Assembly (NCBI RefSeq): GCF_000009365.1 | Contig: NC_008260.1 | Coordinates: forward strand, 310,001-374,000 | Origin: Alcanivorax borkumensis SK2 | Lineage (GTDB): Bacteria > Pseudomonadota > Gammaproteobacteria > Pseudomonadales > Alcanivoracaceae | Direction of reading: 5' to 3' | Length of the DNA stretch: 64,000 bases | Part shown: piece by piece, positions 1 through 64,000 of the stretch | How the letters are laid out: each line of letters opens with the position of its first letter | Position numbering within the stretch: the stretch's first letter is position 1 | The notes under the pieces: model-generated | What the model was told of the DNA's origin: nothing | Databases searched by the model: none | Seen by the model: only the letters and a program-made list of their open reading frames with translations | Position numbers and translations under genes: made by a program

Positions 1-42
1 GGGTAGCTGCAGGCTGTTTTGCAGGGAGGCAGGTAGGGCCAT
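1..42 (-). CDS. 5' end of a leftward gene (partial, possibly nitronate monooxygenase)
   Basis: Fourteen codons are visible on the minus strand from an ATG at 42-40, reading MALPASLQNSLQLP, and the frame is open to the window edge. A GGAG Shine-Dalgarno sequence lies five bases upstream of the ATG, which supports a real start. Many nitronate monooxygenases (2-nitropropane dioxygenase family) begin with a similar short leader before their first beta strand, so that is a guess from memory only. Too little is present to assign a function. Confidence 0.45.
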   Translation of the reverse strand, partial: MALPASLQNSLQLP

Positions 43-197
43 GGGAACTCCTCATCTCACAAGGTGAGCGCCACCGAAAAAAGTGGGACGCTTTCAGGAG
101 CATAATAGTGCGGTATACATGTGGCGATGTCAGCACCGAAAACGACAATCTGTGGGTTGATGTGGACGTGAATGAGGGCGGATGCGGCTTGCGAACC

Positions 198-692
198 TCA
201 GGCGTCAGGCGTTCGGCGCCGCAATGCATTGAGCAGGCGGCTGGGTAAGCCCGCGGAGCGTAGCAACGGGCGGGCGTGCATCAGTGTTTCATGGATATCG
301 GTTACATGCCCGCTCAATTCGTCTACATGATTGGTAATGCCGTCAACACGTACTGATAAGTCTGCTACCTGGCCGGGGAGGGCGTCCATGCGTTCGATGA
401 TGCGCATGATGCGGTGGGCCATAATCATGTATTCCAGTGCCGCGCGGATCACCGCCACCATTACCACAAAGGCAAGTGGTGCAATAACGGCGGCAATAAT
501 GCCGGCCAGCGTAGAGAACCAAAAGCACAAGCCAACTACGCTAACGACCACAATCAGTGCGCCAGCAATCAGCAGAAGATAGAACAGCGGCATCAGCTGC
601 ATGGTCAGATAGCGGTTGAAACGCCAATCCGCCAGGTTGGGAATACGAGGGGGCGGCCCAGGTGGTGGCGTTTCCGACTTGGGTGTCTGCAT
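198..692 (-). CDS. DUF4282-like inner-membrane protein
   Basis: This 164-aa protein has a proline-rich N terminus (PPPGPPPR), then two hydrophobic segments at about residues 33-57 and 63-86. A soluble C-terminal tail of about 75 residues carries heptad-like spacing (VADLSVRVDGITNHVDEL), suggesting a short coiled coil. The pattern of two membrane spans followed by a polar helix resembles DUF4282 proteins, whose function is unknown. The start is well supported by an AGGAGG sequence four bases before the ATG. It lies between an unidentified leftward gene and a TetR regulator, and I see no functional link to either. Confidence 0.7.
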   Translation of the reverse strand: MQTPKSETPPPGPPPRIPNLADWRFNRYLTMQLMPLFYLLLIAGALIVVVSVVGLCFWFSTLAGIIAAVIAPLAFVVMVAVIRAALEYMIMAHRIMRIIERMDALPGQVADLSVRVDGITNHVDELSGHVTDIHETLMHARPLLRSAGLPSRLLNALRRRTPDA

Positions 693-746
693 GGTGCCTC
701 CTGATTTTATTATTATTTATGGTGTTCGTTTTTGAGTCGTGCGGCG

Positions 747-1367
747 CTATTGCGTGGCGTTGCTGGCGCCCAGTTTGTGTTCCGCATAACTGGCAAGAAA
801 GTCTCCGAACACCGTGGTCAGTTCCTCGAAACTCTGGGTTGGTTTTTCTTCCGAGAGATGGCGTACCACGGTGAAAACCCCGCCGTTGATATAAAAATAG
901 GACACCGCCGGAATATTAGGCATACGCAACAGCTCCGGGTGGTGCATCAGGTATTGAGTAAACAGGTCCAACAGGGCGCGATTGATGGGCTCCAGATGCA
1001 TCACCATGTCTTGGCTGAAAGCGTGGCGTGCACAGTTCAGATACAGCTGGCGATTTTCTTCAAGAAAATCGCGAAAGGTAAACAGCAGCTTACTCACTGC
1101 ATCGCGGATATTCATCCGTACCAGTTCCGGAGTCAGCGGCTTAATCATGGCCACGGTATCGTCCACGAAACGGGCGCCGGCGGCTTTCAGTATGGCGTCC
1201 TTGTCCTCGAAATACTCATATAAAGAGCCCACGCCGATGCCGGCGATGTCGGCAACTTGGCGTGTTGTGGTGGCCGATGGCCCCTGCTGGGCAATCGAGA
1301 TTAGGGCGGCCTCGACGATAGCATCGACGGTGGCTTTGGAGCGCTGTTGTTTGGGTTTGCGAGCCAT
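747..1367 (-). CDS. TetR/AcrR-family transcriptional regulator
   Basis: A 206-aa protein with a typical TetR N-terminal helix-turn-helix at about residues 24-58 (TTTRQVADIAGIGVGSLYEY) and a variable helical C-terminal ligand domain. The start was placed at the ATG giving MARKPKQQRSK; the longer frame would need a TTG and adds nine atypical residues. The gene is divergent from the SDR / diiron / monooxygenase genes, with 114 bp between start codons, and an imperfect palindrome lies in that gap. I infer that it represses or controls this divergent cluster. The inducer cannot be told from the sequence. Confidence 0.88.
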   Translation of the reverse strand: MARKPKQQRSKATVDAIVEAALISIAQQGPSATTTRQVADIAGIGVGSLYEYFEDKDAILKAAGARFVDDTVAMIKPLTPELVRMNIRDAVSKLLFTFRDFLEENRQLYLNCARHAFSQDMVMHLEPINRALLDLFTQYLMHHPELLRMPNIPAVSYFYINGGVFTVVRHLSEEKPTQSFEELTTVFGDFLASYAEHKLGASNATQ

Positions 1368-1407
1368 AATGATTTCCGAGTTGAATCCGAACAAGCATTC
1401 GATCTAC

Positions 1408-1429
1408 TGTCACATTAGAGGATGTAACA
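1408..1429. promoter_or_regulatory. Candidate TetR operator palindrome
   Basis: TGTCACAT and ATGTAACA form an imperfect inverted repeat (one mismatch) separated by six bases. It sits between the divergent starts of the TetR regulator and the SDR gene, a usual place for an autoregulatory TetR-family operator. Assignment as an operator is inference from position and symmetry. Confidence 0.4.
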
Positions 1430-1481
1430 ATAAACCGTTGCCTTGATGCAATGGCTATTTTGACTTGATGGAGCAGACGGC

Positions 1482-2315
1482 ATGTTTGGTCGTAATAAAA
1501 CCATTAGCGCGAATGCCTCCGCTGTTGTCACCGGGGCAGGAAGCGGCATAGGCCGTGCGTTTGCCGAAGAGCTGGCTCGGCGCAATGGGGCGGTGGTCTG
1601 TGCGGATATCAATCTGGGGACCGCCCAGGAAACGGCTGACCGCATTGTCAGCACGGGCGGGAGGGCGTGGGCGGTGCAGTGCGACGTCAGTGTCCAAGCA
1701 GAGGTAGAAGCGCTGGCCGAACAAGCAGATGCGCTGCTCCCAGAGCCGGTGAATCTGGTGATCAATAACGCGGGCGTAGGCGTGGGCGGCAAACCGGTAG
1801 GCGAGACTTCCATGGACGATTGGCACTGGACCATGGGCATTAACCTATGGGGTGTGATCCATGGTTGCCACGTTTTTGCACCGAGACTCAAGGCGCAAGG
1901 GTACGGTGGGATTATCAATGTGGCCTCTACGGCCAGTTTTGCGGCGGCCCCGTTGATGGGGCCCTACAACGTGACCAAGGCAGGGGTGTTGGCGCTGTCA
2001 GAGACACTGGCAGCCGAAACTTCCGGCACCGGCGTTAACGTAACGGTGCTATGTCCTACAGTGGTAAACACCAATATTTTCACCACTGGCCGGATCGATG
2101 CCGGGATCACGCCGCTGATGAACAGACTTGTGGAGCTTACTGGCGTGCCCGCCGAAGGTGTCGCGCTCACCACTCTCAAGGCTTTAGATCGCGGGCAGCT
2201 TTATGTGCTGCCGCAAATGGATGCACGAATGATCTGGCGGGCGAAGCGTTATCTGCCCTCCGTCTATACCCGTGGTGCCGGGCTGCTCAGCCGCTTGGCG
2301 TCCGCAAAAGCATAA
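1482..2315 (+). CDS. Short-chain dehydrogenase/reductase (SDR)
   Basis: A 277-aa classical SDR, expected to be an NAD(P)-dependent oxidoreductase. The Rossmann nucleotide motif TGAGSGIG is at residues 17-24, the NNAG motif at 95-98, the catalytic Ser near 149 and the YxxxK pair at Tyr162/Lys166 (YNVTK). A GGAG sequence eight bases before the ATG supports the start. It is the first gene of a rightward set with a ferritin-like protein and a flavin monooxygenase, divergent from a TetR regulator. That company suggests oxidation of an alcohol or ketone intermediate of a lipid, hydrocarbon or steroid-like substrate, but the substrate is not determined by the sequence. Confidence 0.9.
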   Translation: MFGRNKTISANASAVVTGAGSGIGRAFAEELARRNGAVVCADINLGTAQETADRIVSTGGRAWAVQCDVSVQAEVEALAEQADALLPEPVNLVINNAGVGVGGKPVGETSMDDWHWTMGINLWGVIHGCHVFAPRLKAQGYGGIINVASTASFAAAPLMGPYNVTKAGVLALSETLAAETSGTGVNVTVLCPTVVNTNIFTTGRIDAGITPLMNRLVELTGVPAEGVALTTLKALDRGQLYVLPQMDARMIWRAKRYLPSVYTRGAGLLSRLASAKA

Positions 2316-2368
2316 ACCGAATGCCGTTAAACGGCTTCAAAGCCGTATCGCAATAACAGGAGAGCATC

Positions 2369-3295
2369 ATGGCTTCTATCGATTTGGAAAAAATGTTGGC
2401 AAAGATTCAATCCACCCAGTGGGCCCTGTCAGATATCGACTGGGATGCTCCCGGCGCGGAGCTGATTACCGAAGAACAATGGCCCAAGCTGAAAGCTTTC
2501 ATGGCTGATGTGATGTGGATTGAGCACGTGGGCGCCAGGGCCTTTGCCGCCATGGCTAAGAAAGCGCCCACAGAAACCTTGCGTCAAATCTATACCTACT
2601 TTCACGCGGAAGAGCAGCGCCATGCCAATGTCGAAATGGCACTGATGAAACGTTGGGGGATGCTCGAGGGAGAAGGTATTCCCGAACCTAATATCAACTT
2701 ACGATTGGCGATTGAGTGGCTGGATCGTTACAGCGATGAGATGCCGATTTATGTGTTGGGCACAATGGTGCCGATGCTAGAAATTGCTCTGGATGGTGCC
2801 TTGTGTACCTTCCTGCTGGAGACCGTAAAAGACCCGATTTGTCATCAGGCCTTTGAAAAAATCAATGACGACGAATCCCGTCATTTGGGCGTCGGCTTTA
2901 GCGTGATGGAAATGCAGGGGCGCGGGAAGACCTTTATTGGTGCCGCCAAAATGCTGGCCCCCCTGCTGAATCCTCGCCTGTTGTTAGGTATGGCCTCCTA
3001 TCTGCCTTTGCTCAACAAGATGCGCGACAACATTATTGGTATGGGGCTGCCGGAAGAGCGCCTGTATGCCGCGATGGCCAAATTCGAAACAATTGGTGGG
3101 CGTACCGAAGATGGCCGTCGTAACCCTTGGTATCAGTTGGTCCGTCACCACGCCAAACTTATGGTAGATCGCAATAAACGTGTTTATCACGTACCCGTGG
3201 ATGGTCTAGTCAAGTTGACCGGAATGATACCGCCCCGGATGCTGCCTGCTGTGCCTTCCTGGGTGAATGAGCTGACTTATCACCCCATTGCTTGA
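2369..3295 (+). CDS. Ferritin-like diiron protein
   Basis: A 308-aa, mostly helical protein. Two ExxH motifs, E82-Q-R-H85 and E169-S-R-H172, together with Glu52 and Glu138 in matching helices, give the ligand pattern of a carboxylate-bridged diiron four-helix bundle (ferritin-like / ribonucleotide-reductase-like fold). Such proteins include oxygenases, oxidases and desaturases. The specific reaction is unknown. The start has GGAG upstream. It lies 53 bp after the SDR and is followed by a strong hairpin before the monooxygenase gene. The conserved metal ligands suggest an active O2-using enzyme acting with its neighbours. Confidence 0.75.
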   Translation: MASIDLEKMLAKIQSTQWALSDIDWDAPGAELITEEQWPKLKAFMADVMWIEHVGARAFAAMAKKAPTETLRQIYTYFHAEEQRHANVEMALMKRWGMLEGEGIPEPNINLRLAIEWLDRYSDEMPIYVLGTMVPMLEIALDGALCTFLLETVKDPICHQAFEKINDDESRHLGVGFSVMEMQGRGKTFIGAAKMLAPLLNPRLLLGMASYLPLLNKMRDNIIGMGLPEERLYAAMAKFETIGGRTEDGRRNPWYQLVRHHAKLMVDRNKRVYHVPVDGLVKLTGMIPPRMLPAVPSWVNELTYHPIA

Positions 3296-3304
3296 TGTTA
3301 CCGA

Positions 3305-3350
3305 AGACCACCATCATGTGCCTGGCAGATGATGGTGGTCTCCTGCTTTT
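3305..3350 (+). terminator. Hairpin between diiron gene and monooxygenase
   Basis: A perfect 12-bp stem (AGACCACCATCA with TGATGGTGGTCT, 3305-3316 and 3330-3341) is followed by CCTGCTTTTT. The T run is displaced by four bases, so it may act as a partial terminator, lowering expression of the downstream monooxygenase, or stabilise the upstream mRNA 3' end. Confidence 0.6.
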
Positions 3351-3365
3351 TGATGAGATTTTGTT

Positions 3366-4919
3366 ATGACTGCATCCCCTACTTCCCCTAAAAAGGCCGT
3401 TCGCAAATCGGCTTCCCGTCAGCGTTCTTCCTCAACGAAAGAGCCGGCGGTAACAAAAACACCAGTGATAAAACCGGCCTCGGTCCTGATTGTGGGCGCG
3501 GGGTTTGCCGGCCTAGGGATGGCCATTCGTCTCAAGCAGGCCGGTATTGAGGATATCGTGATTCTGGAACGAGCCAACGCGGTGGGCGGCACCTGGCGAG
3601 ACAATCAATACCCTGGGGCCGCTTGCGACGTTCCCTCCAATCTCTATTCGTATTCTTTTGCGCCCAACCCGAACTGGTCACGGAGCTTCTCGGGCAGCGA
3701 AGAAATCCTGGGTTATATCCAGCATCTGGTGGCTGAGTTCGAGTTGGAGTCGTACATTCGTTTCGAGAAAAACGTGCAAGAGCTGTCTTTTGATGAAAAG
3801 AAAGGCATCTGGACCGCCACGACGGATAAGGGGGAGCAGTTTGCTGGGCGGGCCGCAGTGATGGCTCAGGGGCCCTTGTCGAACTGCAGTTTCCCGGCGA
3901 TTACTGGTATTGAGGATTTCAAGGGCCACAAGATTCACAGCGCCCGCTGGGATCATGAGTACGATTTTACCGGCAAGAAAGTGGCTGTCATTGGTACCGG
4001 TGCCAGCGGTATCCAAATCATTCCCGAACTGGTCAAACAGGCGGCCCACGTGAAGGTGTTTCAGCGCACTCCGGGCTGGGTTCTGCCGCGTCCTGATTTT
4101 GTCACTCCGGCCTGGAACAAAGCCCTTTTTCGCAAGTTGCCGGCCAGCCAGCAGGCCATGCGTAATCTTCTCTTCTGGACCCATGAAAGCATGGCGCTGG
4201 CGGTAATATGGAACTCGCCGCTGACCCGCGTTGCTGAACGGGTAGCGAAGATGCATCTACGCCGGCAAGTGAAAGACCGCTGGTTGCGTCGTCAGTTGAC
4301 CCCGGATTTCACCATCGGCTGCAAGCGGGTGTTGGTCTCCAATGATTATTACCCTGCGTTGCAAAAAGACAATGCCAAACTGATTACCTGGCCCATTGCT
4401 CGCCTTAGTGAAAAAGGGATTCGTACGGTAGAAGGTATTGAGCATCAGGCCGACTGCATCGTGTTTGCTACGGGCTTCGATGTCAGCCATTCCGGCACGC
4501 CTTTCCCCGTTAAAGGGCGTAAGGGTCGGGTGTTGGGTGACGAGTGGCAAGGCGGTGCCCAGGCCTACAAGAGCATTAATGTGTCCGGTTATCCCAATCT
4601 CTATATGACCTTTGGGCCTAATTCTGGGCCCGGTCATAATTCCGCCCTGGTGTATATGGAGTCCCAGCTTGATTACGCGGTGAAAGGGGTGCAGAAAATT
4701 CTTCAGGAAGACCTGAAGATGCTGGATGTGAAAAAAGATGTTCAGCGTAAGCACAACCAGGCCATGCAGAAACGGCTGGCAAAAACTAACTGGAATTCAG
4801 GTTGCAAGAGCTGGTATCTCACCGAAGACGGCTTCAATGCCACCATGTACCCAGGGTTTGCCACTCAGTACGCGGCACAGATGGCCGCTTTTGAAGAGAA
4901 CGATTACGAAACCGTCTGA
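3366..4919 (+). CDS. Flavin monooxygenase, Baeyer-Villiger type I-like
   Basis: A 517-aa FAD/NAD(P)H-dependent monooxygenase. It has an FAD-binding GAGFAG at 44-49 with the acidic end of the second strand near 68, the Baeyer-Villiger fingerprint FKGHKIHSARWD at 185-196 and a second Rossmann motif GTGASG at 210-215. This matches type I Baeyer-Villiger or long-chain AlmA-like flavin monooxygenases. A Ser/Lys/Thr/Pro-rich leader of about 35 residues precedes the FAD domain and is unlike the compact start of most family members. The context (SDR, diiron protein, TetR) suggests oxidation of ketones or long-chain or cyclic hydrocarbons. The substrate is inference. Confidence 0.85.
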   Translation: MTASPTSPKKAVRKSASRQRSSSTKEPAVTKTPVIKPASVLIVGAGFAGLGMAIRLKQAGIEDIVILERANAVGGTWRDNQYPGAACDVPSNLYSYSFAPNPNWSRSFSGSEEILGYIQHLVAEFELESYIRFEKNVQELSFDEKKGIWTATTDKGEQFAGRAAVMAQGPLSNCSFPAITGIEDFKGHKIHSARWDHEYDFTGKKVAVIGTGASGIQIIPELVKQAAHVKVFQRTPGWVLPRPDFVTPAWNKALFRKLPASQQAMRNLLFWTHESMALAVIWNSPLTRVAERVAKMHLRRQVKDRWLRRQLTPDFTIGCKRVLVSNDYYPALQKDNAKLITWPIARLSEKGIRTVEGIEHQADCIVFATGFDVSHSGTPFPVKGRKGRVLGDEWQGGAQAYKSINVSGYPNLYMTFGPNSGPGHNSALVYMESQLDYAVKGVQKILQEDLKMLDVKKDVQRKHNQAMQKRLAKTNWNSGCKSWYLTEDGFNATMYPGFATQYAAQMAAFEENDYETV

Positions 4920-4947
4920 TGTGAATCAGCTTGGTTTCGCTCGGTAA

Positions 4948-4980
4948 ACGCGGCCCTGCCTGGCAGGTGCCGCGTTTTTT
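4948..4980 (+). terminator. Rho-independent terminator of the monooxygenase gene
   Basis: ACGCGGC and GCCGCGT form a stem around a GC-rich loop, followed by a run of six T (4975-4980). It lies about 30 bases after the stop codon and closes the oxidative cluster. Confidence 0.85.
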
Positions 4981-5183
4981 ATGCCGCATTGAAAGTTGTT
5001 GGATTACCCCTTCCAGGCTCTCTGTACCCTTGGGTCAATTCCCTCTGTGGAACGGTGCTCTGTCCGTGGCCGCCCGGTAGCTGTCATCAAGTCGTCATTT
5101 CACTGTCGTGCTGGCTTCATTCCTGCCCTGTAAAACCCTGTGAGCAATCCGTTTGGGGGATCTGCAGATAACAGGGGAAACCG

Positions 5184-7094
5184 ATGAAGAATTTGTATCT
5201 GGGAGCTGGTGTCATTCTGGCGGCAACGCTGACGGCCTGTGGTGGCGACAGCAATCAGCCTGACGCGGTTGTGGATGAGGCGGTGCGCACACCGGACAGT
5301 ATCAAGCTCTCCTATGTCAGTCGCTATTCCACAGGCAGTTTTGATGCCTCCGCCGCAGAAATCCCGGCTTATGATGCGGCAAGCCAGCGTTTGTTCGTAG
5401 TGAATGCGGAGCAGGGCGAACTGGATGTGCTGGACCTGAGTGACCCTGAGAACCCGGTCAAGATCGATGCGATTAGTGTCGCAGGCATTGCGCCGGGCGC
5501 GGAAGTGAATAGCGTCGCTGCCAGCCATGGTTTGGTGGCGGTGGCCATTGAGGCGGAGCCGAAAACTGATAATGGCTTTGTGGCGTTGTATCAGGCCAGT
5601 GATTTGACCTTGCTGGGCAGCCAGCGGGTTGGCGCCCAGCCAGACATGGTGGCGTTTACCCCGGATGGAACCCGCGTGCTCACCGCCAACGAAGGCGAGC
5701 CCAGTGATGATTATCAAACAGACCCTGAGGGCTCTATCAGCATTGTGGATTTCAGTGATCCGTCCAACCCGGTGGTTAGTACTGCAGACTTCACGGCGTA
5801 TAACGGCCAGGAAGAGAGCCTGCGTAACCAAGGGGTTCGCATTTATGGTCCGGGGGCATCCGCCGCGCAGGATCTGGAGCCGGAGTACATTGCGGTTTCA
5901 GCTGATGGCAACACAGCCTGGGTGACCCTGCAGGAAAATAATGCGCTGGCGAAAGTGGATATCGCCACAGCGACGATAACCGACATCGTTTCTCTGGGAG
6001 AAATTGATCGCAGCGTAGAAGGTAACGGGATTGATGCCAGCGATGACGATGAAGTTATCAATATCAGGACTTTTGCCGGTGTAGTGGGGCTGTACCTGCC
6101 GGACTCGATTCATGGCTATACCGTGAACGGCAAGACCTACCTGGTGACCGCCAACGAAGGGGATGCTCGGGCCTGGGGCGAAGACAATGACGACTACTGG
6201 GGCGAAGAAGCGGATGCAAAGGTGGTGCCGCCGGTCGCTTGTGAGCCGGATGCTAGCCAGGGCTTTGTTGAAGAATTCCGCGTGAAGCATCTGGTGCATA
6301 ACAGCGGGTTTGCCCGTCGTTGTGGCGATGATTTGCCGCCGCAGCTGAGCGCGTTGGCAGAGGGAGCCCTGTTGGATCCTGCGGTCTTCGGCTATTGCGG
6401 TGCCACAGCGGGCGATTCCGGCGATTGCCGTGAAGACGATGTGCTGGGGCGCCTGAACATCACCTGGACGATGGGTTACAAGACTGACGTCGATGGCCAA
6501 CCGCTGAAATTCATGGCCAATGGTTCGCAGCCTGAAGGAGACGAGGTGGGTACGCATATCATGTACGACACGCTCTACAGCTATGGTGGTCGTTCGTTCT
6601 CCATTCGCGATGACAGTGGTGATCTGGTGTTTGATAGCGGCGATGCCATTGAGCAGTTTCTGGCCAGCGACGACTGCAAGTTGGGCTCCGAGCGATCAAT
6701 CGATTGTGCCGACTATTTCAACAGCGGCCACGATGAAGGCAATGCCATAGACAGCCGCAGTGATGCCAAGGGGCCTGAGCCGGAAGGGCTGACCATCGGT
6801 CAGATTGGCGACAAGCATTTCTTGTTCTTGGGGCTGGAGCGCATGGGGGGCGTGCTGGTGTATGACATTACGGATCCGGCGGCGCCGGTCTATCAGGATT
6901 ATTTGAACAGCCGTGAAACCTGGGATGTGGCTCCGGAAGCGGGCAACCTGGATGGGTATGGGGATCTGGGTCCGGAAGGGTTGGTGTTTATTTCGGCTGC
7001 GGATTCTGCCAACGGCAAGGCGCTGCTGGTGGTGGGGAACGAAGTCAGTGGCTCCACCGCCATCTATGAAGTGCAAAGTGTCTTCAGCGAATAA
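5184..7094 (+). CDS. Choice-of-anchor I family lipoprotein (beta-propeller-like)
   Basis: A 636-aa exported protein. The N terminus is a lipoprotein signal peptide with lipobox LTAC (Cys near residue 19) followed by an acidic, Gly/Ser-containing linker. The body has repeated units of the form NAEQGELDVLDLSDPENP, GAEVNSVAASHGLVAVAIEA and FTPDGTRVLTANEGEPSDD, typical of choice-of-anchor I proteins, which probably form a seven-bladed propeller-type fold. It is expected at the outer membrane or surface. Members sit beside phosphatase or nuclease domains in other bacteria, but no such domain is present here, and the function is unknown. The gene is flanked by terminators and so appears monocistronic. 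Confidence 0.8.
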   Translation: MKNLYLGAGVILAATLTACGGDSNQPDAVVDEAVRTPDSIKLSYVSRYSTGSFDASAAEIPAYDAASQRLFVVNAEQGELDVLDLSDPENPVKIDAISVAGIAPGAEVNSVAASHGLVAVAIEAEPKTDNGFVALYQASDLTLLGSQRVGAQPDMVAFTPDGTRVLTANEGEPSDDYQTDPEGSISIVDFSDPSNPVVSTADFTAYNGQEESLRNQGVRIYGPGASAAQDLEPEYIAVSADGNTAWVTLQENNALAKVDIATATITDIVSLGEIDRSVEGNGIDASDDDEVINIRTFAGVVGLYLPDSIHGYTVNGKTYLVTANEGDARAWGEDNDDYWGEEADAKVVPPVACEPDASQGFVEEFRVKHLVHNSGFARRCGDDLPPQLSALAEGALLDPAVFGYCGATAGDSGDCREDDVLGRLNITWTMGYKTDVDGQPLKFMANGSQPEGDEVGTHIMYDTLYSYGGRSFSIRDDSGDLVFDSGDAIEQFLASDDCKLGSERSIDCADYFNSGHDEGNAIDSRSDAKGPEPEGLTIGQIGDKHFLFLGLERMGGVLVYDITDPAAPVYQDYLNSRETWDVAPEAGNLDGYGDLGPEGLVFISAADSANGKALLVVGNEVSGSTAIYEVQSVFSE

Positions 7095-7130
7095 ATCACG
7101 GCAATAAAATACAAGCCCTGTGTGTTGTCA

Positions 7131-7153
7131 GGCGGCCTGCGGGCCGCCTTTTT
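7131..7153 (+). terminator. Rho-independent terminator
   Basis: A perfect 7-bp stem, GGCGGCC and GGCCGCC, with a four-base loop is followed by TTTTT (7149-7153). It ends the choice-of-anchor I gene and faces the convergent DUF1244 gene. Confidence 0.9.
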
Positions 7154-7185
7154 GGGGCCGGGGAAATTCGTTTTGCTAAAGCAGC

Positions 7186-7497
7186 TTAGCGTTTACGGGC
7201 GGCTTGTTTGGCCTCAAAGGCTGCCAGTTGTGCCTCGCTGGCGGGTTTCTGGTAGAGCGTTTTCCATTCAGCGAAGGGCATGCCGTAGACGTATTCCCGT
7301 GCGCCGTCATAATCCAGTTCCACGCCTTGCTCCGTCGCCGCTTCCATTAGCCACTTAGCCAAACAATTACGGCAGAAATCTGCCTGGATCATCAGGTCGA
7401 TATTTTGCACGTCTTTGTGTTCATCCAGATGCCGCAGCAGGTGGCGAAACGCGGCGGCTTCCATCTCGGTTTTGCTGGCTTGATCAATATCGGCCAT
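7186..7497 (-). CDS. DUF1244 family protein
   Basis: A 103-aa soluble protein with the family hallmark FCRNCLAKW at about residues 46-54, where two Cys could bind metal, and the conserved GMPFAEWKTLYQ near residue 75. DUF1244 proteins are common in Proteobacteria and have no established function. GGAGA lies five bases upstream of the ATG. It is followed in the same direction by no close partner; the ABC-F gene is upstream by about 110 bp on the same strand. Confidence 0.88.
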   Translation of the reverse strand: MADIDQASKTEMEAAAFRHLLRHLDEHKDVQNIDLMIQADFCRNCLAKWLMEAATEQGVELDYDGAREYVYGMPFAEWKTLYQKPASEAQLAAFEAKQAARKR

Positions 7498-7608
7498 TGG
7501 ATTCTCCCGGTTCTGAAATCCCTATCTGGTGAGGCCCTTATAGAAGGGGGGCATAAAACAGCGGAAACGCCTTGCCGGCATTTCCGCTTTGCTGTTCTTT
7601 ACGTGCCT

Positions 7609-9192
7609 TCAGGCCTCAATGCTCTTCAGATAATCATCGTAACTGCCGGTGAAATCGCGCACTCCGTCCGGGGTGATTTCCAGAATGCGGGTGGCCAAGG
7701 AGCTGACGAATTCCCGGTCGTGGCTGACAAAGAACAGTGTGCCTGGGTAGTTCTCCAGCGCTAGGTTGAGCGCTTCGATGGATTCCATGTCCAGATGGTT
7801 GGTGGGTTCGTCCAGTAACAAGACATTGGGCTGAGTCAGCGTCAGCTTGCCGAACAGCATGCGGCCTTGTTCTCCCCCGGAAATCACCTTCACGGATTTC
7901 ATTACTTCGTCGTTGGAAAACAGCATGCGGCCAAGCGCCGCACGGACTGCCTGCTCGCCATCGCTGGTCCATTGGGCCATCCAGTCGAACAGGATCATGT
8001 CCTGTTCAAAGTCATGGCTGTGGTCTTGAGCGAAGTAACCGAGGTCGGCGGCTTCCGCCCATTTTACGGTGCCGGTATCTGCGGTCAGGTCGCCGGCCAG
8101 GCAGCGCAGCAGGGTGGTCTTACCGATGCCGTTAGGGCCGATAATGGCTACCCGTTCGCCGGCCTCTACTTGCAGGCTCAGGTCCTGGAATAGGGTCAGG
8201 TCATCGTAATGCTTGCCGAGCCCTTCTAGGGTTACCGCTTGGCGGTGTAGTTTTTTGCTTTGTTCAAAACGAATGTAGGGGCTAATGCGGCTGGAGGGCT
8301 TTACCTCTTCCAGCTGGATCTTGTCGATTTGCTTGGCCCGGCTGGTGGCCTGTTTGGCCTTGGAGGCATTAGCCGAGAAGCGACTAACAAAGCTTTGCAG
8401 GTCAGCAATTTCTTTTTTCTTCTTGGCGTTATCTGCATACAGCCGATCACGGGCGGCGGTGGCGGCGGTCATATACTCGTCGTAGTTACCGGGGAACAAG
8501 CGGAGTTCACCGTAATCGAGATCCGCCATGTGGGTGCATACACTGTTCAGGAAGTGGCGATCGTGGGAGATAATAATCATGGTGCTAGAACGGGCCACCA
8601 AAATATCTTCCAGCCAGCGAATAGTATGGATGTCCAAGTGGTTAGTGGGCTCATCAAGCAGCAATACGTCCGGATCGGAAAACAGCGCTTGGGCGAGCAG
8701 CACGCGCAGTTTCCAGCCGGGGGCCACTGCGGTCATCGGGCCCGCGTGTTGCTCCTCGGGAATGCCAAGGCCCAACAGCAGATCCCCGGCACGGGCTTCG
8801 GCGGTGTAACCGTCCATTTCTGCGAACTGCATCTCCAGTTCCGCCACGCGCATGCCGTCTTCTTCGCTCATTTCCGGCAGGCTGTAGATACGGTCGCGTT
8901 CGGCTTTTACCGTGGCCAGCTCGGTATGCCCCATGATCACGGTGTCCAGAACCGTGTATTCTTCGAAGGCGAACTGGTCCTGGCGCAATTTCCCAAGGCG
9001 ATCATTGGAATCCAGCATGACCTGACCATTGCTGGGCTGCAGTTCGCCACCGAGAATCTTCATGAAGGTGGATTTGCCGCAGCCGTTGGCGCCGATTAGG
9101 CCGTAACGGTTGCCGTTGCCGAATTTGACGGAAACGTTTTCAAACAGTGGCTTGGCGCCGAACTGCATAGTGATGTTCGCGGTAGAAATCAA
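7609..9192 (-). CDS. ybiT: ABC-F ATPase YbiT
   Basis: A 527-aa ABC-F protein with two ATP-binding cassettes and no membrane domain: first Walker [10 protein letters not shown] near residue 40, first Walker [12 protein letters not shown] near 190, second Walker [10 protein letters not shown] near 360, and second signature SGGEQGRM. The whole sequence aligns from memory with E. coli YbiT (530 aa), from MQFGxKPLFEN to the C terminus, which supports the symbol. ABC-F proteins act on ribosomes, in E. coli on translation elongation. The start was placed at TTG 9192-9190, six bases after AGGA. The longer frame would add 30 arginine-rich residues not found in the family. Confidence 0.92.
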
Positions 9193-9390
9193 AGGACTAT
9201 CCTGTAACGAGAGAGCGGCGGGGGCACGCCATCGACGGCTGCGGAGTACTCTCAGCAACCGGCGGGGAGAAAGAGGCGGCATTGTACCGGCTTGTCAGGC
9301 AAAACACAGTCCCGCCGGGCGGTATGGGTGGGGTGAAGAATTAAGCAAGAAGGCGCGTATTAAGCAGACAAACCAGGAAAGCGAGGGGCC

Positions 9391-10188
9391 ATGACTATAA
9401 AATCCACCCTGATCGGGCTCGCCACGGGGTTGCTGGCGCTTTTGGCTGTTGGTTCTTGTAGCAATGATGGCAAGCAAGCGTATCTGCAACAGCAGGTACG
9501 GCAGACCTTGCAGGATAACAACCTGAGCGTTTGGCGGGTGGATACTCTGACCGTGACGGGGCGCAATGAAGAGGGGCATGAGGACCATTCTGCTACCCAT
9601 TACCTGTTTGATGTGGCTCTGCTGCTGCAGGAGGATCTGCAGCGGGTGCGTTATGCAGATGCAGATACTCGGGAACTGGTGGTGACGGCGGGGGCTCGGG
9701 CAGGGGAGCGAGCAGTGTTGCCCGGTGTGGCGAAAATTGAAGGCGAACAGACCGGACTGTTCGATAAGGACGATGTGACCCAGGCGCGGATTAGCTTGTC
9801 GCTTACGGACCTTCCTGCTGGCCTGCCGGCCTCCCTGTTGCGGCAGCGCTTCGCCGATTGGCAGCAAATAACCGTGGGTAGCGATGCTTACCAGTCCTTG
9901 CTCAATCGGCTGCGACGCTTGCTGCTGGATGAGCAGCGAGCCTTGATCGATGTCTCTGATCGGTTGCGCCGTGCGCGCCAGCAGCTCTCGGTGCAGGATG
10001 AGGAGTTGCGGGAATTGGAAGAACGCGCGCAGCAATCCAGCGAAATGGGAGAGCCCATGGAGCGGGCCAGTGAGGGCATCGAGGCCTTAATGGCGCGGGT
10101 GGATCAGTTGCAGGTGGAGCAGTATTCCCAGGAAGAGGCCGTCGAGAAATTGCGAGCGGACTTGGATCATCTGCAAGGCGTTCCCTAA
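9391..10188 (+). CDS. Putative lipoprotein with C-terminal coiled coil
   Basis: This 265-aa protein begins with a signal peptide ending in lipobox VGSC (Cys at about residue 23). The middle part is a small alpha/beta region. From about residue 165 on the sequence is highly charged and heptad-like (LLLDEQRALIDVSDRLRRAR; AVEKLRADLDHLQ), consistent with a long coiled coil. I do not recognise a named family. It is divergent from ybiT, with about 200 bp between, and is followed by a thioesterase and hemH. A periplasm-facing membrane-anchored role is inferred from the lipobox only. Confidence 0.65.
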   Translation: MTIKSTLIGLATGLLALLAVGSCSNDGKQAYLQQQVRQTLQDNNLSVWRVDTLTVTGRNEEGHEDHSATHYLFDVALLLQEDLQRVRYADADTRELVVTAGARAGERAVLPGVAKIEGEQTGLFDKDDVTQARISLSLTDLPAGLPASLLRQRFADWQQITVGSDAYQSLLNRLRRLLLDEQRALIDVSDRLRRARQQLSVQDEELRELEERAQQSSEMGEPMERASEGIEALMARVDQLQVEQYSQEEAVEKLRADLDHLQGVP

Positions 10189-10271
10189 GCCCCGGCTCGT
10201 GATCATCAAGGCTTCGATTTATGGGAGGCTATGGGTATCATGGCGGCTTCTTTCCTGTATTGGATTCAGCC

Positions 10272-10676
10272 ATGTTTGAACAAACCATTACCCCCCGCTT
10301 TTACGAGACCGATGCTTTTGGCCATGTGAATAATACGGTTGTCACTGGTTGGTTTGAAACCGGTCGTGCGCCGTTGTTTCGGCTTTTCGGTGACGCGGAA
10401 AATCCAGCATCAATGCCGTTGATTCTCGCCCGAGTGGAGGTCGATTTTGTCGCTCAGATTTACTATGGCAGTGACGTGATCCTGCGTGCAGCTATTGAGC
10501 GCATTGGCAACAGCTCCTTTGTGGTGATTCAGCAGGCATGGCAGAACGGGGCTCTGGTGGCCAGAGGGCGGGCCGTTCAGGTGTATTTTGACCACAAGAC
10601 GCAGGCCTCAGCGCCGCTGCCCGATGATCTCCGTGACGCTTTAGCCCAGCACGAAGGCGAGCTACCAGAAAGCTAA
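10272..10676 (+). CDS. Hot-dog-fold acyl-CoA thioesterase (4HBT)
   Basis: A 134-aa single hot-dog-domain protein. The 4-hydroxybenzoyl-CoA thioesterase-type motif RFYETDAFGHVNNT near the N terminus contains the catalytic Asp and the following His/Asn. It should hydrolyse acyl-CoA or acyl-ACP thioesters in the cytoplasm. The substrate is not defined. The ATG at 10272 fits the family start; a longer frame from 10221 would add 17 unusual residues (Gly/Tyr/Phe rich), though its ATG is possible. The next gene is hemH, 86 bp downstream. Confidence 0.82.
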   Translation: MFEQTITPRFYETDAFGHVNNTVVTGWFETGRAPLFRLFGDAENPASMPLILARVEVDFVAQIYYGSDVILRAAIERIGNSSFVVIQQAWQNGALVARGRAVQVYFDHKTQASAPLPDDLRDALAQHEGELPES

Positions 10677-10762
10677 TCGTTGCAATAGATAGGGCTTCAT
10701 GGCGCTTTGAGGTGCTAGCGCTACACTAACGAATCAACATGTATTGCTGAGCGAGAATCAGG

Positions 10763-11788
10763 ATGGCCTACAAGGGACAGGAAAACCTAGAGCACCTCAA
10801 CCCCCGCAAGGTTGGTGTGCTCATTACAAACCTGGGAACCCCAGATGCGCCGGAAACAGGCGCCCTGCGCCGTTATCTGCGGGAGTTTCTTTCTGATCCC
10901 CGAGTGGTGGAGATTCCCCGCTTTATCTGGTTTTTCATCCTTAATCTGGTGATTCTGGTCATTCGCCCTCGTAAGTCTGCGGAAGCCTACAAAAGCGTGT
11001 GGACGGAAGAGGGCTCGCCGTTGTTGGTGTACAGCCTTGCCCAAGGGGAAGGTATTCGTCAGCGCTTGCAGAGTAAATATGGCGATGATGTGGTGGTGCG
11101 TGTGGCCATGCGTTACGGCAATCCGTCCATTGCCAGCCAGTTGCAGGCGTTTGAGGACGAGGGCATTCGTAAGCTGGTTGTGTTGCCGTTGTATCCGCAA
11201 TATTCCGGTTCCACCAATGGCTCTACCTTTGATGCCGTGGCCCAGGATTTTATGGGCCGACGCTTGCTGCCTGATCTACGCTTTATTAGCCATTACCCGG
11301 ATTACCCGCCCTATATTCAAGCCATGGCTGAGCATATTCGTGCCTACCGAGAAAAGAACGGTAGTGCGGACAAGTTAGTATTTAGCTTTCACGGTGTGCC
11401 GAAACGCTTTTTGCTCAAGGGCGATCCATATTTCCATGAGTGCCACCAAACATCACAGTTGTTGGCCAAGGCGCTTGGGCTGAGTGATGGCCAGTGGATG
11501 ACCACGTTCCAGTCCCGCTTTGGCGCAGAAGAGTGGCTGCAGCCCTATACTGATGCCACCATGAAATCCCTCCCCGGTGAAGGCGTGAAATCAGTACAGG
11601 TATTCTGCCCAGGCTTTTCTGCGGATTGCCTGGAAACCGTGGAAGAAATTGACCAAGAAAACCGTGAGTATTTTGAAGAAGCTGGCGGTGAGTCTTTTGC
11701 TTATATCTCCGCACTTAATGCTGAACCTGCCCACCTGGATGCTCTGGCCCAACTTGTTGAAGATAACCTGCAGGGCTTTCTGCCCTGA
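10763..11788 (+). CDS. hemH: Ferrochelatase
   Basis: A 341-aa ferrochelatase, which inserts Fe2+ into protoporphyrin IX in the last step of haem synthesis. The metal-binding His is in SFHGVPKRF (His210) and the catalytic Glu in PGFSADCLETVEEI (Glu291). The N-terminal VGVLITNLGTPDAP is the family opening. The segment near 50-70 is hydrophobic (FIWFFILNLVILVI), consistent with membrane association. The length agrees with gammaproteobacterial enzymes. No other haem genes are nearby, so it appears to be a stand-alone unit with an imperfect inverted repeat downstream. Confidence 0.95.
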   Translation: MAYKGQENLEHLNPRKVGVLITNLGTPDAPETGALRRYLREFLSDPRVVEIPRFIWFFILNLVILVIRPRKSAEAYKSVWTEEGSPLLVYSLAQGEGIRQRLQSKYGDDVVVRVAMRYGNPSIASQLQAFEDEGIRKLVVLPLYPQYSGSTNGSTFDAVAQDFMGRRLLPDLRFISHYPDYPPYIQAMAEHIRAYREKNGSADKLVFSFHGVPKRFLLKGDPYFHECHQTSQLLAKALGLSDGQWMTTFQSRFGAEEWLQPYTDATMKSLPGEGVKSVQVFCPGFSADCLETVEEIDQENREYFEEAGGESFAYISALNAEPAHLDALAQLVEDNLQGFLP

Positions 11789-11869
11789 CAGTCCACCCTA
11801 ACAGGACTAGCAATGGGGTTGATACCCAAATTGGGGTATGCGATAGGCCGTCTCCTTTTGCTATTTTGT

Positions 11870-11905
11870 AATAGAGGTTCCCTGCCTTAGTACGGGACCT
11901 CTATT
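11870..11905 (+). repeat. Imperfect 12-bp inverted repeat after hemH
   Basis: AATAGAGGTTCC (11870-11881) and GGGACCTCTATT (11894-11905) pair with one mismatch around a 12-base loop. No T run follows, so it is either a weak terminator or an mRNA-stabilising hairpin. A shorter ATACCC/GGGTAT pair at 11822-11839 lies just before it. Confidence 0.6.
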
Positions 11906-11971
11906 GTGTCTGTTGTCGGGGTAAATGATGTTTAAATCCATTGCTTTCATAACGATTTACCGGCGGGGCGT

Positions 11972-12631
11972 TTGGGAACCGAGGAGGTGGAGATAGTAGA
12001 GAGGAATTACACTGATTCTCAGGGGGGCCTCTACCTTCAGATTTATGCCAATGGAAAGCAGGTTAACCGACAGGGGCTGTCTGGGTTTAGCGGAAAAGAA
12101 ATGCGTGTCGCATACGTTTGGACGGTGAATGACTGGTTCGATTTCTCTCGATTGGACTCGGGCGCTAAGTTAAGGGTCGATATAACGAACATAAGAGGGT
12201 CGAAAACGTTATCTAAATCTATGGTGCTAACGAATGAGGAATCCGAGGCTCTTGTTTTCAACGGTAAATACGATGGCCTGGTTCAGTATTACTATGTGTG
12301 CTCAAAATGTAATGCTGATTTGCAAACGAATTATTATTCAGATGCTCAGCGGATTGTCTGGTTTTCTGGAAAGTACAAATTCAAGGCTGACCGTGGATCA
12401 GGCCTAGATCGAGTGGCTAGTTGTCTCGGGGAACGATTCAATACTACCGGAAGCAATGGTTACGTTACGTTGATGCGTGCTAACACGCCGGCGGAAGCTG
12501 CTAGAGAATGGCCCATGGCTTATCAGGCGTATGGGCGTGTTCAGCCAAATGGACGTATTGATAAGCCGGGTATTGAAGATCTGCAGGCCTGCGCACGCTC
12601 GAAAAGGTTACAGGTAACGTTTGAGCAATAG
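11972..12631 (+). CDS. Orphan hypothetical protein with doubtful 5' end
   Basis: An open frame of about 219 codons whose first possible start is TTG at 11972. The translation has beta-rich, exported-protein character (paired Cys in VCSKCNADL, YYYVCSKC) and no family I recognise. No good ribosome site fits any start in this frame. A different frame begins at 11925 with ATGATG after GGGG and reads MMFKSIAFIT before stopping at the tag at 11994-11996, as a signal peptide start would. A frameshift or small deletion at the 5' end is therefore likely. Base composition appears AT-richer than in the flanking hemH and icd genes, suggesting an accessory origin. Confidence 0.5.
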   Translation: MGTEEVEIVERNYTDSQGGLYLQIYANGKQVNRQGLSGFSGKEMRVAYVWTVNDWFDFSRLDSGAKLRVDITNIRGSKTLSKSMVLTNEESEALVFNGKYDGLVQYYYVCSKCNADLQTNYYSDAQRIVWFSGKYKFKADRGSGLDRVASCLGERFNTTGSNGYVTLMRANTPAEAAREWPMAYQAYGRVQPNGRIDKPGIEDLQACARSKRLQVTFEQ

Positions 12632-12662
12632 CCCGGTTGCCGACGATGTCGGGCCACCGGGC
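12631..12662. terminator. Hairpin between convergent genes
   Basis: GCCCGGT (12631-12637) pairs with ACCGGGC (12656-12662), and inside it CCGAC pairs with GTCGG. It lies between the convergent orphan gene and isocitrate dehydrogenase. There is no clear T run on either strand, so a terminator role is tentative. Confidence 0.4.
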
Positions 12663-12683
12663 GGGTACTTACTTTGGTGGCGG

Positions 12684-13700
12684 CTATTGGTTAGTGAGGT
12701 GGCGAATTAGCTCGTCGGTAAACTCGCTAGTGCTGGCGCGGCCCCCTAGATCTGGAGTCACTACTTCACCTTGGCCGACCACATGGCGTACCGTACGGCG
12801 CAGTTTCTTTGCCTTGTCGTGTTGCTCCATGTAATCAAGCATCATCGCCCCGGCCAGTAAGATGGCAGTGGGGTTGGCGATGCCTTTGCCGGCGATGTCT
12901 GGGGCGCTACCATGCACCGCTTCAAATAGGCCGCCATGTTCCCCGATGTTGGCCCCTGGGGCCACGCCCAACCCACCGATCAGCCCGGCACACAGGTCGG
13001 AGAGAATATCGCCAAAAAGATTGGTGGTGACCAGCACGTCGAAACGGTGTGGGTTCATGGCTAGCTGCATGGCGCAGGCGTCCACAATCATTTCTTCGTG
13101 TTCCAGGTTTGGGTAATCCTTACGCACCTTGCGTGCCACATCTAGAAATAGCCCAGAGGTGGATTTCATGATGTTTGCTTTATGTACCACCGTGACCTTT
13201 TTTCGGCCTTGTTTGGTCGCCGTTTCATAAGCAAAGCGCAGTAAGCGTTCGGACTCAGTACGGGTGATACGGCTACGCAGCTCGGCGGTTTCGCCGTCGT
13301 CGCTGACGGTTTGCCCCAAACCAGAATAGATGCCTTCGATATTTTCTCGGATGGTCATGATGTCCACATTGTCATAGCGGGACTTCACGCCGGGAATGGA
13401 GAGGGCGGGGCGCACATTGGCGAACAGGTCAAAGGTCTTGCGAAGGGTGACGTTAACGGAAGTAAAGCCGCCGCCCACTGGCGTGGTGATGGGGCCTTTT
13501 AGGGCTAGGCGATTGCGACGTAGTATGGTGAGAGTCTCTTCGGGTACCAGTTCCAGCCCTTTATCAAGAGCGGTCTGTCCTGCGATGGCATATTCAAACT
13601 TGAGCCCGCAATCCAGTGCGTCCAGAACTCGCACTGTGGAATCCACGATATCCGGCCCGATTCCGTCCCCGGGAATAACGGTTACGGTGTTCTCGTTCAT
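12684..13700 (-). CDS. Isocitrate dehydrogenase, NAD-type
   Basis: A 338-aa member of the isocitrate / isopropylmalate dehydrogenase family. It oxidatively decarboxylates isocitrate to 2-oxoglutarate in the TCA cycle. The opening VTVIPGDGIGPDI, the substrate loop with SVNVTLRKTFDLFANVRP, and the nucleotide region EAVHGSAPDIAGKGIANPTA are typical of the short NAD-dependent homologues related to mitochondrial IDH. It is shorter than the 416-aa E. coli NADP enzyme. NAD preference is inferred from family resemblance and was not tested. AGGAGG lies four bases before the ATG. The gene stands alone. Confidence 0.88.
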   Translation of the reverse strand: MNENTVTVIPGDGIGPDIVDSTVRVLDALDCGLKFEYAIAGQTALDKGLELVPEETLTILRRNRLALKGPITTPVGGGFTSVNVTLRKTFDLFANVRPALSIPGVKSRYDNVDIMTIRENIEGIYSGLGQTVSDDGETAELRSRITRTESERLLRFAYETATKQGRKKVTVVHKANIMKSTSGLFLDVARKVRKDYPNLEHEEMIVDACAMQLAMNPHRFDVLVTTNLFGDILSDLCAGLIGGLGVAPGANIGEHGGLFEAVHGSAPDIAGKGIANPTAILLAGAMMLDYMEQHDKAKKLRRTVRHVVGQGEVVTPDLGGRASTSEFTDELIRHLTNQ

Positions 13701-14129
13701 ATTGCCTCCTGATTGCGGTTGGTGAGGGTGAAACCGTAGTGTCCGAGTTTGTGCCGGACTGAGGGGTGGTCCCTATTCTGGCACGCTGGCGGGCAAGATG
13801 AAGTCCGACCTAAGTCGTGATGCTCGCGGTGTGAGCTCGGCTCTCGTGTTCAGGCTGGCAACAGCGCTGGCGTGGAGATCCTGCGCTGTTGCCCGGGTGG
13901 GCGGGCGCAGGAGGTCGCGCTGTATCGTGCTGCGCCGGACCTGATTGTGGTTCGCTATATTAGCACATCAGCGGTCTGCGCGGGGCCGTAGCGGTAATGA
14001 CGTTGTCTGGGGTTTGATGCGAAGGGACTAGGGGCTCCAGAACGATGCGCCAAGGGCCTGCCGGGTGTGCATAATAGGCGCCTGAATTAATGCAAGTGGG
14101 CAGCCCTGATGTGCTGCCATTGAGGGAGA
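13701..14129. other. 429-bp non-coding gap with an 11-bp perfect hairpin
   Basis: No convincing ORF is present between the divergent icd-like gene and the ABC exporter. The notable element is a perfect inverted repeat, GGCAACAGCGC (13857-13867) with GCGCTGTTGCC (13883-13893), around a 15-base loop and without a T run on either strand. Position between divergent promoters suggests an operator or a structured leader; this is inference. Confidence 0.5.
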
Positions 14130-15128
14130 ATGCGTGTGGATGCAGTGGTTTCGATCAAGAACCTGCACAAGACTTATCAATCCGGGTTTCAGGCGCTCAA
14201 AGGCGTGGATCTGGATATTCGCGCTGGCGAGATCTTTGCCTTGCTGGGGCCCAATGGTGCGGGCAAAACCACGCTGATCAGTATTATTTGCGGTATTGTT
14301 AATCCTTCTTCGGGTACGGTGCGGGCCGCAGGCCATGACATCATTTCCGAATTTCGTGCCGCAAGAAGTGCCATTGGGTTGGTGCCTCAGGAAATTTCCA
14401 CGGATGCCTTCGAAACAGTTTGGGCAACGGTGAGTTTTAGTCGTGGCCTTTTTGGAAAACCGCGCAATGATGCCCATATCGAAAAAGTGTTAAAGGCATT
14501 GTCTCTGTGGGACAAGAAAGACAGCAAGATCATCACGTTGTCCGGTGGCATGAAACGTCGGGTGATGATAGCCAAGGCGCTGTCCCATGAACCCAGAATT
14601 TTGTTTCTTGATGAGCCCACCGCGGGCGTGGACGTGGAGTTGCGACGTGAAATGTGGGAAATGGTACGTCAGCTTCGTGAGCAAGGAGTCACTATCATCC
14701 TGACTACCCACTACATTGAAGAGGCCGAGGAAATGGCCGACCGAGTGGGGATTATCAGCAAGGGTGAAATTATTCTAGTGGATGAAAAATCGCGCCTGAT
14801 GGAGAAGCTAGGCCGCAAACAGCTGATCGTGCATCTGTCTGAGCCATTGACGGCAGTGCCGGATGTGTTGGCAGGGCAGGAACTGGCGTTGGCCGATGAA
14901 GGCTTCTCACTGGTGTATAGCTACGATGCCAACCAGGAAAACACCGGCATTGCCGAACTGCTACGTCACCTGAACGAGCAGGGTATCGATTTCAAAGACC
15001 TGCACTCACGACAAAGTTCGCTGGAAGATATTTTTGTGGATCTAGTTCATAACGGTAAGCCTGGCGCTAGCCCGGTTTCGAATGGAGCCACCAGTGAAAA
15101 ACCCAATGTACCGGGGGATGAAAAATGA
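14130..15128 (+). CDS. ABC exporter ATP-binding protein, YadG-like
   Basis: A 332-aa ATPase. Walker A is GPNGAGKTT near residue 43, the signature LSGGMKRR near 140, Walker [13 protein letters not shown] near 160, and the switch His in [11 protein letters not shown]. The core resembles E. coli YadG throughout ([17 protein letters not shown]), and it is followed by a matching permease. The C terminus is a linker of about 100 residues ending in a Ser/Asn/Pro-rich tail. It should power a type-2 exporter of unknown substrate. The ATG at 14130 is only one to four bases from GAGGGAG. The in-frame GTG at 14136 has better spacing and is a serious alternative start. Confidence 0.9.
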
Positions 15129-15886
15129 ATATTCACTCCATTCGCGCGATTTACAAATTCGAGATGGCGCGAACCTGGCGTACTCTGATGCAGAGTGTTG
15201 CATCACCAGTGATCTCCACATCGTTGTATTTTGTGGTGTTCGGGTCCGCCATCGGTTCACGTATGGTCGAGATTGATGGTGTTAGTTATGGCGCGTTTAT
15301 TATTCCTGGGCTGATCATGTTGTCTCTGATGACGCAGAGTATTTCCAACGCGTCTTTTGGTATATACATGCCCACCTTTTCCGGCACCATTTATGAAGTG
15401 TTATCTGCTCCTGTGTCCTATGTGGAGATTGTGATCGGCTATGTGGGGGCTGCGGCTACCAAGTCGACGATTCTGGGGTTGCTTATTCTTCTTACCGCTC
15501 GATTATTTGTGGATTATGACGTGCAACATCCACTTTTAATGATCAGTTTTCTGTTGCTTACGGCAGTGACGTTCAGTTTGTTTGGCTTTGTTATCGGGGT
15601 GTGGGCAGATACGTTTGAGAAGTTGCAGATCATTCCTTTGATGATTATTACACCGCTGACCTTCCTGGGGGGCAGTTTCTATTCCATCGATATGTTGCCG
15701 CCGGTCTGGCAGACGGTGACTTTGTTCAATCCGGTTGTCTATTTGATTAGTGGATTCCGTTACAGCTTTTTCGGCGTCGCCGATGTACACATTGGTGTTA
15801 GCTTGGGTATGACGTTGTTTTTCCTGACCCTGTGCATGGGGCTGGTGTGGTGGATTTTCAAAACCGGTTATAAATTGAAGAGCTAA
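15125..15886 (+). CDS. ABC-2 type transporter permease, YadH-like
   Basis: A 253-aa integral membrane protein with about six hydrophobic segments and the ABC-2 exporter pattern. It contains the conserved region [17 protein letters not shown] near residues 180-196 that precedes the last spans. The start overlaps the stop of the ATPase gene by four bases (ATGA), indicating translational coupling and one complex in the inner membrane. The E. coli homologue pair is YadG/YadH. The substrate is unknown. Confidence 0.9.
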
Positions 15887-15985
15887 GTGAGTGAGTAAGC
15901 GCGGTTGCTAGTGGGGGTGCTCGCGCTACCGATTGGCTAGCGGCGCCGTTTGGCGCCAGCCCCGACATTTCTGCGGATTACTACC

Positions 15986-16897
15986 ATGATCGTTCGAGAG
16001 CGTCCTAACGCTATTGCCCTATTGCTTGCCCTGCGAGGCTCGGTAGTGCCGGAAATTTTGCCGCATATTGCCTTTGTTGCGTTGTTTTCCGTGGCGGTTG
16101 CAGCGCTTAGCCACTATCAGCTGATTGGTTTGCAAAGTCTGACTATCATGCCGGTGACCCTGCTTGGAATCGTTTTGTCGATTCTGCTTGGTTTTCGCAA
16201 CAATGCCTCTTATGACCGGTGGTGGGAAGCCAGGAAGCAGTGGGGGCAGATGGTTAATGAAATACGCAGCCTGGCTCGGGTTAGCGGTGCGCTGCTAGGG
16301 GAAGATGCGCCTGCCCGGCGAGCTATACTGATGAGGGCCCTTGCCTATGCCCACGCCCTGAAAGGGCAGCTACGGGAAGAAAATGTTGGCGAGGATTTGT
16401 TGGCCTGGGTGTCGCGTGAAGACTGTGATCTAGCATTGGCAACCGCGAATCCCGCCGATGCCTTTATCGCACAGGCTGGCAGCCTGCTGGGTGAGCAGTA
16501 TCGTCAGGGCTCGTTGGATAGTATGGGTTTGAGGATGCTTGATGAGCGTTTGGCCGCGCTGAGTAAGGTTCAGGCTGCCAGCGAACGAATTGCGACTACG
16601 CCTCTGCCGTTTGCCTATACCTTGTTGGTTCACCGTACAGCCTATGTCTATTGCTACCTGTTGCCTTTCGTATTGACTGGAAGCATGGGATGGGTGTCAC
16701 CCATTCTCACCGCCGTCGTAGCCTATACCTTCTTCGGTATTGATCGCCTTTCTGAGCACCTAGAAACCCCGTTCGGGCGTGCCCCTAATGACCTGCCGTT
16801 GGATGCCTTGTGTCGTATCCATGAGATTTCCGTTGCGGACGCGTTGGGGGATGTTGCACCCGCGCCCTTACCGGTAAAGAACTTTCAGCTCCAGTAA
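15986..16897 (+). CDS. Bestrophin-like (YneE-type) channel protein
   Basis: A 303-aa membrane protein of the bacterial bestrophin / UPF0187 family. The diagnostic region GFRNNASYDRWWEARKQWGQ is at about residues 70-89, preceded by two membrane segments and followed later by two more (TAYVYCYLLPFVLTG; ILTAVVAYTFFGID). Bacterial members form pentameric ion channels. The ATG at 15986 (MIVRERP) matches the E. coli YneE start. The longer frame would begin at a TTG. It lies 99 bp after the ABC exporter on the same strand, but no functional link is evident. Confidence 0.88.
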   Translation: MIVRERPNAIALLLALRGSVVPEILPHIAFVALFSVAVAALSHYQLIGLQSLTIMPVTLLGIVLSILLGFRNNASYDRWWEARKQWGQMVNEIRSLARVSGALLGEDAPARRAILMRALAYAHALKGQLREENVGEDLLAWVSREDCDLALATANPADAFIAQAGSLLGEQYRQGSLDSMGLRMLDERLAALSKVQAASERIATTPLPFAYTLLVHRTAYVYCYLLPFVLTGSMGWVSPILTAVVAYTFFGIDRLSEHLETPFGRAPNDLPLDALCRIHEISVADALGDVAPAPLPVKNFQLQ

Positions 16898-17150
16898 GTC
16901 GGGTTAATAGGAAACGAGAACATTTTGGTTTTGGTGTGAAGTCAGCAGTGCAGAACGGCAATTACTCGAGCTCGTTTTGTGTATTGGTGTGGTTTTTCGT
17001 AGGCGGAATTCACTGTCTCAATAGTGTGCGGCAGCTCGGTTAGCATCACGGGGCCAGTGCGGTGGTCCGTGCCCTCGCCTTGTAGGGTCGTGATCACTGG
17101 GTGTTTTTAGCAAGCTCCAGCCCGCGAGCAAGGCTCGCAGGCCGAGTTTT

Positions 17151-18380
17151 TCAGTCGATGACGGTGAAGGTCATGCCGGCATTATCCTGTAGTCGTTTCA
17201 GTAAGGGCTCGCCAAGCAGAGTGGCTGTTGTCCAGAAGCCGCCGGGGGCGTCTTCTGCCACGTCTTGTGCCAGGCAGGCGGCGGCTTGCCCAAGCAGTTT
17301 GGCCGTGGAGCCGTAACCGGGGTCCGCATCGCCGGTGACTTTTACTTTCAGGGTTTCGCTGTTGTCGGTGTGGCCAACAAAACGGATGTCATAGAAGCCG
17401 GCTTTTTGTGCTTCTGGGCTGGGCCCCTCGCCGGGTTGCGGCATTACAAATGTGTTTAGCACCCAGCGGGTGGGCTTGACCGCGGCGGCGACAAAGAACA
17501 GGCCGGTGCCGACGCCGATACCCAGTGCTTTCATGCGCCCGCCCATGTCATTGCCAGTGAGCATGGCCTCGCTATAGATGAAGTGATCGGAGTAGGCCTT
17601 GCCACTCAAGGCGTTGGAGCGATGCACCACGCGGCTGTTAATGGCATCCATCACAAAAGGGCCAACCCAGGCGTTGAAATCGTTATCGTAACTGGCCAGT
17701 CCGATGCTGTTCTGGCGGCTCTTGAAGCCGTGGTCCGGAGGGCAGAGCAGGTACGGGTCGGCCAATTTCTTGCGCAGAGCCGGGTCTTTGCCTGCTTCTT
17801 CTGCAATATTCATCATGCTAGCGACGGTGCCGCCGGATACACCACCCTTGGCGACCTTTACCCGCATGTGCACAGTGCTGGCGGGGGCGTTAAAGCGCGC
17901 TTGAGATTGCTGTTGGAGAAAGTAGACCCCCATGTCAGAGGGAATGGAATCGAATCCGCAGCAGTGCACGATACGTGCGCCATTTTTCTTGGCGGTGGTT
18001 TCGTATTTTTCTAGCATTTCCGCTATCCACTGGGCTTCCCCTGTGAGGTCGCAGTAATCAGTACCGCTGTTGACACAGGCCTTGATCATGGGCTCGCCAT
18101 ACAAGGCGTAGGGCCCCACCGTTGAAACCACTACGCGAGTTTGCGCGCAGAGGGCGTCTAGGCTGTCGGCGTCGTTGGCATTGGCGATGATCAAGGGGAG
18201 GGTGCTGGCGCCGTCGCCGAGAGAGGCTTTTACTCGTTTCAGCTTGTTCTGCGAGCGTCCGGCGGCTGCCCACTTCAATTCACCATTGGCCCCGTAGGTG
18301 TCAAAGAGGTATTGGCAGAGAATCTGGCCAACGAAGCTGGAGGCACCGAAGACCACCACATCAAATTGTGAATCGCTCAT
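17151..18380 (-). CDS. Saccharopine dehydrogenase-like / trans-acting enoyl reductase-like protein
   Basis: A 409-aa protein with an N-terminal Rossmann NAD(P) motif (VVVFGASSFVGQILCQYL, residues 8-25) and the conserved YCDLTGE near 108 and CCGFDSIPSDMG near 140. These belong to the saccharopine dehydrogenase-like oxidoreductase family, which includes mycobacterial trans-acting enoyl reductases and eukaryotic SCCPDH. The true substrate is unknown; a lipid role is plausible in an oil-degrading bacterium. A hydrophobic stretch near 280-300 (GIGVGTGLFFVAAAV) could contact membranes. The start has GGTGT before the ATG. It is a single-gene unit. Confidence 0.85.
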   Translation of the reverse strand: MSDSQFDVVVFGASSFVGQILCQYLFDTYGANGELKWAAAGRSQNKLKRVKASLGDGASTLPLIIANANDADSLDALCAQTRVVVSTVGPYALYGEPMIKACVNSGTDYCDLTGEAQWIAEMLEKYETTAKKNGARIVHCCGFDSIPSDMGVYFLQQQSQARFNAPASTVHMRVKVAKGGVSGGTVASMMNIAEEAGKDPALRKKLADPYLLCPPDHGFKSRQNSIGLASYDNDFNAWVGPFVMDAINSRVVHRSNALSGKAYSDHFIYSEAMLTGNDMGGRMKALGIGVGTGLFFVAAAVKPTRWVLNTFVMPQPGEGPSPEAQKAGFYDIRFVGHTDNSETLKVKVTGDADPGYGSTAKLLGQAAACLAQDVAEDAPGGFWTTATLLGEPLLKRLQDNAGMTFTVID

Positions 18381-18634
18381 GGGGACACCTTAAAGAATCA
18401 GCGAAATGGATCAATAACATCAGCGTAACTAGAACGTCTGGCTTTGAGGCTATCCTAAGCCATTGAGGCGCCAATGCGTAACCAGTGAGATCACGCACGG
18501 GCAGGGCAGAAGGCTCCATTCAGGCTCTGGCAAGGCCTATTTCGACGGCCATGGGAGCGCGCGTCTTCTGCTGAATTACTGGTGTCGGCGCGGGCCATCC
18601 AGTTTGCAAAGGATGTAAGGCCGTATAATGTTCT

Positions 18635-19075
18635 TTATCCGCAACATTTCTTGAACTTCCTGCTACTACCGCAAGGGCAGGGATCATTTCTCCCAAGCTT
18701 TAACACGCTCGATTTGGGTGTGCCGTCCAGGTAAAACCAGTGGCCATTTTCCTTAACAAAACGGGAGTTTTCTTCCAGGACGCTGAGGCCTTGGCGATGT
18801 TGGCTGGTCGCGCGGAAATGGACGGTGCCGGTGTCACCATCGGTATCGCAGTGAAGAATCTCCAATGCCAGCCACTGTTCGTCACTATCCAGCGTGAGGG
18901 TGGCGGGACGCTGGCTATGGTGCCAGCTGCTGGTCAGGTAGGCGGTATTGTTTAGGGCAAAGGCGCAGAACCGTGAACGCATCAACGCTTGCGGGGATGG
19001 TGCGGGTTTGCCCTCATGCAGAGGCTGACAGCATTGGCGGTAATCCAGGCCGGATTGGCATGGGCAGGCGGACAT
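18635..19075 (-). CDS. YchJ-like SEC-C motif protein
   Basis: A 146-aa protein of the YchJ (UPF0225) family. An N-terminal [13 protein letters not shown] and a C-terminal SEC-C motif, [16 protein letters not shown], are both probable zinc sites, and the central part has [10 protein letters not shown] as in E. coli YchJ. Function is unknown; SEC-C motifs bind Zn and often contact nucleic acid or ribosome-related partners. The start at 19075 (MSACPC) has GGAG six bases upstream and matches the family; the longer frame adds 11 residues not seen in relatives. Confidence 0.9.
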
Positions 19076-19292
19076 TTTTAGCTCCAGAAAAACAATCAAA
19101 TAACGCAATCAAATCCTGGCGTAACGGTTGGATGCTTTGGTCGCCCTAGGCGATGTAGCACCAGGGCATTTGTTGCCTCGTTTAGCCGCGCGCCAGCCCG
19201 GCGGTGTTGCCAGAGAAGTGTAGAGAGCCTTCTGCCATGGCCTCCTCGGGCGTTATACTGCCCGCTCAGAATGACAGCCAGCCGGGGAAACC

Positions 19293-19922
19293 ATGAAAGA
19301 CGTGCGCGAAGAATATCACGCTGACGGCCTGATCGAAGCCACCCTCCATGATGATCCGCTGGAGCAGGCCCGTCGTTGGGTAGATGAAGCGATTGAAGCT
19401 GAATTGCCGCTGCCCAATGCCATCACGCTTGCCACGGTGAGCGCCAATGGCCAGCCTTCTTCGCGAGTGGTCCTGCTCAAGGGAATCGAGAATCAGGGGT
19501 TTACCTTTTTTACCCACTACGACAGCCGCAAGGGTGAAGAGATCGCGGCCAACCCCAAGGTGTCCTTCACCATGTTCTGGCAGCCATTTGATCGCCAAAT
19601 GATAGTGATTGGCGAGGCGCAAAAAGTGGATCAGGAAGAATCAGACAGTTACTTCGCCTCCCGCCCCTATGCCAGCCAGGTGAGTGCAGCCATTTCCCCC
19701 CAGAGCCGACCCGCTAGCCGGGAATGGTTGGAGGCAGAGGTGTCGAGGCTGGAGCAGGAATTTCCTTCGGCGCCGGTGCCTCGCCCGGAGCAGTGGGGGG
19801 GCTACCGGATCATCCCCACCGAGATCCAGTTTTGGCATGGCCGCCCCAGTCGTTTGCATGACCGTTTTCGGTACGTGAAGCAAGGAGATGGCTGCTGGCA
19901 GCGTGAACGCCTTGCGCCATAA
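19293..19922 (+). CDS. pdxH: Pyridoxamine 5'-phosphate oxidase
   Basis: A 209-aa FMN-dependent enzyme that oxidises PNP or PMP to pyridoxal 5'-phosphate. The FMN and substrate motifs SSRVVLLKG, FFTHYDSRKG, SFTMFWQPFDRQ and the C-terminal WGGYRIIPTEIQFWHGRPSRLHDR-type region (split here as WGGYRIIPTEIQFW and HGRPSRLHDR) are all present. Length is close to that of other gammaproteobacterial PdxH proteins. It stands alone and is followed by the distal end of the ssrA island. Confidence 0.95.
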   Translation: MKDVREEYHADGLIEATLHDDPLEQARRWVDEAIEAELPLPNAITLATVSANGQPSSRVVLLKGIENQGFTFFTHYDSRKGEEIAANPKVSFTMFWQPFDRQMIVIGEAQKVDQEESDSYFASRPYASQVSAAISPQSRPASREWLEAEVSRLEQEFPSAPVPRPEQWGGYRIIPTEIQFWHGRPSRLHDRFRYVKQGDGCWQRERLAP

Positions 19923-20020
19923 GCTTGTGCTCACAACGCCACTACACATCGTTGGCGGACGGCTAATGAGCTGAAATACGTGATAGCTTCTTCTGCTTTG
20001 CGAGGCTTTTCCGGTGCCAT

Positions 20021-20074
20021 AAAAAAAGCGCAAGCCAAAGATAGCAAGAATATGGTGCTATCAATGGCTTGCGC
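20021..20074 (-). terminator. Displaced original ssrA terminator
   Basis: On the minus strand a long hairpin has an outer stem GCGCAAGCCA/TGGCTTGCGC and an inner stem GATAGC/GCTATC, followed by seven T. It directly follows the truncated ssrA 3'-end copy at 20081-20111. It therefore looks like the native terminator of ssrA, now 2.3 kb from the intact tmRNA gene because of the insertion. It may now end apeA-island or leftward transcripts. Confidence 0.75.
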
Positions 20075-20111
20075 CTTCTTTGTTTGGTGGGCCGGCGGGA
20101 ATCGAACCCGC
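20062..20111 (-). repeat. Distal att copy: duplicated ssrA 3' end
   Basis: The minus strand reads GCGGGTTCGATTCCCGCCGG, then CCCACCAAACAA, and ends AAGCCATTGA. It repeats the ssrA 3' end and its downstream flank at 22379-22428, with one base missing in the acceptor stem and differences between ACAA and AAGCC. This is the expected far attachment site of an element integrated in tmRNA. Confidence 0.85.
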
Positions 20112-20227
20112 TTCTCGAACTGGTCAATCTGACACTAATTTACACTTTCTCATATAAATCAGTTGGTTATGATTTGGTCGGTGAGCTTTCTGGCACATAA
20201 AAGCACTGCTAAATGGACAAAATGTGG

Positions 20228-20461
20228 TCACTTTGAGGGCTTTGAGGCAGCCAGTTTAGCCCGGTTGCAAGCATCGAGGGACGTAGCGAAGTAGATGTGC
20301 TTTTGCTCGTATGGAAGCCATATCGAAACGATGCCAGCTTTCTCAAGATATAAATCGACCCTAGCATCTTTATTGGCCTCAAGAAGCATCTGAGGGGGAG
20401 AACTCATGCAATTTGCAGAGCCCGGTATTGCTATCAAGTATCCACCAATGTTGGCTTGCAT
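20228..20461 (-). CDS. Orphan small ORF in the ssrA island
   Basis: A 77-codon frame starting at ATG 20461 with no good Shine-Dalgarno sequence. The product is mixed in charge, with a region of KDARVDLYLEKAGIVSIWLP that looks like genuine protein, and two Cys. I recognise no family. It lies between the distal att copy and the integrase remnant, on the same strand as the HEPN gene. It may be a remnant of a longer gene or a small accessory gene. Confidence 0.3.
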   Translation of the reverse strand: MQANIGGYLIAIPGSANCMSSPPQMLLEANKDARVDLYLEKAGIVSIWLPYEQKHIYFATSLDACNRAKLAASKPSK

Positions 20462-20674
20462 GAACGGTGGAGCAAATCAGTGTGACAATCAATGAAATAC
20501 ATTTCATAGTTTTTTTCTATGTCAGGGCGGGTGAAGATCCAGACGCTCTAGTTTCGCATGCGAAATCTAAAGCATTTCTTTGCCGATGGGAGGTGAGTGA
20601 ATCCACATTTCTGTAGATTGATCATTCTTCTGAAGATTGAGGGCAGGTTGAGAGAATTTCGGCTAATAGTTCTT

Positions 20675-20897
20675 AGCGCTTTTCGTAGAGCATTGATTGC
20701 TTCGGGAATTAAGCTGCCAAAAGGACAGTCTGAGCATGTTTTGCGTAAGCCATTTCGCAATGAATGGTGGAAATATTCTAACGCTGCAAAGAATTCTGGG
20801 GCATGCCTCGATCAATATGACCATGAGATATGCCCACCTGTCGCCTGATCACCTGCAGGATGCTGTGAGGCTAAATCCTCTCTCAACTGTCAGTTAA
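20675..20897 (+). pseudogene. Tyrosine recombinase (phage-type integrase) C-terminal remnant
   Basis: Two reading frames together give the end of a P2-type tyrosine recombinase. SAFRRALIASGIKLPKGQ and EHVLR lie in one frame (20675-20746). SHFAMNGGNILTLQRILGH and MTMRYAHLSPDHLQDAV lie in the next (20748-20877). The catalytic HxxR, HxxLGH-type segment and Tyr are still readable, but the frame breaks just after HVLR. Comparison with the usual HVLRHTFASHF suggests an 11-base deletion. The N-terminal two thirds are absent. The gene ends tail to tail with the HEPN gene. Confidence 0.82.
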
Positions 20898-22373
20898 GGT
20901 GGGTCTTAACTTGTTTGCTATGGCGTGGCTTCTTTCTATGATTTGGTCTAGAAGGCTTTCTTCAAAGCCGATAAGTTCCATGAATTTTATTTGAAGTATG
21001 GCCTCAATCTTCAGACAAACAGCATATAGTTTCGGTCCATCCAATAATTTATTTTCTAATGCTCTATCGTAGTGGGTTAGATAGTTTCTGTTGTCTTTTA
21101 TCATTTTTATCAGGGTTTCGACGTTTTCATTGCCGCCAAAGTATTTTGAGTGTGGGTCTATTACTCTTTCTAGTCGCTCTTTTAGGCTTAGTTCGTTCCC
21201 ATGAATCAGCATCGGGCTTAGCCGACCTCTAAAAGCCTCTGGGCAGCCTGTGATTATCTGTCGCCGTATATCTTTGAATGCGGCCTCATCCATAAACTTT
21301 TCATTAGATGTGTTTCTGTGGAGTGTCTCGATTGCTTGAGCAAGAGCAAGGAACCTTCCGTTTAGAAATCGGTAAGCTCCGGATTTTTGGCTGAAATAGA
21401 GGTTCAGTGTTGGTGTTATGACTTCATAGTAACGAAGCCATTCCGTTAGGTTTTTTTCTAGTGTTTCTTTGACTAGGCGAAGATGGAACAGCATGCTCGG
21501 AGCAAGAATTGACGGTGATTCTGTGCCGGGGTCATAGGCTCCATGGTAGAAAATCTTTATCGGTTTTAGAGTTTCTCTATTGTTGGCATGTTGGATTATA
21601 TATTTCTCATGTGTTCCGTTTATCTGAAGTAGGTGTGTTGTCTCGTCCATTGCGAAGCTGAAAAAGTTTTGGATGCGATGAATGAGACGAATTGCCTCTT
21701 CTATATTTGTGGCTTCTTCAAAGGAGAGTCGGAGTGAGGTTGTTGACTTTAATGTTCGAGTTCCAGGAGATCCAGAAGAAGAATAGTCGTAGATAATATG
21801 AAGTGATACTCCCTCACCAATGCGCAGATCAATGTTTTCTGGCTTCTTATACGTAATTGAAATTTCATTTCGATCTTCGCTTCGGCTTTGCGACAGCGAT
21901 GTTTGCCTTGCCCATTCATTCAGTCCATCAAATGAGAAGTCGACGCTATCGAATAGTGGTGGTTCTTTTTCACTGATGAGGGCACCTAGATAGGCGTTTC
22001 TAGCTGAGAGGGTAGTCCCTCCCAGAGTTGAGAGTGTTTGGTTGGTATATATACAGTCATCAACTGTTACATCCCCAAACTCTTGGACATGGCCATGTAT
22101 GCGCGCCTCCCCGTCATGGTTTCCAGCCAAAATTTGCGCTAGCTGTGTGGGCGAGTTCCTGAAGTGTCCAATGGTCTCAATTTCGACTTTGCCGCCGTTC
22201 GAAATGGTAATTTCCCCAGGGATTTTGTGATCTGGGGTGGAGGGGAGCCAGAAAAAGCCTGATTTTGAAATAGGGTTTGTGATTCTCATGCCCCAAGGCT
22301 TCCATGCTTTGTGGGTGGACAAGATTCGGACACTTGTCAGTGCGTTTTCTTTGAAAGATAAAGAATAAGCCAT
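20883..22373 (-). CDS. apeA: ApeA-type HEPN anti-phage protein
   Basis: A 496-aa soluble protein. The N-terminal half is beta-rich with HKIPGEITISNGGKVEIETI and IHGHVQEFGDVTVDDC, the pattern of the ApeA N-terminal domain. The C-terminal half is helical and holds the HEPN RNase motif RX4H as RNYLTHYD (Arg429-His434). ApeA is a known single-gene abortive defence protein; HEPN domains with RX4H are typically RNases. Length agrees with the family. The ATG at 22373 and a TTG at 22382 both lie in the loop or arm of a hairpin, without a Shine-Dalgarno sequence, about 29 bases past the tmRNA 3' end. The family call is from motif and layout memory, not a search. AT-rich codon use differs from neighbours. 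Confidence 0.78.
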   Translation of the reverse strand: MAYSLSFKENALTSVRILSTHKAWKPWGMRITNPISKSGFFWLPSTPDHKIPGEITISNGGKVEIETIGHFRNSPTQLAQILAGNHDGEARIHGHVQEFGDVTVDDCIYTNQTLSTLGGTTLSARNAYLGALISEKEPPLFDSVDFSFDGLNEWARQTSLSQSRSEDRNEISITYKKPENIDLRIGEGVSLHIIYDYSSSGSPGTRTLKSTTSLRLSFEEATNIEEAIRLIHRIQNFFSFAMDETTHLLQINGTHEKYIIQHANNRETLKPIKIFYHGAYDPGTESPSILAPSMLFHLRLVKETLEKNLTEWLRYYEVITPTLNLYFSQKSGAYRFLNGRFLALAQAIETLHRNTSNEKFMDEAAFKDIRRQIITGCPEAFRGRLSPMLIHGNELSLKERLERVIDPHSKYFGGNENVETLIKMIKDNRNYLTHYDRALENKLLDGPKLYAVCLKIEAILQIKFMELIGFEESLLDQIIERSHAIANKLRPTLTDS

Positions 22374-22395
22374 GTATTTCAATGGCTTATTCTTT
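22360..22395 (-). repeat. 13-bp hairpin over the apeA start, just after ssrA
   Basis: AAAGAATAAGCCA (22360-22372) and TGGCTTATTCTTT (22383-22395) form a perfect inverted repeat with a 10-base loop. On the minus strand it begins seven bases after the tmRNA CCA end. The 3' arm encodes the first codons of the HEPN protein, and the start codon lies at the loop edge. The T-rich but interrupted tail (TTCTTTATCTTTC) suggests a weak terminator for ssrA or a structure that hides the apeA start. Confidence 0.7.
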
Positions 22396-22428
22396 ATTGT
22401 TTGGTGGAGCCGGCGGGAATCGAACCCG
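22379..22428 (-). repeat. Proximal att copy at the intact ssrA 3' end
   Basis: This copy contains the functional tmRNA 3' end (GCGGGTTCGATTCCCGCCGG then CTCCACCA) and the flank running to AAGCCATTGA. It pairs with the distal copy at 20062-20111 as the direct repeat that bounds the island. Confidence 0.85.
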
Positions 22429-22758
22429 CGTCCGTCAGCAATCCATCTGCAGATCTACATGCTTAGCCATGTTTATTGATTTAAGCCTTCACAGCCCAAC
22501 TGGCAGGACGTGAAAGCCGGGCCCCTAAGAGTTTTAACAGCGCCATCCGGGGCGGACTTTGCTGCGAGCCTGTGTTGCGATGCTCGCCGCTCTTCCCCAC
22601 AGGCAGGGTCGATTGGCGATAAGCAGGGTTTAAGCTGCTAGTGCGTAAGAATCGTCGTTTGCGATTGCTTTAATATGCCACAAATGATTTACGAGACTCG
22701 TGACCTTCTCGGCATGCACCACAGAATTCAGTACCGGCGTCGAATCCAGGTCGGCCCC
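22402..22758 (-). ncRNA. ssrA: tmRNA (transfer-messenger RNA)
   Basis: A 357-nt one-piece tmRNA. The 5' end GGGGCCGACCTGGATTCGACG and the 3' end GGGTTCGATTCCCGCCGGC plus TCCACCA form the tRNA-like domain with an encoded CCA; the acceptor stem pairs with one G-U. The tag reading frame is at 22662-22630 and encodes ANDDSYALAA followed by TAA, close to the E. coli tag ANDENYALAA. tmRNA with SmpB rescues stalled ribosomes and tags proteins for proteolysis. smpB lies about 0.75 kb away. The 3' end is the integration site of the apeA island. Confidence 0.97.
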
Positions 22759-22770
22759 TGTGATGGGTTC

Positions 22771-22799
22771 ATTCTAAGGGATGGGGGCAGGGAAGTCGA
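22771..22799 (-). promoter_or_regulatory. Probable sigma-70 promoter of ssrA
   Basis: On the minus strand TCGACT and TAGAAT are separated by 17 bases and lie 12 bases upstream of the mature tmRNA 5' end. The -10 box matches five of six consensus bases. If the apeA hairpin is leaky, this promoter would also serve apeA. Confidence 0.55.
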
Positions 22800-23168
22800 T
22801 TTTCAATGTTAGGGAGAGTATTGAGAGAGAGGGCGGGGATGCGGCCCCTGGTTTTGTGGCTTGCAATATGATGGCCGCGCGGGTTGTGCTTTAAATTGTG
22901 AAAAGTGTTACCTCTCTACACGATTTTTGTCTAACAGTCCTACAGTGCGGGCTTGTTCTACCATTCTTCGGGCGCATTATAGCGGTGTCACCACTAATTG
23001 TTACATCGTTCGGTGGTGGGGTTGGGCAAAAGATGAACGGGAAGCTATGAGCGCCCAAAACATCTGGCTCAAAAATTGTGTACCACACAATGGCTTTACA
23101 GCGAGCCTTGAGATTGAGATTTCAAGAAGGCCGCTGATCAAAGCGTTGTCGTTCATTGAAGGAGAAGG
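22800..23168. other. Non-coding gap between ssrA and a small membrane protein gene
   Basis: About 370 bp without a convincing gene. A frame of 103 codons starts with TTG at 22861 but is rich in Cys, Trp and Arg and has no ribosome site, so I do not accept it. Promoters for ssrA (leftward) and the small membrane protein gene (rightward) must lie here. Near 22936-22990 the sequence is AT-richer, but no clear second promoter was fixed. Confidence 0.4.
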
Positions 23169-23453
23169 ATGATGAACACGATCTTTCGGTCAGCAGGGCA
23201 AGTTTCCGAGAAGGCACTGTCGCCTTTGAAGGCTCAGCCGCTGCTTTACAGGGCTTTGCAGCTGATATTTGCGCTGGTTGCGTATGCAGCGGGCATTTAT
23301 TTGGTGGATATGGCGACCCCGGAAGTACGGATTCCTGTGATTCTGTTCGCTGTCTACTTCATGCCTGCGGTGCTGCGCGCTTGGCTGCAATTTTACTGGC
23401 AGTTACGTGGCGATAGCCGTGCGCAGGATGTGGACACCCATCACACGGCGTAA
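23169..23453 (+). CDS. Small two-span membrane protein
   Basis: A 94-aa protein preceded by an excellent AGGAGAAGG ribosome site directly before ATGATG. Two hydrophobic segments at about residues 28-48 (LQLIFALVAYAAGIYLV) and 55-75 (IPVILFAVYFMPAVLRAWL) suggest an inner-membrane protein with a polar, histidine-ended tail. I recognise no family. It lies between ssrA and the convergent smpB. Confidence 0.7.
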   Translation: MMNTIFRSAGQVSEKALSPLKAQPLLYRALQLIFALVAYAAGIYLVDMATPEVRIPVILFAVYFMPAVLRAWLQFYWQLRGDSRAQDVDTHHTA

Positions 23454-23504
23454 TGACCCAGTTTCAGACAGTGCCCAGCGAGCAGAGGTAGCGCCTTAAC
23501 CGCG

Positions 23505-23984
23505 TTATCTCTGCCGCAGTACGCGCTGTTTCTGACGGTTCCAGTCGCGCTCTTTCTCTGTGGCGCGCTTGTCAAATTTCTGCTTGCCCTTGGCCAATGC
23601 GATGTCGCATTTGGCGAATCCTTTCTTCCAATATAGGCTCACCGGTACGCAGGTGAAGCCGTCTTTCTGTACCCCCCCAAATACTCGGCCTAGCTCACGA
23701 CGATGCAGTAGCAATTTGCGTGTGCGTGTCGGATCAGGGTTGACGTGGGTGCTGGCGGTGTTGAGTGGCTCGAAGCGGGCACCGAACAGAAAAGCTTCGC
23801 CGTTTTTTAGCAAGACATAGGCTTCTGTAAGATTGCCTTTGCCGGCACGCAGAGATTTCACCTCCCAGCCTTCCAGTACTAGGCCGGCTTCGAAGTGCTC
23901 TTCCAGATGATATTCGTGGCGTGCCTTGCGGTTTTGCGCAATGGTGGCCGACGGTGCTTTGGCTTTTTTGTTGGCTTTTCCCAT
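23505..23984 (-). CDS. smpB: SsrA-binding protein SmpB
   Basis: A 159-aa SmpB, the tmRNA partner that fits into the ribosomal decoding centre. Conserved elements are the N-terminal [46 protein letters not shown] and the basic C-terminal tail ([19 protein letters not shown]) that inserts into the empty mRNA channel. The start at 23984 (MGKANKK) is the family start; the longer frame adds seven residues. Its closeness to ssrA is the usual gammaproteobacterial arrangement, here stretched by the small membrane gene. Confidence 0.97.
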
Positions 23985-24153
23985 AGGGCGGCAATTATAG
24001 AGCAAGGGGTGACTGGCTGATAGCGGTTTGTCTGTCGGGGGCTGGTGTCGGGTAGGTGACTATGTACCAATGTTTACGATGTTACTGGCTGTCACTTGAG
24101 CCGCCCTGCCAAAAAAAAGACAATACCGCCACGCGAATAAGAGTAATGGTGTT

Positions 24154-25740
24154 ATGAAGCAAGAAAACAAGTCGGTCCATGGAGTGTGGGGCAGCCGTTG
24201 GGTCTTTATTTTGGCGGCAACTGGGTCGGCAGTGGGGTTGGGTAATATTTGGCGCTTTCCGTATATCACCGGGGAAAACGGTGGCGGGGCCTTTGTGTTG
24301 TTGTATCTATTGTGTATTGCGGTGGTGGGGATTCCCATTATGACCGCAGAAGTCATGCTAGGTCGCAAAGGCGGTTTGAGTCCGATCAACACCATGCGCA
24401 AGCTTGCCAGTGAGAGCAAAGTCACCCAGCGTTGGGCTGGCATTGGGATACTGGGCGCGCTGTCGGCATTCCTGATTCTGTCGTTTTATTCTGCGGTGGC
24501 CAGCTGGGCATTATATTACACTTGGGAAGCGGCCCGTGGGGCGTTTGACGGCATTACGGCCACCCAGTCCGAGGCGCATTTTGACACCATGTTGGCCAAC
24601 CCTTGGTTGATGCTAGGTTTCCATTCGTTGTTCATGCTGCTCACTATGGTGGTGGTTGCTCGTGGCGTGAAAGGTGGGCTGGAAAAAGCCGTACAGGTGC
24701 TGATGCCGCTGTTGTTCGTGCTGCTGCTGGTGCTGGTGGGTTACGCGACGACGACGCCTGGCTTTAGCGACGCCATGAATTTCCTGTTTGCGTTTGATTT
24801 CTCCAAGCTCACTGGCAAAGCGGTACTGGTGGCGGTTGGGCAGGCATTCTTTACGCTGAGCCTGGGCATGGGCGCGATCATGGCCTATGGGGCTTATATG
24901 CCGCGCGAGGTGACCGACCAGAAGACGGGCAAAAAGAAGCCGATATCAATTCTTTCTACGGTGGCCATCGTTGCCATACTGGATACTCTGGTGGCACTGG
25001 GTGCTGGCATGGCCATGTTCCCGTTGTTGTTTTCTGGCGGGTTGGAAGTGGGCCAGGGGCCGGGAATGATGTTTGTTACTCTGCCTCTGGCGTTCGGGAA
25101 TATTCCCGGTGGCGTGTTGTTCGGTTCTTTGTTCTTCCTGTTGGTAGTGTGCGCGGCGTGGAGCTCGTCCATTAGCTTGGGTGAGCCGGTGGTGGCCTGG
25201 TTGGTGGAAAAAGGTCTGACCCGGGTGAAAGCCGCCATCCTGGTCGGTTTGGGCGCTTGGCTATTGGGTGTCGGTTCGGTGCTGTCGTTCAATGTGTGGG
25301 AGGATAATACCTTCCTGGCTGGCACTTTCTTCGACAACATGGAATTTCTGTCCACCACGGTGATGTTGCCGCTGGGTGGCTTGTTAATCGCTATCTTTGC
25401 CGGCTGGGTGATGAAGGAAACCCAGGCGCGTAAGGAATTGGGCATCAAGAACTTCAAGTTGTATCTGGTGTGGCGTGCGCTGGTGCGGATTTTCTCTCCG
25501 GCGGCAGTGATAGCCTTATTTGTGTATTCCATCTGGAGTGCGGTGGCGCCCGCTGATGAGGTTGGGTCTGTGCAACGGGCGTTGCCCGCAGAGATGACGG
25601 AGCCTGATGCTCAGGTGTTCGAGATGCATGGTGCCGCCGAAGCCGATACTCCGACCCCGGCTCCGGTGACGGAACCGATTGAGCCCGGTGACGTGGATGG
25701 GGTGCCTTCTGCCCCGGCTGAGCAGGTGCCTGTACGGTGA
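24154..25740 (+). CDS. Sodium:neurotransmitter symporter (NSS/SNF) family transporter
   Basis: A 528-aa inner-membrane transporter of the LeuT / SNF family with about 12 helices. TM1 contains the Na+ site region ATGSAVGLGNIWRFPYITG at residues 22-40, and GGGAFVLLYL follows in TM2. Such proteins couple Na+ to uptake of amino acids or related amines. The substrate cannot be read from the sequence. The C terminus is a 60-residue Pro/Glu/Thr-rich tail (PTPAPVTEPIEPGDVDG), unusual for the family. Its stop overlaps the rnfH GTG start. In many relatives ratA occupies this position between smpB and rnfH. Confidence 0.93.
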   Translation: MKQENKSVHGVWGSRWVFILAATGSAVGLGNIWRFPYITGENGGGAFVLLYLLCIAVVGIPIMTAEVMLGRKGGLSPINTMRKLASESKVTQRWAGIGILGALSAFLILSFYSAVASWALYYTWEAARGAFDGITATQSEAHFDTMLANPWLMLGFHSLFMLLTMVVVARGVKGGLEKAVQVLMPLLFVLLLVLVGYATTTPGFSDAMNFLFAFDFSKLTGKAVLVAVGQAFFTLSLGMGAIMAYGAYMPREVTDQKTGKKKPISILSTVAIVAILDTLVALGAGMAMFPLLFSGGLEVGQGPGMMFVTLPLAFGNIPGGVLFGSLFFLLVVCAAWSSSISLGEPVVAWLVEKGLTRVKAAILVGLGAWLLGVGSVLSFNVWEDNTFLAGTFFDNMEFLSTTVMLPLGGLLIAIFAGWVMKETQARKELGIKNFKLYLVWRALVRIFSPAAVIALFVYSIWSAVAPADEVGSVQRALPAEMTEPDAQVFEMHGAAEADTPTPAPVTEPIEPGDVDGVPSAPAEQVPVR

Positions 25741-26051
25741 GCGAAACAATGATTCATGTGGAGGTGGTCTACGCGTTACCGCAAAAGCAGCGGCTGATAG
25801 GTCTTGATGTGCCTGATGGTACCTCTATGCTGGACGCCGCTAAGCTGTCGGGTATCGGCGAGCAATTTGCCGATCTCGATCTAGATAAGGCGCCCATGGG
25901 GGTGTTCGGTAAAGTGGTGGCAAACCCGGCTGGGCATATATTGAAGCCTGGCGAGCGGGTGGAAATCTACCGTCCGCTGACGGCCGACCCCAAACTTAAC
26001 CGTAAGAGGCGCGCAAAAGAAAAGGCATCAGCAGGTAAAGCATCGAACTAA
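25737..26051 (+). CDS. rnfH: RnfH family ubiquitin-like protein
   Basis: A 104-aa RnfH (RatB) protein with a beta-grasp, ubiquitin-like fold. The motifs VEVVYALPQKQ, GIGEQFADLDL, MGVFGKV and the end GERVEIYRPLTADPKLNRKRRA are family hallmarks. The name comes from a link to rnf genes in Rhodobacter; its function is unclear. The start is GTG at 25737, overlapping the transporter stop; an ATG four codons later is possible. It is convergent with bamE. Confidence 0.92.
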   Translation: MSETMIHVEVVYALPQKQRLIGLDVPDGTSMLDAAKLSGIGEQFADLDLDKAPMGVFGKVVANPAGHILKPGERVEIYRPLTADPKLNRKRRAKEKASAGKASN

Positions 26052-26079
26052 GCGTGAGGGGGCAGCGCAAGACCGAAGG

Positions 26080-26487
26080 CTATTGAGCGTCATTCCTGCG
26101 GTCTGCGGCTTTACGTTGTAATTCGATGTCGCTGCGACCGGAGGTTTTGGACTTGATGTCTTCTATAACCTCGCCCTCATAGCGCCTGTAAGCGCCATCC
26201 TCAAAGTAAACAGCGATGTTCTGGCTAACCTTGTCACCTTTGCCGGGCCGATAGGTCATTGGGTAGAGCCACAGATCCGGAGTGAACGGGTCCACCAAGG
26301 TGGGTGCGCCGAGGACGTAGCGTACTTGCTCCGGAGTCATGCCCGGCTGCAGCTCGCTGAGCATATCTTCGGTGACAAAGTTACCTTGCGGAATATCAAT
26401 TCTGTAGACGCCAGGAAAGCGCAGCGTGCTGCATCCGGCAGAGGCTAGAAGTGATACTAGTAATAGTGTAACTAGAATGCGGGACAT
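26080..26487 (-). CDS. bamE: Outer-membrane assembly lipoprotein BamE
   Basis: A 135-aa lipoprotein of the BAM complex, which inserts beta-barrel proteins into the outer membrane. The signal peptide ends in lipobox ASAGC (Cys near residue 19). The SmpA/OmlA domain has the diagnostic LQPGMTPEQVRYVLGAP and WLYPMTYRPGKG. The C terminus is a charged extension of about 35 residues. It is divergent from fur, as in Pseudomonas, with a recognisable promoter between them. Confidence 0.95.
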   Translation of the reverse strand: MSRILVTLLLVSLLASAGCSTLRFPGVYRIDIPQGNFVTEDMLSELQPGMTPEQVRYVLGAPTLVDPFTPDLWLYPMTYRPGKGDKVSQNIAVYFEDGAYRRYEGEVIEDIKSKTSGRSDIELQRKAADRRNDAQ

Positions 26488-26516
26488 GATTTTCGACTTC
26501 GCTAAGTGTTCGGGCG

Positions 26517-26544
26517 ATAATACAGACTTGGGAACCTATGACAA
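26517..26544 (-). promoter_or_regulatory. Probable sigma-70 promoter of bamE
   Basis: On the minus strand TTGTCA and TATTAT are separated by 16 bases and lie about 30 bases upstream of the bamE ATG. Both boxes match five of six consensus bases or close to it. Confidence 0.6.
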
Positions 26545-26675
26545 ACTCCGGTCTGACGATAGGGTCATATTTTATTGACAGCTCGCGGCGCGATGAGTTC
26601 GCCTTGGTACTCTTGGTGGTACAAATTTCCCGCCTTTTTCAAAACCGCCATTGATTGGCAGATGGAGCATACGCA

Positions 26676-27077
26676 TTGGATAATCAGGATCTTAGAAAAG
26701 CGGGCCTTAAAGTGACCCTGCCGCGGGTGAAAATCCTTCAGCAGCTGGAGAAGTCCGCAGAGCGCCACTTGAGCGCGGAAGATATCTACAAGTCGTTGAT
26801 GGATTCCGGCGAAGACGTGGGCTTGGCGACGGTATATCGCGTGCTGACGCAGTTCGAGCAGGCTGGCATGGTGTTGCGCCACAACTTTGAAGGTGGCTCT
26901 GCTGTATTCGAGCTGGCTGATGAAGAGCACCATGATCATATGGTGTGCATGGAAACCGGCGCGGTGGTCGAATTTATGGATGACGTGATTGAGTCGCGCC
27001 AGCATGCTATTGCCGAGGAGTATGGTTACGAGATTGTGGATCACTCACTGGTGCTGTACGTCAAACCCAAGAAGTAG
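26676..27077 (+). CDS. fur: Ferric uptake regulator Fur
   Basis: A 133-aa Fur, the Fe2+-dependent repressor of iron acquisition. The winged-helix part has LRKAGLKVTLPRVKILQ and LATVYRVLTQFE; the metal-site region has HHDHMVC. Only one Cys of the E. coli CxxC pair is kept, as in Pseudomonas Fur. The start was placed at TTG 26676 (MDNQDLRKAG), eight bases after GGAG, giving the family length; an upstream TTG at 26655 adds seven residues. It lies next to bamE and convergent to recN, a conserved order. Confidence 0.96.
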   Translation: MDNQDLRKAGLKVTLPRVKILQQLEKSAERHLSAEDIYKSLMDSGEDVGLATVYRVLTQFEQAGMVLRHNFEGGSAVFELADEEHHDHMVCMETGAVVEFMDDVIESRQHAIAEEYGYEIVDHSLVLYVKPKK

Positions 27078-27135
27078 GCGACACGTAGGCGCTTTAGGGT
27101 GGAGGTTTGGCGTGGCGTGTAGGTTGCGTTTTCTG

Positions 27136-28803
27136 TCACGCCGCCTGCGCCTTGCTCAGCATTTCTTTGGCATGGTTACGGGTGGACTCGGTAATTTCTA
27201 CTCCTCCTAGCATTCGCGCCAATTCTTCCACTCTGGCGGCGTCATCTAGCTCTTGGATGCGGGTGTGGGTGGTCTCATCCTCTTGAATTTTGTGCACCTG
27301 CCAATGCTGATGCCCTTGACTGGCCACCTGTGGCTGGTGGGTAATGCACAGCACTTGAGCATGCTGCCCCAGTTCGCGCAGTAATCGGCCCACAATCTCG
27401 GCTACGCCGCCGCCAACGCCCACGTCCACTTCATCGAACACCAGGCTGGGCACGGTCAGGTTGCGCGCACAGATCACCTGGATGGCCAGGCTGACCCGCG
27501 ATAATTCGCCACCGGAAGCGACTTTGCCCAGTGGTTTGAGTGGCTGCCCTGGGTTGGCTGTAAACAAAAACTCCACTTCCTCCAAGCCCTCCAGGCTCGG
27601 GGGGCACTCGCTCAGGCAGGCATCCAGTTGCGCGGCTTTCATGCCCAGAGCCGTGAGTTGCTTTTGCACTTGCTGGCTGAGAGTCTTGGCGGCGCTGCGG
27701 CGAGCCTTGGTTAGCTTGCGGGCGCTGTCCATGTAGTGCTGCTGGGCGGTCGTTTCTTGTTCCGCCAGAGCATGCAGCTGGGCATCCACATTGCCCAGGG
27801 TATCGGATTCGGCCAGCAGGCTGCGATGATGTTCTACCAGCTCTTGCGGGCGAACGCGGTGCTTGCGGGCCAGGGTGTAGCTTTGGCTCAGGCGTTCTTC
27901 CACCTGGCTGAGGCGCGCCGGGTCCAGATCCAATTTTTCCAAGTAATGACGCAGGTCGTCGGCGGCAGCTTCCACTTGCAGGCGGGCGGATTCCACGGTG
28001 TCGGCAATGCTGCCCAAGTCGCCGTCGTTATTGCGCGCATCGTCTAACCAGTGGCTAACTTGGCTAAGGTGGTCGTTGCAGGTGCCGTCCTCGCCTTCAT
28101 AAAGTGCGTCAAGGGACTGCTGGCAAAGCCGGATCAAGTTTTCTGCATTGCCCAGTCGTTGTTGCTCCAGCTCCAGTTGCTCCAGCTCGCCGTCCTGCAG
28201 GGCGAGGGCGTCCAGCTCTTCTAGTTGGAAGCGTAACAGTTCTTCTTTCTCATTTTGCTCACGGGCTTGGTTCAGGGCGTCATCGTGGGCACGGCGGGCT
28301 CTCTGCCAGTGGCGCCAGTGCTCGCGCACGCTGTTGGCCAAGTCGCGAGCATGGGCGAAATTGTCCAGCAACTGCCGGTGGGCATCCTTTTTTAGTAGTG
28401 CTTGGTGCTCGTGCTGGCTGTGAATGCTGATCAGACGTTCACCCAGCTCTCGTACCTCCGACAGCGGGGTGGGGGTGCCGTTCACATAAGCCCGGGAGCG
28501 GCCGTCGGCACGCACGGTACGGCGAAGCAGGCATTGTTCTTCATCATCCAGCTCCCGTTCGATCAGCCATTGCTGTGCGGCAGCGTTGTTGCGCAGGTCG
28601 AAGGTGGCCAGCACTTCGGCGCGGTCGTGGCCGTGGCGAACAATCGATGAGTCGGCCCTGTTCCCTAGGGTGAGCCCTAGGGCATCGATGATGACAGATT
28701 TGCCTGCCCCGGTTTCGCCGCTGATGGCGGTGAGCCCATTTTCGGGCTCTAGCTCCAGCTGGTCAACGGTGGCAAAGTGGCGAACGCTTAAGTGGGTCAG
28801 CAT
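27136..28803 (-). CDS. recN: DNA repair protein RecN
   Basis: A 555-aa SMC-like ATPase for double-strand-break repair. Walker A is GETGAGKS near residue 32, a long helical coiled coil fills about 155-370, and the C-terminal ABC half has VASGGELSRVSLA and LVFDEVDVGVGG. The start at 28803 (MLTHLSVRHFATVDQ) has GAGGA five bases upstream. The C-terminal residues are AQAA, like the small-residue tails of RecN proteins that are ClpXP substrates in E. coli. No clear LexA box was found upstream. Confidence 0.95.
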   Translation of the reverse strand: MLTHLSVRHFATVDQLELEPENGLTAISGETGAGKSVIIDALGLTLGNRADSSIVRHGHDRAEVLATFDLRNNAAAQQWLIERELDDEEQCLLRRTVRADGRSRAYVNGTPTPLSEVRELGERLISIHSQHEHQALLKKDAHRQLLDNFAHARDLANSVREHWRHWQRARRAHDDALNQAREQNEKEELLRFQLEELDALALQDGELEQLELEQQRLGNAENLIRLCQQSLDALYEGEDGTCNDHLSQVSHWLDDARNNDGDLGSIADTVESARLQVEAAADDLRHYLEKLDLDPARLSQVEERLSQSYTLARKHRVRPQELVEHHRSLLAESDTLGNVDAQLHALAEQETTAQQHYMDSARKLTKARRSAAKTLSQQVQKQLTALGMKAAQLDACLSECPPSLEGLEEVEFLFTANPGQPLKPLGKVASGGELSRVSLAIQVICARNLTVPSLVFDEVDVGVGGGVAEIVGRLLRELGQHAQVLCITHQPQVASQGHQHWQVHKIQEDETTHTRIQELDDAARVEELARMLGGVEITESTRNHAKEMLSKAQAA

Positions 28804-28833
28804 GGTGTTCCTCTGCAACAGGCGAAATCGTGA

Positions 28834-29361
28834 TTAGGTGGTCGTTCTTTGGGTTTGAATCACTTGGGTGCCGGCGAGGTGGTCGTGCAGGCAGCGGCGG
28901 TCTGAGCGGAAAATCAATAACGGGTCGATAAGCATGATCAGGTTGATGCCGGGCAGCTGGGCGAGCACGTGGAAAACAAAATAACGTAGCCCGTAGAGTT
29001 TGCCGGCGGGAACGCTGTCCTGTTCCATGCCGACGATACGCATGTCGAGAAGGGCTTTGCCAATGGTTTGCTGGCGGTTAAAGAGTAGCCAGCCTTGCAG
29101 GGCTAGGAAGATCAGCTCCCCGGCGATGAACAGGCCGATGCTGGTGGTCAAGCTGATAGTGCCGCTGCTTTGCATCATGGCGTCCCAGATCCCGCTGAAA
29201 TAGATGATTGGGCCGATAATGACCATTTGCACTAGGCCATCAATGATTGCGCCGAGAAAGCGATACAGTCGGCTGGCCAGTTCAGGGGCTCCGGGGTTGT
29301 TTGGCTTCTGGGTTATGCTGTCCGGAGTCTGGTAAGGATTGCTTGGGGTTTCGCCGGTCAT
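28834..29361 (-). CDS. RDD family membrane protein
   Basis: A 175-aa RDD protein with the characteristic RLYRFLGAIIDGLVQ at the first span, about three hydrophobic segments (residues 36-60, 70-92, 125-150), and the conserved RQQTIGKALLDMRIVG and RSDRRCLHDHLAGTQVI. RDD proteins are inner-membrane proteins of mostly unknown role, some linked to ion transport. AGGA lies seven bases before the ATG. It is transcribed toward recN with only 30 bp between, so the two are probably co-transcribed. Confidence 0.88.
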   Translation of the reverse strand: MTGETPSNPYQTPDSITQKPNNPGAPELASRLYRFLGAIIDGLVQMVIIGPIIYFSGIWDAMMQSSGTISLTTSIGLFIAGELIFLALQGWLLFNRQQTIGKALLDMRIVGMEQDSVPAGKLYGLRYFVFHVLAQLPGINLIMLIDPLLIFRSDRRCLHDHLAGTQVIQTQRTTT

Positions 29362-29509
29362 GATGACATCCTTGCAATGATGACTGTTCTTATGGTCAGT
29401 GCCGGTTAATGGTAGGGGATTCGCGCTGGGAGTGTAAGCCCCTGCTCAATGAAATCCGGCTACGGTTCTCTATATAATAGTGCGGCGATTTTCTGGTACA
29501 TATACACCT

Positions 29510-30559
29510 ATGACAAAGCTGGATCTCAACGAACGCAAGCAGCGCCTGCTGATGACACTGGTCGAGCGGCATATCCGTGACGGCCAGCCGGTGGGCTCGA
29601 AAACGCTGGCCAGCGGTAGCGGCTTGGCAGTGAGTCCTGCCACTGTGCGCAATATCATGTCGGAGCTTGAAGAGTTGGGGGTGTTGAGTAGCCCGCACAC
29701 TTCGGCGGGGCGAGTTCCCACAGAGCTGGGTTACCGGCTGTACGTGGATTCGCTATTGGCGACCAGCGTGATGGAGCGCCCGGATCATCGGCATTTGAAA
29801 AAAGAGCTGCGTCAGTTGCTGGCGCCGGAGCAGTCTTCCCAGGAGTTGATCGCCCAGGCATCGAAAACCCTGGCGGAATTGACGCGCATGGCCGGGCTGG
29901 TGGCGGTGCCCCGTCGCGAGGTGTCTACTCTGCGCCAGGTGGAATTTCTGCCATTGTCGGGCAAGCGGGTGCTGGTGGTGCTGGTGGTCAATCGCTCCGA
30001 AGTGCAGAACCGGATTATTCATACCGACCGGGATTACGATGGAGTGGAATTGCGCCAGGCGGCTAACTACATCAACCATACCTATGCAGGCTGGGACTTG
30101 AACAGCATTTGCGATGGTTTGCTCGATACCATGAATACGGATCGCCAGCAGATGGATGCGCTGATGCAGACGGCGGTGGCTGTGGCGGATAAGGCGCTGC
30201 GTACTGAGCGTCCCGACTCTGATTATGTGGTATCCGGGGAATCCAACCTGATTCAGACCGCTGAGGCGGAAAATTTGGGGCAGCTACGTAACTTGTTTGA
30301 TGCCTTTAATCATAAGCGTGACATTTTGCATTTGCTTGAACGCTCCATGAAAGCCGATGGGGTGCAGATCTTTATCGGCCGAGAATCAGGGTTTCAGCCG
30401 TTTGAGGATTATTCGCTGATTTCCGCTCCTTACACGACGGATGATGGTCCGATGGGGGTGTTGGCAGTGGTTGGTCCCACCCGCATGGATTATGGGAAAG
30501 TTATCCCCACTGTGGACATCACCGCTAAGATCCTCTCAGCGGCGCTTACCCAGCTTTAA
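29510..30559 (+). CDS. hrcA: Heat-inducible repressor HrcA
   Basis: A 349-aa HrcA, the repressor that binds CIRCE operators of chaperone genes in many bacteria. The N-terminal winged helix has HIRDGQPVGSKTLA, VSPATVRNIMSELEELG and PHTSAGRVPTELGYR, and the C terminus has GPTRMDYGKVIPTVD. The start at 29510 (MTKLDLNERKQ) fits the family. TATAAT occurs at 29473-29478. It heads the grpE-dnaK-dnaJ region, although grpE and dnaK carry sigma-32-like promoters and no CIRCE is visible in the window. Confidence 0.95.
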   Translation: MTKLDLNERKQRLLMTLVERHIRDGQPVGSKTLASGSGLAVSPATVRNIMSELEELGVLSSPHTSAGRVPTELGYRLYVDSLLATSVMERPDHRHLKKELRQLLAPEQSSQELIAQASKTLAELTRMAGLVAVPRREVSTLRQVEFLPLSGKRVLVVLVVNRSEVQNRIIHTDRDYDGVELRQAANYINHTYAGWDLNSICDGLLDTMNTDRQQMDALMQTAVAVADKALRTERPDSDYVVSGESNLIQTAEAENLGQLRNLFDAFNHKRDILHLLERSMKADGVQIFIGRESGFQPFEDYSLISAPYTTDDGPMGVLAVVGPTRMDYGKVIPTVDITAKILSAALTQL

Positions 30560-30733
30560 AATAACCCACAAGCTACAACGCAAATCGGCGTGCCCTGTGT
30601 TGCGGTCTTTCTCGCGGCAATTAATCGGCGAGCGGCGTGTTTCCTTGGTTGGATCGCGGGTTATTATGCTGTGATGAATGGCTGCCGCTTGGCCCGTGTT
30701 GCGATTTGAAGCTTGAGGCTTGTCATTTCCCCC

Positions 30734-30761
30734 CTTGAATCCTGCCCGATAGTTCCCATAT
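30734..30761 (+). promoter_or_regulatory. Sigma-32-like heat-shock promoter of grpE
   Basis: CTTGAA preceded by CCC at 30731-30739, then 14 bases, then TCCCATAT at 30754-30761. This closely follows the E. coli RpoH consensus of CCCTTGAA, 13-15 bases, CCCCATnT. It lies about 48 bases before the grpE start. Confidence 0.75.
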
Positions 30762-30809
30762 CTTTGCCCGCTTTCCTGGAAAAGCCCGGATAGGGATGTG
30801 GAGTGACCA

Positions 30810-31382
30810 ATGAGTGAGCAGGAAAAAGATCAGAACAATGCCGAACCACAGGTAGAAACGGTTGAAGAACAGCAAGCTGCGGCCGCTGCAGAGGCGGTTG
30901 AGCCCACCGCTGAAGAGAAGCTGGCTGAAGTAGAAGTGGAGCTGGCCAAGGTTAAGAAGGCATTGGCTGAAGCGGATGTCCGTGCACAGGCGGAAGTGCA
31001 GAATGTGCGTAAGCGCGCCGAGCGTGACGTGCAGCATGCCCGCAAGTTCGCTTTGGAGAAGTTTGCCGGTGATCTGCTAAGTGTGGCGGACAACTTGGAG
31101 CGTGGTCTAGCGGCGCTGGATGCCGAAGACGATGCACTAAAGGGCGCCCGTGAAGGTATCGAGTTGACGCTGAAGTCTCTGTTGGACGCGTTTGCCCGTT
31201 ATAACATCGAACAGATTAATCCCGCAGACGAGCCGTTTAACCCCGAATTGCATGAAGCGATGACCATGGTGCCGGTGCCCAATGTGGACCCCAATAGCGT
31301 GATTGAAGTGCTAGAAAAAGGCTACCAGCTGAATGGTCGTCTGATTCGCCCGGCTCGGGTGGTGGTTAGTAAGGCTCCTTGA
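30810..31382 (+). CDS. grpE: Nucleotide exchange factor GrpE
   Basis: A 190-aa GrpE, which releases ADP from DnaK. An acidic, Gln/Ala-rich N terminus is followed by a long coiled coil (about 45-120) and the C-terminal beta domain with FNPELHEAMTMVPVPN and GYQLNGRLIRPARVVVSK. It has its own sigma-32-like promoter and lies 251 bp after hrcA, upstream of dnaK. Confidence 0.96.
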   Translation: MSEQEKDQNNAEPQVETVEEQQAAAAAEAVEPTAEEKLAEVEVELAKVKKALAEADVRAQAEVQNVRKRAERDVQHARKFALEKFAGDLLSVADNLERGLAALDAEDDALKGAREGIELTLKSLLDAFARYNIEQINPADEPFNPELHEAMTMVPVPNVDPNSVIEVLEKGYQLNGRLIRPARVVVSKAP

Positions 31383-31495
31383 TAGGTGTTTGACCCGCCG
31401 CTTGAGCTTGATATTAGGTGTGAAAGTGGCGCCGGCTGCGGGCTTTGGCCTCAAAGTGATTACAGAAGTTGAAGCACTGAAAATCGACAAGCTCC

Positions 31496-31523
31496 CTTGA
31501 AATGATGGCAACGAACGCCATAT
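31496..31523 (+). promoter_or_regulatory. Sigma-32-like heat-shock promoter of dnaK
   Basis: TCCCTTGAA ending at 31501, 14 bases, then CGCCATAT at 31516-31523. It is a near-consensus RpoH promoter about 78 bases upstream of the dnaK start, and has the same spacing as the grpE promoter. Confidence 0.78.
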
Positions 31524-31601
31524 AGGAGCCAGACGAGTTAATAATTCAACTGCCTGGGGCGCCGAAAGGGTTCCGGCTAGTGTGAAGGAGATAGAACGAC
31601 T

Positions 31602-33527
31602 ATGGGTAAGATTATCGGTATCGACCTAGGTACGACCAATAGCTGCGTGGCCGTGCTGGAAGGTGACAAAGCTAAGGTTATCGAAAACGCAGAGGGCGCT
31701 CGCACAACGCCGTCCATTATCGCCTACACCGACGATAAAGAAACTTTGGTTGGCCAGGCTGCCAAGCGTCAGGCGGTGACGAACCCGGAAAACACTCTGT
31801 ATGCGGTGAAGCGTCTGATCGGCCGTCGTTTTGACGACAAGGTGGTTCAGAAGGACATCAAGATGGTGCCCTACAAGATCACCAAGGCTGACAATGGTGA
31901 CGCCTGGGTAGAAGTGAAGGGCGAGAAAATGGCGCCGCCGCAGATTTCTGCGCAAGTGCTGAAGAAAATGAAGAAGACCGCGGAAGACTACTTGGGTGAG
32001 GCTGTCACTGAGGCCGTTATCACCGTGCCGGCTTACTTCAACGATTCCCAGCGCCAAGCCACCAAAGATGCCGGTCGCATCGCTGGCTTGGATGTGAAGC
32101 GTATTATCAACGAGCCCACTGCGGCTGCTCTAGCTTATGGCCTAGATAAGAAAGGTGGTGATCGCACCATCGCTGTGTATGACTTGGGTGGTGGTACTTT
32201 CGATATCTCAATTATCGAAATCGCCGAAGTGGATGGCGAGCATCAGTTTGAAGTGTTGGCCACAAATGGTGACACCTTCTTGGGTGGTGAAGATTTCGAC
32301 TTGGCATTGATCAACTTCTTAGCTGATCAGTTCAAGGCGGATTCCGGGATCGATCTGGGCGGCGACCCGCTGGCTATGCAGCGTCTGAAAGAGGCGGCTG
32401 AAAAAGCTAAAATCGAGCTGTCTTCCGCCGAACAGACGGAAGTTAATCTGCCGTACATTACTGCCGACAGCACTGGGCCCAAGCACTTGGTGGTGAAGGT
32501 GACGCGCGCCAAGCTGGAGTCTTTGGTGGGTGATCTGGTGACCCGTTCACTTGAGCCGTGTAAAACCGCATTGGCGGATGCTGGGGTGAAAACGGCCGAT
32601 ATCACGGATGTGATTTTGGTGGGTGGTCAGACCCGTATGCCAATGGTGCAGAAGAGCGTTACTGAGTTCTTCGGCAAAGAGCCGCGCAAAGACGTTAACC
32701 CGGACGAAGCAGTTGCCATGGGTGCTGCGATTCAGGGTGCGGTACTGAGCGGTGACGTAACCGACGTGCTGTTGCTGGACGTGACTCCGCTGACCTTGGG
32801 TATTGAAACCATGGGTGGCGTGATGACTCCGCTGATCGAGAAAAACACCACTATTCCGACCAATGCGTCGCAGGTGTTCTCCACGGCGGATGACAACCAG
32901 ACGGCCGTGACCGTGCACGTGTTGCAGGGTGAGCGTAAGCAAGCGAGCCAGAACAAGTCGTTGGGCCAGTTCAATCTGGAAGATATCCCGCCGGCGCCGC
33001 GCGGTATGCCGCAGATCGAAGTGACCTTCGACATTGATGCCAACGGTATTTTGCACGTGGGTGCGAAAGACAAGGCTACCGGTAAAGAGCAAACCATTCA
33101 GATCAAGGCTTCTTCTGGTCTGTCTGATGAAGAAATTGATCAAATGGTGCAGGACGCCGAAGCTCACGCGGACGAAGATAAAAAGTTCGAAGAGCTGGTG
33201 CAGACTCGCAACCAGGCGGATCACTTAGTGCATGCTACCCGCAAAACGCTTGAAGAAGCGGGTGACAAGGCCACCGATGAAGAGAAAGAAGCCATCACCA
33301 AAGCCGTGGACGAGCTGGAAGAAGCCGCCAAGGGCAGCGACAAGGATGACATCGAAGCCAAAATCAAGGCGCTGTCTGAAGTGTCCGCACCGCTGGCCGA
33401 GAAAATGTACGCCGAGCAAGCTCAGCAGGCCCAAGGCGCTGCCGGTGCTGAAGGTGAGCAGCCGCAAGCGGGTGATGACGTAGTCGACGCAGAGTTTGAA
33501 GAAGTCGACGACGACAAGAAGAAGTAA
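31602..33527 (+). CDS. dnaK: Chaperone DnaK (Hsp70)
   Basis: A 641-aa Hsp70. The ATPase domain has [15 protein letters not shown] at residues 5-19, [15 protein letters not shown] near 197 and [13 protein letters not shown] near 338. The substrate domain and helical lid follow from about 395, and the acidic tail ends in EEVDDDKKK. Length is standard. It acts with DnaJ and GrpE in protein folding. A sigma-32-like promoter precedes it, and an imperfect hairpin lies between it and dnaJ. Confidence 0.98.
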
Positions 33528-33533
33528 GTAACG

Positions 33534-33609
33534 CCTGACGCCTGACGCCGGACGTTGGATGCGGATGCTCTTTGGCTTCTGTGTCTGGCCTCCGGCGTCG
33601 GGCGTCTGG
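33534..33609 (+). repeat. Imperfect 20-bp inverted repeat between dnaK and dnaJ
   Basis: The arm at 33534-33553, built of CCTGACG-like units, pairs with 33590-33609 with about two mismatches, around a 36-base spacer. The units GACGCCTGACGCC resemble repeats between carA and carB and before dapB. It may reduce dnaJ expression relative to dnaK or protect the dnaK mRNA. Confidence 0.6.
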
Positions 33610-33628
33610 CTAAGCCAAAGGCTTATCT

Positions 33629-34759
33629 ATGTCCAAGCGTGATTATTATGAAGTGTTGGGTGCGGCGAAAGATGCCAGTGCCCAAGACCTAAAAAAGGCT
33701 TATCGCCGGCTGGCGATGAAATACCATCCGGACCGTAACCCGGATGATAAAGAGGCGTTGGCCAAATTTAAGGAAGCGAAAGAAGCCTACGAAGTCCTCG
33801 CCGACGAGCAGAAGCGCGCGGCCTATGACCAGTTCGGCCATGCCGGCGTTAATGGTCAGGGCGGTGGGCCAGGTGCTGGCGCGGGTGCTGGCGGCTTCGG
33901 TGATATTTTTGGTGACATCTTCGGCGACATATTTGGTGGCGCTGGCGGCGGCGGCGGACGTCGCGGCCCGTCCCGGGGTGCGGATCTGCGTTATACGTTG
34001 GAGCTGAGCCTAGAGCAGGCTGTGCGCGGTTGCGATGAAAAAATTCGCATTCCCACCTGGGATAGTTGTGATGTTTGCCATGGTAGTGGCGCGAAGGAAG
34101 GTAGCCAGCCAGTAACGTGCACCACTTGTGGCGGCGTCGGTCAAGTGCGTATGCAGCAGGGCTTCTTCACCGTGCAGCAAGCGTGCCCAACCTGTAAGGG
34201 TGAAGGCAAGATTATTAAAGACCCTTGCGGTAACTGTGGGGGGCAAGGCCGTGTACAGAACACCAAGACCCTGTCGGTGAAGATTCCTGCCGGAGTGGAT
34301 ACCGGTGACCGCATTCGTCTTGCTGGTGAAGGCGAGGCGGGCGTGCACGGTGCGCCGTCTGGTGACTTGTACGTTCAGGTGGCTGTACGTGAACACGATA
34401 TCTTCCAGCGTGACGGCGACAATTTGTATTGTGAAGTGCCGATCAGTTTTGTTGATGCCACTTTGGGTGGTGAGCTGGATGTGCCCACGCTGAATGGCAA
34501 GGTTAAGCTGAAAGTCCCGGCGGAAACCCAGAGCGGTAAGCTGTTCCGTTTGCGCGGCAAGGGTGTGGCGCCGGTACGTGGTGGCGCCCCGGGAGATTTG
34601 TTGTGCAAGGTGGTGATTGAAACGCCAGTGAAGTTGTCTAGCGAGCAGAAAGAGTTGTTGCGTAAATTCCAGGAATCTCTGGAGAGCGGCGGCAATCGTC
34701 ACAACCCACGCAAGAATAACTGGTTCGAAGGCGTTAAGCGTTTTTTCGATACCAAGTAA
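33629..34759 (+). CDS. dnaJ: Chaperone DnaJ (Hsp40)
   Basis: A 376-aa type I DnaJ. The J domain has the HPD motif in [11 protein letters not shown] (about residue 33), followed by a Gly/Phe-rich linker with a repeated [14 protein letters not shown]. The zinc domain carries four CxxCxGxG repeats ([32 protein letters not shown]), and substrate-binding domains follow. It stimulates DnaK ATPase and delivers clients. It is downstream of dnaK by 101 bp and closed by a strong terminator. Confidence 0.97.
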
Positions 34760-34772
34760 GGGTTGGCGTAAT

Positions 34773-34809
34773 AAAAAAGCCCGGCGTGGTTTCCGCTCCG
34801 GGCTTTTTT
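34773..34809 (+). terminator. Terminator after dnaJ
   Basis: AAAAAAGCCCGG (34773-34784) and CCGGGCTTTTTT (34798-34809) form a symmetric hairpin with a T run, active in principle on both strands. It ends the hrcA-grpE-dnaK-dnaJ region. Confidence 0.92.
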
Positions 34810-34893
34810 GTGGGCCTTGTCCGTGTGCTGGAGGTTTTGCTCATTGCTGCTAGGAAGGTGTTCGTTGTTGCGCGATGACCCTATCGCCCTTTC

Positions 34894-34902
34894 TGCTAGA
34901 AT
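34894..34902 (+). promoter_or_regulatory. Extended -10 promoter candidate for dapB
   Basis: TGCTAGAAT is an extended -10 element (TGn plus TAGAAT) without a clear -35 box, about 100 bases before dapB and downstream of the dnaJ terminator. Tentative. Confidence 0.4.
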
Positions 34903-34952
34903 AAGCAGCTTGATACCAGGCTCTCTTCGCTTCGTTTTCCCGTTTGGGTTGA

Positions 34953-35834
<882 letters not shown>

Positions 35835-35866
35835 GTGTGCCACTGGTCTATCAACGGGATTGCTGC

Positions 35867-35895
35867 GTGACAGCGGGGCCACAAAGCCCTAAAAT
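35867..35895 (+). promoter_or_regulatory. Sigma-70 promoter of carA
   Basis: GTGACA and TAAAAT are separated by 17 bases, each matching five of six consensus bases. The predicted transcript start near 35902 lies 130 bases before carA, leaving a leader that holds a short ORF and a terminator hairpin. Confidence 0.7.
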
Positions 35896-35910
35896 AGCGC
35901 GCAGCCCGTG

Positions 35911-35943
35911 ATGGGCGTGCGGGGCGCCGAATTAAGAATTTAG
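35911..35943 (+). CDS. Possible carA leader peptide
   Basis: ATG at 35911 opens a 10-codon frame, MGVRGAELRI, whose TAG stop touches the 5' edge of the terminator hairpin at 35944-35978. That geometry fits an attenuation leader peptide, and two of ten residues are Arg. There is no Shine-Dalgarno sequence, and the predicted transcript start is only about nine bases upstream, so translation would be leaderless or nearly so. This is a candidate only. Confidence 0.35.
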   Translation: MGVRGAELRI

Positions 35944-35978
35944 AAAAAGCGAGGTGGAGGAATCCATCTCGCTTTTTT
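35944..35978 (+). terminator. Attenuator-like terminator in the carA leader
   Basis: AGCGAGGTGGA and TCCATCTCGCT pair (one G-U) around a four-base loop and are followed by six T (35973-35978). Because a good promoter lies upstream at 35867-35895, this terminator is inside the carA leader rather than only at the end of dapB. Confidence 0.85.
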
Positions 35979-36030
35979 GCGAGCGCACCCGCCGCAGATC
36001 TCCCTATTCCCTATCAGCCTGGAGGTTGCG

Positions 36031-37155
36031 TTGACGGTTCCCGCCATTCTCGCTCTTGAAGACGGAAGCATCTTTCGGGGTGTTGCAATCGGTGCCACGG
36101 GTGAAACCGTGGGTGAGGTGGTGTTTAACACCGCCATGACTGGCTATCAGGAGATCCTGACGGATCCTTCCTATGCCAAGCAGATTGTAACCCTTACCTA
36201 TCCGCATATTGGTAACACTGGCGTCACTGCCGAGGATGAAGAGTCCTCTCGAATCTGGGCCTCCGGCCTGGTGATTCGTGATCTGGCCATGACAGTGAGC
36301 AACTGGCGTAGTGAGCAATCTCTTTCGGACTACCTGCGTGATCGCAACATCGTTGCCATCGCCGATATCGACACGCGCCGCTTGACGCGCATTTTGCGTG
36401 ACAAAGGCGCCCTAAATGGCTGCATTTTGGCCGGCGAAAGTGTGGATGAAGCGCAGGCGCTTGCTGCGGCCAAGGGGTTTCCTGGCCTGAAAGGCATGGA
36501 CCTGGCCAAGGTGGTGAGTGTTGCCGAGCCTTATAGCTGGACAGAGTCCACCTGGGATCTGGAGCAGGGCCACACCGAGCAGGGTGAGACCCGCTTCCAT
36601 GTGGTGGCTTATGACTACGGTGTTAAGCGCAACATTCTGCGTATGTTGGCCGAGCGCGGCTGCAAGCTCACCGTGGTGCCGGCGCAAACGCCTGCATCCG
36701 AAGTGCTGGCGATGAAGCCGGATGGTGTCTTCCTGTCTAACGGACCCGGTGATCCGGAGCCCTGCGACTACGCGATTTCCGCGATTCAGGAAATTGTTGG
36801 CACCGGTTTGCCTGTGTTCGGCATCTGCTTGGGACATCAGTTGCTGGCGCTGGCCAGCGGTGCCAAATCCATGAAAATGGCTACCGGCCATCATGGTGCT
36901 AACCACCCGGTAAAAACTCTGGCCGATGACACGGTGATGATTACCAGTCAGAACCATGGTTTTGCGGTGGATATAGATACCTTGCCAGCCAACCTAAAGG
37001 TGACCCATGTGTCGCTGTTCGACGGCACCTTGCAAGGTATTGAGCGCACTGATGTGCCCGCCTTCAGTTTCCAGGGGCACCCGGAAGCGAGCCCGGGGCC
37101 GCGCGACTGTGCGCCATTGTTCGATCATTTCATCGAGCTGATGGAAGCGAAATAA
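36031..37155 (+). CDS. carA: Carbamoyl-phosphate synthase small subunit
   Basis: A 374-aa glutaminase subunit that supplies ammonia to CarB for pyrimidine and arginine synthesis. The class I glutamine amidotransferase domain has the nucleophile in GICLGHQ (Cys266) and the catalytic His in [13 protein letters not shown]. The start was placed at TTG 36031 ([12 protein letters not shown]), five bases after a perfect GGAGG; the longer frame adds 18 residues unlike relatives. It is the first gene of carA-carB-greA, preceded by an attenuator-like leader. Confidence 0.96.
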
Positions 37156-37187
37156 GCGTCCGACGTCCGACGCTCGACGTCTGACGC
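37156..37187 (+). repeat. Hairpin of GACGTC-type repeats between carA and carB
   Basis: GCGTCCGACGTC (37156-37167) and GACGTCTGACGC (37176-37187) pair with one mismatch over an eight-base loop, directly after the carA stop. It has no T run. The units match those in the dnaK-dnaJ spacer and before dapB. Confidence 0.6.
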
Positions 37188-37224
37188 GCTGGCAACTGAA
37201 ATTAACGTTTGACGGTTAGTGACT

Positions 37225-40200
37225 ATGCCAAAAAGAAGTGATTTAAAAAGCATCCTCATTATTGGTGCTGGCCCGATTGTGATCGGCCAGGCCTGTGAGT
37301 TTGACTATTCCGGCGCCCAGGCTTGTAAAGCGCTGCGCGAAGAGGGTTACCGGGTGATTCTGGTTAACTCCAACCCTGCGACCATCATGACCGACCCGGC
37401 CATGGCGGATGCGACCTATATTGAGCCGATTACCTGGCAGACCGTGGCCAAGATCATTGAAAAAGAGCGCCCGGATGCGCTGCTACCCACCATGGGCGGG
37501 CAGACTGCGCTGAACTGTGCCCTGGACTTGGATCATAACGGGGTGCTCAAAGAATTTGGCGTGGAAATGATTGGCGCCACAGAGGATGCCATCGACAAAG
37601 CGGAAGATCGCTCCCGTTTTGACAAGGCGATGAAGTCCATAGGGCTAGAGTGTCCGCGCTCTGCCATTGCCCACAACATGGAAGAAGCCAGCGCCGCTCT
37701 TGAGTCGTTGGGTTTTCCCTGCATCATCCGACCCAGCTTTACTATGGGGGGGTCCGGTGGGGGCGTCGCCTATAACCGTGAAGAGTTCGAAGAAATCTGC
37801 CAGCGTGGCTTGGACCTGTCGCCCACTAATGAGTTGTTGATCGACGAGTCTTTACTGGGTTGGAAAGAATATGAGATGGAAGTTGTCCGCGATAAAAAGG
37901 ATAACTGCATCATCGTTTGTTCTATCGAAAACTTTGACCCCATGGGGGTGCACACCGGTGACTCTATTACTGTGGCGCCGGCCCAGACGCTCACCGATAA
38001 AGAACTGCAGATCATGCGTGATGCCTCCTTGGCAGTGCTGCGTGAAATCGGTGTAGAGACGGGTGGCTCCAACGTCCAGTTCGGCATTAATCCGGACAAC
38101 GGGCGCATGGTGGTGATTGAAATGAACCCGCGGGTCAGTCGCTCTTCGGCGTTGGCCTCCAAAGCCACCGGTTTTCCGATCGCCAAGGTGGCGGCAAAGC
38201 TGGCGGTGGGTTACACCCTGGATGAACTGCAGAACGAAATTACCGGCGGCAAAACCCCTGCCTCGTTCGAGCCGTCCATCGATTATGTGGTAACCAAGAT
38301 TCCGCGCTTCAACTTCGAGAAGTTCGCTGAAGCTGACGCCGTGCTGACCACCCAGATGAAATCCGTTGGTGAAGTGATGGCCATTGGCCGTAATTTCCAA
38401 GAATCTGTGCAGAAGGCGTTGCGTGGTCTGGAAACGGAATCCATCGGCTTTGACCCGCATGTGGACCCGGCCGCGCCGGACGCCCGTGAGCAGGTGGCGC
38501 AGTTACTCGCTACGCCGGGCCCTGAGCGTATCTGGATCGTTGGCGATGCCTTCCGGGTCGGCATGACCGTGGATGATGTGTTCAATATCACCAAGATTGA
38601 TCGTTGGTATTTGGTGCAGATTGAGGACTTGATTCGTGCCGAGCAGCAGCTGGTCGACAGCACCTTTAGCAGCCTGACTCGCGACAGCCTCTATGCGCTC
38701 AAGCGCAAAGGCTTCTCCGATGCCCGCCTGGCTCAGTTGCTGGGCGTGAAGGAAGCGGATGTGCGCGGCAAGCGTGAAGAGCTGAATGTGCTGCCGATCT
38801 ATAAGCGGGTGGATACCTGTGCGGCGGAATTCGCCACCGATACCGCCTACATGTATTCGAGCTACGACGAAGAGTGCGAGGCTAACCCTTCCGACCGTGA
38901 CAAGATCATGGTCATCGGTGGTGGCCCCAACCGGATTGGTCAGGGTATCGAGTTCGATTATTGCTGTGTGCATGCGGCGTTTGCCATGAAGGACGACGGC
39001 TACGAGGCCATCATGGTCAACTGTAACCCAGAGACCGTGTCTACCGATTACGATACCTCCGATCGTCTCTACTTCGAGCCTATTACGTTGGAAGACGTGT
39101 TGGCTATCGTGGCAAAAGAAAAACCTAAGGGTGTGATTGTTCAATACGGCGGTCAAACACCGCTGAAGCTGGCTCGTGCCCTGCAGGCGGCCGGTGTGCC
39201 GATTATTGGAACGCCGCCGGATGCCATCGATGAAGCGGAAGACCGTGAACGTTTCCAGCAGATGGTTAATAAGCTTGGCCTGAAGCAGCCGCCCAACCGC
39301 ACCGCTCGTTCCATGGAAGACGGTGTGCGCCTAGCAGAAGAAATCGGTTATCCGTTGGTGGTTCGTCCTTCCTATGTGTTGGGGGGGCGTGCCATGGAAA
39401 TCGTTTACGGTGAAGCAGAACTGCGTAACTACATGATGAACGCGGTATCGGTTTCCAATGACTCCCCGGTATTGCTGGATCGCTTCCTCGACGACGCCAT
39501 TGAGGTGGACGTGGATGCAGTGTGTGACGGAACGGATGTGGTTATCGGTGGCATCATGCAGCACATTGAGCAGGCGGGTGTTCACTCCGGTGATTCCGCA
39601 TGCTCTCTGCCTCCGTATTCGCTGGACGACGATGTTCAGGACGTCATGCGTCAGCAGGCTGCAGATATGGCATTGGAGCTGGGCGTGGTGGGTTTGATGA
39701 ATGTGCAGTTCGCGGTGAAAAACGGCGAGGTGTATGTGCTGGAAGTGAACCCGCGTGCTTCACGGACGGTGCCGTATGTGTCCAAGTGCATCGGCGTGTC
39801 TCTGGCGAAGGTGGCTGCTCGGTGCATGGCAGGCACCAGTCTTAAGGAACAAGGTTTCACCGAAGAGGTCAAACCTCAGCACTATTTCGTGAAAGAGGCG
39901 GTGTTCCCGTTCGCCAAGTTCCCGAAGGTTGATCCGATCTTAGGCCCGGAAATGAAATCTACCGGGGAAGTGATGGGCGTTGGCGAGACCTTTGCTGAAG
40001 CTTTTGGTAAGGCATCCCTGGGGGCCGGAGAAAAACTGCCGGAAACTGGAACGGCCTTTATTTCTGTGCGCGAAGTCGACAAGCCTGCCTCTGTGGAAGT
40101 GGCTCGCATGTTGATTGAACGTGGCTTCAGCCTGGTTGCCACAAAAGGTACCGCCAAGGTGCTGGGTGAGGCGGGCCTTGAAGTGAAGGTTGTGAACAAG

Positions 40201-40443
40201 GTGCTGGAAGGGCGTCCGCATATTGTGGACATGATCAAGAATGATCAGATTGCTCTGATTGTGAACACCACGGAAGGCAAGCAGGCGACCCGTGATTCTT
40301 TTGCGATTCGTCGCTCGGCGCTGCAGCACAAAGTGTTCTATACAACGACCATTGCCGCGGCCCATGCGGTTTGCCAGGCGCTGGGTATTAGTGGTGAGCC
40401 TACTGTTCGTCGCTTGCAGGACCTGCACGCAGAAATGAAATAA
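37225..40443 (+). CDS. carB: Carbamoyl-phosphate synthase large subunit
   Basis: A 1072-aa enzyme with two homologous ATP-grasp halves and a C-terminal MGS-like allosteric domain. It makes carbamoyl phosphate from bicarbonate, ammonia and two ATP. The N terminus [20 protein letters not shown] and the matching second-half [20 protein letters not shown] are seen, as is the allosteric region from about residue 935 ([20 protein letters not shown]). The ATG at 37225 (MPKRSD) is the family start; a GTG two codons upstream is less likely. Length equals that of E. coli CarB within one residue. Confidence 0.98.
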
Positions 40444-40534
40444 ATCGTCGTCGGGAGCGCTCGGAGCAGAGTGCTCCGGGCGGTTCCGTTAACAGGGCAT
40501 GTTCAACGGCCTGTTAAAAGACACGAGGATAATT

Positions 40535-41011
40535 ATGCAACGCGTACCGATGACCGCCAAGGGCGCTAAAGCCTTGCGCGAGGAACTGGAAAAACTGAAA
40601 AAAGAAGATCGTCCGCGTATTTCTGCTGCGATTGCAGAGGCTCGTGAGCACGGCGACTTGAAAGAGAATGCAGAATATCACGCGGCCCGCGAGCAGCAGG
40701 GTTTTTGTGAGGGGCGCATTGCTGATATTGAAGGGAAACTTTCCAATGCGCAGATCATTGATATTCAGGATATTGAGAATACCGGTAAGGTTATTTTTGG
40801 TGTTACCGTGACTATCCTTGATGTGGATACTGATGAAACCAAGGTGTATCAGATCGTCGGTGACGACGAAGCTAATATCAAAGAAGGCAAGCTGAGTGTG
40901 AACTCACCCATTGCCCGTGGCCTGATTGGCCGTGAGGAAGGGGATGTGGTGCAGATCGATACTCCCGGAGGTACTCGTGAGTATGAAGTTGATCAAGTGG
41001 AGCATATCTAG
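40535..41011 (+). CDS. greA: Transcription elongation factor GreA
   Basis: A 158-aa GreA, which stimulates transcript cleavage by paused RNA polymerase. The N-terminal coiled coil carries the acidic tip [12 protein letters not shown], and the C-terminal FKBP-like domain follows. GAGGA precedes the ATG at 40535 ([10 protein letters not shown]). Linkage to carAB is known from Pseudomonas. A strong terminator follows. Confidence 0.97.
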
Positions 41012-41046
41012 GTTTTCTGTGCGTCACGCTTGCGGACAGCACGTAA

Positions 41047-41076
41047 AAAAAGGCGACGTTAAAACGTCGCCTTTTT
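41047..41076. terminator. Bidirectional terminator between greA and yhbY
   Basis: AAAAAGGCGACGTT (41047-41060) and AACGTCGCCTTTTT (41063-41076) form a perfect 14-bp stem with a two-base loop and A/T tails on both sides, serving the convergent greA and yhbY. Confidence 0.92.
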
Positions 41077-41113
41077 AATGGCTGCCGCGGGTAGCCTACT
41101 AGGTGGGTAGTGC

Positions 41114-41428
41114 TCAAGCGTTCTGGTATCGCAAAATATTCGATAGTTTCGCGTTGGGTTGTTGGGCTGGGCGGTAGAGTAGGGCGATGTTGCCGATGCG
41201 CTGGATTAGCTCGGCGCTGCCTTTTTCAGTCAGCGCCTGCACAATCGCTGCTCGCTCGTCGCGGGTTTCCGCGTTGACCTTTACCTTGATAAGTTCGTGA
41301 TCCTCAAGGCGCAAATTAAGCTCTTCTACGAAATTGTCGCTGAGTCCCTTGTCGCCAAAGATGAGAACGGGTTTCAGGTGGTGACCAATACGGCGTAACC
41401 GTTTGATGTCCTGGGTAGATAGCGGCAC
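41114..41428 (-). CDS. yhbY: YhbY-type RNA-binding (CRM domain) protein
   Basis: A 104-aa single CRM-domain protein associated with ribosome assembly (pre-50S) in E. coli. The motif LKPVLIFGDKGLSDNFVEEL contains the GxxG-like loop, and RDERAAIVQALTEKGSAELI follows. The start is GTG at 41428, seven bases after TGGAG. It is divergent from rlmE, another 50S factor, in the usual gammaproteobacterial order. Confidence 0.95.
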   Translation of the reverse strand: MPLSTQDIKRLRRIGHHLKPVLIFGDKGLSDNFVEELNLRLEDHELIKVKVNAETRDERAAIVQALTEKGSAELIQRIGNIALLYRPAQQPNAKLSNILRYQNA

Positions 41429-41547
41429 GGTGTGACTCCAGAAAGGGTTGCTGTGCGCGTATTCTACGGATTAGCCGCGGGAAAAGCAGCCATCCTGTGC
41501 ATTGGCTAAGAACATGAGGATGTAGAAAATTCAGGAGAGAGTGGTTC

Positions 41548-42174
41548 ATGGCGAAGTCCAGCCGTTCCAAAACCAGCAAAGCTTGGTTAAAAGAGCATTT
41601 TAACGATCCGTGGGTAGCTAAGGCCCAGGAGCAGGGTTATCGCTCCAGGGCCAGTTTCAAGCTGCTGGAGATGAATGAAAAGGACCGTTTGTTCAGGCCG
41701 GGCATGGCGGTGCTGGATTTGGGGGCGGCCCCCGGGGGCTGGAGCCAGGTGGCGGGTCAGCTGATTGGCGGCAGGGGCACGGTGATAGCCAGTGATATTC
41801 TTGCCATGGATGCTTTACCGGATGTGACCTTCATCGAAGGGGATTTTCGTGAGGAGGTGATCTATGAGCAAATCCTTATGGCGCTGGGGGATCAGCGGGC
41901 AGACCTTGTAATGTCGGACATGGCCCCCAATATGAGTGGTAATAGCGCGGTGGATCAGCCGCGGGCTATGTATCTGGCAGAGTTGGCGTTGGATATGGCT
42001 GAGCGGGTGTTGGAGCCTGATGGTGTGTTTCTGGTCAAGGTGTTCCAGGGCGAGGGGTTTGAAGATTATCGCAAAGCGCTACAAAGCCGCTTCAAACGCG
42101 TTGTCAGTCGTAAACCGGCGGCCAGTCGTGCCCGCTCTACTGAAGTTTATCAGCTGGGTTTTGGGCTGAAATAA
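41548..42174 (+). CDS. rlmE: 23S rRNA 2'-O-methyltransferase RlmE (RrmJ/FtsJ)
   Basis: A 208-aa SAM-dependent methyltransferase of U2552 in 23S rRNA. The SAM motif [13 protein letters not shown] is near residue 53; the catalytic K-D-K-E set is visible as Lys in [10 protein letters not shown], Asp in SDMAPNMSG, Lys in [10 protein letters not shown] and Glu in [15 protein letters not shown] precedes the ATG. It is followed by ftsH as in E. coli, where the pair is heat-inducible. Confidence 0.96.
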
Positions 42175-42288
42175 GCTGCAAATACGCTATTTTGTTGTCC
42201 GAACCGGCATTACGCTGATTCCGGTAAATGGTGTAAGGTGTAAATTCGTTAGTGTGCGCGCGAGCGCCCGAATTAATCGAGGTCTCCC

Positions 42289-44205
42289 TTGAACGATATG
42301 ACCAAGAATGTTGTGCTCTGGCTGGTAATTGCCGGCGTCCTGTACGTGGTGGCATCTAGTCTCAGTACTCAACCTGCCACCGCAGATGTGCCCTATTCCA
42401 CCTTCATTTCGCGGGTAGAAGCCGGCAAGGTGCAGGAGGCCAAGATTGGCGAAAGTACGATTACCGGGACCTACACGGATGGTGGCCAGTTCCGCACGGT
42501 TAAGCCGCCGACCCTGGATACTAATCTGATGCCCACGCTGATTCAGAATGATGTGAATGTGGTGGGCTTGGAGCCTCAGCGTCAGAGTTTTCTGACGCAG
42601 CTGTTCCTGTCTGTGTTACCGATCCTGTTGATCTTGGCCATCTTTATCTTCTTTATGCGCCAGATGCAGGGTGGTGGCCGTGGCGGCGGTGGCCCCATGA
42701 CGTTTGGTAAATCCAAAGCCAAGTTGTTGGGCGAAGACCAAATCAAAACCACATTCGCCGATGTGGCAGGCGTAGAAGAAGCCAAGGAAGAAGTGCAGGA
42801 GCTAGTGGAGTTTCTGCGTGACCCAGCCAAATTCCAGCGCTTGGGTGGCAAGATCCCCCGCGGTGTGCTGATGGTGGGCTCTCCTGGCACCGGTAAGACC
42901 CTGTTGGCCAAGGCTATTGCAGGGGAAGCCAAGGTGCCTTTCTTTAGTATCTCTGGTTCTGATTTTGTGGAGATGTTTGTGGGGGTTGGTGCTAGCCGTG
43001 TTCGCGATATGTTCGAGCAAGCCAAAAAGCACTCCCCTTGCATTATCTTTATTGACGAAATTGATGCGGTGGGGCGTTCCCGGGGCGCCGGTGTCGGCGG
43101 TGGTCATGATGAGCGCGAGCAGACATTGAACCAGTTGCTGGTAGAAATGGACGGTTTTGATGGCAATGAAGGGATCATCGTTATTGCCGCGACCAACCGC
43201 CCTGACGTACTGGACCCGGCGCTGTTGCGCCCCGGTCGTTTCGACCGGCAGGTAACCGTGCCGTTGCCGGATATTCGCGGTCGCGAACAGGTATTGAAAG
43301 TGCACATGCGTCAGGTGCCAATTGCCGATGATGTGGAGCCAGCGTTGATTGCCCGTGGTACCCCCGGCTTCTCCGGTGCTGATTTAGCCAACTTGGTGAA
43401 TGAAGCTGCGCTGTTTGCTGCCCGTGCCAACAAGCGCATGGTTTCCATGGAAGAATTTGAGAAAGCTAAGGACAAGATCCTGATGGGGGCGGAACGTCGC
43501 TCCATGGTGATGAACGAGAAAGAAAAACTGAACACCGCTTTTCACGAAGCCGGCCACGCTATCGTTGGGCGGCTGGTGCCAGAGCATGACCCGGTTTATA
43601 AGGTGAGCATTATTCCGCGAGGCCGTGCGCTGGGTGTGACAATGTATCTGCCTGAAGAAGACAAGTACTCACAATCCAAGCGTGGTTTGGAGTCGTCCAT
43701 CTGCTCGTTGTTTGGTGGGCGTATCGCGGAAGAGATGACGTTGGGCTTTGATGGTGTTACCACTGGCGCCTCTAATGATATCGAACGCGCTACCAAGCTG
43801 GCTCGTGCCATGGTGACCAAATGGGGCCTGAGTGAAAAAATGGGCCCGCTGGCCTATGAGGAAGAAGAAGGTGAAGTCTTCCTTGGCAAGCAGGTGGGGC
43901 AGCGCAAGCATATGTCTGAACAAACCGCGGAAGAAATTGACCGTGAAGTGCGGGCCATCATTGATAATTGTTACGGTCGCGCCAAAGAAATCCTAGAGCG
44001 TAATCGCGATAAGTTGGAGCTGATGGCGGATGCATTGATGCAGTATGAAACCATTGATGCCGATCAGATCGAAGACATAATGAGTGGTCACAAGCCGAGA
44101 CCGCCGAAAGATTGGCGGGATCAGGGGCCGGGTAATGGCGCTGCCGCTTCTGGTGATAGTGCCTCCGGTGATGACCCGATCGGTGGGCCTGCTAACACGC
44201 ACTGA
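42289..44205 (+). CDS. ftsH: ATP-dependent zinc metalloprotease FtsH
   Basis: A 638-aa membrane AAA+ protease. Two membrane helices (residues 6-24 and 103-124) flank a periplasmic domain; the AAA domain has Walker A GSPGTGKT near 200 and the second region of homology; the zinc site is HEAGH near 420. The C terminus is Pro/Gly/Asp rich. The likely start is TTG 42289, giving MNDMTKN as in Pseudomonas; ATG 42298 is an alternative. It is in a cluster with rlmE, folP and glmM. Confidence 0.97.
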
Positions 44206-44208
44206 TTG

Positions 44209-45075
44209 ATGATGCATCAAAAGACACTTAGCTGTGGGGCGCGGACACTGAACCTGTCCGCGCCTGTCGTTATGGGGGTCCTTAATGTGACCCCCGACTC
44301 CTTTTCCGATGGTGGCCGGTTTACCGAGCGCGATGCCGCGCTGCGTCAGGCAGAGCAGATGTTGCGTGACGGAGCGGCGATTATTGATGTGGGGGGAGAG
44401 TCTACCCGGCCTGGTGCTTCGCCGGTGTCTGAGCAATATGAGCTTGACCGGGTTGTCCCTATTGTTGAGGCGCTAAGCTATGAGCTGAATGCGCTAGTGT
44501 CTGTGGATACCAGCACCGCGGCAGTGATGCGCGCGAGTGCGGCGGCTGGCGCAGGCATGATTAATGATGTCCGCTCTTTGCGTCGCCCCGGTGCCATTCA
44601 GGCAGCAGCGGCCAGTCAGCTCCCGGTCTGTTTGATGCATATGCGGGGTGAGCCCGGCAACATGCAAGATAACCCCCGTTACGATGATGTTACTGCCGAG
44701 GTGGTCGCCTTGCTCCGTGAGCGTATCGGCGCGTGTGAGCGGGCAGGTATTTCGCGGGAGCGCCTGTTGGTGGATCCGGGGTTCGGATTTGCCAAGACGG
44801 TACAGCACAATTTGCAGCTGATGCATGAGATGGATGCGCTTCAGACTCTGGCGTTGCCTATTCTGATTGGGGTGTCGCGGAAATCTTTATTTGGCAAAGT
44901 GTTGGGGCGCGATGTGAACGAACGATTGCCAGGCAGCCTAGCGGCGGCCGTAATGTGCGTGGAGCGCGGTGCCAGCATTGTGCGCGCTCACGATGTTAAA
45001 GAAACCGTGGACGTGGTGCGTTTCGCCCATGCGGTTATGGAATCACAAAGAGAATCGCAAAAGGAGTTGTCATGA
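44209..45075 (+). CDS. folP: Dihydropteroate synthase
   Basis: A 288-aa DHPS that joins pterin pyrophosphate and p-aminobenzoate in folate synthesis. The loop motifs [18 protein letters not shown] and [11 protein letters not shown], the pocket strand MINDVRSLR and the later [10 protein letters not shown] are all present. The start is ambiguous among TTG 44206, ATG 44209 and ATG 44212; none has a clear ribosome site, so coupling to ftsH translation is likely. It overlaps glmM by four bases. Confidence 0.96.
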
Positions 45076-46406
45076 CGCGCAAATATTTCGGCACCGACGG
45101 GGTGCGAGGTACGGTGGGGGAGTTTCCCATTACGCCTGATTTTGTGCTCAAGCTGGGCTGGGCTGCCGGCAAGGTACTGGGGGCTCGTGGTGGCAGCAAG
45201 ATATTGATTGGTAAAGATACCCGTATTTCCGGCTATATGTTTGAGTCAGCCTTAGAAGCGGGGATCTCTGCAGCTGGAGTGGATGTGCGCTTGTTGGGGC
45301 CGTTGCCCACGCCGGGAATTGCCTATTTGACGCGCACACTTTCGGCTCAAGCCGGCATTGTGATTTCTGCGTCTCATAACCCTTATACGGATAACGGCAT
45401 TAAGTTTTTCGGGGCGGATGGTCGAAAGCTCAATGATGAAATTGAGCTCGAAATTGAGCGCTTGCTGGATGAGCAAATGTCGGTGGTGTCCACGGATCAG
45501 ATCGGTAAGGTGCGACGTATAGATGATGCCCGCGGTCGTTATATTGAATTTTGCAAAAGCACGGCGCCAGGCCTAGACCTTAATGGAATGAAAATTGTGG
45601 TGGATACCGCCAACGGTGCGGCTTACCACATTGCCCCGGATGTGTTCGAAGAGCTAGGCGCCACTGTGGTGCCGCTGGCTAATCAGCCCGACGGCTTCAA
45701 TATTAATCGCGATTGTGGCTCTACTCATCCCGAGGCGTTGCAGCGCAAGGTTGTGGAAGAAAAAGCCGATCTCGGTGTGGCGCTGGATGGCGATGCGGAT
45801 CGATTATTGATGGTCGATCATGCTGGTAACCTAGTTGATGGTGACCAGCTGTTGTTTGTGGTGGCCCGCGATCGCAAAGAAAACGGCGCGGAAATGGATG
45901 GGGTCGTAGGAACGCTAATGTCCAACTTCGGGTTGGAGCTGGCGCTGCAGGCTGAAGGCATTGAATTTGTACGCGCCAAGGTCGGTGATCGTTATGTCAT
46001 GGAGCAGTTGGATAAGCGTGGCTGGAACATCGGTGGCGAATCCTCCGGGCATCTGGTGTGCCTGGATTGCACCACCACGGGGGATGGAACCGTCTCTGCA
46101 TTGCAGGTGTTGGCGGCCTTGTCCCGTCGTAAGCAAGGCTTGGCCGAGTCTGTCGCAGACGTGTCCATGCTCCCCCAGAAGATGATCAATGTACGTGGCC
46201 CAAATCGTGATGGATTTATGGAAAATGGGGATGTGCAGGCGGCCATGGCAGATGTAGAAGATAGGCTGGCCGGTAATGGCCGTATCCTGTTGCGACCCTC
46301 CGGCACTGAGCCTTTGGTGCGGGTGATGATTGAAGGCAAGGATGTGGATCGGGTGGAAAGCCTGTGCCGTGAGCTGGCCGAAGTGGTGGAAAAGGCAATC
46401 AATTAA
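45072..46406 (+). CDS. glmM: Phosphoglucosamine mutase
   Basis: A 444-aa alpha-D-phosphohexomutase converting glucosamine-6-P to glucosamine-1-P for peptidoglycan and LPS. The phosphoserine is in [16 protein letters not shown] (Ser101), the metal loop is LDGDADR, the sugar loop GGESSGH, and the phosphate loop [12 protein letters not shown]. The start overlaps the folP stop (ATGA). The ftsH-folP-glmM order is conserved in gammaproteobacteria. Confidence 0.97.
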
Positions 46407-46486
46407 GCGGCACTCAGCAGGCTTCACGCAATACATAGCGTGAATATCTATTGTGTGTGAGCGAGTTACAGATAAGAGAGACAATA

Positions 46487-47230
46487 ATGAATAGAACCCC
46501 TCTGGTTGCGGGCAACTGGAAAATGAACGGGCGCAAGGACTTGCTTACCGAAATGGCAGACGCTCTGGCGGGTTATGCTGGTGCTGCTGAGGTGGTCATC
46601 TGTCCACCTTTTCCGTATTTGGCTGCGGCCAGATCTGCGATGCCGGGGGCCGTTGGTATCGGTAGCCAGAACGTGAGTGAGCAAGAGGATGGCGCTTTTA
46701 CCGGAGAGGTATCTGCGCCGATGCTAGCCGAGGTGGGCTGTGGTTACGTGATTATTGGGCATTCCGAGCGCCGTGCGTTATACGGTGAAACGGATGCGCA
46801 GATTGCCAGCAAGTTCGCCCACGCTCAGGCTGCGGGTCTGGTGCCGATTCTTTGCGTGGGTGAAACGCTGGAAGAGCGTGACTCTGGCAATACTGACACC
46901 ATCGTCTGTGGGCAATTACGCGCGGTTGTGGATGCGGTTGGCGTTGCGGCTTTTGCTAATGCGATAGTGGCCTATGAGCCGGTCTGGGCGATCGGCACTG
47001 GGAAGACGGCTAGCCCCGAGCAGGCTCAAGCTGTTCACGCTTGTTTGCGTCAATTTTTAGCGAAAGACGACCCGGATATCGCTCAATCGCTGCGGTTGCT
47101 TTACGGCGGCAGCGTAAAGGCGGATAATGCCGCCCTTCTATTTGCCCAGTCAGACATCGATGGGGGTCTGATCGGTGGGGCATCGTTAACAGCCGACAGC
47201 TTTATTGCGATCTGTCAGGCGGCGGAATAA
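46487..47230 (+). CDS. tpiA: Triosephosphate isomerase
   Basis: A 247-aa TIM-barrel enzyme. The catalytic Lys is in AGNWKMNG, the His in IIGHSERR and the Glu in [14 protein letters not shown], and the phosphate-binding end is YGGSVKADN. The ATG at 46487 (MNRTPLV) fits the family; the longer frame adds 12 residues. It lies upstream of secG, a common arrangement. Confidence 0.97.
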
Positions 47231-47241
47231 TTAGAGACATT

Positions 47242-47685
47242 ATGGATATTGTTGTTCATGTAGTACACGTATTGGCAGCCCTTGGGCTGATTGGTCTGGT
47301 GCTAATTCAGCACGGTAAAGGCGCTGATGCGGGTGCTTCCTTTGGCGGCGGCGGTTCTCAAACCGTTTTTGGTAGTGCTGGGTCGGCGAACTTTCTTACT
47401 CGTGCCACAGCAGTACTGGCGGCACTATTCTTTGTGACCAGTTTGGTTTTGGCTTGGATGGCGCGTCAGGAAGCGGACAGTAGTCGTAGTTTTCTGCCGG
47501 AGCTGGAAACCGTTGAGCACCAGGATGTGCCTGTTGTTGACGAGTCTCCGTCTGAGGTTCCGGCGGGCATGACTGAAGTGCCAGTGGCCCCGGATGCGAA
47601 TGAAGAGCAAAAAGAAGTTTCGGATGTGCCTCAAGCTGAGGTAGAATCCCCGGCCCCGACTGAGGTGCCTCAGTCGGAGCAGTAA
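47242..47685 (+). CDS. secG: Preprotein translocase subunit SecG
   Basis: A 147-aa SecG with two membrane helices (residues 3-22 and 55-72) joined by the conserved Gly-rich loop [20 protein letters not shown]. The acidic Pro/Glu/Val-rich C terminus of about 70 residues is longer than in E. coli SecG (110 aa). It is part of the SecYEG channel. A tRNA-Leu gene follows by 14 bases and is probably co-transcribed. Confidence 0.95.
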
Positions 47686-47699
47686 GTTAAGCGTTCTTT

Positions 47700-47785
47700 G
47701 CCGAAGTGGTGGAATTGGTAGACACGCTATCTTGAGGGGGTAGTGAGCTTCGCTCGTGCCGGTTCAAGTCCGGCCTTCGGCACCA
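47700..47785 (+). tRNA. tRNA-Leu (GAG)
   Basis: An 86-nt class II tRNA with encoded CCA. The acceptor stem is GCCGAAG/CTTCGGC, the anticodon loop TTGAGGG gives GAG, a long variable arm (TGAGCTTCGCTCG) follows, and the T arm is CCGGTTCAAGTCCGG. The secG-tRNA-Leu arrangement is seen in other gammaproteobacteria. Confidence 0.97.
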
Positions 47786-47829
47786 ATTAGGGAACGTTTT
47801 GCTGGCGAGTGTTGTCAGTGAAGCGTAAG

Positions 47830-47860
47830 GAAAAAGACCGATGTGCATTATCGGTTTTTC
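47830..47860 (+). terminator. Terminator after tRNA-Leu
   Basis: ACCGAT and ATCGGT, flanked by A and T runs (GGAAAAA and TTTTTCC), form a hairpin 45 bases after the tRNA. A second perfect 9-bp repeat, AGTATCAGG/CCTGATACT, follows at 47884-47914 without a T run. Confidence 0.8.
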
Positions 47861-47951
47861 CAAGATCAGCTTGAAAGCTGGTCAGTATCAGGTTCTGTGG
47901 CTTTTCCTGATACTAAGGCTTCGAAAAATAAATACTTTTTTCGATAATGCC

Positions 47952-47980
47952 TTGACAGAGTGGGCGCCTCTGAGTATTAT
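47952..47980 (+). promoter_or_regulatory. Strong sigma-70 promoter of the initiator tRNA
   Basis: A perfect -35 TTGACA, 17 bases, then TATTAT, followed by a GC-containing discriminator (TTGCGCTCG). It lies 17 bases before the tRNA and is expected to be a strong, growth-rate-controlled promoter. Confidence 0.85.
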
Positions 47981-47996
47981 TTGCGCTCGATTTTGA

Positions 47997-48073
<77 letters not shown>

Positions 48074-48113
48074 CTTAGACGGACTAGAAAAACATCTCTG
48101 GTCCAAAGCGGAC

Positions 48114-48140
48114 AAAAAGCCCCTCTTGTAGGGGCTTTTT
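48114..48140 (+). terminator. Terminator after the initiator tRNA
   Basis: AAAAAGCCCCT and AGGGGCTTTTT form a perfect 11-bp stem with a five-base loop, 41 bases after the tRNA. Confidence 0.92.
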
Positions 48141-48168
48141 GTTATCTGCAAACCGACCCGGTTGGTGG

Positions 48169-48238
48169 AAATGGGCGGTGGATCCGCGGTCGTTGCAGGG
48201 AATGCTGCAATTACTGTTCATCCTCGGGCCCATTTTTT
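48169..48238 (+). terminator. Second terminator-like structure in the rimP leader
   Basis: AAATGGGC (48169-48176) pairs with GCCCATTT (48228-48235), the latter running into a six-T tract, and TTGCA/TGCAA forms an inner stem. It ends 22 bases before rimP. Two successive terminators between the initiator tRNA and rimP are a known feature of the E. coli operon, so regulated read-through into rimP-nusA-infB is likely. Confidence 0.65.
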
Positions 48239-48260
48239 GTTTGTACCGGCGGAAAGATTT

Positions 48261-48716
48261 ATGTCAAAACGCACAGAACAATTAACCGAGCTGCTGGCTC
48301 CGGTAGTGGAAGATCTGGGTTTCGTGCTTTGGGGTGTGGAATACATCCAGGGGCGCGGGGCTGTTCTGCGTGTGTTTATTGACCATGCAGATGGTATTTC
48401 GGTAGATGATTGCGCGGCCGTGAGTCATGAAGTGAGCGGCGTGCTGGATGTGGAAGATCCAATCCCCGGTGAGTTTAATCTTGAAGTGTCCTCGCCAGGG
48501 ATGGATCGGCCCATGTTCGACATTACGCAGTATGTCGATTATATCGGTGAAGATGTGCAACTTAAGCTTCTGGCACCGGTAAGCGGCAAGCGTAAAATGA
48601 CGGCGGCCATTGTGGCCGTGGATGGCGATACGCTGGTGGTGGAGCTGGATGGCGAAACCTTGCGTGTTCCTTACAGTCAGGTAGATCGTGCTCGGTTGCA
48701 GCCCCGCTTCAATTGA
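48261..48716 (+). CDS. rimP: Ribosome maturation factor RimP
   Basis: A 151-aa RimP, needed for 30S assembly. It has an N-terminal alpha/beta domain with [19 protein letters not shown] and a C-terminal Sm-like domain. The conserved [13 protein letters not shown] is at about residues 72-84. The ATG at 48261 (MSKRTEQL) follows GGAAAG; the longer frame adds 33 residues not in the family. It is the first protein gene of the nusA-infB operon. Confidence 0.95.
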
Positions 48717-48756
48717 GTACGCCCTGAAGAACTTTAGTCTTTGTAAAGGCCTGGCC

Positions 48757-50265
48757 ATGAACAAAGAGATCCTGCTGGTAGCGGAAACCGTATCAAACGA
48801 GAAGGGTGTAAGCCGCGACGTAATTTTTGAGGCCATTGAACTGGCTCTCGCGGCAGCTACCAAGAAGCGGTTCAAGCAAGAAGACGTGGAAATTCGTGTG
48901 GATATTGACCGTGAGTCCGGTAATGCCCGCAGCTTTCGTGTATGGCACGTAGTGCCTGATGAAGAACTCTTTGAATTCGGTAAGCAACTGACATTGGATG
49001 AAGCCCACGAGCAGGATACGTCTCTGCAGATCGGGGACATCTGGGAAGAGGAAGTTGAATCCGAAGCCTTTGGTCGTATTGCTGCGCAAACTGCTAAGCA
49101 GGTCATTGTACAGAAAGTACGTGAAGCGGAGCGTCGTCAAATTGTTGAGGAATATCGTGATCGCATTGGCGACTTGGTCAGTGGCACGGTAAAGAAAGCC
49201 AGCCGTGATTCTATCGTGCTGGACTTGGGCGGCAACGCCGAAGCACTGATTACTCGTGAACACATGATTCCCCGTGAGGCCGTTCGCCAAAACGACCGTG
49301 TCCGTGCCTATCTGCTGGGCGTAAATGAAGAAAATCGTGGTCCGCAGCTGTTTGCCAGCCGTGCTTGCCCGGACATGTTGGTGGAGCTGTTTAAAATTGA
49401 AGTGCCAGAGATCGGTGAAGAGCTGATCGAAATTAAAGGCGCTGCTCGTGATCCAGGCTCCCGAGCCAAAATTGCCGTAAAGACCAATGATCAGCGTATT
49501 GATCCGGTTGGCGCTTGCGTAGGCATGCGTGGTGCGCGGGTTCAGGCCGTTTCCAATGAGCTGGCTGGTGAGCGTATCGATATTGTCCTGTGGGACGACA
49601 ACCCCGCACAGCTAGTGATTAATGCAATGCAGCCGGCGGAAGTGGCTTCCATTGTTATGGATGAAGAAAGCCATTCCATGGATATTGCCGTGGAAGATGA
49701 GTCTGCATTGGCCCAGGCTATCGGCCGTAGTGGGCAGAACATTCGCCTAGCGTCTGAGTTAACCGGCTGGGAACTCAACGTCATGACCATTGATGACGCT
49801 GAGAGCAAACAGGAACAAGAAGCCGAGCAAGCCCTGCAAACATTCATCAACGAGTTAGAAGTAGATGAAGATGTGGCGGGTGTGCTAGTGGATGAAGGTT
49901 TCTCTACCCTTGAAGAAGTGGCCTATGTGCCAGAGGAAGAGATGCTGGCTATCGACGGCTTTGATGAGGAGATCGTAGAGCTTTTACGCCAGCGTGCCAA
50001 AGATGCGCTGTTGACTAAAGCCCTGGTATCTGAAGAGAAGTTTGATCAAGCCGAGCCCGCGGAAGACCTTCTCAACATGGAAGGTATGGATCGCGAGTTG
50101 GCTGTTGAATTGGCTTCCCGTGACATTGTTACGATGGAAGACCTCGCCGAACAGGCAGTGGATGACCTGCTGGAAATTGAAGGCCTGAGCGAAGAGCGTG
50201 CAGCCGAGTTGATTATGACTGCGCGCGCGCCTTGGTTTGAAGGTGAAGACGAAGCCGGGGCGTAA
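48757..50265 (+). CDS. nusA: Transcription termination/antitermination factor NusA
   Basis: A 502-aa NusA that binds RNA polymerase and controls pausing and termination. Order of domains: N-terminal domain, S1 (about 135-200), two KH domains (about 230-345; [14 protein letters not shown]), and two C-terminal acidic repeats (from about 365 and 440). The start [17 protein letters not shown] is the family start. It is expected to autoregulate through the leader before rimP. Confidence 0.97.
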
Positions 50266-50326
50266 CGCCCATTTCCAGGCTGAACAAGCAGGCACCATCA
50301 GAGATGGACAGGAGAGTGTTGCTGAC

Positions 50327-53023
50327 ATGGCAGAAACGACCGTAAAGAAACTGGCCGACATCGTAGGGACGCCCGTCGAGAAGCTGCTTACGCAGATGAA
50401 AGACGCAGGGTTGCCCCATGGCGATGCCAGCGAAGTGGTCTCAGATGAACAGAAGCAGCAGCTACTGGCGCATCTGCGCAAGTCTCATGGTGCCGAGGAT
50501 GAAGGTAGTGGTAAGAAAATTACGCTGAAGCGTAAGTCCACCAGTACCATTAAGACCACCGGTGCTGCCGGTAAGTCTAAGACCGTGAATGTGGAAGTGC
50601 GTAAGAAGCGCACCTACATGAAGCGTGATGTGGTAGAAGCTGAAGAGCGTGAAGAAGCGGAACGCCTGGCGGCAGAAGAAGCTGCGCGGATCGCGGAAGA
50701 AGAGAAGCGTGCAGCGCAAGAGGCGGCTAAGCGTGCTGCGGATGATGAAGCTGCACGTCTGAAGGAAGATGAAGCTCGCGCTAAGGCTGAGCAAGAACGC
50801 AAAGCGGCCGGCGAAAAAGCAGCGGAAGAAAAAAGTAAGCGTGTTTCTGTGCCAAAAGTTTCTGCAACCAAGAAACCTGCGAAGGAAGAAACGCCGGAAG
50901 AAAAGGCCAAGCGAGAAGAAGCCGAGCGCAAACAGCGTGAAGCGGATGAGGCCAAGCGTAAGCAGGAAGCAGAAGCTCGCAAGAAAGCGGAAGAAGAAGC
51001 CGCTCGCCGTACCGCTGAAGAGGCCGCCCGTATTGCGGCTGAGCTGGAGCAGCGTGGCGAGCAGGAAGAGAAAAAACCTGCGGTGGAAGATGACAAGGGC
51101 TCATCCATTGTTAATGCCGCGCAGGAAGCCAGCTATCAGCGTGAGGAGCGCCAGTCTCGCCGTCGTCGCCGCAAGCCCAAGGTGGCAGGCGTTGTGCACG
51201 GTAAGATGAAAAGCTCCATGAATAAGCAGCATGGCTTTAAAACACCGACGGAGAAGAAAATCTACGAAGTCGAAGTTCCAGAAACAATTACCGTGGGTGA
51301 TCTGGCCCAACGCATGAACATCAAGGCCAAGTCTTTAATTAAGTCCTTGATGAAAATGGGCGAAATGGCCACGGTTAACCAGCCGATTGATCAGGAAACC
51401 GCGTTCTTGCTGGTAGAAGAGATGGGCCATAAGCCCGTTGCCAGTAAAGGGCAAGAAGAGTTGCTGGAAGATCATCTGGCTGCTGATTTGGTAACCCGTG
51501 ACAGTGTGGATTCAGAGCACCGAGCTCCCGTTGTGACCATTATGGGTCACGTGGACCACGGTAAGACCTCTCTGCTCGATTATATTCGTAAAGCCAAGGT
51601 GGCAAGCGGCGAAGCGGGCGGTATTACCCAGCACATTGGTGCGTATCACGTTGAGCACGAGAAAGGCATGATTACCTTCCTCGACACGCCTGGTCACGCT
51701 GCCTTTACTGCCATGCGTGCCCGTGGAGCTAAAGCCACTGATATCGTGGTGATTGTTGTTGCCGCCGATGATGGTGTAATGCCGCAGACCGAAGAAGCGA
51801 TCAACCACGCGAAAGCGTCGGGTGCGCCGATTATAATTGCGGTCAACAAGATTGATAAAGAACAGGCAGACCCAGACCGGGTGCGTAACGAATTGGCCAC
51901 CAAGGATGTAATCCCGGAAGAGTGGGGCGGTGAATACCAGTTCATTAACGTTTCTGCTCACTCTGGCGAGGGCGTTGATGACCTGCTGGATGCGATCCTT
52001 CTGCAATCAGAATTGCTAGAGCTGCAAGCTCAGGCCTCCGGTTCCGCGACCGGCGTTGTGATTGAATCTCGCATTGAGAAAGGCCGCGGAACGGTAGCGT
52101 CTATCTTGGTGCAGGGTGGCGAGCTTCAGATAGGCGATATGCTACTGGCCGGTGCTCATTTTGGCCGTGTGCGTGCGATGGTTGACGAAAACGGTAAAGC
52201 CATCAAGAAGGCTGGCCCATCTATTCCTGTAGAAGTGCTTGGCCTAAATGGCGCACCAGAAGCCGGTGAGCAGATCCAGGTTGTGACAGATGAGCGTAAG
52301 GCGCGGGAAGTGGCTGAGTTCCGTCAGGAACGTGACCGTGAGCTTAAGCTTAAGCGTCAGCAGGCGTCCAAACTGGAAAACCTGTTTGAAAATATGGGCA
52401 GTGCAGAGACCAAAACCGTCAACATCGTGTTGAAGACCGATGTACGCGGTTCTCTGGAAGCGCTGACCAGCGCCCTGAATGACCTGGGTACAGACGAAGT
52501 GAAAGTGAACCTGGTGTCCAGTGGCGTGGGGGCGATCAACGAATCCGACGTTAACTTGGCGATGACCAGTGAAGGTGTCTTGTTGGGCTTTAACGTTCGT
52601 GCTGATTCCAAAGCTAAGCGAGTGTGCGAACAGGAAGGCATCGATCTGCGCTATTACAGCGTAATTTACGAACTGATCGATGACGTGAAGCAAGCCATGA
52701 GCGGTTTGCTGGCTCCGGAAAAACGCGAAGAAATTCTTGGTGTGGCTCAGGTGCGCGATGTGTTCCGCTCTTCCAAGTTTGGTGCTGTTGCCGGTTGTAT
52801 GGTGGTGGAAGGTACGTTGTACCGGAACCGTCCGATCCGCGTTCTGCGCGATGATGTGGTGGTCTTCGAGGGCGAGTTGGAGTCTCTGCGTCGCTTTAAG
52901 GACGATGTACCGGAAGTGCGTAACGGCATGGAGTGTGGCATCGCAGTGAAAAGCTATAATGACGTGAAAGAAGGCGATAAGATCGAAGTCTTCGAAGTGA
53001 AGGAGGTGGCTCGCTTCCTGTAA
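50327..53023 (+). CDS. infB: Translation initiation factor IF-2
   Basis: An 898-aa GTPase that brings initiator tRNA to the 30S subunit. The N domain begins [14 protein letters not shown] long Lys/Ala/Glu-rich helical region spans about 110-300, and the G domain starts near 400 with [20 protein letters not shown] and [11 protein letters not shown]-terminal domains complete the protein. The ATG at 50327 fits the family; the upstream in-frame ATG overlaps nusA. Internal starts for shorter forms, as in E. coli, are possible. Confidence 0.97.
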
Positions 53024-53047
53024 GGGAAAGCGTGCCCGAACCTTGCT

Positions 53048-53461
53048 ATGAGCCGTCATCGCCGCCCCCAAGGCTTTAACCGCACTGACCGAGTCGCTGA
53101 CCAGATTCAGCGCGAGTTGTCCCGGTTGTTGCAGTTCGAAATGAAGGACCCTCGAGTCAATCTGGCGACGATTCAGGATGTAACGGTTTCCCGTGATCTG
53201 TCCTATGCTGAGGTGTATTTCACCTTGCTGGGACAGGGCGAGGAGGCCGGCGCAGAAGCCGAAGAGGTGCTCACCAAGGCCAGCGGTTTTCTGCGCAGCA
53301 GCCTGGCCCAGGGCTTGAATACCCGCACTACCCCCAAATTACGTTTCCATTACGATATGACCCCGGAGCGGGCTGCTCATCTATCGCAATTGATTGATGA
53401 GGCCCGGGCAGAAGACCGGGAGCTGCGTCCTGAAGACGACGAAACCGGAAACAACGAGTAA
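53048..53461 (+). CDS. rbfA: Ribosome-binding factor A
   Basis: A 137-aa RbfA, a cold-shock 30S maturation factor with a KH-like fold. The motifs RVADQIQRELSRLLQFEMKD, DVTVSRDLSYAEVYFT and TPKLRFHYDMTPERAAHLSQ (read separately) are typical. An acidic tail ends the protein. It lies 24 bp after infB and 14 bp before truB in one operon. Confidence 0.96.
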   Translation: MSRHRRPQGFNRTDRVADQIQRELSRLLQFEMKDPRVNLATIQDVTVSRDLSYAEVYFTLLGQGEEAGAEAEEVLTKASGFLRSSLAQGLNTRTTPKLRFHYDMTPERAAHLSQLIDEARAEDRELRPEDDETGNNE

Positions 53462-53475
53462 CTCGGAGCTGTCAG

Positions 53476-54402
53476 GTGGCAAAGCGTCGTCCTAGAGGCC
53501 GTGATCTCAACGGCATCCTGTTATTGGATAAATCCTCCGGCGTGAGCAGTAATGGCGCGCTGCAAATGGCAAAAAAAATGTTTGCTGCCGCTAAAGCGGG
53601 CCATACTGGCAGCTTGGATCCGTTGGCCACGGGCATGCTACCCATCTGTTTCGGCGAGGCGACTAAGTTCAGCCAGTTTCTGTTGGAGTCGGACAAGAGC
53701 TACCGAGTAACCGCCAAGCTGGGAGTGACTACAGAAACTGGCGATGCGGACGGCAATGTGGTGAACACTACGGAAGTGTCCGCCTCTGCCGCCCAGATTG
53801 AAGCGGCGTTGTTGTCATTTAAGGGCGATATCGAGCAAATTCCAAGCATGTATTCGGCGATTAAGCATGAAGGTGTGCCGCTCTATAAGCTGGCCCGTGA
53901 GGGTATCACCGTAGAGCGTAAGCCTCGGCCGGTGACGATTTATGATTTGCGAATTCTACGTATCGACGGCGATGAGCTGGAGTTCGAGGTGGACTGCTCT
54001 AAAGGCACCTATGTGCGCTCACTGGTGGAAGATACAGGGGCTCTGTTAGGGTGCGGCGGGCATGTGACCGCTCTACATCGCCTGTCTGCGGGACCTTACC
54101 CGGCAGAGCGAATGCTGACCTTAGAGCAGCTGGGTAAAATCAAGGAAACCGGTGGTTTTGAGGCAATCGATGAGCTGCTCTTGCCTTTATCCACCAGCGT
54201 GGCAGACTGGCCGCGCGTTGAGTTGGGTGACAATGCTGCTTACTACTTGCAGCAAGGGCAGCCGGTGATGGCCTCAGACCGCCCTCTGGACGGCTGGGTT
54301 AGCGTTTATCAGGCGTCCAGTGGTGAATTTCTGGGTGTCGGAGAAATATTGGAAGACGGGCGGATTGCTCCCCGTCGTCTGGTTGCAGGCGGAGCCTCTT
54401 GA
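53476..54402 (+). CDS. truB: tRNA pseudouridine-55 synthase TruB
   Basis: A 308-aa pseudouridine synthase acting on U55 of tRNAs. The catalytic Asp is in GHTGSLDPLATGMLPI near residue 48; VDCSKGTYVRSLVEDTG is a second hallmark. A C-terminal PUA-like part follows. The start is GTG at 53476 with GGAG about nine bases upstream. It is part of the nusA-infB-rbfA-truB-rpsO operon. Confidence 0.97.
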   Translation: MAKRRPRGRDLNGILLLDKSSGVSSNGALQMAKKMFAAAKAGHTGSLDPLATGMLPICFGEATKFSQFLLESDKSYRVTAKLGVTTETGDADGNVVNTTEVSASAAQIEAALLSFKGDIEQIPSMYSAIKHEGVPLYKLAREGITVERKPRPVTIYDLRILRIDGDELEFEVDCSKGTYVRSLVEDTGALLGCGGHVTALHRLSAGPYPAERMLTLEQLGKIKETGGFEAIDELLLPLSTSVADWPRVELGDNAAYYLQQGQPVMASDRPLDGWVSVYQASSGEFLGVGEILEDGRIAPRRLVAGGAS

Positions 54403-54482
54403 GGAGATTCGCCCGATAATGACGGCAGCTATAAATATGCATGGCTGGCCGTGACCTTAATTGAGCATATTGGAGAAGCATC

Positions 54483-54752
54483 ATGGCGTTAACCGTTGAA
54501 CAAAAAGCTGAAATTCTGAAAGAGCATGGCCGCAAAGAGAATGATACCGGGTCCCCGGAAGTTCAAGTCGCTTTGCTGAGCGCCAATATCAATGGTCTTC
54601 AGGATCACTTTAAAGGCCACAAGAAGGATCACCACAGCCGTCGTGGCCTGATCCGCATGGTAAACCAGCGTCGTAAGCTGCTGGACTACCTGGCCAAGAA
54701 AGACCGCACCCGTTACTTGCAGCTGATCGAAAAGCTGGGTCTGCGCCGCTAA
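54483..54752 (+). CDS. rpsO: 30S ribosomal protein S15
   Basis: An 89-aa S15, four helices, with the conserved [18 protein letters not shown] and [20 protein letters not shown]. It binds 16S rRNA and nucleates the platform. GGAG lies six bases before the ATG. It is followed by a terminator and pnp, as in E. coli. Confidence 0.98.
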
Positions 54753-54770
54753 GGCATGGATCAAAGTTAC

Positions 54771-54809
54771 AACAACAGAAGCTCGGCATAGCCGGGCTTT
54801 TGTTGTTTT
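54771..54809 (+). terminator. Terminator between rpsO and pnp
   Basis: AACAACAGAAGCTCGGC pairs with GCCGGGCTTTTGTTGTT (with a few non-Watson-Crick positions) and is followed by TTTT. The E. coli rpsO-pnp junction has an analogous terminator. Confidence 0.85.
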
Positions 54810-54957
54810 AGGGTGCGGGGAAAAGGCCGCGCAGCCTTAGCCATGATACTGAGTGATGCGTGGTGCGTTTCTCGATATCATGCGTGAACGAAAGAAGAGT
54901 GTATGTCAGAGGCATGGGCCTTGAAGATTGTCGTGAAGAAGAGAGAAGAGACGAGAT

Positions 54958-57051
54958 ATGTTCAATAAAATTACCAAGCAAATTCAGTTTGGCCGTGACA
55001 CGGTAACCTTGGAAACCGGGCAAATTGCTCGCCAGGCAACCGCCGCTGTCATGGTCCGTATCGGTGACACCCAAGTGTTGGTCACCGTAGTGGGTAGAAA
55101 AGAAGCCAATCCAGGGCAGAACTTCTTTCCCCTGACCGTTAACTATCAGGAAAAGACCTATGCAACCGGCCGTATACCCGGTGGCTTCCTCAAGCGTGAA
55201 GGCCGTCCTAGCGAAAAAGAAACGCTGACCTGCCGACTCATCGACCGCCCGATTCGCCCGCTGTTCCCAAAGGGCTTCATGAATGAAGTGCAGGTTGTGG
55301 CTACGGTGATGTCTTCCGACAAAAACCGCGATCCGGATATTGCAGCCTTGATCGGTACGTCCGCTGCCTTATCTATTTCCGGAATTCCTTTTAGTGGCCC
55401 GATTGGTGCTGCACGGGTGGGCTACAAGGATGGAATGTACATCCTCAACCCTAGCTATTCCGAGTTGGCTGAGTCTGCACTGGACTTAGTTGTTGCAGGT
55501 ACCGAACCTGCTGTATTGATGGTGGAATCCGAAGCGCAGGAGCTGTCTGAAGACCAAATGCTGGGCGCGGTATTGTTCGGCCATATGGAAATGCAGCCGC
55601 TGATCCAGGGCATCAAGGAGTTCGCTGCCGAAGTGGGCACTGAAACGTGGGACTGGAAACCGGCTGAGCAGAACGAGACCCTGAAAGCGGCGATCAAAGA
55701 TAAGTTCGCGGCGGCGTTGGGCGAGGCTTACACCATTACCGAGAAGATGGCCCGTTACGCCAAAGTGGGCGAGCTGCGTGATGCTTGTGTGGCTGAGTTT
55801 GCCACCGGTGAAGACGGTGCGCCGGAAGCCGACGAAGTGAAAGACCTGTTCGGCAAGATCGAAAAGAGCGTGGTGCGTGAAGCCGTGGTATCCGGCAAGC
55901 CGCGTATTGATGGTCGTGCTTTGGATGCGGTGCGTGCTATTGATTGCCAAGTGGGCACTTTGGCGAAAACTCATGGCTCTGCGTTATTCACCCGTGGTGA
56001 GACCCAGGCGATCGTCACTGCCACATTGGGTGGTATGCGCGATGCGCAGTTCATCGACGCGCTGGAAGGGTCCCACCAGGACCACTTCATGCTGCAGTAC
56101 AACTTCCCTCCATACTGTGTGGGTGAGACGGGCTTCATCGGTTCTCCCAAGCGTCGTGAAATCGGTCACGGTCGCCTGGCCCGCCGTGGTGTGGAAGCCG
56201 TTGTGCCTAGCGTGCAGGACTTCCCTTACACGATTCGTGTGGTCTCTGAGATCACTGAGTCCAACGGTTCTTCTTCCATGGCGTCCGTGTGTGGCACTTC
56301 CATGGCGTTGATGGACGCTGGTGTGCCGTTGACCGCGCCGGTGGCCGGTATTGCCATGGGCCTGGTGAAGGAAGAAGACGGCCGTTATGCAGTGCTGTCC
56401 GATATTCTGGGTGATGAAGATCACCTTGGCGACATGGACTTCAAGGTGGCTGGTACCGCCCGTGGTGTGACTGCTTTGCAGATGGACATCAAGATCGAAG
56501 GCATTACCGAAGAGATCATGGAGAAAGCGCTGAACCAGGCAAATGCCGGTCGTCTGCATATCCTGGGTGAGATGAATAAGGCGATTGCCGAGTCGCGCTC
56601 TGAGGTATCTGACAACGCGCCGACTCTGCTGACTTTGAAGATCAACCCGGACAAGATCCGTGATGTGATCGGTAAAGGCGGCGCGACTATTCGTGCCCTC
56701 ACCGAGGAAACGGGTTGTACCATTGACATTGAAGACGATGGTAGCGTGAAGATCTACGGTGAAACCCGTGAAAAAGCCGATGAAGCGGTCCGTCGCGTAG
56801 AAGAGATTACCGCGGAAGCTGAAGTGGGTGCAATCTACGAAGGCAAGGTAACGCGGGTTGTTGATTTCGGTGCGTTCGTGGCGATCATGCCCGGCACTGA
56901 AGGCCTGCTGCACATCTCCCAGATCGCTGAAGAGCGTGTTGAGAAAGTGACTGATTACGTGAACGAAGGTGAGATCATTAAGGTGAAAGTCCTTGATGTG
57001 GACCAGCGTGGCCGTATCAAACTGTCGATGAAGGAAGCTAAGGAAGATTAA
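54958..57051 (+). CDS. pnp: Polyribonucleotide nucleotidyltransferase (PNPase)
   Basis: A 697-aa 3'-5' phosphorolytic exoribonuclease of the RNA degradosome. Two RNase PH-like domains (about 1-210 and 310-540) are followed by a KH domain ([20 protein letters not shown], near 560) and an S1 domain (about 620-690, [20 protein letters not shown]). Length is slightly shorter than E. coli PNPase. The leader between rpsO and pnp may be the usual RNase III/PNPase autocontrol site. Confidence 0.98.
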
Positions 57052-57071
57052 TTTCTGCCTTGTGGTTTCAA

Positions 57072-57101
57072 AAAAGGGTCGGCATTTGCCGGCCTTTTTT
57101 T
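57072..57101 (+). terminator. Terminator after pnp
   Basis: GGTCGGC and GCCGGCC pair (one G-U) around ATTT and are followed by seven T (57095-57101), closing the operon. Confidence 0.93.
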
Positions 57102-57503
57102 ATGCTGGGTGCTTGCTTGGTTTGCCGGTTATCTATGGTTGTGATTTGGCGCTACAGACGGCGGGAGGGGGGCGCAGAGGCCAAAGGGTCTTGGTGAGCA
57201 GCACGCCCTCAATCTCCACTTGAGAAATGCCTGCCTTTGGTGGCATCCGAACTACGCTGATTCGAATGATAGTCGCTGCTATTTGCGATAGTTGACGGAA
57301 GCGGCAAAGCCTGCGCTAGGGTTCTAGGTGCCAACGTTGCCAGGCTCGGCAGCGAACCCTGAAGACGTAGAGGCATGGCAGTGTGTGTTTGAAGCTATAC
57401 GCAGCAACGTGAGTGCCCCAAACAACGAATATCAAATAGTCGCCTAGGGTGCCCGCAATGGAAAATGCAGAGAAGCGGTAGGTCATCAATTAGTCACAGT
57501 GGG
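57102..57503. other. Non-coding gap between pnp and acs
   Basis: About 400 bp between the terminators of convergent genes. I see no ORF with a ribosome site and no tRNA or clear repeat. It may hold decayed sequence or an unrecognised small RNA. Confidence 0.4.
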
Positions 57504-57533
57504 AATGAAAACGGCGCAGAAATTGCGCCGTTT
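57504..57533 (-). terminator. Terminator of acs
   Basis: AAACGGCGCA (57509-57518) and TGCGCCGTTT (57524-57533) form a perfect 10-bp stem. On the minus strand a short T run follows. It lies just after the acs stop. Confidence 0.75.
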
Positions 57534-57544
57534 CCTGTTGCGGC

Positions 57545-59482
57545 TTACTTGTTTTGGCGGTTATCGATGAGCTGATCAACCACGCTGGGATCAGCTAAGG
57601 TGGAGGTGTCGCCCAGGCTATCCAGTTCATCCGCGGCGATTTTGCGTAAAATACGGCGCATGATTTTGCCAGAGCGGGTTTTCGGCAGGCCCGGTGCAAA
57701 GTGAATCAGGTCGGGCTTGGCGATGGGCCCAATTTCCTGTGTCACTAGGTCGCGGAGAGCCTTGACCAGTTCTTCGCTGCCTTCCTTGCCGGCCATTAAC
57801 GATACGTAGGCATAGATCCCTTGCCCTTTTACGTCATGCTGGTAGCCCACCACGGCCGCTTCAGAGATGCTGGGGTGTAGTACTAGAGCGGATTCGATTT
57901 CAGCTGTGCCTAGGCGGTGGCCAGACACGTTGAGCACGTCATCCACCCGGCCAGTAATCCAGTAGTAGCCATCTTCATCGCGGCGGGCGCCGTCGCCAGT
58001 GAAGTAGCAGCCCTTGTAGGCACTGAAGTAGGTATCGATTAGGCGTTGGTGATCGCCATAGACGGTGCGAATTTGGCTAGGCCAACTGGCCTTGAGCACT
58101 AGGTTGCCGGAGGCGGCACCGTCCAGTTCGTTACCGTCAGGGTCCATTAGGCCGGGTTGCACCCCGAACATGGGCAGAGTGGCAGACCCGGCTTTCAGGT
58201 CCACTGCGCCGGGTAGCGGCGCAATCATGATGGCGCCGGTTTCAGTTTGCCACCAGGTGTCTACAATCGGGCAGCGGCTGTCACCGACTACCCTGTAATA
58301 CCACTCCCAGGCTTCCGGGTTGATGGGTTCGCCCACGGTGCCCAGCAGCTTCAGGCTGGCGCGGGAGGTTTGTTCCACAGGGGCATCGCCCAGCCCCATG
58401 AGGGCGCGAATAGCGGTAGGCGCGGTGTAGAAAATGTTTACCTTGTGCTTGTCGACTACCTGCCAGCAGCGTGAGGCGTCCGGGTAGGTGGGCACGCCTT
58501 CGAACATCAGCGTGGTGGCGCCGTTAGCCAGCGGGCCGTAAACAATGTAGCTGTGTCCAGTGATCCAGCCCACATCGGCGGTGCACCAGTAGATGTCCCC
58601 GTCCTGATAGTCGAACACGTATTTATGGGTTAGAGCAGTGTTGAGCAAATAGCCGGCGGTGGTGTGGACAACCCCTTTGGGTTTGCCGGTGGAGCCAGAG
58701 GTGTAGAGGGTGAATAATGGGTCTTCAGCCTCGACCCACTCCGGTTCGCAATCGCTGGACGCATCCGCCATGGCCTCGTGGTACCAGACATCTCGCGGTG
58801 CTTGCCAATCCACATCTCCGCCGGTGCGCTTTACGGTCAGGCAGGTGTGAACACAGTCGATACCGTCTAGGGCCTTGTCTGCATTTACTTTCAGCGGGAT
58901 GGTTTTGCCACCGCGTACCCCTTCGTCGGCGGTAATCAGAGCGCAAGCCTCAGCATTGAGAATGCGGTCTTTCAGAGCTTCCGGCGAGAAACCGCCAAAG
59001 ACAACAGAGTGGATGGCGCCAATGCGAGCGCAGGCCAGCATGGCGTAGGCCGCTTCCGGAATCATCGGCATATAGATGACAACGCGATCGCCTTTCTTAA
59101 CACCTCGATTCTTGAGCACATTGCCGAACTTGCTCACTTCCTCGAACAGCTGTTGATAGCTTATGTGTTTGTCCTGATCTGGCTCGTCGCCCTCCCAGAT
59201 AATGGCGGTCTGGTTGGCCCGTTCCGGCAGGTGGCGGTCGACACAATTGTAACAGGCGTTGAGGGTGGCGCCTTTGAACCAAGCGGCCCGGCCTTCGTTA
59301 AAGTCCCATTCGCTTACCGTGTCCCACGGAGTTTTCCAGTCCAGAAGCTGTTCTGCGCGCTCGGCCCAGAAGGTGCCCGGATCATTAATGGATTGGCTGT
59401 ACCAGCGATCGTAAGTCTCGCGATCCATCAGTGTTTGCTTTTTATAGTCGGCGGGAACAGGGTGAATATGTACTTGGGACAT
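57545..59482 (-). CDS. acs: Acetyl-CoA synthetase
   Basis: A 645-aa AMP-forming acetate:CoA ligase. The adenylation P-loop is [16 protein letters not shown] near residue 260, and the acetylatable Lys is in [15 protein letters not shown] near 605. The N terminus has [18 protein letters not shown]. The start [10 protein letters not shown] at 59482 has a perfect GGAGG five bases upstream; the longer frame adds 25 residues. It supplies acetyl-CoA from acetate, for example after alkane or fatty-acid use. Confidence 0.97.
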
Positions 59483-59751
59483 TGGGGCCTCCTTGGGATA
59501 CTGCCAGCCAGTTTTCATCATTATTATCGTTGCGCTAGCTCGGGTGTATTCCACCATGGTCTTATAAAGGTGCTAGCGGGGGGTAGACATGGTATGCCAA
59601 GAGTAAACAAAGCGTTACTTGAAGGCCAATGCTCAAGTGCAGAAGAAGGTCGGCAGTTAAAAAGATAAAAAACGAGCGGGTAAAAGTGGAGTTGGGCATC
59701 GACGCCCTTTCTCTTAGGCTTGCACGTCCTTAAGCGAAGGCAGGAAGTGGC
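59483..59751. other. Upstream region of acs
   Basis: The gap from acs to panD is 325 bp including the pan terminator. It holds the acs promoter region, AT-rich near 59510-59530, but I could not fix a -35/-10 pair or a sigma-54 site. No gene is seen. Confidence 0.4.
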
Positions 59752-59780
59752 AAAAAAAAACGCCGGTTGGGCCGGCGTTT
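59752..59780 (-). terminator. Terminator of the pan genes
   Basis: On the minus strand AAACGCCGG and CCGGCGTTT pair, followed by a run of nine T, about 28 bases after the panD stop. A strong rho-independent terminator. Confidence 0.93.
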
Positions 59781-59807
59781 CAATAATTCTTCATGCGAAC
59801 CCCGGGA

Positions 59808-60188
59808 TCAGGCAACCTGAACCGGAATGGCATTGCTGGTGCCCTTCACTTCATTGCCCTCAGCCATGTAAATCAGGCTGGGTTTGAAGTTGATTAGCTC
59901 CGCGCTAGTGTAGTTGGCGTAGGCACAAATAATTACGCGATCGCCAGGCTGGGCCTTATGGGCTGCAGCACCGTTGACGGAGATGATTTTGGACCCGGCT
60001 TCGCCGCGGATTGCGTAGGTTTCGAAACGCTCACCGTTATCGATGTTATAGATCTGGATCTGTTCGTATTCCAGGATACCCGCCATGTCCATCAGATCAC
60101 CATCAATGGCGCAGGAGCCTTCGTATTCAAGTTCCGCGTGGGTGACACGAGCCTGATGGAGTTTTGCTTTCAGCATGGTGCACTGCAT
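59808..60188 (-). CDS. panD: Aspartate 1-decarboxylase (pro-enzyme)
   Basis: A 126-aa pyruvoyl-dependent enzyme that makes beta-alanine from aspartate for pantothenate. The self-cleavage site is Gly24-Ser25 in YEGSCAID, and later [20 protein letters not shown] is conserved. GAGAGG precedes the ATG. It is the last gene of the leftward pan group, with 90 bp after panC. Confidence 0.97.
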
Positions 60189-60278
60189 GTTGGTTACCTC
60201 TCAAGCGACCCGAAGCCTGCTGTATACGCCATATTATATGGCATGCAGGCACTTCAAGGGGCCGGAAGTATGCATGAA

Positions 60279-61136
60279 TCACCGGTCACGCACAACGGCC
60301 AACGATATATTGTCGATCAATCGTGTTGACCCCAGTTTAGCAGCTACCGCGACGATTAGGTCAGTGTCGTCTGGCCCAGCCGGAGCAAGGGTTCTGGCGT
60401 TGGCGATGGTGATATAGTCAACGCTGAATCCAGTGCTATTCAGTGATTGGCTAGTCCGGCTTTCCAGCGCGCGATAATTTCGTTCTCCGCCGATAATCTC
60501 CGTTTTTACCTGTTGCAGGTGAGCATAGAGCTGGGGCGCGAGTGTGCGCTCACTTTCGCTCAGAAAGCCGTTGCGGGAGCTGCGTGCCAGTCCGTCGGTT
60601 TCGCGACTGGTGGCAGCACCGACAATCTTCACTGGGAACAGCAGTTCTTCACACATGCGGCGCAGAATAGCTAGTTGCTGGAAGTCCTTTTCACCGAAGA
60701 TGGCCACGTCTGGTTGCACGATGTTGAGGAGCTTGGAAACTACCGTTGTGACACCTCTGAAGTGCCCTTCGCGACTGGCGCCGCACAGATGGTCGCCCAG
60801 CTGATCTACGTCCACCCAGGTCTGGTTTTGACCTAGCGGATACATCTCCTCCACTGACGGAGCGAACAGTAGATCTGCACCGGCCTCGACTAGAGCCGCG
60901 GCGTCCGCATCCAGGGTGCGCGGGTAGCGGTCGAAATCTTCGTTAGGCCCGAACTGGGTGGGATTGACAAAAATCGATACCACGACCACATCACAGCGGG
61001 TTCGGGCTTCTCGAACCAGGCTGATATGGCCATCGTGCAGGTTGCCCATAGTGGGGACAAAGCCTACGGACTGGCCTTTGCGGTGCCAGCCGCGCACATG
61101 TTCGCGCACCTGGGCGACGGAATGAGCGGTTTGCAT
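60279..61136 (-). CDS. panC: Pantothenate synthetase
   Basis: A 285-aa ligase joining pantoate and beta-alanine with ATP. The HIGH-like motif is in PTMGNLHDGHISLVREA near residue 30, and a KMSKS-like loop is RETDGLARSSRNGFLSE near 190. The Arg in GLARSSRN replaces the Leu/Met usual in relatives. GAGG lies seven bases before the ATG. It is flanked by panB and panD. Confidence 0.97.
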   Translation of the reverse strand: MQTAHSVAQVREHVRGWHRKGQSVGFVPTMGNLHDGHISLVREARTRCDVVVVSIFVNPTQFGPNEDFDRYPRTLDADAAALVEAGADLLFAPSVEEMYPLGQNQTWVDVDQLGDHLCGASREGHFRGVTTVVSKLLNIVQPDVAIFGEKDFQQLAILRRMCEELLFPVKIVGAATSRETDGLARSSRNGFLSESERTLAPQLYAHLQQVKTEIIGGERNYRALESRTSQSLNSTGFSVDYITIANARTLAPAGPDDTDLIVAVAAKLGSTRLIDNISLAVVRDR

Positions 61137-61284
61137 TAGGAACCTCAGGGTATAAGAAGCTACACAACGTGGAAGATACTATGCCAACCGGCCAGGGCCC
61201 AGCCCATCCTCAGCTGGGTTTACCCTGATCATCGACGCGCTTTCGTATGTCGTGCCTTGATTCGCGCTATAGCTTGTCGCTATT

Positions 61285-62073
61285 TTAAAAACAATGTTCG
61301 TCGGCCGGGAAACTGCCGTCTTTCACCGCGTCGTCATAGGCCTTGAACGCTGCGCGCATATCGCCAGTCTCGGCCATAAAGTTACGGACGAAACGGGCAG
61401 GTTTGCCGGGGCTGATGCCGAGCATGTCATGCATCACCAGCACCTGGCCATCGCATTCCGGGGCGGCCCCGATACCGATGACCGGTGCCGCAACTTCACG
61501 GGTGATCTCTGCGCTCAGCGCTCGCGGTACGCATTCCAGAACAAACAGGGCTGTGCCTGCTTGATCGAGAATCTTGGCGGCGTTGAGCAGCTCTGCGGCA
61601 CCGTCGTCATCCTTACCTTGCACCCGGTAGCCGCCCAATGAGTTCACCGCTTGCGGGGTCAGGCCCATATGCGCGCAGACCGGAACGCCGTTACGGTTGA
61701 GAACCTCGATGGCTTCAGCCAGCCAGGCGCTGCCTTCTAGTTTTACCATGTTGGCGCCGGCTTGCATCAGCGCGGTGGCAGCGTTCAGCGTGCGCTCCAG
61801 GGTGGCAGCCCCCATAAACGGGATGTCGGCAATGATCAAACTGCCTTGATTGCCCCGGGCCACGCATTGGGTGTGATAGACCATTTGCTCCAGTGTCACC
61901 GGTACAGTGCTGGTCTGGCCCTGGATAACATTGCCTAGGGAGTCGCCGACCAGAATCGCTTCTACGCCAGCCTCGGAAATGAGTCGGGAAAAACAGGCGT
62001 CGTAAGCGGTTAGCACGGAAAATTTGCCACCGTCCTGTTTGCGCTTTTGCAGGGTTCGAATGGTAATGGACAT
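61285..62073 (-). CDS. panB: 3-Methyl-2-oxobutanoate hydroxymethyltransferase
   Basis: A 262-aa TIM-barrel enzyme transferring a hydroxymethyl group from methylene-THF to 2-oxoisovalerate, the first pantothenate step. Motifs are MLTAYD-like VLTAYDACFSRL, VGDSLGNVIQG, and GIGAAPECDGQVLVMHD. A GGAGG site precedes the ATG. It is separated from the upstream kinase by a 25-bp inverted-repeat element. Confidence 0.97.
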   Translation of the reverse strand: MSITIRTLQKRKQDGGKFSVLTAYDACFSRLISEAGVEAILVGDSLGNVIQGQTSTVPVTLEQMVYHTQCVARGNQGSLIIADIPFMGAATLERTLNAATALMQAGANMVKLEGSAWLAEAIEVLNRNGVPVCAHMGLTPQAVNSLGGYRVQGKDDDGAAELLNAAKILDQAGTALFVLECVPRALSAEITREVAAPVIGIGAAPECDGQVLVMHDMLGISPGKPARFVRNFMAETGDMRAAFKAYDDAVKDGSFPADEHCF

Positions 62074-62100
62074 GGGATACCTCCCAGGGAAATTCAGGGA

Positions 62101-62240
62101 CGAGCTACAGGCTTCAAGCTACAACACGGTCAAGTCTGTCAGGCTTCGGAGCAATATGCCCACGCGCAAACGTCCTTTGGGCTTCCCGGCTATAGTACGC
62201 ACAGGGCCATGTCGCGTTGTAGCTTGAAGCCTGTAGCTCG
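62101..62240. repeat. 25-bp perfect inverted repeat cassette between panB and the kinase gene
   Basis: The arm at 62101-62125 (starting CGAGCTACAGGCTTCAAGCT) is perfectly complementary to 62216-62240, with 90 bases between. The AGCTTGAAGC / GTAGCTTG unit is like small intergenic repeats of pseudomonads, and related traces (ACAAGCTACAA near 30570; TTGAAGCTTGAGGCTTG near 30706) flank the hrcA-grpE gap. A MITE- or BIME-like element is inferred. Confidence 0.75.
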
Positions 62241-62251
62241 AAGCTAGTTTT

Positions 62252-62953
62252 TCAGCCTACCAGTGGCCGGGGGTTAAAATAGTGGCGACCGGAGCGGATG
62301 TCCAGTAACTCGCTGATCAGCTGCTGATAGTCTCGATCATGGTTGACCAGGTCTATCTCCGCTGCGTTGACGATGAGCAGCGGGGCGCGGTCGTAAAAAT
62401 GGAAGAATTCGGTATAAGCGTTACTGAGTTTATCCAGATAATCGCTGGCAATACCCTGCTCGAAATTGTTGCCCCGGTGGCCGATACGTTGGCGCAGCAC
62501 CTGAGAGGGGGCTTGCAAGTAAATCACTAGATCCGGGCGGGGAGCGTCCACCGTTAGATGGTCATCTACATTGCTATACAGCTGAAATTCATCTTCATCG
62601 AGAGTGACCTGAGCAAACAGCCGGTTTTTGTCGATCAGAAAGTCCGCAATCCGAGGGCCGGCAAATAGATCCTGTTGCTGGACCTGACGCAGCTGGTCCG
62701 CCCGCTGAAACAAGAAGAAAAGTTCGGTCTGCAGCGCGTAGCGGGTCGGGTCCTGATAGAAGCGGGTCAGAAAGGGGTTGTCGTCGGCTTGCTCTAGTAA
62801 CAAATCATAGCCAAAGGTCATGGCCAGCCGCTTGGCCAGGCTGGTTTTCCCTGCCCCAATGGGGCCTTCCACAGCGATAAAGCGAGGCAGGGTGCCTGCT
62901 TGCCGGCGCTGTTCAATTCGTTCAGTTAAGGTTAATTCAGTCGATGAGTGCAT
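62252..62953 (-). CDS. Deoxynucleoside kinase family protein
   Basis: A 233-aa kinase with Walker A EGPIGAGKTSLAKRLA at residues 29-44, the DRS-like FLIDKNRLFAQVTLDEDE near 110, and a lid RQRIGHRGNNFEQGI near 158. This is the dNK / deoxyadenosine-deoxyguanosine kinase family, phosphorylating deoxynucleosides in salvage. The base specificity is not clear. Its start overlaps the folK end by 17 bases, so it is translationally coupled, and it sits between folK and panB. Confidence 0.9.
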   Translation of the reverse strand: MHSSTELTLTERIEQRRQAGTLPRFIAVEGPIGAGKTSLAKRLAMTFGYDLLLEQADDNPFLTRFYQDPTRYALQTELFFLFQRADQLRQVQQQDLFAGPRIADFLIDKNRLFAQVTLDEDEFQLYSNVDDHLTVDAPRPDLVIYLQAPSQVLRQRIGHRGNNFEQGIASDYLDKLSNAYTEFFHFYDRAPLLIVNAAEIDLVNHDRDYQQLISELLDIRSGRHYFNPRPLVG

Positions 62954-63440
62954 CGCGATCCAGTTCTGATAGCGGTGAAAGCGTTTGTTCGGTTACCTGA
63001 TCGAGGAAACTACTCAGAGCGGTGCCATCGGGCAAGATGCAGTGAGGTGCGATTTCCAGTAGCGGGTGAAGCACAAAAGCGCGTTGGGTCATTTGCGGAT
63101 GGGGGACCTGAAGGTCGACGGTGTCAATGCGTTGATCACCGAGTAATAGAATATCTAGGTCGAGGGTTCGCTCCCCCCAATGACGCAAGCGTTGACGGCC
63201 GGCGGCCAGTTCTAAGGCCTGCAGGCTATTGAGCAAGGCATGTGGCGTTAATGAGCTTTGCACTTCGGCGACAGCGTTGACGTAATCGGGTTGGTCCTGC
63301 GGGCCAATGGGGGCGCTAGTATACAGGCGGGAATGGTGTTGCAAGGTAAGGCCAGGCAGGTGTGCCATGGCCAGCAAGGCGCTGGTCAGCCGTTGTGCCG
63401 GCTGATCCAGGTTGCTTCCAAGCCCAATAAACGCTTGCAT
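62937..63440 (-). CDS. folK: HPPK (6-hydroxymethyl-dihydropterin pyrophosphokinase)
   Basis: A 167-aa folate enzyme transferring pyrophosphate to 6-hydroxymethyl-dihydropterin. The opening is MQAFIGLGSNL, and the signature RHWGERTLDLDILLLGD is near residue 90. The start ATG at 63440 overlaps the pcnB stop (TGATG), the conserved pcnB-folK coupling. Confidence 0.96.
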   Translation of the reverse strand: MQAFIGLGSNLDQPAQRLTSALLAMAHLPGLTLQHHSRLYTSAPIGPQDQPDYVNAVAEVQSSLTPHALLNSLQALELAAGRQRLRHWGERTLDLDILLLGDQRIDTVDLQVPHPQMTQRAFVLHPLLEIAPHCILPDGTALSSFLDQVTEQTLSPLSELDRDALID

Positions 63441-64000
63441 CAATTATCTGCAGCAGGCTTTGGCCGGCGCCGGCGGCGACGACGTTTGTTGTTGCCGCCT
63501 CCGCGGTTGCCTAGTTCGCTGATCATTTCCCGGCGACCGCTCTCATCTTCTTCCTGGTAGCGGGTCCACCAGTCGCCTAATCCTGGTTCAATTTCACCGC
63601 ATTGCTCGCGCAATAATAGGAAATCGTAGGCGGCCCGGAAACGAGGGTGCTCCATCATCGCATCAGCACGCCGGCCGGCACGTTTGTCCAGCCGCAGCTG
63701 TAGCTCCCACATTTCTCGCATCACGGTGGAGAAACGACGGGGGATAGCGGTGTGCTTGATTTGCAGGTTGAGGGCCCTGGTGGCGGACTTGTGTAGTGCC
63801 TGTGCCGGGGGTAGGCCACTAGACAAGTAACCGGTAAGACGCTGCTGGATCACCGGCCACAATAATACTGCATAGATAAAAGCGGGAGTAACGGGCTTAT
63901 CCATCAGCAGACGGCGGTCGGTGTTGTCCATAGCGGCCAGTAGCATGGCCTCCCACGTCTTGCCTTGGTCTCCTTCCAGTGCTTGCTGGGTTTCCGGAAA
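63440..64000 (-). CDS. pcnB: Poly(A) polymerase I, C-terminal part (partial)
   Basis: 187 codons of a leftward gene that enters from the right edge. The segment has the PcnB C-terminal helical region (RRLLMDKPVTPAFIYAVLLW; IPRRFSTVMREMWELQLRL; HPRFRAAYDFLLLRE), ending in a highly basic tail (KRRRRRRRPKPAADN). PAP I adds poly(A) tails that promote RNA decay. The catalytic domain is outside the window. It overlaps folK. Confidence 0.93.
   Translation of the reverse strand, partial: FPETQQALEGDQGKTWEAMLLAAMDNTDRRLLMDKPVTPAFIYAVLLWPVIQQRLTGYLSSGLPPAQALHKSATRALNLQIKHTAIPRRFSTVMREMWELQLRLDKRAGRRADAMMEHPRFRAAYDFLLLREQCGEIEPGLGDWWTRYQEEDESGRREMISELGNRGGGNNKRRRRRRRPKPAADN

Follow-up and report, generated by a model that had tools for sequence, protein, structure and literature searches.

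A likely phage relic in ssrA of Alcanivorax borkumensis SK2 carries an intact ApeA-type gene

The window analyzed here, a 64,000-nucleotide stretch of the closed genome of Alcanivorax borkumensis SK2 (3,120,143 bases), contains a complete ssrA (tmRNA) gene on the minus strand (22402 to 22758; 200 bits), whose own 3′ end is an attachment site. Upstream of ssrA lies smpB, the ORF at 23505 to 24005 where annotated smpB genes match, and the ORF on the opposite side of the island (19293 to 19922) is presumably pdxH. The ssrA 3′ end is imperfectly repeated over 54 nucleotides (78% identity, ungapped). The ssrA-side copy (22379 to 22432, minus strand) comprises the functional 3′ end and about 23 nucleotides of flank, and the far copy (20061 to 20114, minus strand) is without the U of the G3-U pair in the tmRNA acceptor stem (CCGGC-CCACCA). 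Outside the attachment core, homology extends for about 20 nucleotides only; when the far copy plus flank (20015 to 20118) was searched against the whole genome at E ≤ 1e-5, the ssrA copy (E = 2e-9) was the one match besides the query itself. The 2.3 kb between the copies is AT rich (42 to 47% G+C in 500-base windows versus 49 to 58% around it) and its only recognizable genes are an intact one of the ApeA/HEPN type and a tyrosine recombinase reduced to a frameshifted tail. The debris between the far repeat and the integrase remnant (20115 to 20671) gave no PHROG match below an E value of 0.06, and comparison with the G003 prophage described below found only integrase, attachment parts, and chance-level matches in common. 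An insertion at ssrA, a direct repeat (then put at roughly 50 bp, 20062 to 20111 and 22379 to 22428), an AT-rich interior, and almost no other cargo had all been proposed in a sequence-only reading of this DNA and were borne out. Like tRNA/tmRNA genomic islands, the SK2 island deviates in composition and is flanked by a repeat of the 3′ end of ssrA; the functional integrase of such islands is here a truncated, frameshifted remnant. To judge from the dead integrase, the island may be fixed, and the present 3′ flank of ssrA would derive from the element.

The intact gene, apeA (20883 to 22289, minus strand), is predicted to encode a 468-amino-acid ApeA_NTD1 and HEPN protein. An ApeA-like N-terminal domain and the HEPN motif RNYLTHYD had been recognized in the sequence-only reading, and a Pfam search of the long gene agreed, with ApeA_NTD1 (PF18862) at an E value of 1.4e-57 (195.6 bits; cut-off, 25.5) and HEPN_Apea (PF18739) at 9.4e-33 (114 bits; cut-off, 24.4). 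PDC-S58 was the best full-length PADLOC model (E = 4.9e-75), and the PADLOC "Cas13-ApeA" models cover the HEPN half only. The 468 codons are open and the catalytic residues are retained: R, N, and H of the Rx4H motif (21066 to 21089, minus strand) are invariant across 64 aligned sequences. The 35 invariant columns of this alignment are a partly circular count, as SK2 ApeA is itself among the aligned sequences. A Foldseek comparison of SK2 ApeA with the PDB returned nothing at E ≤ 0.001, and a structural match to HepT fell in a range possibly reflecting a common arrangement only.

Three starts were considered, namely, a TTG at 22382 (the longest ORF), an earlier start at 22373 (496 amino acids), and the ATG at 22289 (468 amino acids). 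The motif G.FWLP is present in 116 of 120 ApeA proteins, and 97 of these 116 start exactly ten residues before it, by starts that are themselves gene predictions. The family start corresponds to residue 29 of the 496-amino-acid reading, that is, to ATG 22289, and the 28 codons upstream fall in a hairpin and leader. Because 97 of 116 family proteins begin there, we favor this ATG; apeA probably spans 20883 to 22289, and the length of 496 residues given initially, from a reading that starts inside the hairpin beside the repeat, is replaced by 468. Its packing tail to tail with the integrase remnant was seen as described, the two ORFs overlapping by 15 bp.

The integrase, correctly described before as a broken tyrosine recombinase, survives as a frameshifted C-terminal tail in two frames (20672 to 20897, plus strand), the rest of the gene being missing. 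The ORF piece at 20697 to 20897 matches PF00589 (E = 1.5e-6), and the remnant matches phrog_7269 (E = 1.7e-18) and phrog_1 (E = 7.4e-16). Two pieces, 20672 to 20767 and 20748 to 20891, match the C-terminal part of the 329-amino-acid integrase of a prophage in the ssrA gene of a congener, G003; the best C-terminal matches of these pieces differ from the G003 integrase. We call the G003 prophage filamentous type because it has a Zot-type ATPase (PF05707, E = 3.9e-19; Zot-like PHROG, E = 6.1e-58) and 11.7 kb between its attachment copies. "Pf-like" is used here as a label after PMC7549136. An integrase identical to that of the G003 prophage is present on an IMG/VR contig (L096). DNA of the island interior matches 20 phage records, all 20 listed places lying over the integrase tail, and the records matching the remnant include apparent tailed phages; the family is a phage family that includes filamentous as well as tailed members.

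This integrase family is present at E ≤ 1e-60 in 49 of 390 genomes of the order, and 30 of the loci were fetched. Nine of them have a tmRNA gene in opposite orientation 123 to 1,114 bp past the integrase match, and five of these nine have an ORF of ≥80 amino acids in between (mechanically called ORFs); eight loci have a tRNA gene past the integrase, and 13 have neither a tRNA nor a tmRNA gene within the 0.6 to 1.5 kb fetched. In SK2, the remnant and ssrA are 1.5 kb apart and the distance is occupied by apeA, which, judging from this arrangement, fills the accessory slot between integrase and tmRNA gene. Attachment at the tmRNA 3′ end is a Pf-like trait that SK2 displays; Zot-like ATPase, replication, and coat genes were not recognizable between the repeat copies, and the island is at most a relic, not a prophage. 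Since no other phage gene survives, it is 73 integrase residues that point to a filamentous nature of the apeA element.

Beyond the far copy, a strong terminator-like hairpin (20018 to 20084, minus strand) appears to mark an earlier insertion. Together, the far copy and its outer flank are 92% identical over 95 nucleotides to the ssrA-side end of the G003 prophage, and the far flank is 88% identical over 90 nucleotides to L097. We examined 16 other genomes of the genus, 15 of which have DNA behind ssrA (the G010 contig ends there). In 14 of the 15, a hairpin of another sequence opens the ssrA flank, mostly of the GGGCCACCCC or GGGCTATCCC type. A hairpin built on GGCGCAAGCC stands behind ssrA in G003 only, and we assign it to the prophage because a host-type hairpin (AAAAGGGCTATCCC...) sits beyond the far attachment copy of that genome. 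In SK2, the prophage-type GGCGCAAGCC sequence lies outside the far copy, and the ssrA-side copy has a different, AU-rich hairpin. This position of prophage-type sequence suggests that a filamentous-type element came first and the apeA element later, nearer ssrA, so that at least two insertions would have occurred in series at SK2 ssrA. The initial view of a primary mini-island gave way here: the integrase tail and the prophage-type far flank point to the remnant of a larger phage element, inserted second.

The ssrA neighborhood of SK2 has probably been rearranged and partly lost. Whereas pdxH and ssrA are convergent and 104 to 135 kb apart in seven congeners (G004, G008, G009, G011, G012, G014, and G015), they are separated by about 2.5 kb in SK2; this comparison required an intact pdxH on the ssrA contig, which excluded G006 (a diverged, stop-bearing match), and the remaining congeners have the two genes on separate contigs. 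Past the far flank, there is no homology to congeners until the pdxH stop, and a 20-kb stretch inside the G014 ssrA-pdxH interval matches SK2 mainly near 2.81 Mb. A 118-amino-acid gene and a subtilase gene follow ssrA after 1.4 to 13.3 kb in 14 of 15 congeners (the contig of the remaining one is cut short); these two genes had no match in the SK2 genome in searches run without a positive control.

The sequence-only reading had suggested comparing the ssrA flanks of related genomes for empty sites and other cargo; all 15 congeners examined carry other genes there. EcoRII-like restriction enzymes occupy the slot in G002, G009, G014, and, by the same PADLOC model, G013; type IV restriction enzymes in G008, G012, and G015; a cytosine methylase in G004; HNH genes only in G001, G005, and G016; and the filamentous-type prophage with ShosT and ShosA (E = 6.7e-46 and 1e-96) in G003. 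In G007, an ssrA duplication encloses a nucleotidyltransferase/HepT pair and an HTH gene, and HNH is present in addition. In 13 of the 15 slots, or in 10 when HNH alone is left out, there are defense-type genes (restriction, ShosTA, HNH, or toxin-antitoxin), supported by a hit at E ≤ 1e-25 in every case; G006 and G011 had no clear defense gene among the slot genes examined. The survey comprised 77 ORFs within 7 kb of ssrA, of which 20 near ones and selected others were examined singly. These 77 ORFs match 114 PADLOC families, the commonest among the 25 listed being subtilase (9 members), which we take to be a host anchor and no defense gene; a control set of 50 ORFs taken from elsewhere in the window hit 9 families at E ≤ 1e-10, with no restriction model among them. 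Going by this gene content, the ssrA flank is a genus-wide compact defense slot with changing content. Because defense genes occupy the slot in 13 of 15 congeners, a special partnership between tmRNA and RNA cleavage, as envisaged in the sequence-only reading, is disfavored, the congeners' slot holding mostly DNA-targeting systems. Among the literature matches listed, with few subscription journals or preprints covered, no paper described an Alcanivorax ssrA defense slot or ApeA at ssrA.

The apeA gene is the sole match in its own genome, and 4 of 390 genomes of the order, SK2 included, have a match at E ≤ 0.001; of the three others, only one matches over most of its length (36%). In a protein search that scored the 8,000 candidates sharing most words, 214 matched at E ≤ 0.001, and among the best 120 of these 214, SK2 ApeA included, only P0002 exceeds 40% identity to SK2 ApeA (73%). 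No match was found in 50,697 phage records, and 21 plasmid records match at <60% identity. The 15 congeneric ssrA flanks carry no apeA (tblastn, E ≤ 1e-4; 14 to 15 kb searched in 14 and 4.7 kb in G013, with G010 dropped as its contig ends at ssrA). We then compared 42 other ApeA loci (38 genomic and 4 viral); contig ends leave 19 of them shorter than 20 kb, making the counts lower bounds. A tmRNA gene lies near ApeA at one locus, 4.3 kb off (Neptuniibacter), and the gene beside that ssrA, by reading of the sequence without a profile search, appears to be a different integrase. A tRNA-Ser gene is 0.4 kb away at one locus, a tRNA gene 6 to 7 kb away at two, and at 38 loci the stretch covered holds neither a tRNA nor a tmRNA gene. 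Five loci have a recombinase ORF matching the profile of this integrase family, the only family sought; no locus among the 42 (19 of them <20 kb) combines that family with tmRNA. On the viral contig L092, apeA precedes a related integrase in an apparent tailed phage. A special association of tmRNA with ApeA was considered and rejected, given one tmRNA, at 4.3 kb, among the 42 loci.

The leader of P0002 is longer than and different from that of SK2 ApeA, and its peptide SIAAGSTKQ resembles SIPAGSTKQ, which the SK2 ssrA 3′ end encodes in another frame. From an ssrA-like CCA end to the conserved ATG, the distance is 104 nucleotides in P0002 (deduced from protein sequence) and 112 in SK2. The P0002 sequence left of the core is unlike ssrA, as expected for attP or another junction, and its translated start hints at an attP-bearing circular form of a relative.

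Directly after ssrA, a perfect 16-bp AU-rich hairpin (22358 to 22397, minus strand; −19.7 kcal/mol, z = −7.8) occupies the place of the congeners' G+C-rich terminator-like hairpin. Of its 16 pairs, 4 are G-C, and it has no clear U-tract; the flank hairpins of G003, G007, G014, and the far copy, by comparison, have seven or more U and fold at −28 to −37 kcal/mol. Read-through from ssrA into apeA is plausible: the two are codirectional, and apeA starts 112 nucleotides past the mature tmRNA end. The promoter-like TTGAAA-16-TATCTT before apeA (22355 to 22382, minus strand) is a consensus match only, of a kind found about as often as by chance (6 sites in the region versus 4.3 expected). One may speculate, with considerable doubt, that the element tied apeA to ssrA through a terminator swap, read-through from the ssrA promoter, a kept spacing, and a U-less copy that penalizes loss. 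If so, apeA would be expressed by riding on the strong ssrA promoter, the ~104-nucleotide spacing of P0002 would suggest that the ssrA-apeA distance is a kept feature, and island loss would be costly because recombination upstream of the missing U would leave a defective tmRNA.

Distal ssrA copies were collected in two surveys, one of 12 loci at E ≤ 0.05 (copies in nine) and one of 39 loci at E ≤ 0.001 (five further copies; no tmRNA was called at one locus), with L037 and L041, present in both, counted once. Three of the 14 copies are without the acceptor U (the SK2 window, G007, and G398), one has it substituted (G030), and 10 keep it; all three gaps within the GGGTTC...CCACCA core fall on that one base. 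Loss of the U as a general excision trap was rejected, since 10 of 14 copies retain the base. The two Alcanivorax cases may be nonindependent.

We consider it likely that a prophage entered ssrA with apeA as cargo and decayed, leaving a stand-alone abortive-infection ApeA. A filamentous-type element would already have been present at ssrA when another element, which encoded a tyrosine integrase and was most likely a Pf-like filamentous prophage, entered the ssrA 3′ end, displacing the end of the earlier element and bringing apeA along in its accessory slot, the one between integrase and ssrA. The phage core and much the greater part of the integrase would then have been deleted, so that apeA and two attachment copies remained, and rearrangement or loss of the DNA beyond the far copy would have brought pdxH up against it. 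The apeA product is most likely a working abortive-infection RNase, stranded by loss of the integrase: its N-terminal domain may sense a product of phage infection, whereupon the C-terminal HEPN domain would cut RNA and growth would stop. Reportedly, going by a preprint title cited in PMC13405049, ApeA is activated by deoxydinucleotides; if this applies to SK2 ApeA, DNA degradation during infection would be the trigger.

That only an integrase remnant and apeA are recognizable between the copies could also mean that the island was always a tiny integrative element with one integrase and one cargo gene, inserted once. This is quite unlikely, as the integrase family lives in phages, the intact relative borne by ssrA in G003 is a prophage of 11.7 kb, and a far flank formed by the end of another element implies more than one insertion. 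Even less probable is the alternative that the ssrA 3′ end was duplicated locally, with no site-specific integration, and that apeA arrived by ordinary recombination. Such a duplication has a precedent in G007, where 106 nucleotides at 85% identity bracket about 1.6 kb with no visible integrase, but SK2 shares the attachment core and about 20 nucleotides only, retains the tail of a tmRNA-using integrase family, and has a phage end as its far flank.

Other alternatives concern what apeA now does. All of its surroundings are decayed, and of the 119 other homologs listed (best of 214) only P0002 is closer than 40%, as might be the case for an inert leftover whose selection is gone; we think this unlikely, however, for 468 codons stay open with the catalytic residues kept, while the adjoining integrase is frameshifted and truncated. 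ApeA might instead serve mainly the element, in superinfection exclusion or prophage retention, rather than the host. Accessory genes between boundary genes and attachment sites are the rule in Pf phages (PMC7549136), and defense loci are known in filamentous prophages (PMC11630473), to judge from the parts of these sources available; yet the element is dead in SK2 and apeA is nonetheless intact, which leaves this reading doubtful. Under the preferred phage-relic account, a defense gene can outlive the phage that delivered it, and the ssrA flank of the genus would be a defined place to look for defense genes. The component parts are of known kinds; their combination is instructive and unsurprising.

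The SK2 protein resembles ApeA in both Pfam domains, the Rx4H motif, and its single-gene organization, an approximately 466-amino-acid form being common among the homologs listed; the assignment is by profiles. With filamentous prophages of the Pf-tmRNA type, the island shares a tyrosine integrase, attachment at the tmRNA 3′ end, and an accessory slot between integrase and attachment site. Pf phages using the tmRNA gene are described, in the available portion of PMC7549136, as having an attachment core of 28 bp, with accessory genes located between boundary core genes and attachment sites; that text has no occurrence of HEPN. Unlike these prophages, the SK2 island is without core phage genes and its integrase is broken. 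In Vibrionaceae filamentous prophages, 8.5% of variable loci hold putatively complete defense systems, according to the excerpted PMC11630473. As in CP4So, which occupies Shewanella ssrA, the U of the G-U pair would be lost if the distal copy returned to ssrA; unlike CP4So, which spans 36 kb and excises (PMC5148205, as excerpted), the SK2 island has a dead integrase. Defense hotspots anchored at tmRNA, as far as the accessible parts of the reports go, include cDHS2 of Pseudomonas aeruginosa (PMC10250203) and hotspot 9 of Escherichia coli (PMC10121019), and Shewanella ssrA elements carry anti-phage genes (PMC5148205). Alcanivorax is like these in that ssrA appears to be a landing site for elements with anti-phage genes, and unlike them in having a genus-wide slot where A. 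borkumensis holds what seems to be a one-gene relic.

The ssrA downstream flank serves as a slot for defence genes across the genus, with ssrA on one side and a 118-aa/subtilase gene pair on the other (L035-L049, the flanks of 15 congeners). Restriction, HNH, ShosTA or toxin-antitoxin genes occupy this slot in 13 of the 15 congeners examined. In congener G007, a 106-nt duplication of the ssrA 3' end brackets ∼1.6 kb (L041:1900-3760) in which a nucleotidyltransferase paired with HepT is accompanied by an HTH gene; no integrase was visible between these duplicates. A ShosT/ShosA defence pair in G003 (L037:4479-6025) is cargo of a filamentous-type prophage in ssrA.

The pdxH-ssrA distance is ∼2.5 kb in A. 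borkumensis SK2 (the changed junction, next to pdxH, lies at window positions 19923-20020) versus 104-135 kb in seven congeners. Parts of the congeners' interval were found near 2.81 Mb in the SK2 genome, and the two anchor genes of the ssrA slot had no match in that genome.

The apeA gene was also observed in other settings. On a viral contig (L092:6194-12640), it directly precedes a related integrase and a cytosine-methylase-like gene adjoins, both labeled by appearance; a large replication-type gene, likewise so labeled, suggests that this contig is a tailed, P2-like prophage. In Neptuniibacter (L076:10004-16040), a tmRNA gene lies 4.3 kb from apeA, both within a larger island that has a different integrase, judging by appearance.

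Exactly the U of the tmRNA G3-U acceptor pair is absent from 3 of the 14 distal ssrA copies found: those in the window (20085-20096), in G007 (L041, near 3690), and in G398 (L254). The same lesion, loss of the acceptor-pair U, is described for CP4So excision in Shewanella (PMC5148205).
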